This document shows positions 1 through 24,682 of a DNA stretch of 24,682 nt, piece by piece (within the stretch, counting starts at the first letter, position 1; each line of letters starts with the position of its first letter). Position numbers and translations under genes: made by a program. Source of the stretch: a virus; the IMG/VR virus record IMGVR_UViG_3300025897_000084, positions 1 to 24,682 of that record; one strand, given 5' to 3'. A model generated the notes under the pieces. The model was not told where the DNA came from. It searched no databases and saw nothing but the letters and a program-made list of their open reading frames with translations.

Positions 1-44
1 CGGACCGTTCGATTGGTGGAGTAGCAGGAAAGAGGTACGCTGAA

Positions 45-182
45 ATGGACAAAACCAAGTTTGGTGGAGCCAACAAGTCCAAGAGGAGGTCTAGCGGAAA
101 GTCCGTTGGGACCATGAAGGGCGTAAAAAAATACCCGGACCATCGTCCTGTTAGTGGACGAAGGACAGGGCGCCGCAGATGA
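45..182 (+). CDS. Small basic protein, function unknown
   Basis: A 45-residue reading frame from ATG 45 to TGA, rich in Lys, Arg, Gly and Ser, ending in RRTGRRR. No family is recognised. The strong positive charge suggests a nucleic-acid-binding or virion-packaged peptide, which is inference only. The same frame stays open to the left edge of the window (from base 3), so the true start could lie upstream and the gene may be partial. In another frame a stop at 41-43 sits one base before the ATG, which would match the tight stop/start spacing seen throughout this region. The stop overlaps the next start (ATGA, 179-182). Confidence 0.5.
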   Translation: MDKTKFGGANKSKRRSSGKSVGTMKGVKKYPDHRPVSGRRTGRRR

Positions 183-265
183 CCCGCGAGGAGTTCTCAT
201 ATCGGATGGTGTGCCTCGGAATGGTCGGGGCCGCCATCTGTATATTGCTTATGAAGTATGGCTAA
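179..265 (+). CDS. 28-residue single-helix membrane peptide
   Basis: ATG 179 overlaps the previous stop as ATGA. The predicted product is 28 residues: a charged start (MTREEF), a hydrophobic stretch of about 16 residues (MVCLGMVGAAICILLM) and a short KYG tail, which is the look of one transmembrane helix. Its end overlaps the next gene by 8 bases. It could be a tiny holin-like or lysis-modulating peptide, or just a frame that happens to be open. The exact ATGA coupling within a chain of small coupled genes is the main support. Function unknown. Confidence 0.45.
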   Translation: MTREEFSYRMVCLGMVGAAICILLMKYG

Positions 266-389
266 GAAGAAGAACAAGATTTGCCCTGCGGGAATCGCAT
301 GGGCTAAGCGCACGTTTGATAAGTACCCCAGCGCGTACGCCAATATGGCTGCGAGCAAATATTGCAAAGACCCCAATTATGGCAAGTAA
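258..389 (+). CDS. Small basic protein with YPSAYAN motif
   Basis: A 43-residue protein: a basic start (MAKKKNK), then CPAGIAWAKRTFD, then YPSAYAN and a second Cys in SKYC. The pattern of a basic leader, AxxxAKRTFDxYPSAYAN and ASKYC is one I recognise from short proteins scattered through phage and algal-virus genomes; its role is unknown there. The two Cys residues lie 27 positions apart. The gene overlaps the previous one by 8 bases and the next one by 11 bases (ATGGCAAGTAA), so it is embedded in a coupled chain. High Lys content suggests DNA or RNA binding, as inference only. Confidence 0.7.
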   Translation: MAKKKNKICPAGIAWAKRTFDKYPSAYANMAASKYCKDPNYGK

Positions 390-462
390 AGGATATGGCA
401 AGCCGTGTACGGCTAAGGTGAAGGCTAAGGTTATGAAGCCCCGCAAGCCCAAGAAGAAATGA
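379..462 (+). CDS. 27-residue lysine-rich peptide
   Basis: ATG 379 lies just before the previous stop (387-389), giving an 11-base overlap. The 27-residue product is extremely basic and low in complexity, ending RKPKKK, and repeats the KVKAKV/KPRKP theme. A longer in-frame start exists at 154, but it would overlap three preceding small genes, so 379 is preferred. The next gene starts inside its stop (ATGA, 459-462). No family is recognised; its composition resembles histone-tail-like DNA-binding peptides. Confidence 0.45.
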   Translation: MASKGYGKPCTAKVKAKVMKPRKPKKK

Positions 463-641
463 GCGACAGGAAGCAGACGCGCCGAGCACGGCGCTCTTTC
501 AAGAAATCTGGCATCCTTAAACAGGGCCCTGTTGCTGAGTATGGCGGCAAGACCCACAAGGTTAAGTTGGTCAAGGACAACCCCGCTATTCGACTTGGCG
601 CCGCCAAGGGTCGTGACATCCCTTTGCCAAAGAGCAAGTAA
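459..641 (+). CDS. Small basic conserved-type phage protein
   Basis: A 60-residue protein starting at an ATGA overlap. The first 20 residues are strongly basic (RKQTRRARRSFKK), followed by GPVAEYGGKTHKVKLV, a hydrophilic middle and a C-terminal PLPKSK. The stop overlaps the next start as TAATG (639-643). The ordered change from a charged leader to a compact beta-like core (KTHKVKLVKDN) and the perfect coupling support a real gene. Function unknown; a DNA-associated virion peptide is possible. Confidence 0.6.
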   Translation: MSDRKQTRRARRSFKKSGILKQGPVAEYGGKTHKVKLVKDNPAIRLGAAKGRDIPLPKSK

Positions 642-880
642 TGGGTGAGCTCAAGAAATGGCGCGACGAGAAGTGGGTGCGCATCGGTACCGATGGCAGC
701 ATCAAGGGCGAGTGCGGCACGAGCAAGAATAAGAAGAACCCGGACCGGTGCTTGCCCTTGGCTAAGGCGAAGAGCATGACCAGAGCCGAGCGTGCTGCTA
801 CGGCTAAGAAGAAAAAGAAGGAAGGCAAGCGCAAGCAGTTCGTCCCTAACACCCCCTCCGCACGAGTTAGTCGTAAATAA
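641..880 (+). CDS. Small protein with CGTSKNKKNPDRCLP motif
   Basis: A 79-residue protein with a distinctive order of motifs: KWVRIGTDGSIKG at residues about 11-23, CGTSKNKKNPDRCLP at about 25-39, ERAATAKKKKK at about 49-59, and a C-terminal FVPNTPSAR. This arrangement is a recurrent domain of unknown function in phages and large algal viruses (recognised from memory; the accession is not asserted). Two Cys about 13 residues apart could be structural. It starts in the TAATG overlap with the preceding gene. The family identity is the firmest among the small genes here; the biological role is unknown. Confidence 0.8.
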   Translation: MGELKKWRDEKWVRIGTDGSIKGECGTSKNKKNPDRCLPLAKAKSMTRAERAATAKKKKKEGKRKQFVPNTPSARVSRK

Positions 881-892
881 CTATTTTTGAGT

Positions 893-1003
893 ATGACAAG
901 ACAGCAACAAATTTTAGAGTGGGTCAAGGCTCGCCACGAAGCAATCCAACAGGGAAATCCCATTCCTCCCCGTCCGCCTAAGAATGAGACCAGCACTAGC
1001 TAA
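893..1003 (+). CDS. 36-residue hypothetical protein
   Basis: ATG 893 follows a short A/T-rich spacer (taactatttttgagt). The product has a helical, Gln-rich first half (QQQILEWVKARHEAIQQ) and a proline-rich second half (PIPPRPPK). It overlaps the next candidate gene by 20 bases. No family is recognised. The helix-then-proline layout looks like a genuine small phage protein, but length alone makes it uncertain. Confidence 0.4.
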   Translation: MTRQQQILEWVKARHEAIQQGNPIPPRPPKNETSTS

Positions 1004-1127
1004 GGTTATTAAGTTTCTCAGCCGCAAGAGCGTCAAGCGCCTTGCGAGCTGGATTATCCCACGCATCGTAAAAAAAATCCGACGTGCCAATTCCAGACGG
1101 AACAAAATTCCACGGCGTCGCCTCTAG
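984..1127 (+). CDS. 47-residue cationic, amphipathic peptide (possible)
   Basis: ATG 984 to TAG 1127 encodes a 47-residue product of which roughly a third is Lys/Arg. The core VIKFLSRKSVKRLASWIIPR alternates hydrophobic and basic residues as in amphipathic membrane-active helices. It overlaps the preceding small gene by 20 bases and the following, better supported gene (GTG 1084) by 44 bases, a larger overlap than elsewhere in the window. It could be real (membrane-active or DNA-binding) or a chance frame; the gene order leaves an 80-base gap if it is dropped. Confidence 0.35.
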   Translation: MRPALAKVIKFLSRKSVKRLASWIIPRIVKKIRRANSRRNKIPRRRL

Positions 1128-1536
1128 TGTCGACACCCTCGACCGGGGCAGCGCAACCCGCGACGACTTGCGCGACGCGTATACTATCGGAGATATTCGA
1201 CAGACTTCTGCGGTACCTTTTTTTGTTACTGCCGTTCCGGACGGGAGCCTTACGTACTCCGAGCCTAATAACGTCATCGACGTCTCTTGGTCTGGCGGCT
1301 CCGGGACCTATGAGATTACTATCCCTACGGCTGTAGCCGCCGAGTACCGCTATATCCGTGTCGTCAACGACGGCACCTTCCCTCCGGGCGCGAGCCATAA
1401 GGTTGTCCTTCTGGCTTCTGGCGGCGGCACTATTGATGGCGACGTCGCGGGTTATGAGATTAACAAGGCATATAACGGTGTTACGCTCTGGTCCAACGGC
1501 ACGGAGTGGATTGTGATACAGGCCAAATCACACTGA
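1084..1536 (+). CDS. Virion-associated protein with MPIPxGTKFHGVA N-terminus
   Basis: A 150-residue protein with a GTG start. The start is set by comparison with the protein at 4583: both begin MPIPxGTKFHGVA, continue with a short region containing GSxTR, and reach a RDAYTI motif near residue 35-40. That N-terminal block is probably a docking peptide that attaches different appendages to the same virion site (inference). After it comes a beta-rich domain with YIRVVNDGTFPPGASHKVVLL and a C-terminal VTLWSNGTEWIVIQ, which resembles the small beta-sandwich ends of phage fibre proteins. The stop overlaps the next start (TGATG). Confidence 0.7.
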   Translation: MPIPDGTKFHGVASSVDTLDRGSATRDDLRDAYTIGDIRQTSAVPFFVTAVPDGSLTYSEPNNVIDVSWSGGSGTYEITIPTAVAAEYRYIRVVNDGTFPPGASHKVVLLASGGGTIDGDVAGYEINKAYNGVTLWSNGTEWIVIQAKSH

Positions 1537-1826
1537 TGGCGGACAAGAGTAAGATGAAGTGCAACTCGCCTACGCGGTCGGACCGTGCGGGCAAGAAAAT
1601 GATGGTCAAGGCATGCTCTGGCGGCAAGGAGAAGCTCATTCATTTCGGCGCTAAAGGTTACGGCCATAACTACAGTTCTGCTGCGCGTAAGAGCTTCAAG
1701 GCTCGCCATAATTGTGACACTGCCAAAGACAAGCTCACGGCCCGGTACTGGGCGTGCAAGAAACTGTGGGGCGGCAAGGGCAAGAGCACCAAGAGCAGTC
1801 CCAAGGGACGAAAGGGAAAGTATTAA
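1536..1826 (+). CDS. Small basic cysteine-containing conserved-type phage protein
   Basis: A 96-residue protein. ATG 1536 is chosen because it overlaps the preceding TGA; an in-frame upstream start at 1506 would intrude into that gene. Motifs in order: SPTRSDRAGKKMMVKAC, KLIHFGAKGYGHNYS (about residues 33-47), ARKSFKARHNCDTAKDK (about 50-66) and ARYWACKKLWGG (about 69-80), ending in a Lys/Gly tail. The FGAKGYGH...SFKARHNC...ARYWACKKLW order is a small phage protein family that I recognise, of unknown function. Four Cys residues could bind metal, but the spacing is not a standard zinc finger. Confidence 0.8.
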   Translation: MADKSKMKCNSPTRSDRAGKKMMVKACSGGKEKLIHFGAKGYGHNYSSAARKSFKARHNCDTAKDKLTARYWACKKLWGGKGKSTKSSPKGRKGKY

Positions 1827-1835
1827 CTTAGGGGC

Positions 1836-1985
1836 ATGAAAGGTTTAGGCGACGCTGTCGAGAAGGTCACGAAGGCCACGGGAGTCAAGTATGTTGTAGA
1901 CAAGGTGTCTCAAGCTACGGGCAAGGATTGCGGCTGCGGTCGGCGCAAAGACAGTCTAAACCGTCAATTCCCATTTGGTAAGTAA
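1836..1985 (+). CDS. Small protein with CGC motif, Bacteroidota-phage type
   Basis: A 49-residue protein from ATG 1836, preceded by an AGGGG that may act as a weak Shine-Dalgarno. The N-terminal two thirds (GLGDAVEKVTKATGVKYVVD) look helical; the end carries DCGCGRRKDSLNRQFPF. A short helical leader followed by CGCxxRxxxLNxxFPF recurs in small proteins of Bacteroidota phages, as I recall; role unknown. The adjacent Cys-Gly-Cys could be a metal or disulfide site. The stop overlaps the next gene's start (TAATG, 1983-1987). Confidence 0.7.
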   Translation: MKGLGDAVEKVTKATGVKYVVDKVSQATGKDCGCGRRKDSLNRQFPFGK

Positions 1986-2440
1986 TGGCATATCAGAAAC
2001 TACAGGTCGAGCGTGCGCTTACGGTCATCGCCAGCGATACGATTAACATCCCGAATGTTGCTGGGCCTTCGGTTAGCGGCACCACCGATGGTGTTACGGC
2101 AAACAAGCTTGTTGACAGCACGGCTTCGTTCACCAGCAACCTACTCGGCTACATTGTGTACAGCGGCATTCAGGTAGCTACGGTTACGGCTGTTGACGAC
2201 GCAAACACGCTTAGTCTCAGCGCGGACATTATGGCCAGCGGCGAGGCGTACACGCTCTACGCCGACGACAATAACGGTTGTGTGCTTTACGTGGGCAATA
2301 CGGGCAACGTGCGCGTTTTGACCGCTGGCAACGACGATGTTACGTTTGTGGGCATCCCTGCCGGCGCTTTCGTTCCTGTTCAGGTCAAGCGTGTTTTCGC
2401 TACGGACACTGACGCCACGGATATTGTAGCCCTATGGTGA
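1985..2440 (+). CDS. Head spike-base-like structural protein
   Basis: A 151-residue protein. The N-terminus (MAYQKLQVERALTVIASDT) and the C-terminal 40 residues (GNVRVLTAGNDDVTFVGIPA, then VQVKRVFATDTDATDIVALW) match the layout of small virion proteins related, as I recall, to the spike base protein of the Rhodobacter gene transfer agent (RCAP_rcc01079 type), which end with xxVxATxTxATxIxALW. Between them, at residues about 29-92, sits an inserted beta domain with NKLVDSTASF, GYIVYSG, VATVTAVDDANTLSLSADIM and EAYTLY; a related insert occurs in the protein at 21197. Likely a capsid decoration or appendage-base protein. The family link is from memory, and the role is inferred. Confidence 0.65.
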   Translation: MAYQKLQVERALTVIASDTINIPNVAGPSVSGTTDGVTANKLVDSTASFTSNLLGYIVYSGIQVATVTAVDDANTLSLSADIMASGEAYTLYADDNNGCVLYVGNTGNVRVLTAGNDDVTFVGIPAGAFVPVQVKRVFATDTDATDIVALW

Positions 2441-2441
2441 T

Positions 2442-2600
2442 ATGCCTATTCAGATAAGCATATCTAACTGCATTGGCAACGCATCATTAGTGGGTGGCGG
2501 ACCGCCTCCCGCAGAAACTTTCTACCTTCTCCTTGAAGACTCAAGCAGAATATTATTGGAGGACGGCGTGTCCTTCCTGTTGACACAAGCGGCACCATAA
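2442..2600 (+). CDS. 52-residue protein with LLLEDSS/LLEDG repeats
   Basis: ATG 2442 starts one base after the preceding stop, and the stop overlaps the next start (TAATG). The 52-residue product has a small N-terminal beta-like region, a GGGPPP linker at about residues 18-23, and two short repeats, YLLLEDSSRI then LLEDGVSFLL. Short LLxEDG repeats are common at the ends of phage appendage proteins; here they form almost a whole gene. Possibly a subunit connecting the flanking virion proteins (inference). Confidence 0.55.
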   Translation: MPIQISISNCIGNASLVGGGPPPAETFYLLLEDSSRILLEDGVSFLLTQAAP

Positions 2601-3142
2601 TGGCGGACCAGAAGATTACACAGCTACCAGCCCTTGCTAGTGCGGCGAACATTGACGTTATCCCCATCGTCGACATCGCTGGTAACGCTACCAAAAAGAT
2701 TGAGGTACAAAACCTTGTCCCTACTGTCCCCACGTCAAACACTATTGAGGTCGGGACGCTTTTGGCTGCGGGCGATTATGGTATTGGTTCTGACCTTTTC
2801 GTTACTGCCACACAGGTGGTTACCGCTGGCGAGGGCTACGCGTATGGCGCCTCGGGCTGGGTTTCTTGTAACGCCACGAGCTTGGGCACCTCGGCCACGG
2901 GGCTTTTGGGTATTGCTACTTCTTCTGACGCAGCCGACGGCGTACTTATTCGCGGAGCTGTGTATTTGGCCACCGACCCCGGTGGCGCTGTTGGAGACAA
3001 CGTGTACTTGAGCACCACTCCCGGTCAGCTAACCACCACTCCTGTTGCTTCTCCAAATAATGTATCTCGCGTTGTAGGGTACAAGCTTGCCACCAACACA
3101 ATTTTCTTTGACCCATCCAAGGATTGGATTGAAATCAGCTAA
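2600..3142 (+). CDS. Virion fibre/decoration protein
   Basis: A 180-residue, Ala/Gly/Thr-rich beta protein. Residues 1-40 carry KITQLPALASAANIDVIPIV and NATKKIEV, a common N-terminal module of phage head- and tail-fibre proteins that also begins the protein at 10157 in related form. The C-terminal 110 residues contain VTAGEGYAYGASGWVSC, GLLGIATSSDAADGVLIRG, GDNVYLST and a final FFDPSKDWIEIS, and match in order the C-terminal domain of the 514-residue fibre at 5865 (GDVLYVGT...YFDPSNDWIVLV). So this gene is a short form built from modules used elsewhere in the block. Exact receptor or attachment site unknown. Confidence 0.7.
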   Translation: MADQKITQLPALASAANIDVIPIVDIAGNATKKIEVQNLVPTVPTSNTIEVGTLLAAGDYGIGSDLFVTATQVVTAGEGYAYGASGWVSCNATSLGTSATGLLGIATSSDAADGVLIRGAVYLATDPGGAVGDNVYLSTTPGQLTTTPVASPNNVSRVVGYKLATNTIFFDPSKDWIEIS

Positions 3143-3144
3143 TC

Positions 3145-4344
3145 ATGGCCAGTATATCAGGACAGAGTACAGCCAACATCGACCAAGTCGACGGGTTCTT
3201 CACCACTCAGGGTAGTGGTGCTTTCCCGAATGCAGTTCTTAGTTCGACGGGGACTCAAATAGCTTATGTCGGGTCGTTTAAGTACAACAACACTCTTAGT
3301 ATTGATTTTACCCGGTCGCCTGTAGCCCCTTACACTTTTGTTTCTATGGCGGGGTCTGCTGCTTATGCCCAAGTAATGGGGGTAAGGGATGACGGCACCC
3401 TCTGGGTTTATGCAACTACGGGCTCTTGGATTAATCAGATGATTACCCCCGGAGGTAGTCTGAACCAGTGGTTTCAATACGGAACTGATACGGACTGGGA
3501 GCAGGTGGAAAATGCGCAAAACGGCTGGGGGTTTATTAAGAACGGGGAGTATTGGTATGTTGGCTATGGCCCCTTCGGCCTGAGGGGAGACGGCAGCACT
3601 ACTACCATAGGTGCGCCGGTCATGTGCAATAACTCGTTCACTTGGACCAAGCTCGCGTTTGGGTCTACGCACGGAGCCCTTCTTAGTAGCACGGGTGAAG
3701 TTTATACCACCGGACAGAATAATGATTATGGTACCGGGTTAGGCGTAAACACCGGCACTACGACGACATGGACTAGGGAATCTTCCAGTCTTACTTCGGT
3801 GTCTGATATAAGCTGCGCCTATCGGACGCTGAAGATTATTGTCGCGGGAAATGTGTATACCACCGGGGCCAACAATTTTTTGAACTCCGGTCCACTCGTT
3901 GGCGGGGGGGCTATAAACGGTCCGCTCTTGTCCTATAACGGGGGAGACATAGATAAGATTTTTGCTGGACGGGATTTTACCGTGGGCTTTACTAGCTCCG
4001 GGGCCGTCCGTCATGCGGGCTCCGGTTTCGGGAAGCGCCTTGACAATATCTCCACCAACCTTACCGGGCAGACTGGCCAAGCTAACGAGCAGTTCACTCT
4101 GCTTACTGCTGCTGGCAACGGGTGGACTCATTTCGCCCCTTCCAACGTAACATCTTCAACATCTGTTTGTCAGATGGCGATTCAGAACGGAGAGGCTTAC
4201 GCTAGTACTGACGCCTTATCCTCTATGTGGGACACTCCTGTTGTCAGCAAATATGGGCGTGTTGGGACATCTACGAATGTCGTACTTGTTTTCGCGGACT
4301 GGAACTCCACCTCCGGCGCTAACATGGGATTATCAATATCATGA
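3145..4344 (+). CDS. RCC1-like beta-propeller virion protein
   Basis: A 399-residue protein with an N-terminal IDQVDGFFTTQGSG (residues 12-25) of the kind that begins phage appendage proteins. From about residue 62 to 375 it consists of repeats of roughly 50 residues with the RCC1-type pattern: aromatic/hydrophobic residues, then a His or Gly turn, then LLSSTGEVYTTGQNNDYGTG. Clear units: 117-150 (WGFIKNGEYWYVG), 167-200 (HGALLSSTGEVYTTG), 217-250 (IIVAGNVYTTGANN) and 269-300 (TVGFTSSGAVRHAG), with degenerate units around 62-108 and 325-375. Six or seven blades would close a propeller. RCC1 propellers bind protein or carbohydrate partners, so a receptor-binding or capsid-surface adhesion role is likely (inference). 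The next gene starts in its stop (ATGA). Confidence 0.7.
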   Translation: MASISGQSTANIDQVDGFFTTQGSGAFPNAVLSSTGTQIAYVGSFKYNNTLSIDFTRSPVAPYTFVSMAGSAAYAQVMGVRDDGTLWVYATTGSWINQMITPGGSLNQWFQYGTDTDWEQVENAQNGWGFIKNGEYWYVGYGPFGLRGDGSTTTIGAPVMCNNSFTWTKLAFGSTHGALLSSTGEVYTTGQNNDYGTGLGVNTGTTTTWTRESSSLTSVSDISCAYRTLKIIVAGNVYTTGANNFLNSGPLVGGGAINGPLLSYNGGDIDKIFAGRDFTVGFTSSGAVRHAGSGFGKRLDNISTNLTGQTGQANEQFTLLTAAGNGWTHFAPSNVTSSTSVCQMAIQNGEAYASTDALSSMWDTPVVSKYGRVGTSTNVVLVFADWNSTSGANMGLSIS

Positions 4345-4583
4345 GAGTTGAAGTTACCCCCGATACAGATTTTGAAGCAGGATGGACGGACCCTGAGGTC
4401 CCCAATATGTTTTTCACGTATGACCAGACCTCTATCGACGAGTGCGAGTATGACGAGGGGTCTTACTGGGCCACCTATCAGCCTTTGGTTTTAACTGAAG
4501 ACAAGACCTTTACATACTTGTCCCCGTCGGGTCCTGTTACATTCACACTCCCTCCGGGGACATACGGACTAATCCCTTCATAA
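4341..4583 (+). CDS. 80-residue acidic hypothetical protein
   Basis: Starts at an ATGA overlap with the propeller gene and ends in a TAATG overlap with the next. It is acidic and aromatic (FEAGWTDPEV, DECEYDEGSYWATYQ), then beta-like (FTYLSPSGPVTFTLPPGTYG). No family is recognised. Lying between two appendage genes with coupled starts, it may be a small chaperone or capping partner of one of them, much as small proteins follow phage fibre genes, but this is inference. Confidence 0.55.
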   Translation: MRVEVTPDTDFEAGWTDPEVPNMFFTYDQTSIDECEYDEGSYWATYQPLVLTEDKTFTYLSPSGPVTFTLPPGTYGLIPS

Positions 4584-5872
4584 TGCCTATACCTCCCGGA
4601 ACAAAATTTCATGGCGTTGCTCCCGGCGTTGAAACAGAAAATAAAGGCTCATCAACTCGCAATGCCGAGCGTGATGCGTATACAATTGAAGAGTTTGGCG
4701 GTGGCGGCGGCGGCGTTTTTGACACCGATATTCTTTACAACCTAACTAACGGACACACGTTTGGTCGCCTTTCTGGCAATGGCACCTATCCAGTGGGGGA
4801 GTCGGGCATTACCGTCACTGATTTTATTCGTGACGTCTTGATTATGCAGAGCGCCACATTCAGCGCCACACCTATCCCGGCTTGGGAATACAACCTAACA
4901 ACAATTGACATCAATGTTGTGTGGCAATATAGCGGGGGCGACAATGCAACTTTGGTTCGCCGAGTTAATGACGGTACTATCGAGGAATTGCAGACGGGCA
5001 TCCCTCCGGGCAGCGGGTCTTTTTTAGACACGACCCTTCCTACGTTTCCTGAGTTTGTCATCAACTACGTTTACTACTATTTGAACGTATTTGATGCTGA
5101 TGGTAATCAGCTTTTGCAGGATGTTGCTATTGCTACCCAGCAGGCATATATAGTGCCCGCTGTTACTACTACCGTTACAGCGGACAACAGCGGTAGGTCT
5201 CCTGACGAGACGGCTCTTATCCGCGAGTGGGGCAATGACTTGAGCTCCATTGAGGGTGTCGGCACTAAGATTTCCACTTATGTCCCGATGACAGAGCTTC
5301 GCGTATATCGCGGAAATACTGAGCTCTCCTCTGTTGTTATCACCGGAGACCCAAACAGCGAGACCCTCGTTGTCTCTGGAGACAACCCGGGCAGCCCTAC
5401 TACCAACTTTGTTTATGCAACTGAGGTTTCTGACACACAGAGCGATAACGACGGTTTGCAGTTCGCCAATAAAAGCACTGACCAAACCGTCTCTATGCGA
5501 CCTCCAATGCTGTTTGTTGGAACTTCTGACACTGGTTCTAGCCCCAGTATTGCTCAGGATATTTACGATTCTTACAGCACACCCACAGACGGGTACTTCA
5601 GGTTGTTCGAGGGGGAGTTTGCTGACACCTTCTCCACCCCGTCAAGCATGCAGAATTTCAGCAACTACGCTTGGATTCTTTACGACAGCTCCCTTGGTGA
5701 CGAAGAGCTTCGTCAAGGCGGACCTACCGGTCCCATTGTAAACTTTGATGACTATGGGACCCATAGTGTTGTCAATGATTTCGGTGTAACTGTTTCTGTC
5801 CGACTTTTCCGGTCTCCATTTACTGGGCCATTTTCTACAGGGACAAACTTCTATATCTCATCTAATGGCTGA
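4583..5872 (+). CDS. Virion appendage protein with MPIPxGTKFHGVA N-terminus
   Basis: A 429-residue protein. Residues 1-38 repeat the N-terminal block seen at 1084 (MPIPPGTKFHGVA, GSSTR, ERDAYTI), followed by a poly-glycine hinge GGGGGG at about residues 40-45. The rest is a long, Asp/Thr/Ser-rich beta region containing Ig-like stretches (IDINVVWQYSGGDNATLVRR, FVINYVYYYLNVFDADGN) and a segment around 160-300 with repeated short strands. There are no catalytic motifs. The architecture of docking peptide, flexible glycine hinge and elongated beta domains fits a fibre or tailspike-like appendage. The C-terminus overlaps the next gene by 8 bases. Confidence 0.65.
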   Translation: MPIPPGTKFHGVAPGVETENKGSSTRNAERDAYTIEEFGGGGGGVFDTDILYNLTNGHTFGRLSGNGTYPVGESGITVTDFIRDVLIMQSATFSATPIPAWEYNLTTIDINVVWQYSGGDNATLVRRVNDGTIEELQTGIPPGSGSFLDTTLPTFPEFVINYVYYYLNVFDADGNQLLQDVAIATQQAYIVPAVTTTVTADNSGRSPDETALIREWGNDLSSIEGVGTKISTYVPMTELRVYRGNTELSSVVITGDPNSETLVVSGDNPGSPTTNFVYATEVSDTQSDNDGLQFANKSTDQTVSMRPPMLFVGTSDTGSSPSIAQDIYDSYSTPTDGYFRLFEGEFADTFSTPSSMQNFSNYAWILYDSSLGDEELRQGGPTGPIVNFDDYGTHSVVNDFGVTVSVRLFRSPFTGPFSTGTNFYISSNG

Positions 5873-7409
5873 ATTTCCAGACCTACTAATCAACCCGAAT
5901 CCTAACGCTCCCACTCTGGACGCTTCGGGTAACCAAGTCCGTGGAATCAATATTTTTGAGACTACTGCTGAGCGGGACGCATTAAACATTACGGTTCGTA
6001 TCCCGGGCGCTTTGGCTGTCATCAAAAGCTCTGATGAGCTTTATCAGTACACTGCCACCACCGTCGATGATACGGCTTGGCAAGACGCAAACAACTGGTT
6101 GGGAATCGGCTCTGCCGGTGGTGCTGGTGTACAGAACCTGAATAACCTCAACGGCAATGTCACCCTTACGGAAGGGACGAACATTACCCTTGATGTAATC
6201 ACGGGCAGCAACGAGATTGAAATCTCCGCTGCTGCTGGCGGCGGCGTCACTGACGTTACGGGTGCGGCTCCTATTACGTCTACTGGCGGGAACACTCCTG
6301 AAATCGGCATCGACAACGCCACCCCTTCTGCCGACGGAGCCATGAGCGCGGCTGACAAGACTAAGCTCGACGATATCGATATCACCACCCCTGCGGCTGG
6401 CGAGGTCCTTATCTACGATAGCGTTGCCGGAGTCTTTGAGAACGCCACCCTTACTCAAGGGACGGGCATAAGCATCACCAACGGTGACGGCTCTATCGAA
6501 ATCGCAGCTACGGGCGGCGGCGGCGTATCCTCCGTTGAAGGTCTTACTGGCGCCCTTACTCTCGCCGGTGCCGGCACGGTTGCGGTCACTGACAACGGCA
6601 ACGAGACCATCACCATCACCGGTTCTGGTGCTACCGACCTCGATAGCCTTACCGATGTGACCATTAGCACACCGAGTGCGGGGCAGATTCTAATCAATAA
6701 CGCCACGACGGGGCAATTTGTGAACGCCACCCTTACGGAGGGGACGAATGTCACCATCACAGAGGCAGATGGGAGCATCACCATCGACGCTGCGGGTACG
6801 GTTACTTCTGTCACTGTCGATGGCGGCACGGGCCTCACCTCTACGGGTAGTCCCATCACCGGCTCTGGCACCATTACTGTAGACCTTGACAACACGGCAG
6901 TGAGTGCGGGCGCGTATACCAACGCCGATATCACAGTCGACGCTCAGGGCCGCATTACGGCGGCTGCTAACGGTACCGGCGGCGGCGGCACCACTGGTGA
7001 GAAGCTAGACTTTACGGCACGCACCACTGCGTATGCTGCTGCCGGAGACCACGAGGGTACCGACCTCAAGATTGGCGGTGCCGCGAGCGTTACCGTGGGG
7101 ACAGCATACTACTGGAACGGAGACTGGGCTGCTGCGGACAACACTGCTGTAGGCACCTCTACGGGTATGATTGCTGTGGCTACCGATACGGGTACGGCTG
7201 TAAACATGATGAAGGACGGCATCATCCAGCTTGCAGCTAACCCTGCCGGAGCTTCTGCTGGCGACGTCCTCTATGTCGGTACCAGCGGCGCCCTTACTAT
7301 TACAGCCCCTACGGGCGGCGGAGACATAGTCCGGGTCGCCGGATATACTATTGATGCCGCCGGACTTATTTACTTTGACCCCAGTAATGACTGGATTGTT
7401 CTTGTGTAA
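5865..7409 (+). CDS. Repeat-rich phage fibre protein
   Basis: A 514-residue protein, very rich in Gly, Thr, Ala and Asp and poor in Cys. Residues 30-80 hold a small N-terminal module (TAERDALNI, ALAVIKSSDELYQYT, DTAWQDANNW). Residues 90-380 are a fibre shaft of repeated elements: ATLTxGTNxTI at about 99, 194 and 288, GGGVTDV/GGGVSSVEG before strand pairs, and YTNADITVDAQGRITAAANG at 351-370. Residues 380-514 form a C-terminal domain shared with the protein at 2600 (GDVLYVGT, VAGYTIDAAG, YFDPSNDWIVLV). Likely a trimeric head or tail fibre (inference from composition and modularity). Starts inside the previous gene; stop overlaps the next start (TAATG). Confidence 0.75.
   Translation: MAEFPDLLINPNPNAPTLDASGNQVRGINIFETTAERDALNITVRIPGALAVIKSSDELYQYTATTVDDTAWQDANNWLGIGSAGGAGVQNLNNLNGNVTLTEGTNITLDVITGSNEIEISAAAGGGVTDVTGAAPITSTGGNTPEIGIDNATPSADGAMSAADKTKLDDIDITTPAAGEVLIYDSVAGVFENATLTQGTGISITNGDGSIEIAATGGGGVSSVEGLTGALTLAGAGTVAVTDNGNETITITGSGATDLDSLTDVTISTPSAGQILINNATTGQFVNATLTEGTNVTITEADGSITIDAAGTVTSVTVDGGTGLTSTGSPITGSGTITVDLDNTAVSAGAYTNADITVDAQGRITAAANGTGGGGTTGEKLDFTARTTAYAAAGDHEGTDLKIGGAASVTVGTAYYWNGDWAAADNTAVGTSTGMIAVATDTGTAVNMMKDGIIQLAANPAGASAGDVLYVGTSGALTITAPTGGGDIVRVAGYTIDAAGLIYFDPSNDWIVLV
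6161..6746 (+). repeat. Three imperfect direct repeats in the fibre shaft
   Basis: Copies CACCCTTACGGAAGGGACGA (6161-6180), CACCCTTACTCAAGGGACG (6446-6464) and CACCCTTACGGAGGGGACG (6728-6746), about 285 bases apart. They encode the TLTxGT motif of successive shaft units. Near-identity at DNA level over 19-20 bases suggests the shaft grew by duplication and could change length by recombination. Confidence 0.75.
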
Positions 7410-9322
7410 TGGGGTGTATTAAGAGAATAACGAATAAACCTACTGGCGTTGATAGTATAAGTTCTATCAATGGAACTCCCAGAGTTGATGCTGATTCATA
7501 CTCTGGAGCTGACTTTTGCAGTGCCCCATTTGTTTTTTCAATTGATACAACTCTTGGTGACGCAACAAACACCTTCATAGTCCCTATGGGCACGCCCTCT
7601 CTTCCAACTCCAATGGTAATTGATTGGGGGGATGGCTCGCAGACAGTTCTTCCAAGCGGACCGAGCTCCGTGGCTGACATGACACATACATACGCGTCAT
7701 CGGGAACTTATGATATTTCTATAGATGGACGGATTAGAGAGTTTTGCAGGCTTGCACTGGATAGCACCCACATACCCAAGATAAACGACGTAAAAAGTTG
7801 GGGCAACAATTTCGATGGCGGCAGCAATCTTGAAGGTTGTATAAACATAACAACGATTACGGCCATTCTCGGTCCGGATGCCGACCTTTTCTCGGATTTT
7901 TTCAGTGGATGCACAAACTTTAATCAAGACCTTCCTTTTTCCGCTATGGATACATTGAGTATCGGGAGCTATGAAAGTTGTTTTAAGACATGCACTAGTT
8001 TTAATGGTGATTTAAGCACTTGGAACCCTAACGGCATTGCTATCAATATGGATTTCATGTTTTCAGGATGCGACGTCTTCAATAACAATAGTATAACCGG
8101 GTGGGATGTAAGTGGGGCAATCTCACTTAATAATATGTTTCGGGGTAGTTCTCAGTTTAATCAAGACCTTACGGGATGGGATGTAAGCTCTGGTGCTAAT
8201 CTTGAGTTCATGTTCGCAGAGACCCCTATGGAACCAATAAATGTTAGCGGATGGGTGTTTAAGGACGGTGCAGCCGCCAAGCATCTTTTTGCTGACACTT
8301 GGCTCTTAGGTACTACTGTTCCAGACTCGTTTGTTCAAGGTATTATTGATTGTGTGACTAGCCTTGATACACCCCAACAAGGTGTTAATGTAAACGCTTC
8401 TCTTTGGTGGCTTGTTGGGGCCAACGCCTTTGCGGAAATCTCATTCTCCAGAGGAGAATACCCCAGTTTTGAGGCAGCATTCAATAATCTGCTTAATGTT
8501 AAGGGATGGGCGAACCGTCCGGTGGAATTTGCCCTCGGCTTAAAGATGGAGATAGACACCAATCTTGGCTCTATAAGCCCCGACGTTATTAGTTGCAGTT
8601 ATGGTACTATAGACTGGGGGGATGGGGGTTGGGAAAGGACTGACGGGACCGGGGGTAACCAAGTCCGGTCGCACACATATAGTTCTAATGGAACGTATAC
8701 TGTTGTGGCAGCGGGACCACCGACCACTGGCGGTGTGAGGCCCGTCACCCGCTCCGCTAATGTGACATTCCCAGAAGTAACTAGGGTTCTTGACGCTAGT
8801 TCTATAAGCTTAACTAACAACCAGCTTATAAATTTTTGGTACTGTCCAAACCTAATATATCACGACCCAACTTTTTTGGATAACAACACCCTTAGGACCA
8901 CTCTTTCAGGTTACCTGAGGAATTGCGCCTCTTTCAATGGCGATGTTACTGGTTGGAATATTTCTATCATAAACAATTTCAACAGTTGTTTCAAGGAATG
9001 CACTGCTTTTACCGGCATCGGCTTAAACAGTTGGACATTTAATAACGGTGACAATATTATACAGATTCTTTGGGATACAGCGGTGGGTTTATCACCGGCT
9101 CTTGCGGCTAACATGATGATTGACTGGAACGCAAACCCTAATCAAGGGACTGGAGTAGACTGGGGCTTTTGGGTTCCCCCTATAACCTTCAGTCTTAGTG
9201 CTACAGTAGCCGTAGATGGATACGATGGGGCCGCTGCTAAATCTGCTTATGACAATTTGATAGCAACCACCGGCTCAGGAAAGTCATGGTTTGGGAGTAC
9301 ATTTTTTACTTGGAACCCATAA
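7409..9322 (+). CDS. Adhesin-like virion protein: two PKD-like + DUF285/BspA-like repeat units
   Basis: A 637-residue protein built as two similar halves. Each begins with a PKD-like strand pair around IDWGDG (residues 71-76 and 401-406) ending THTYASSGTYDI or SHTYSSNGTYTV. Each then carries short repeats of the BspA/DUF285 (bacterial surface protein 26-residue) type: FSGCTNFNQDL, CTSFNGDLSTWN, FSGCDVFNNNSITGWDVS and FRGSSQFNQDLTGWDVS in the first half; CASFNGDVTGWNIS and CTAFTGIGLNSW in the second. Each half closes with a helical segment, AAFNNLLNVKGW and SAYDNLIATTGSGKSW. DUF285 repeats are known from bacterial adhesins, so a receptor-binding role is likely (inference). No signal peptide is seen. 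The gene is A/T-richer than the packaging genes (38% GC over 7441-7500). Confidence 0.75.
   Translation: MGCIKRITNKPTGVDSISSINGTPRVDADSYSGADFCSAPFVFSIDTTLGDATNTFIVPMGTPSLPTPMVIDWGDGSQTVLPSGPSSVADMTHTYASSGTYDISIDGRIREFCRLALDSTHIPKINDVKSWGNNFDGGSNLEGCINITTITAILGPDADLFSDFFSGCTNFNQDLPFSAMDTLSIGSYESCFKTCTSFNGDLSTWNPNGIAINMDFMFSGCDVFNNNSITGWDVSGAISLNNMFRGSSQFNQDLTGWDVSSGANLEFMFAETPMEPINVSGWVFKDGAAAKHLFADTWLLGTTVPDSFVQGIIDCVTSLDTPQQGVNVNASLWWLVGANAFAEISFSRGEYPSFEAAFNNLLNVKGWANRPVEFALGLKMEIDTNLGSISPDVISCSYGTIDWGDGGWERTDGTGGNQVRSHTYSSNGTYTVVAAGPPTTGGVRPVTRSANVTFPEVTRVLDASSISLTNNQLINFWYCPNLIYHDPTFLDNNTLRTTLSGYLRNCASFNGDVTGWNISIINNFNSCFKECTAFTGIGLNSWTFNNGDNIIQILWDTAVGLSPALAANMMIDWNANPNQGTGVDWGFWVPPITFSLSATVAVDGYDGAAAKSAYDNLIATTGSGKSWFGSTFFTWNP
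7619..8518 (+). repeat. Internal repeat, copy 1 (PKD-like + DUF285-like unit)
   Basis: Codes for residues about 71-370 of the adhesin-like protein. Order of landmarks: IDWGDG, HTYASSGTYD, four FNxDLxxW-type repeats, a VNASLWWLVG segment and a closing AAFNNLLNVKGW. The second copy at 8609-9319 shows the same order with fewer repeats. Similarity is at protein level; DNA identity is low, so the duplication is not recent. Confidence 0.6.
8609..9319 (+). repeat. Internal repeat, copy 2 (PKD-like + DUF285-like unit)
   Basis: Codes for residues about 401-637. Landmarks: IDWGDG, HTYSSNGTYT, two FNGDVTGW/FTGIGLNSW repeats, a GTGVDWGFWV segment matching VNASLWWLV of copy 1, and a closing SAYDNLIATTGSGKSW. 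Shorter than copy 1 because it has fewer DUF285-type repeats. Confidence 0.6.
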
Positions 9323-9323
9323 A

Positions 9324-9467
9324 ATGGAGCTTCAGTATATTTACCATGCGCCTCGGCACAATTCCTACACTCGGGTGTGTAGGGTGCCTGAGTACGAAAA
9401 GAACGCGGATGTAGCATGGGCGACACCATTACCATATTCGAAATCCTCACGCTCGCGGGGGCGCTGA
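9324..9467 (+). CDS. 47-residue hypothetical protein (possible)
   Basis: ATG 9324 begins one base after the adhesin gene's stop and runs to a TGA inside the next gene, overlapping it by 52 bases. The product starts MELQYIYHAPRHNSYTRVCR and ends in a Ser/Arg-rich tail that lies in the overlap. It fills an otherwise empty 93-base gap, and its position follows the tight spacing of the region. No family is recognised. The large overlap keeps confidence low. Confidence 0.35.
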   Translation: MELQYIYHAPRHNSYTRVCRVPEYEKNADVAWATPLPYSKSSRSRGR

Positions 9468-9625
9468 TAGGCGTGTACTTCAAGATGCTTACCGAGGTGG
9501 GGAAATTAAAAGGCCGCATCGCCATGCTGGAGAAGCAGGAAGCTACCGTTATGAATATGCTCGAGAAGCTTGTCATCTCCGTAGAGGAGATTAAGCTCTT
9601 GCTGGCACAGAAAGGCATCAATTGA
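9416..9625 (+). CDS. Membrane protein with coiled coil; holin-like or lysis accessory candidate
   Basis: A 69-residue protein: one hydrophobic helix near residues 7-23 (IFEILTLAGALIGVYFK) followed by a heptad-like helix to the end (VGKLKGRIAMLEKQEATV, MLEKLVISVEEIKLLL). A single N-terminal membrane anchor plus a coiled-coil tail is the arrangement of several phage lysis accessory proteins (XhlA-like, holin-associated), and the endolysin gene begins inside its stop codon. Function is inferred from topology and position; no specific family is claimed. Confidence 0.65.
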   Translation: MGDTITIFEILTLAGALIGVYFKMLTEVGKLKGRIAMLEKQEATVMNMLEKLVISVEEIKLLLAQKGIN

Positions 9626-9975
9626 AATACTTCACCTACTCCGAGTTCGACTCCCCCGACCTCCCCGGCTCCGGCCATGAGATGCAACAGGAGTTTTTGG
9701 ATAAGCTGGATTTGGCTCGTGGGTACAGCAATGTACCCTATGTCATCAACTCCGGGTTTCGGACGCCTGAGCACAATGCTGCTGTGGGGGGCGTCCCGGG
9801 AAGCAGCCACCTCACGGGCTGGGCCAGTGACGTGCGTGCCGACAGTTCCAACCGCCGGTTCCTGATTTTGAAGGGCCTCCTCGAGGCCGGCTTCAACCGC
9901 ATAGGTATAGGCCAGAACTTCATCCACGTCGACTGCGACCCGAGCAAGTCGGGCAGCGTCGCTTGGTTGTACTGA
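9622..9975 (+). CDS. Endolysin, M15 family zinc peptidase
   Basis: A 117-residue protein of the peptidase M15 (D-Ala-D-Ala/L-Ala-D-Glu carboxy- or endopeptidase) type, cleaving peptide cross-bridges of peptidoglycan at the end of infection. Visible motifs: SGFRTPEHN (residues 44-52), SSHLTGWASD (61-70) giving zinc ligands H63 and D70, and FIHVDCD (100-106) giving H102 and likely catalytic context. The start is a TTG overlapping the upstream stop (TTGA); KYFTYSEFDS directly after it is the usual N-terminus of this domain, which supports that choice. There is no signal peptide or cell-wall binding domain, so export would need a holin. The length is that of a single catalytic domain. Confidence 0.9.
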   Translation: MKYFTYSEFDSPDLPGSGHEMQQEFLDKLDLARGYSNVPYVINSGFRTPEHNAAVGGVPGSSHLTGWASDVRADSSNRRFLILKGLLEAGFNRIGIGQNFIHVDCDPSKSGSVAWLY

Positions 9976-9993
9976 ATTGTGTAACTTGGTTCC

Positions 9994-10155
9994 ATGGTTG
10001 ATTTCATCACAGAAAACTGGATTCCCCTTCTTGTGGCCGTTATGGCGCTCATCAAGGTCATCGTGAACCTCACCCCAACGGACTCCGACAATGCTGTATT
10101 TGGCTATCTCGATATCCTTATTACTGCTATTACTGGCGACCGCCGTAAGAAGTAA
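9994..10155 (+). CDS. 53-residue membrane protein of the lysis region (holin candidate)
   Basis: A protein of 53 residues: FITENWIPLLVAVMALIKVI makes one membrane helix near residues 4-25, followed by VNLTPTDSDNAVF, a second moderately hydrophobic stretch (GYLDILITAI) and a basic end GDRRKK. Small proteins with the helix-then-NLTPTxxDN pattern lie next to M15 endolysins in Bacteroidota phages, as I recall. A holin or holin partner is the natural inference. Stop 10153-10155 lies just before the next gene's ATG (10157). Confidence 0.6.
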   Translation: MVDFITENWIPLLVAVMALIKVIVNLTPTDSDNAVFGYLDILITAITGDRRKK

Positions 10156-10156
10156 G

Positions 10157-11446
10157 ATGGCTAAGATTAGTAACATAACGAGTTACCCGAAGAAGACCTC
10201 TCCGGTAGGCGCGGACACGGTTATCGGCACCGACTCTCAAGACGGGAATGCTACCAAGCAGTTTCCTGTCTCGGGTATCATCAATGCTGTTGCCACTGGC
10301 GGCGGTGTGGTCACTTCTGTATCTGGGTCTGGGCCCGTCAATGCTACGCCAACTAGCGGCGATGTAAACGTCACTCTTAACACCGTACCGAACGTAGCGA
10401 ACACGTATCAGTACGCGAACATTGATGTAGACCAGTACGGTCGTGTTGTTAACGCCTATGACGGCACCCCCGTCACTTCAGTCAATGGCATTGACGGCGC
10501 CGTTACACTCAGCGCCGGGGACGGGGCGAGTGTTGTTATTGACCCGGCTGACCCGCAGAACATTATTATCTCCAGTACTGGTAGTGGTGGCAGCGGCAGC
10601 GTCACGCAGGTAAGTGCTGGCGGCGGAATTGAAACAAGCCCTGCTGGGGGCATTACCACAACAGGTACTGTTTCTTTGCAGGATTTTGGTCCCGGTCATG
10701 CTGGTAGCTACAACAACGCTGACATTACCATTGACCAATATGGTCGTGTCATATCCGCATCGGACGGCGACGGCCAACCGAACCAAGACTTGCAGTCCGT
10801 CCTCGACACCGGCAATGTGTCTACTACGGGGATTGTTCTTGACAACACCGGCATCACTGCCTTGCAGGGCGCAGGTGTTTTTCAGGACATAACGTGGAGC
10901 GCGGTAGGCGATGGGTACAACCTATTGCTTACTAACGAACTGTATCTTCAGCGTCACCTAAAGGACGCCTTCGGTAATACGGGTACGTACCAGCAAATTC
11001 TTATTTCTGACCCAAGTATTAATGGTGGCCAAGGCGGGGTACAGTGGGTAGACCAATCGCTTCTCACCCTGCGAACTCAGATTCCTGCGGCCACTATCGC
11101 TACGATGGGTCCAGTTTCCGGCCCTCAGCTTCTCCCACCCCCGGGAGTGGGTGTTGCGATACAGGTTATTGCCGCTGCTTTTTCTTATAGCTACGCAGCG
11201 CCTGTTTATTCGTTTGCTGCCGGAGGGTTAGACTTCGGGCTGTATACCAACCCCACGACCGCTCAGTTTACGACGCCCGCCTCCCCCCTTCAGGTTCCTG
11301 CATCCTCAGCTAATAGCATGAGTCAAACCCCATCGGCTACTCTTGACGGCAACCAAGCCTTGAACTTTTTTCTGGCCGACGTTGTGACGGCGGCTGGTGG
11401 GGGAAACATTAATCTTGACATCACCTATAAGCTTGTAGCGGTCTAA
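10157..11446 (+). CDS. Modular head/tail fibre protein
   Basis: A 429-residue protein. The frame extends upstream to 10091, but ATG 10157 follows the preceding stop and gives an N-terminus (MAKISNITSYPKK, ADTVIGTD, NATKQFPVSG) like that of the protein at 2600, so it is preferred. The shaft contains two copies of YxNADITIDQYGRVxxAxDG (about residues 86-103 and 185-204), also found in the fibre at 5865, and VTSVNGIDGAVTL. Residues about 330-429 form a separate beta C-terminal domain (VIAAAFSYSYAAPVY, LDFGLYTNPTTAQFTT, NINLDITYKLVAV) that may be the receptor-contacting tip (inference). TAATG overlap with the next gene. Confidence 0.7.
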   Translation: MAKISNITSYPKKTSPVGADTVIGTDSQDGNATKQFPVSGIINAVATGGGVVTSVSGSGPVNATPTSGDVNVTLNTVPNVANTYQYANIDVDQYGRVVNAYDGTPVTSVNGIDGAVTLSAGDGASVVIDPADPQNIIISSTGSGGSGSVTQVSAGGGIETSPAGGITTTGTVSLQDFGPGHAGSYNNADITIDQYGRVISASDGDGQPNQDLQSVLDTGNVSTTGIVLDNTGITALQGAGVFQDITWSAVGDGYNLLLTNELYLQRHLKDAFGNTGTYQQILISDPSINGGQGGVQWVDQSLLTLRTQIPAATIATMGPVSGPQLLPPPGVGVAIQVIAAAFSYSYAAPVYSFAAGGLDFGLYTNPTTAQFTTPASPLQVPASSANSMSQTPSATLDGNQALNFFLADVVTAAGGGNINLDITYKLVAV

Positions 11447-11670
11447 TGCGGGACATCCGCAAGATTTGCGTGGGTCCCGACTATAAGGACTCCATGTGTT
11501 ACGTGGTGGGGCAGGCCGTACTGGGCAACTCCCACTTCGTACACCTAATAAAATACAACGAGGATACGGGGGGTATCTGCATATACATTGAAAAAGGGGA
11601 GGTGGTTATCCTGTGGAAGGAGTTCAATGCCTCTATGCCCATTTCAATAGAATACAATATCAACTTTTGA
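11446..11670 (+). CDS. Small conserved-type phage protein (IEYNINF C-terminus)
   Basis: A 74-residue protein: MRDIRKICVGPDYKDSMCYV, then GNSHFVHLIKYNED, then ICIYIEKGEVVILWKEFN and a C-terminal MPISIEYNINF. This order (ICVGPDYKD, VGQ, HLI, IYI, LWKEFN, MPISIEYNINF) is one I recognise from Bacteroidota and crAss-like phages upstream of the packaging genes; function unknown. Mostly beta by composition. It overlaps its neighbours at both ends (TAATG at the start, TTGA at the end). Confidence 0.75.
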   Translation: MRDIRKICVGPDYKDSMCYVVGQAVLGNSHFVHLIKYNEDTGGICIYIEKGEVVILWKEFNASMPISIEYNINF

Positions 11671-12221
11671 GAGCCGTCAACCAGTTTATAGTCCGGGGCC
11701 ACAGATACAACAACACCAAGGGAGACCTCATCGTAAGTACGAGCGAGGAAGACCACCGCTTCGCCAACCGCGAGGGCGTGGTCGTAGCCCTTCCGGTGGG
11801 GTATGACGGGCCTATCGCCGTTGGGGACACCCTACTGGTCCACCACAACGTATTCAAGTTCTACAACGATATGAAGGGCCGGCGCCAAAGCGGGCGCAGC
11901 TTCCTCAAGGACGACCTCTTCCTTGTCGATTTCGAGCAGTTCTATATGTCGCGCTCCCCAGATTCTGCGTGGCGCCCCCACGGGAGGTACTGCTTTGTTG
12001 AGCCCATTCCGACCAAGGAGTCTACGATATTCAAGCCCCTGACGGAGGAGCCGCTCATGGGCGTTATGCGATATCCTAATGACTATCTTATGTCTCAGGG
12101 CGTAGGCGCTGGCGACGAGGTTACGTTCCGCCCCGATAGCGAGTACGAGTTCGAGGTCGATGGGAAGAAGCTGTATAGGATGTTTGACCACCAGATAACA
12201 TGCAAGATTCAAAGCAACTGA
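11667..12221 (+). CDS. Probable tandem GroES-like protein
   Basis: A 184-residue protein. TTG 11667, overlapping the preceding TGA, is chosen over an in-frame start at 11613 that would run 58 bases into that gene. Two halves show a GroES-like strand pattern. First: GDLIVSTSEEDHRFANREG, GVVVALPVGY, IAVGDTLLVHHNVFKF, DDLFLVDFEQFYM. Second: GRYCFVEPIP, GVMRYPND, GVGAGDEVTFRPDSEYEF and EVDGKKLYRMFDHQITCKI, the last two lines resembling the VKVGDxVxF...EVxxDGxxYxIxxxxDIxxxI end of co-chaperonin GroES. If right, it may act in capsid-protein folding, as phage co-chaperonins do (T4 gp31). No mobile-loop motif is obvious. Fold assignment is inference; it overlaps the next gene by 22 bases. Confidence 0.5.
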   Translation: MRAVNQFIVRGHRYNNTKGDLIVSTSEEDHRFANREGVVVALPVGYDGPIAVGDTLLVHHNVFKFYNDMKGRRQSGRSFLKDDLFLVDFEQFYMSRSPDSAWRPHGRYCFVEPIPTKESTIFKPLTEEPLMGVMRYPNDYLMSQGVGAGDEVTFRPDSEYEFEVDGKKLYRMFDHQITCKIQSN

Positions 12222-12475
12222 AGGAGCGCATTATCGCGGCGGGGCGTATCGCTGTGGAGCAGCTCATCAAGGTGGCGCAAGAGGATATCCTCAAGCCCGG
12301 CGACGACGACGACCTCGCTGCCGACAGGCTAAAGAACGCAGCGGCGACAAAGAAGCTGGCCATCTTCGATGCGCTGGAGATTCTCAACCGCATAGATTCC
12401 GAGGAAGAAGCTTTGGCACAGACGCCAAGTCGCACCGATAGTAAAGTGGGTTTTGCAGAGCGAAGGTCTAGGTAG
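12200..12475 (+). CDS. Small helical protein before the terminase (possible small terminase subunit)
   Basis: A 91-residue, mainly helical protein: KERIIAAGRIAVEQLIKVAQ, an acidic turn KPGDDDDLAAD at about residues 32-42, KNAAATKKLAIFDALEILNR, and a disordered C-terminus. It lies directly upstream of, and overlaps, the large terminase gene, the usual place for a small terminase subunit. No DNA-binding motif is clear, so the assignment rests on position. Ends at a TAG stop. An alternative is an assembly cofactor specific to crAss-like phages. Confidence 0.55.
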   Translation: MQDSKQLKERIIAAGRIAVEQLIKVAQEDILKPGDDDDLAADRLKNAAATKKLAIFDALEILNRIDSEEEALAQTPSRTDSKVGFAERRSR

Positions 12476-14684
12476 TCTGTATACCACCGTCGAGGGGCAT
12501 ATCCCCAAGGCTGTCGTATCCAATAAGAACCGCGCTAAGACGTGGTACTACGGATATAACGAGAAGTACGATATGGTCGTCATCTCCAAGTCGGGGCAGA
12601 TAGGCGACGTCATCAATATCAACGGGCTGTATATCGCGCTTCCTCCCGCCCCCAAAGACCTACCTGAGGGCAAGGACCGGTGGGTGCGCGAGGAACTGCC
12701 TAAGGCCCTGAGCCGCATACAGAGCATATTCCAGTGGAACGATATGCACAATACGTTCAAGGCCAACTGGGTGGACTATATCGAGGCGGAGTTCGACCGC
12801 CGCGAGGACGGCCACTGGTTCTTGAATAACGGCAAGCCGACATATATGACCGGCGCCCACTATATGTATTTGCAGTGGACGAGTATCGATGTGGGCTACC
12901 CCGACTTCCGCGAGGCCAATAGGATTTTCTTTATCTTCTGGGAGGCGTGCCGCGCCGACTCCCGCAGCTTCGGTATGGCGTACCTCAAGATTCGCCGCTC
13001 GGGGTTCTCCTTCATGGGTTCTTCGGAGTGCGTAAATACGGGCACGCTGGCTAAAGACTCACGCGTTGGGATACTCTCGAAGACGGGCTCGGATGCAAAG
13101 AAGATGTTCACCGATAAGGTGGTACCTATCGCCAACCGACTTCCGTTTTTCTTCAAGCCTATACAGGACGGTATGGACAAGCCTAAGACGGAGCTGGCTT
13201 TCCGTGTTCCGGCGTCTAAGATTACTAAGAAGAATATGTACGATATCGAGGCGGAAGAGATTCTCGGCCTCGACACAACCATAGACTGGAAGAATACCGA
13301 CGACAACTCCTACGACGGAGAGAAACTCCTCCTACTGGTCCATGACGAGAGCGGGAAGTGGATAAAGCCCAACAACATCCTCAACAACTGGAGGGTAACC
13401 AAGACGTGCCTGCGCTTGGGAAGTAAGATTATCGGCAAGTGCCTCATGGGTTCTACGTCCAACGCGCTTGCCAAGGGTGGCTCCAACTTCAAGAAGCTGT
13501 ACGAGGATTCCGACCCCGCTACGCGCAATGCCAACGGCCAGACCAAGAGCGGCATGTATTCCCTGTTCATCCCTATGGAGTACAATATGGAGGGCTTCAT
13601 AGACCAGTACGGCCACCCCGTCTTTTATGCCCCGGAGAAGCCCGTCAAGGGCGTCGATGGCGAGATGATTAAGGGCGGCGCTATCGACTACTGGGAGGCG
13701 GAGGTAGAGAGCATGAAGAGCGACCCCGATGCGCTCAACGAGTTCTACCGACAGTTCCCACGTACTGAGTCGCATGCGTTTAGGGACGAAAGCAAGCAGA
13801 GCCTCTTCAACCTCACCAAAATCTACCAGCAGATAGACTACGCCGATAGCTTGGTCAAGGAGCACTACCTCACGCGCGGGTCTTTCAGTTGGGAAAACGG
13901 CATTAAAGATTCGCGTGTCATCTTTAGACCTGACAAGCGCGGTCGCTTTAATATCTCTTGGTTCCCAAAGGCGGGGCTACAGAACCGGTGGTTGGAAAAG
14001 CGCGGCATCAAGTTCCCCGGCAATGAGCACCTTGGTTCTTTTGGATGTGACTCCTACGATATTAGCGGCACTGTTGGTGGCGGTGGTTCTAACGGCGCTT
14101 TGCACGGAATGACCAAGTTCCATATGGACGACGCCCCCACCAACCAGTTCTTCTTGGAGTATGTCGCTAGGCCACAGACGGCAGAGATATTTTTCGAGGA
14201 GGTGCTCATGGCGTGCGTCTTCTACGGTATGCCCATCCTTATCGAGAACAATAAACCGCGCCTACTCTACCACTTCAAGAACCGTGGGTACCGGGGCTTC
14301 TGCATGAACCGCCCGGACAAGCACCTCAACAAGCTCTCTAAGACGGAGCGCGAGCTGGGCGGGATACCCAACAGTAGCGAGGACGTTAAGCAGGCCCATG
14401 CCGCAGCTATAGAGAGCTACATAGAGAAGCATGTGGGCATAGATATGGACGGCACCTTCCGCGAAAACGGGGAGATAGGGGAGATGCCTTTCGTGCGTAC
14501 TCTCGAGGACTGGGCCCGGTTTGATATTAGCAATAGGACTGCTTTCGACGCTACTATCAGCAGTGGCCTCGCCGTTATGGCCAACCAAAAGCACCTGTAT
14601 ATGCCTGAACAAAAGAAGAGTTCAATAAGCATTACCTTGCCTAGGTATACCAATAAGGGTTTTAGGAGCGAGCTCAAGAGATAA
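12453..14684 (+). CDS. terL: Terminase large subunit (packaging ATPase-nuclease)
   Basis: A 743-residue DNA-packaging motor. The ATPase domain has an atypical P-loop region KIRRSGFSFMGSSE (about residues 179-192), a Walker B LLLLVHDESG (292-301), a coupling motif GSTSN (333-337) and the family-typical EFYRQFPRTESHAF (430-443). The nuclease domain begins near FGCDSYDISG (530-539), with D533 a likely metal ligand, and continues through PILIENN (594-600). Length, P-loop and the N-terminal TTVEGHIPKAVVSN block match crAss-like terminases as I recall them. TTG 12453 is the first ordinary start in frame; the frame is open upstream to 12396 without ATG, GTG or TTG, so the N-terminus is slightly uncertain. 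The stop is followed immediately by the portal ATG. Confidence 0.93.
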   Translation: MQSEGLGSLYTTVEGHIPKAVVSNKNRAKTWYYGYNEKYDMVVISKSGQIGDVININGLYIALPPAPKDLPEGKDRWVREELPKALSRIQSIFQWNDMHNTFKANWVDYIEAEFDRREDGHWFLNNGKPTYMTGAHYMYLQWTSIDVGYPDFREANRIFFIFWEACRADSRSFGMAYLKIRRSGFSFMGSSECVNTGTLAKDSRVGILSKTGSDAKKMFTDKVVPIANRLPFFFKPIQDGMDKPKTELAFRVPASKITKKNMYDIEAEEILGLDTTIDWKNTDDNSYDGEKLLLLVHDESGKWIKPNNILNNWRVTKTCLRLGSKIIGKCLMGSTSNALAKGGSNFKKLYEDSDPATRNANGQTKSGMYSLFIPMEYNMEGFIDQYGHPVFYAPEKPVKGVDGEMIKGGAIDYWEAEVESMKSDPDALNEFYRQFPRTESHAFRDESKQSLFNLTKIYQQIDYADSLVKEHYLTRGSFSWENGIKDSRVIFRPDKRGRFNISWFPKAGLQNRWLEKRGIKFPGNEHLGSFGCDSYDISGTVGGGGSNGALHGMTKFHMDDAPTNQFFLEYVARPQTAEIFFEEVLMACVFYGMPILIENNKPRLLYHFKNRGYRGFCMNRPDKHLNKLSKTERELGGIPNSSEDVKQAHAAAIESYIEKHVGIDMDGTFRENGEIGEMPFVRTLEDWARFDISNRTAFDATISSGLAVMANQKHLYMPEQKKSSISITLPRYTNKGFRSELKR

Positions 14685-17120
14685 ATGAAGGATGTCAAAA
14701 TCAACATCTCTACCGCAGGGTTTCCGAGTCAGTTCGTTTCTGACGCCGAGAAAGCCACGGATGAGTATGGCCTAATGATTGGTCAGGCCATTCAATACGA
14801 GTGGTTTAAGAAGGATGGCAACCAGTGCCGCTTCTACAACCAGTGGCGCGAGTTCAACCGCCTGCGCCTCTATGCCCGTGGCGAGCAAAGCATAGCCAAG
14901 TATAAGAACGAGCTCGCTATCGACGGCGACCTCTCTTACCTCAATCTGGACTGGACGCCGGTTCCTATCCTCCCTAAGTTCGTGGATATCGTAGTCAACG
15001 GTATGTCCGAGCGCGTCTTCAAGGTCAAGGCGTATGCCCAAGACGCCCTTTCGCAGGCCAAGCGAAGCAAGTATCAGGATATGATTGAGGGGCAGATGGT
15101 GGCCAAGCCCGTTCTGGAGGTGATAAAAGAAAAGACAGGCGTAGACCCATTTACTGTAAACCCTGAGGAGCTACCTAATAACGACGAGGAGCTCAAGGTC
15201 TATATGCAGCTCAACTACAAGCCTGCTATCGAGATTGCTGAGGAGGAGGCTATCAACACCATCCTTGAGGAAAACCACTATACCGACCTGCGTAAGCGCA
15301 TGGACTACGACCTAACGGTATTGGGTGTCAGCGTCGCCAAGCACGAGTTCTTGCCCGGCGCGGGAGTACAGGTGTCGTATGTAGACCCCGCCAATGTGGT
15401 GTACAGCTATACCGAGGACCCATACTTCAAGGACTGCTTCTACTGGGGCGAGATTAAGACGCTCCCCATCACGGAGCTCATGAAGATTGACCCGAGTCTC
15501 ACCAACGAGGACTTGGAGGAGATTAGTAAGTACAGCCAGAGCTGGTACGACTACTACAACGTAGCTCAGTTCTACGAGAACGACATCTTCTACCGCGATA
15601 CGGCTACGTTGATGTACTTCAACTATAAGACGACCAAGAAGATTGTCTATAAGAAGAAGATTCTCGAGGGCGATGGAGCCCGCGTAATAGAAAAGGACGA
15701 CCAGTTCAACCCTCCCGAAGAGATGATGGAGGAGGGCAACTACGAGAAGGTCGAGAAGACCATCGACGTATGGTACGACGGCATCATGGTTATGGGCACC
15801 AATATTCTGCTCAAGTGGGAGATAGCGGAGAATATGGTGCGCCCCAAGTCGGCCAGCCAGCATGCGCTGCCCAACTATGTGGCTACGGCACCACGGATGT
15901 ATAAGGGCGTCATCGAGTCGCTTACGCGGCGCATGATTCCTTTCGCCGACCTCATCCAGATTACGCACCTCAAGCTCCAGCAGGTCATCTCCCGCACCGT
16001 TCCCGACGGCGTATACATCGATGCCGACGGACTCAACGAGGTCGACCTCGGTACCGGCAACGCCTACAGCCCGGAGGACGCCCTGCGCCTATACTTCCAA
16101 ACCGGTAGTGTGGTGGGGCGGTCGTACACCCAAGACGGGGAGTACAACCAAGGCAAGGTGCCTATCCAAGAGCTCAATAGCAACAGCGGGGCGGCTAAGA
16201 CGCAGATGCTCATCGGCAATATGAATCACTACTTGCAGATGATTCGTGACGTTACGGGCCTCAACGAAGCCCGCGACGGAAGTACGCCCGACCCACACAG
16301 CTTGGTGGGCTTGCAGAAGCTGGCTGCCGCCAATAGCAATACGGCTACGCGCCACGTCCTCGACGGGAGCCTCTTTATGTTCCGGTCTCTGGCCGAGGCC
16401 CTCACCTACCGCGTCAGCGACATCCTCGAGTACGCCGATTTCAAAGACGAGTTCGTCAACCAGATTGGTAAGTACAACGTCAGTATCCTCAGGGAAATTA
16501 ACGAGCTCTATATCTACGACTTCGGAGTATTTATTGAAGTTAGCCCCGACGAGGAGGAGCGAGCCCAACTCGAGGCCAATATCCAAATGGCTTTGAGCAA
16601 GGGCGGTATCGACCTCGAGGACGCTATCGATATCCGCGAGATTAAAAACCTCAAGCTCGCCAACCAACTGCTCAAGATTAAGCGTATCGCCAAGCAGGAG
16701 GAGGAGCGCACGTTCCAGCTTCAGCAGCAGCAGATGCAGGCGCAGAACAATATGCAGTCCCAGCAGGTGGCCGCACAGACGGCTATGCAGAAGATTCAGG
16801 CGGAGGCGCAGAGCAAGATGCAGGTCAAGCAGGCGGAAATTTCTTTTGAGATTGAGAAGATGCGTGCCGAGGCTCAGGCCAAGGCCCAGCTCATGGACCT
16901 CGAGTTTAAGTACAATATGCAGCTCCACGGTATGCAGGAGCAGCAGCTACAGAAGCGTGAGGACAGCCGTGAGGACGCCAAGTCCAAGCGCATCAGTCAA
17001 CAAAATACCGAGCAGAGCAAGCTTATCGACCAACGGAAGAATAACTTGCCGCCTATGAATTTCGAGTCCAACGAGGACAGCCTCGATGGCTTCGACCTTG
17101 CTGAGTTCAGCCCACGATAA
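14685..17120 (+). CDS. Portal protein
   Basis: An 811-residue protein placed between terminase and scaffold, where the portal ring subunit belongs. Features: RLYARGEQS (61-69), SYLNLDWTPVPILPKFVDIV (84-103) and VNGMSER, an acidic stalk-like region, KMRYxx-type helices further on with LKLQQVISR, DVTGLNEARDGSTPDPHS and LVGLQKLAAANSNTATRHVL, typical of the crown/clip helices in large portals. Residues about 668-770 are a Gln/Ala/Lys-rich coiled coil (QLQQQQMQAQNNMQSQQ), seen in crAss-like portals and possibly lining the capsid interior. The start is immediately adjacent to the terminase stop. Family by position, length and motif recall. Confidence 0.87.
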   Translation: MKDVKINISTAGFPSQFVSDAEKATDEYGLMIGQAIQYEWFKKDGNQCRFYNQWREFNRLRLYARGEQSIAKYKNELAIDGDLSYLNLDWTPVPILPKFVDIVVNGMSERVFKVKAYAQDALSQAKRSKYQDMIEGQMVAKPVLEVIKEKTGVDPFTVNPEELPNNDEELKVYMQLNYKPAIEIAEEEAINTILEENHYTDLRKRMDYDLTVLGVSVAKHEFLPGAGVQVSYVDPANVVYSYTEDPYFKDCFYWGEIKTLPITELMKIDPSLTNEDLEEISKYSQSWYDYYNVAQFYENDIFYRDTATLMYFNYKTTKKIVYKKKILEGDGARVIEKDDQFNPPEEMMEEGNYEKVEKTIDVWYDGIMVMGTNILLKWEIAENMVRPKSASQHALPNYVATAPRMYKGVIESLTRRMIPFADLIQITHLKLQQVISRTVPDGVYIDADGLNEVDLGTGNAYSPEDALRLYFQTGSVVGRSYTQDGEYNQGKVPIQELNSNSGAAKTQMLIGNMNHYLQMIRDVTGLNEARDGSTPDPHSLVGLQKLAAANSNTATRHVLDGSLFMFRSLAEALTYRVSDILEYADFKDEFVNQIGKYNVSILREINELYIYDFGVFIEVSPDEEERAQLEANIQMALSKGGIDLEDAIDIREIKNLKLANQLLKIKRIAKQEEERTFQLQQQQMQAQNNMQSQQVAAQTAMQKIQAEAQSKMQVKQAEISFEIEKMRAEAQAKAQLMDLEFKYNMQLHGMQEQQLQKREDSREDAKSKRISQQNTEQSKLIDQRKNNLPPMNFESNEDSLDGFDLAEFSPR

Positions 17121-17131
17121 ACTATATATAA

Positions 17132-18199
17132 ATGGAAATTAAAGTAAGAGAGGTATCCGCAGAGACTAAGTCCACGCAGCAGATTGAACAGGAGCTGCTT
17201 GACAAGCATGAGGCGGAGGTGAATGGAGAGGCCCCCGCCCCGGAGGAGACTACGGTCGAAGAGCCTACCGGGCTTTCCGAGGATGACGTGCGGTCGTTCT
17301 TGAGCGAGCGTTACGGTCGGGAGATTAACTCTTTGGATGAGCTGGCTGAGGCCCGCTCCGAGGCGCCCGAGCTGCCCGAAGATGTAGCGGCGTACTACAA
17401 GTACAAGCAAGAGACCGGTCGCGGTCTGGACGACTTCATGAAGGTGAACCGCAACCTTGACGAAGCCGATGGCGATGGGTTGCTAAAAGAATACCTCCTG
17501 ATTACTGAAGACGGCCTCGATTCTGAGGACGTGGACATGATGATGGAGGAGTATAGTTTTGATGAAGACCTCGATGACGAGGCCGAAATTAAAAAGGCTA
17601 AATTAGCCAAGAAGAAAGCTGTTGCTAAAGCGCGGAAGTTCTTCGAAGAGCAGAAGGAGAAATACCAAGCCCCTCTTGAGTCAAGGGGTGCCGGGTCTCT
17701 GGAAGACTCCGAAGAATACCAATCGTATAAGCAATACGTGGAGCAGGCAAAGACGTACCAAGAGGAGCAGAAGCGCAGGAAGGAGTGGTTCGATGAAAAG
17801 ACTGGAGAGGTGTTCAGTGAACAGTTCAAAGGCTTTGAGTTCAACCTTAACGACAAGTCCTACGTGTATTCTCCCGGTGACCGTGGTGAATTGAAGAAGT
17901 TGCAACAGACCCCCGAGGCTTGGTTAAACAAGTATCTGGACGAAAGCGGCTTAGTCAAGGACGCCAAGGGATACCATAAGTCTTTGGCTGTGGCGATGAA
18001 CCCCGAGAAGTTCGCCCAGTTCTTTTACGAGCAGGGCAAAGCCGAAGCGGTGGACGACGTTATGCGCAAGACAAAAAACATCAACATGTCTGAACGCAGC
18101 ACGCCGCAAGCCGTATCGAAGGGGGAATTCAAAGTCCGAGCCGTCACGCCCAGTTCGGGTAGGGGGCTCAAAATTCGTAGTCCAAGAAACAAATCTTAA
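17132..18199 (+). CDS. Capsid scaffold-like protein
   Basis: A 355-residue, strongly charged and mostly helical protein directly before the capsid gene. The N-terminal 60 residues are acidic and disordered (EVNGEAPAPEETTVEEP); then come SEDDVRSFLSERYGREI, DVAAYYKYKQETGRGLDDFM, a very acidic stretch (DSEDVDMMMEEYSFDEDLDD), a Lys-rich helix (KKAKLAKKKAVAKARKFFEE) and a basic C-terminus (GRGLKIRSPRNKS). Scaffolds have this profile and a basic capsid-binding tail. There is no protease motif. The leader is A/T-rich (taaactatatataa) without a Shine-Dalgarno. Confidence 0.72.
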   Translation: MEIKVREVSAETKSTQQIEQELLDKHEAEVNGEAPAPEETTVEEPTGLSEDDVRSFLSERYGREINSLDELAEARSEAPELPEDVAAYYKYKQETGRGLDDFMKVNRNLDEADGDGLLKEYLLITEDGLDSEDVDMMMEEYSFDEDLDDEAEIKKAKLAKKKAVAKARKFFEEQKEKYQAPLESRGAGSLEDSEEYQSYKQYVEQAKTYQEEQKRRKEWFDEKTGEVFSEQFKGFEFNLNDKSYVYSPGDRGELKKLQQTPEAWLNKYLDESGLVKDAKGYHKSLAVAMNPEKFAQFFYEQGKAEAVDDVMRKTKNINMSERSTPQAVSKGEFKVRAVTPSSGRGLKIRSPRNKS

Positions 18200-18205
18200 G
18201 AAAAC

Positions 18206-19666
18206 ATGGCAGGCTCAGTGCAAGCAAACCCGGGGTTTCAACTCCAACCTAGTTCCGAACAGGTTCCCCTGCAAACGAACTACATCACCAACTTCGACTT
18301 CCTCAACCAGTATCTCCCTGATACTTACGAGAAGGAGTTCGAGCGTTACGGCAACCGTACCGTCTCATCGTTCCTACGTATGGTAGGTGCTGAGATGCCG
18401 TCCAACTCTGACCTCATCAAGTGGGCTGAGCAAGGGCGTCTCCACACCAAGTATACGGACGTGGGTACGGCGGATGCTCTTGGCGCCAATACGGCTACGT
18501 TCCAAGTCAACGACAACCTTGCTCCCACGGGCTCTACAGGAACGTACAACACCATCGCTATCCGCGTCGGTCAAACCGTTATGATTGACCAGAACACTGG
18601 TGTTGGCAGTAACAAGGCCATCGTAATTGATGTAGACACGACCGCAAATACCTTTGAGGTTGCGTTCTACGAGGCCACAGGTCTTGTTGCCGCAGGTACA
18701 GGAGCAGGTAACTCCGACGTTACCGTCTTCATCTACGGTTCTGAATTCGCCAAGGGCGGCGCTGGCATGTCCGGCTCTCTTGAGGCTGAAGACATCCTGT
18801 TTGAGTGCAGCCCAATTATCCTCAAGGATAGGTATGCCGTCAATGGCTCCGACATGGCGCAGATTGGATGGATTGAAGTGACCACCGAGAACGGTGCGAG
18901 CGGATACTTGTGGTACTTGAAGTCTGAGCACGAAACCCGTCTCCGCTTCGACGACTACCTCGAGACCGCGATGCTGGAGGCTGTTCCTGCCGAGGCGGGC
19001 TCAGGTGCCTCTACCGCTACTGCCACTGGCGCTAATTACGACGGTGGTGCTGTCGGGCAAAAGGGCTCTGACGGTATCTTCTATACCCTTCAAACCCGTG
19101 GTAACGTCTGGTCCGGTGGTATCCCTGCCGCTCTGGCTGACTTCGATTCCATCATCTCTCGCTTGGATAAGCAGGGCGCGATTGAGGAGAACGTCATCTT
19201 TGTCAACCGCGACTTCGGGTTCTCTATCGACGACATGCTGGCTGCTCAGAACAGCTACGGTGCCGGCGGTACGAGCTACGGTCTCTTCGACAACGACGAG
19301 CAGATGGCGCTCAACCTTGGCTTCACCGGCTTCCGCCGTGGTTACGACTTCTACAAGTCTGACTGGAAGTACTTGAACGACCCAACCATGCGCGGTGGTC
19401 TCGCCTCTGGCGGCATCAACGGCATGATGGTTCCCGCTGGAAGTACCACGGTTTACGACCAAGTGCTCGGTAAGAACGCCAAGCGTCCGTTCCTCCACGT
19501 CCGCTACCGCGCCTCAGAGACTGAGGACCGCCGGTATAAGACTTGGATTACAGGTTCTGCTGGCGGCGCTGCCACCAACGACATCGACGCGATGGAGGTC
19601 AACTTCCTCTCTGAGCGTGCCGTATGCACGATGGGAGCGAACAACTTCTTCTTGTTTGAAGACTAA
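18206..19666 (+). CDS. Major capsid protein
   Basis: A 486-residue protein after the scaffold and before a strong hairpin. N-terminal landmarks: YITNFDFLNQYLPDTYEKEF, RYGNRTVSSFLRMVGAEM and SDLIKWAEQGRLH, the block by which I recognise capsid proteins of crAss-like phages (HK97 fold). It continues with a Gly/Thr-rich inserted beta region at about residues 85-180, ILKDRYAVNGSDMAQIGWIE, and a C-terminal RRYKTWITGSAG...MEVNFLSERAVCTMGANNFF. No N-terminal cleavage site is evident. The A-rich leader aagaaaac precedes ATG. Likely the most highly expressed gene of the window. Confidence 0.9.
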   Translation: MAGSVQANPGFQLQPSSEQVPLQTNYITNFDFLNQYLPDTYEKEFERYGNRTVSSFLRMVGAEMPSNSDLIKWAEQGRLHTKYTDVGTADALGANTATFQVNDNLAPTGSTGTYNTIAIRVGQTVMIDQNTGVGSNKAIVIDVDTTANTFEVAFYEATGLVAAGTGAGNSDVTVFIYGSEFAKGGAGMSGSLEAEDILFECSPIILKDRYAVNGSDMAQIGWIEVTTENGASGYLWYLKSEHETRLRFDDYLETAMLEAVPAEAGSGASTATATGANYDGGAVGQKGSDGIFYTLQTRGNVWSGGIPAALADFDSIISRLDKQGAIEENVIFVNRDFGFSIDDMLAAQNSYGAGGTSYGLFDNDEQMALNLGFTGFRRGYDFYKSDWKYLNDPTMRGGLASGGINGMMVPAGSTTVYDQVLGKNAKRPFLHVRYRASETEDRRYKTWITGSAGGAATNDIDAMEVNFLSERAVCTMGANNFFLFED

Positions 19667-19675
19667 TTGCTAATC

Positions 19676-19709
19676 GGATAGGGGGGCGCGTTGGGCGCCC
19701 CCTATATCC
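19676..19709 (+). terminator. Very strong hairpin after the major capsid gene
   Basis: Stem GGGGGCGC (19682-19689) pairs with GCGCCCCC (19695-19702) around a 5-base loop. Below it G19681-T19703 can wobble, A19704 bulges, and GGATA (19676-19680) pairs with TATCC (19705-19709). There is no T-run after it (accccttaaa follows), so it is either a T-poor terminator or an attenuator/RNA-stability element at the end of the capsid message. Confidence 0.7.
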
Positions 19710-19729
19710 ACCCCTTAAATAAAACTAGA

Positions 19730-20461
19730 ATGGAAAACAAAACGTACCGCTTAACGCGGAAGGCCACTCCGTTGGCGTTCATGATTCCCGGTCGCGGGGC
19801 AGCCAACAAACCCCTCCTGTATTGGGATGATAGCAAGGGCGAGAATCGCCCCCTCCGTTATGCCCGAAATCAAAAGAGTCCTTTCGAGGATGAGCAGGAC
19901 GGCAACGCCATTGTAGAGCCCATTGTTTTTGAAGATGGATTTTTGCATGTTCCAAAATCAAACCCTGTGCTCCAGCAGTTCCTTCATTACCACCCCATGA
20001 ACGGGGTCAAGTATGAGGAAGTCAACGAGGAGCGCGATGCTGGCGCTGAGGTTGAACAGATTAACCTTGAGGTCGACGCCCTTGTCGAGTGCAAGAACAT
20101 GAGTATCGAAGCTCTGGAGCACGTCTCTCGCATCCTCCTTGGCATCGACCCCTCTCGGCTTACCACCTCGGAGTTGCGTCGCGATATGCTCATCTATGTG
20201 CGCCGCGACCCACACACCTTTATGCGCGTAGTCAACGACCCGGACTTGAAGTTGCAGTCTAAGATTCAAAGGTTCTTCGACGACAAGCTCTTGTCTTTCC
20301 GCCGCAACAAGACCGAGATTTGGTTCAACGGCCCTGAGAACAAGAAGAAGCTGGTCACCGTTCCGTTCGGCGAAGACCCTGTGGCTTTGGCCACCAGCTA
20401 CCTCCTCAGCGACGAGGGCCTCGACCACCTCCGGGCTCTCGATGTTTTAATCGAGGCTTAG
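19730..20461 (+). CDS. Conserved head-region protein after the capsid gene
   Basis: A 243-residue protein. ATG 19730 is chosen over an in-frame TTG inside the hairpin (19691); it has the A-rich leader taaataaaactaga. Motifs: TYRLTRKATPLAFMIPGRG (4-22), PLRYARNQKSPFEDEQDGNA (44-63), VEPIVFEDGFLHVPKSNPVL (64-83), LQQFLHYHPMNG, and two helical regions (SIEALEHVSRILLGID, SELRRDMLIYVRRDP). The PFEDEQDGNAI block is one I recognise in proteins that follow the capsid gene in Bacteroidota phages; likely a head-completion or capsid auxiliary protein, but no fold can be named. Ends in TAG. Confidence 0.75.
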   Translation: MENKTYRLTRKATPLAFMIPGRGAANKPLLYWDDSKGENRPLRYARNQKSPFEDEQDGNAIVEPIVFEDGFLHVPKSNPVLQQFLHYHPMNGVKYEEVNEERDAGAEVEQINLEVDALVECKNMSIEALEHVSRILLGIDPSRLTTSELRRDMLIYVRRDPHTFMRVVNDPDLKLQSKIQRFFDDKLLSFRRNKTEIWFNGPENKKKLVTVPFGEDPVALATSYLLSDEGLDHLRALDVLIEA

Positions 20462-20474
20462 TATCTTCACACGC

Positions 20475-20834
20475 ATGATGAACTTTTTGACAATACGCGT
20501 TGACTCTCCCCTAAGTGGGGAGCCCTACAACGTGTACATTCCGGCGAGGGCGGTTGGAGCGTTTGAATACAACCGAGACTCGTCTAATTTTTTCATTGGC
20601 GGCCTGTCAGTTTGTAATCCGGCAGATAGTTTTAACCCCGATTCGAGGTTTTTTATAAAGATTCCTGACGCATACCCATCTCGACCTTCAGTCCTGCAAA
20701 CTACGAGCTGGCTAAACAAGCTTTTTACGGCAGCTAACAACCCCGGCGCACCAATGTACGGTCAGCCAATTCCTTTCGATTTTCCTATCGAGGCCGTGAC
20801 GCGTATTGATAACAACGTAAGCCCACCAAAATGA
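20475..20834 (+). CDS. Beta-rich protein of unknown function, head/neck region
   Basis: A 119-residue protein with two adjacent ATG codons (20475, 20478). Strands FLTIRVDSPLSGEPYNVYIP and AVGAFEYNR lead into NFFIGGLSV; a helix TTSWLNKLFTAANN follows near residues 75-90, then a Pro-rich end. The general order (strands, aromatic loop, one WLxxLF/WLQEQI helix, Pro-rich tail) matches the next protein, so the two may be distant paralogues. ATGA overlap links them. Possibly capsid decoration or neck components. Confidence 0.55.
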   Translation: MMNFLTIRVDSPLSGEPYNVYIPARAVGAFEYNRDSSNFFIGGLSVCNPADSFNPDSRFFIKIPDAYPSRPSVLQTTSWLNKLFTAANNPGAPMYGQPIPFDFPIEAVTRIDNNVSPPK

Positions 20835-21193
20835 ATCCTGAGCTGAAATTTTTACGCCTTGACTACTGGGGCGGTCACGTGAGTTGGGACGGCACCGACG
20901 GGCCGTATTCGCCATGCTTGTTGCTCAACATCACAGACGTGCTTTCCGTTGAATCGAACATCACTACAGATGGGGTATATGTGTTTTTCAGGCAGGGTAC
21001 CCCGTCCTTGACGAAGGGTCGCCAGTACCTCAACGTGCCCTTAGTTGGGCCCCAAACTGATAACAACGTCACGCTGTGGCTACAAGAGCAGATTCGGAAC
21101 GCATACGAAAGTGATTCCGCCATTTATTACCCCCCTTCGCAACCCCCGGTTTTGTTTAATACTGACTTTTCGGGTTACATTAACGCAGGTTAA
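20831..21193 (+). CDS. Beta-rich protein of unknown function, head/neck region
   Basis: A 120-residue protein starting at an ATGA overlap. N-terminal strands FLRLDYWGGHVSWDGTDG and CLLLNITDVLSVESN, then GVYVFFRQG, RQYLNVPLVG, a helix NVTLWLQEQIRNAYESDS and a Pro-rich YYPPSQPPV. Layout parallels its neighbour at 20475. No family recognised. The block between capsid and neck genes usually holds decoration and head-completion proteins, which is the basis for the tentative role. Confidence 0.55.
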   Translation: MNPELKFLRLDYWGGHVSWDGTDGPYSPCLLLNITDVLSVESNITTDGVYVFFRQGTPSLTKGRQYLNVPLVGPQTDNNVTLWLQEQIRNAYESDSAIYYPPSQPPVLFNTDFSGYINAG

Positions 21194-21196
21194 GAC

Positions 21197-22048
21197 ATGA
21201 CAGACCTTTTTTTTGGACAAAAGCAGCAGTCTAAATACACCACTGGTGCGGACTACCTGCCAGACGCGAGCTACGATTTCTTGGGCGCAGATAGTTATGA
21301 CACTGCGACAAACATTCTGACCTCGGTGGGTACTGATTTGACCACTGTATTTCAGGTGGGCGACTTGGTTTTTAACACTGACTGGTATGTGCCTCATGTG
21401 TTTGTTACCGAGGTTACTACCACCACGGTCACCTTTGATGGCGCTATCGGAGGCATTAACGACAACGGTTTCATCCTCACTGACGACGTCGGAAATCCTG
21501 AAGATTGCACGCTCGTGGCATATCGTGCCGCCAACGTCGACTCGGCATATCTCGTTCGCTTCACATCGGTAAACCTAGAGCCCGCAGCCTTTACTAAAAA
21601 GGACGCCGCCCCTGACTACCTACAGCTTTGGTATTCTGGGAATGGTTACGCAACTAGTTGGCCGCTCCCTGAATACCGGGTGGTGGAAGTGGTAGATGAT
21701 AACACGCTGAAGCTTAATCAGCCCATCAACTGCTTTAACGGAGAAGTTGTTTTTCTGGGTCAGGATGGTGCCAGAACTAGGACCCCACTGAAAGACATGC
21801 GATACTTTACCCTCTTCTATGGAATGGGTTACGGTTATTATGACATGTGGATGGAGCCACAGACAAAGCCCGCCGATGGCCAATGGATTGAGCCGTGGGA
21901 TGCGTACACCGTGTCCCCATACAACGCTACTATTGACCAGATAAAAGTCCGTATTGATGACTTCTGCAACCGCATTGAAGACCTGTGTCAAGGCAACTAC
22001 TCTGACAATTGGGTTAGGCTTTTGCCTTACCCGGGCTCTGGCTTTTAA
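21197..22048 (+). CDS. Structural protein with inserted beta module
   Basis: A 283-residue protein. Residues about 35-97 carry DTATNILTSVGTDL, FQVGDLVFN, VFVTEVTTTTVTFDGAI and NGFILTDD, the same type of small beta module inserted in the protein at 1985. Further on are YLVRFTSVNLEPAAF, YRVVEVVDDNTLKLNQPINC, a Tyr/Met-rich stretch (FTLFYGMGYGYYDMWMEP) and a C-terminal helix IDQIKVRIDDFCNRIEDLCQ. The classic terminator at 22071 closes the operon after it. Probably virion-associated; the exact role is unknown. Confidence 0.6.
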   Translation: MTDLFFGQKQQSKYTTGADYLPDASYDFLGADSYDTATNILTSVGTDLTTVFQVGDLVFNTDWYVPHVFVTEVTTTTVTFDGAIGGINDNGFILTDDVGNPEDCTLVAYRAANVDSAYLVRFTSVNLEPAAFTKKDAAPDYLQLWYSGNGYATSWPLPEYRVVEVVDDNTLKLNQPINCFNGEVVFLGQDGARTRTPLKDMRYFTLFYGMGYGYYDMWMEPQTKPADGQWIEPWDAYTVSPYNATIDQIKVRIDDFCNRIEDLCQGNYSDNWVRLLPYPGSGF

Positions 22049-22070
22049 TCGGCGCCACTTACTACTAGAG

Positions 22071-22098
22071 AAAGCCACCTTCGGGTGGCTTTTTCGTT
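22071..22098 (+). terminator. Intrinsic terminator
   Basis: Perfect 9-base-pair stem AAAGCCACC/GGTGGCTTT with a TTCG tetraloop (22071-22092), followed by ttcgtt. A textbook rho-independent terminator on the + strand, placed between the structural gene ending at 22048 and the next gene at 22117, and it separates a head block from the neck/tail block. Confidence 0.88.
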
Positions 22099-22116
22099 TG
22101 GCTCTATCTTAGGGCA

Positions 22117-22851
22117 ATGATTGATTCAGTCCGTCAAACCGTACTGTCGGTTCTCAATAAGAACAACTACGGATACGTCTCTCCGTCTGACTTCAACCTC
22201 TTCGCTAAGCAGGCTCAGCTAGAGATTTTCGAAGGGTACTTCACCCTTCTGAATAAGGTTATCAATGCGGAGAACGCCCGCATGTCGGGAACAGATTACG
22301 TCGATATGAACAAGAGCGTTCAGGAGTCCATCGATATCTTCTCTGTCACCAACGTCCTTGCGCAAAGCACGACCCCCGGGGCGCCGCCCAATACGTTCAG
22401 CGTTCCATCTCTCGCAACCACCGGTGACGACTATTACCTGTTAAACAAGGTGCTATGCCTCAACGGGGGTACGTATTCCGCTGAGGCGGAAGCCGTGGGT
22501 CACAGCCGCATTACGATGCTCAACAACTCCTTGCTTACGGCCCCCTCTACGCAGTACCCCGCTTACGTGGTGGAATCTAACGACCTCACTGTCTTCCCCG
22601 CTACGTTTAATACCGCAGGCGATGTGCAGGCCCAATACATCCGCTACCCCTTCGACCCGAAGTGGACGTACAACGCGCTGCTCGCCGGCGGGGAGCCCGT
22701 CTTTAACGCCTCTGCCCCCGACTACCAAGATTTCGAGTTGCCTATCGATGACGAGCCAAGGCTGGTATATCGCATCTTGCAGTTGGCGGGCATGAGCATC
22801 CGCGAGGGCGACGTCTATCAGTTCGCTAACGCAGAAGAAGCCCAACAGTAA
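22117..22851 (+). CDS. Neck/ring (head-tail connector-like) protein
   Basis: A 244-residue protein. The start (MIDSVRQTVLSVLNKNNYGY, then SPSDFNLFAKQAQLEIFEG) has helices that pack as in connector/adaptor proteins, followed by beta stretches, YPAYVVESNDLTVFPA and VQAQYIRYPFDPKWTYN, and a C-terminal helix. This is the pattern of the ring proteins found just before the P22 gp4-like gene in crAss-like phages, which bridge portal and tail. First gene after the terminator; an AGGG lies 5 bases before ATG. TAATG overlap with the next gene. Confidence 0.7.
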   Translation: MIDSVRQTVLSVLNKNNYGYVSPSDFNLFAKQAQLEIFEGYFTLLNKVINAENARMSGTDYVDMNKSVQESIDIFSVTNVLAQSTTPGAPPNTFSVPSLATTGDDYYLLNKVLCLNGGTYSAEAEAVGHSRITMLNNSLLTAPSTQYPAYVVESNDLTVFPATFNTAGDVQAQYIRYPFDPKWTYNALLAGGEPVFNASAPDYQDFELPIDDEPRLVYRILQLAGMSIREGDVYQFANAEEAQQ

Positions 22852-23774
22852 TGCCATACATAACAGACTACCAGTATTACGAGAACAACGGCGCCCTTCC
22901 TGAGGATGCCAATTGGGGCAGCTACCAATACGTTACGCTACAGGATATCGTCAACAACTTCCTGTTGATGTACAGCGGCAACCACTCGCTGGTAAATAAC
23001 GAGGAGCGCTACAAGATTCTTTTCCATGCCAAGCGGGCTATACAGGAGCTCAACTACGACTCGCTCAAGGAGATTAAGATTCTCGAGCTCGACGTCTGCG
23101 ACACGCTCCGCTTTGTGCTCCCTCCCGACTATGTCAACTGGGTGCGCATTTCCCTATATAAGGACGGAATCCTTCGACCGTTAACGGAGAATATCCAGAC
23201 GAACTGGAGTTCTGCATACCTACAGGATAACGACTGCCGCATCCTCTTCGACCAGAACGGGGGCATCCTCCGCCCGCAAGATTCGACTATCGACTACGAC
23301 CGCATCAAGGGGACCAAGCGCAGCATATACCTCAACGAGAACAGCCCCCTCAATGGCGAGGAAGGGTATTTCTACGAGGGGTGCTGGTATTTCGATTGGG
23401 CTATCGGAGCGCGGTATGGCCTCAATACCGAGACGGCCAATGCCAACCCCACCTTCAGCATCAACAAGAAGGGTGGCGTCATCAACTTTAGCAGCGGTAT
23501 GGCCGGAGAGCTATGCATCCTCGAGTACGTCAGCGATGGCATGGAGGGCGGCGATAACTCTGAGATTAGCGTGAACAAGCTGTTTGAGGAATACGTGTAC
23601 GCATACATCCAATACGCTATCCTCGATGCCAAGCTCGGGGTGCAGGAGTATATAGTAGGCCGGGCCCGAAAGAAAAAGAACGCGCTACTGCGCAACGCCA
23701 AGATTCGCGTGAGCAATATCCACCCGGGGCGCTTGCTTATGAATATGCGCGGGCGCGACAAGTGGATTAAGTAA
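22851..23774 (+). CDS. Tail tubular / P22 gp4-like protein
   Basis: A 307-residue protein. Landmarks: VTLQDIVNNFLLMYSGNHS (28-46), AKRAIQELNYDSLKEIKILE, VCDTLRFVLPPDYVNWVRIS (long conserved core), DCRILFDQNGG, a Gly/Asn-rich middle with STIDYDRIKGTKRSIYLNEN and, near the end, KLFEEYVYAYIQYAILDAK, ARKKKNALLRNAKIRVSN and LLMNMRGRDKWIK. The INELNYDSLKE and LPPDYVNxVRIS combination is what I know from the P22 gp4-like tail accessory protein of crAss-like phages, which assembles under the portal. TAATG overlap on both sides. Confidence 0.8.
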   Translation: MPYITDYQYYENNGALPEDANWGSYQYVTLQDIVNNFLLMYSGNHSLVNNEERYKILFHAKRAIQELNYDSLKEIKILELDVCDTLRFVLPPDYVNWVRISLYKDGILRPLTENIQTNWSSAYLQDNDCRILFDQNGGILRPQDSTIDYDRIKGTKRSIYLNENSPLNGEEGYFYEGCWYFDWAIGARYGLNTETANANPTFSINKKGGVINFSSGMAGELCILEYVSDGMEGGDNSEISVNKLFEEYVYAYIQYAILDAKLGVQEYIVGRARKKKNALLRNAKIRVSNIHPGRLLMNMRGRDKWIK

Positions 23775-24682
23775 TGGCAAATCTGGTACGGAACTTCATC
23801 AAGGGGCGCATGAACAAGAGCGTCGACGAGCGCCTTGTCCCCCAAGGCGAGTATATCGACGCGCAGAATATCCGTATGGGCTCTACCGAAGACTCCGAGA
23901 TAGGGGCGGTAGAAAACACCAAGGGGAATACGCAGCTCACTACGCTGGTGTACCCCCCTACGGGCGACGCCCTAAGCGCAGGGGCCACATGCATCGGAGC
24001 CTACGCCGACGGAGCCAACGAGACCATCTATTGGTTTGTTCACGACCCCAACTTTGCTGCCGCCGGGCTTACGGGAAAGCTCGACCTTATCGTGTCGTTC
24101 AATATCATCACCTCTATCATCACATACCATGTGGTAAGTATTGATGACGGAGGCAACTTCAATACGACGCTCAACTTCGACATCAACCACCTCATCACTG
24201 GCGTTGATTTAGTGGAGGACCTCTTGTTTTTTACCGACGACAAGAACTCTCCGCGCCGCATCAATGTCAGTACCAACTATCCCAACCCCACGGGGTCTAT
24301 AGATTGGTATCTGCTGGGTCAAGATATTATGGTGCTTAAAGCGCCACCCCTTAACTCACCTCCTATTGTCCCCTTTAGTTCTGGCGACGAGCAGAACAAC
24401 TATATGGAGGAGCGATTTATTTCGTTTGCATATCGCTACAGGTATTCTAACGGCGAGTACTCGGCTACTTCGCAGTTTACGGCACCCTCCTTTGTTTCTC
24501 AGCCGTTTTTGTTTACCCCCGACTCGTACACGAACGAGGGGATGGAAAATGCAACCAACGCTTGTACGATAACGTACAATAGCGGAAGCCCTCTCGTTGT
24601 CGGTGTTGACCTCTTATTCAAGGAGATGGATGACAACATCATCCGCGTTATAGAGAAGATTGACAAGGCCGCAAGTGGCATA
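23774..24682 (+). CDS. Stabilization/muzzle-like tail protein, 5' part (runs off the window)
   Basis: 303 codons are open from ATG 23774 to the last base, so the gene continues beyond the window. The N-terminus (RNFIKGRMNKSVDERLVPQG, EYIDAQNIRMGS, EIGAVENTKGNT) is the signature of the large tail stabilization protein of crAss-like phages, called the muzzle protein in the phi-crAss001 structure. Next come repeated beta blades, TIYWFVHDPN, LIVSFNIITSIITYHVV and DLLFFTDDKNSPRRINV, the last typical of propeller-like tail proteins; then EERFISFAYRYRYSNGEYSA. It caps the distal end of the short tail. Length of the whole gene cannot be known here. Confidence 0.8.
   Translation, partial: MANLVRNFIKGRMNKSVDERLVPQGEYIDAQNIRMGSTEDSEIGAVENTKGNTQLTTLVYPPTGDALSAGATCIGAYADGANETIYWFVHDPNFAAAGLTGKLDLIVSFNIITSIITYHVVSIDDGGNFNTTLNFDINHLITGVDLVEDLLFFTDDKNSPRRINVSTNYPNPTGSIDWYLLGQDIMVLKAPPLNSPPIVPFSSGDEQNNYMEERFISFAYRYRYSNGEYSATSQFTAPSFVSQPFLFTPDSYTNEGMENATNACTITYNSGSPLVVGVDLLFKEMDDNIIRVIEKIDKAASGI

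Follow-up and report, generated by a model that had tools for sequence, protein, structure and literature searches.

Here we describe a podovirus gene whose 637-aa product combines PKD domains and DUF285 repeat arrays in two successive units, and which sequence comparison shows to be an exchangeable cassette. The gene is carried in the window, by which we mean the whole 24,682-nucleotide stretch of DNA that was analysed, a 24.7-kb viral fragment of an incomplete genome. Its product is probably a tail-appendage receptor-binding adhesin of a podovirus with Bacteroidota as its probable hosts, virion location, receptor binding and host being what we infer. Cassette replacement beside a fibre gene in near-identical phages is the usual signature of host-range determinants, and the swapping of phage receptor-binding proteins is classic.

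For the terminase, the P22-like portal and the structural proteins of the window, the matching PHROG families are those of head and packaging. Terminase identity is 75% with podovirus ctfjg026 (MW202828), 45% with Flavobacterium Elemovirus phages and 37-38% with Cellulophaga phages. The window belongs to a marine-type podovirus related to Bacteroidota phages, and because of the kinship of its terminase to those of the Flavobacterium and Cellulophaga phages a Bacteroidota host is likely. Upstream of the terminase, the 637-aa gene forms part of a fibre block, in the following arrangement:

5865..7409, plus strand: putative tail fibre directly upstream of the 637-aa gene, with its N-terminus (~130 aa) conserved and the remainder variable in relatives
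7409..9322, plus strand: 637-aa protein with two PKD + DUF285 units, cassette A (ORF, Pfam, half-versus-half alignment)
7409..7516, plus strand: N-terminal segment, residues 1-36, of low confidence in the model and with no hydrophobic core
7526..7729, plus strand: unit 1 PKD-like domain, residues ~40-107, IDWGDG at 71 (PF00801 stretch 72-105; strands mostly pLDDT >90)
7901..8296, plus strand: unit 1 DUF285 array, ~4-5 repeats of 25-27 residues, residues ~165-296 (PF03382; LRR-like solenoid in the model)
8324..8524, plus strand: unit 1 C-terminal cap region, two helices, residues 306-372, common to other members of the window's phage family
8534..8710, plus strand: unit 2 PKD-like domain, residues ~376-434, IDWGDG at 401 (PF18911 stretch 402-433)
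8900..9076, plus strand: unit 2 DUF285 array, ~2 repeats (PF03382 at 8900-9067)
9095..9319, plus strand: unit 2 C-terminal cap region (alignment with the unit 1 cap)
9322..10264, plus strand: conserved stretch between the two swapped cassettes (comparison with contig L008)
9622..9975, plus strand: M15-type peptidase gene, probable lysis gene and positional anchor of the slot (PF08291, 2.8e-13; kept beside the slot)
10264..11452, plus strand: cassette B, a second exchangeable region, the body of a 451-aa putative fibre (10091-11446)

The order of fibre (g5865), variable slot, small gene (g9416), M15 peptidase (g9622), fibre B (g10091), small genes and terminase is kept in relatives, and this conserved synteny agrees with the first-pass annotation, which had placed the gene among virion-appendage genes. 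The stop codon of the upstream fibre (5865-7409) overlaps the start of the 637-aa gene (TAATG), as it also does in the relatives L178, L016 and L043. The neighbouring fibre genes have weak or no family matches. Two of the putative fibre genes, at 5865-7409 and 2600-3142, have in common a C-terminal domain of ~100 residues ending in FDPSxDWI, which suggests a common tip or assembly domain. The fibre block also encodes a 399-aa protein (3145-4344) with RCC1-type beta-propeller repeats (PF13540, 3.2e-9); its homologue in L016 is 40% identical while backbone genes are 80-94% identical, making it another variable surface candidate.

The reading frame of the 637-aa gene is intact from ATG to TAA at the position first annotated, and a viral contig with an identical gene (L001) and close homologues elsewhere support its reality. 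The two PKD + DUF285 units that had been proposed from the sequence were recovered by Pfam. PF03382 (DUF285) matches in three stretches (E 8e-31; 106.7 bits against a gathering cut-off of 25), which correspond to 7892-8089 and 8045-8263 in unit 1 and to 8900-9067 in unit 2. The PKD match (E 1.3e-6) comprises two stretches each for PF00801 and PKD_4 (PF18911), both above their cut-offs (28.7 against 23.5 and 27.7 against 27, respectively), with the IDWGDG motif at residues 71 and 401. The two halves of the protein align with each other at E 6e-12 across PKD domain, repeats and C-terminal cap. As had also been noticed, their repeat numbers are unequal: by visual count unit 1 has ~4-5 repeats, each of 25-27 residues, and unit 2 has ~2. 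An HMM of the repeat built in this analysis scores four in the whole protein. Of the original "BspA/DUF285" label only the second half stands: LRR_5 (PF13306, BspA-type) is absent among Pfam matches up to E 1, and DUF285/TIGR02167 (PARCEL) is not the Pfam family of the classic BspA LRR_5, although NCBI-style annotation calls DUF285/TIGR02167 proteins "BspA family" despite their separate Pfam family. TIGR02167 itself was not reported for the 637-aa protein at E 0.01, whereas the relatives L043 and L021 pass its cut-off.

Unit 1 (residues 1-372) was modelled with an alignment of 64 units. The model has a mean pLDDT of 78.4 and a pTM of 0.78, and consists of a strand-rich PKD domain (mostly >90), an irregular solenoid in which regular secondary structure is scarce, and a two-helix cap. 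The LRR-like fold anticipated for the repeats found favour with one structural aligner and not with another. Foldseek against the PDB gave nothing significant (best E 0.24), but the rows shown by a second aligner were essentially all LRR proteins (Z 9.5-11.7), headed by TpLRR of T. pallidum (Z 11.7, rmsd 4.3, 203 residues) and including a Bacteroides caccae surface protein (4fd0, Z 9.7). Repeat proteins reach high Z values easily in structural alignment, and because of this and the non-significant Foldseek result we regard it as likely rather than proven that the modelled array is an LRR-like solenoid joined to the PKD domain. Among predicted viral proteins there were 50 structure matches under E 0.001, many of them named PKD or BspA family. 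A PDB search by sequence returned no matches. A single-sequence AlphaFold model of the full protein (pLDDT 33) was set aside as unusable, and seven aligned sequences were too divergent to be searched for patterns.

The case for exchange comes from contigs that are nearly identical to the window. L008 has a backbone 97-98.5% identical to that of the window and a terminase 99% identical, yet its slot holds an 892-aa DUF285 protein unrelated to the 637-aa one, together with a small ORF of ~95 aa. The two DNA sequences become similar again at base 9322, where the stop codon of the 637-aa gene ends. Cassette B, ~0.9 kb downstream of cassette A, is also swapped between window and L008 (10264-11452), the second putative fibre keeping its N-terminal 58 codons while its body is exchanged. 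A further contig, L002, pairs the cassette A of the window (zero mismatches in the 205 codons covered) with the cassette B of L008, to which it is 99% identical over 5.3 kb starting at the stop codon of the 637-aa gene, so that the combinations A1B1 (window, L001), A1B2 (L002) and A2B2 (L008) all occur. Judging by these contigs, cassettes A and B appear to assort, with crossover in the conserved genes between them. L002 is a metagenome contig and could conceivably be a chimeric assembly; six variants (9856-9912) found in neither the window nor L008 speak against a chimera, and the replacement seen between window and L008 is independent of L002. The GC content of the 637-aa gene (44.9%, compared with 52.5% for the window) is compatible with separate ancestry of the cassettes.

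The 637-aa gene shows a feature expected of phage receptor-binding proteins, allelic replacement in a conserved slot of near-identical phages, and the role in cell recognition first proposed for its product gains indirect support from this swapping. Swapping of this kind might also be seen in some other exposed protein that changes fast. It is unlikely, in our judgement, that the protein, though carried on the virion, binds targets other than the receptor for infection, such as extracellular matrix or particles, making encounters more frequent and leaving specific recognition to fibre B. PKD-DUF285 units are found in large surface-type proteins of many lineages and the phage has two separate fibre cassettes, both in keeping with such general stickiness, but wholesale replacement in near-identical phages is better explained by host-specific selection.

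More distant relatives show that the slot is conserved while its occupant is not. When contigs were fetched via the terminase alone, five of the seven showing the slot held a DUF285 protein there and two held unrelated proteins; the five proteins (892, 484 partial, 329, 499 and 645 aa) are very different in sequence. Contigs fetched with DUF285 queries give further members, but this sample is biased by the query. Across 50 related records, many of them fragments, a DUF285 match was found in 7. Complete DUF285 proteins of the slot carry 2-10 repeats recognisable by our repeat HMM. The 637-aa protein is 62% identical to its counterpart in L178, against 91% for the terminase and 94% for the portal, and 35% identical to that in L043, against 95% for the backbone. 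The L043 homologue, a double-unit protein of 645 aa, differs from the 637-aa protein by whole 25-residue repeats, unit 2 having two extra and unit 1 one fewer; repeat number, which had been noticed to differ between the halves, thus also varies between related phages. DGR-driven variation of the slot is unsupported, as the reverse transcriptase PF00078 is absent from 7 related records.

Several further observations were made on these records. In L178, the closest relative by cassette A (62%), the M15 peptidase is missing from its usual place (9175-9687; no tblastn match). Inserted into the 892-aa slot protein of L008 (632-3310), in several copies, is a short domain (STATF...VxSxTxLxL) that is also present in a 151-aa protein of the window (1985-2440). 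Viral contig L124 (4896-10478) has about eight tandem small DUF285 genes (150-240 aa) between two very large ORFs, which looks like a multigene surface-protein array. A 157-aa Elemovirus protein beside the peptidase gene (L007, 11501-11974), called "DUF285 domain-containing" in RefSeq, gave no PF03382 or NCBIfam match and was not used as evidence.

The composite PKD-DUF285 unit is widespread in cells, often in tandem. We compared 64 units in an unrooted tree with many long branches; 44 of them are cellular, from Bacteroidota, Balneolota, Myxococcota, Actinomycetota, archaeal bins and others. The first units of the window, L178 and L043 group together (97/91), as do their second units with L118 (98/94), and because each unit thus groups by its position in the protein the duplication is old, preceding the divergence of these phages. 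Units of the phage family lie apart from all cellular ones (96/89 for ten rows; all eleven together in 82% of bootstraps). The first-pass annotation had raised an exchange between phage and bacteria; as a recent event this finds no backing, whether as transfer from bacteria or more generally, since no recent host-phage exchange of units is visible in the 64-unit unrooted tree.

A close cellular parallel is found in PKD + DUF285 adhesins of marine Bacteroidota, such as that of Aquimarina spongiae (L127), which has the same PKD-DUF285 unit in tandem, six units in a 2234-aa ORF. This bacterial protein differs in carrying a Por secretion C-terminal sorting domain, and in the tree the units of the phage family group separately. 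The signal peptide and the anchoring or sorting signals of bacterial surface adhesins were not found in the 637-aa protein: in agreement with the original annotation, no signal peptide is visible by hydropathy (the N-terminus is charged and residues 1-35 have no hydrophobic core), and the Pfam search gave no sorting domain. These observations bear on whether the protein might be directed at cells rather than built into the virion, for instance set free when the cell lyses, or exposed on the host so as to change its surface or keep out other phages. The secreted, Por-tailed bacterial relative and the position of the gene two genes upstream of the M15 peptidase gene would suit such a function. 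Given the missing export signals, a start codon that overlaps the stop of a fibre-like gene here and in L178, L016 and L043, and swapping of the kind seen for a fibre, we consider it quite improbable.

DUF285/TIGR02167 (PARCEL) surface proteins are known from Mycoplasma, Listeria and Bacteroidota, and PARCEL repeats spread with mobile DNA (Roske et al. 2010, PMC2996958). The 637-aa protein resembles them in its 25-residue repeat family, tandem arrays, variable repeat number and association with mobile DNA; unlike them it has no visible signal peptide or lipoprotein/sorting signal and sits in a phage fibre block. The repeats could in principle be PARCEL elements themselves, selfish palindromic coding repeats that spread through genes with no selected binding role, as the described horizontal spread of such repeats with mobile elements (PMC2996958), the relatives that pass TIGR02167 and a match of the 637-aa protein to the PARCEL-named model NF045896, below that model's cut-off, might suggest. 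We regard this as highly improbable. A proxy for the MEME test of the original paper showed no palindromic excess in the repeat-coding DNA, reverse-complement 8-mers being no more frequent than in synonymous shuffles; the two-unit order and the unit-specific clades have been kept over long divergence; and recent exchange acts on the whole gene, not on repeats.

Phage proteins of this type are less unusual than the first-pass annotation implied. GenBank already holds 89 phage records with matches to the 637-aa protein, structure libraries contain PKD or DUF285 phage proteins, and DUF285-type proteins in phages have been noted before (PMC7765460). Arrays of DUF285 type, some with PKD, occur in Synechococcus phage S-SKS1 (M4QPG4), Sphingomonas phage PAU (gp103), Aeromonas phages LAh10 and D3 and Vibrio phage pir03; these proteins are ~20-35% identical to the 637-aa protein and belong to other, mostly large-genome phage groups. 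In a limited literature search we found mostly incidental annotations, no claim of DUF285 or BspA-type phage receptor-binding proteins, and no instance of a DUF285/PKD phage protein for which assorting cassettes provide a natural experiment. That phages encode PKD + DUF285 proteins was known already; the evidence from assorting cassettes is the new part. Conserved flanks, sharp breakpoints and unrelated alleles in near-identical backbones are likewise found in modular phage receptor-binding proteins, with their conserved anchor and exchangeable tip; those have a beta-helix spike or lectin-type tip, whereas the exchanged body here is an LRR-like/PKD protein.

In the receptor-binding model that we favour, the 637-aa protein would probably be made together with the fibre at 5865-7409, as the overlapping stop and start codons suggest, and would be placed at or near the tip of that fibre. 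The PKD domain of each unit may serve as a spacer or stalk, and the exposed surface of the LRR-like DUF285 solenoid would bind a ligand on the host surface, either glycan or protein. Host specificity could then shift by whole-cassette replacement through recombination in the flanking conserved genes, by gain or loss of whole repeats, and by sequence change within repeats.

Although many phages encode DUF285 proteins, their annotation seldom goes beyond "hypothetical" or "BspA family surface protein". The swapping of DUF285 cassettes among near-identical phages is the evolutionary signature of a receptor-binding protein; it points to a specific function that can be tested and offers a means of locating comparable cases in other phages. 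More tentatively, and as a possibility to which we give modest weight, marine podoviruses may generally use DUF285 LRR-like arrays as an evolvable scaffold for receptor binding. Exchange of whole cassettes, together with the acquisition or deletion of entire repeats, would then generate diversity in a manner loosely comparable to lamprey variable lymphocyte receptors, which are likewise built from repeats. A receptor-binding role for the 637-aa protein would add an LRR-like fold to the usual folds of phage host recognition.
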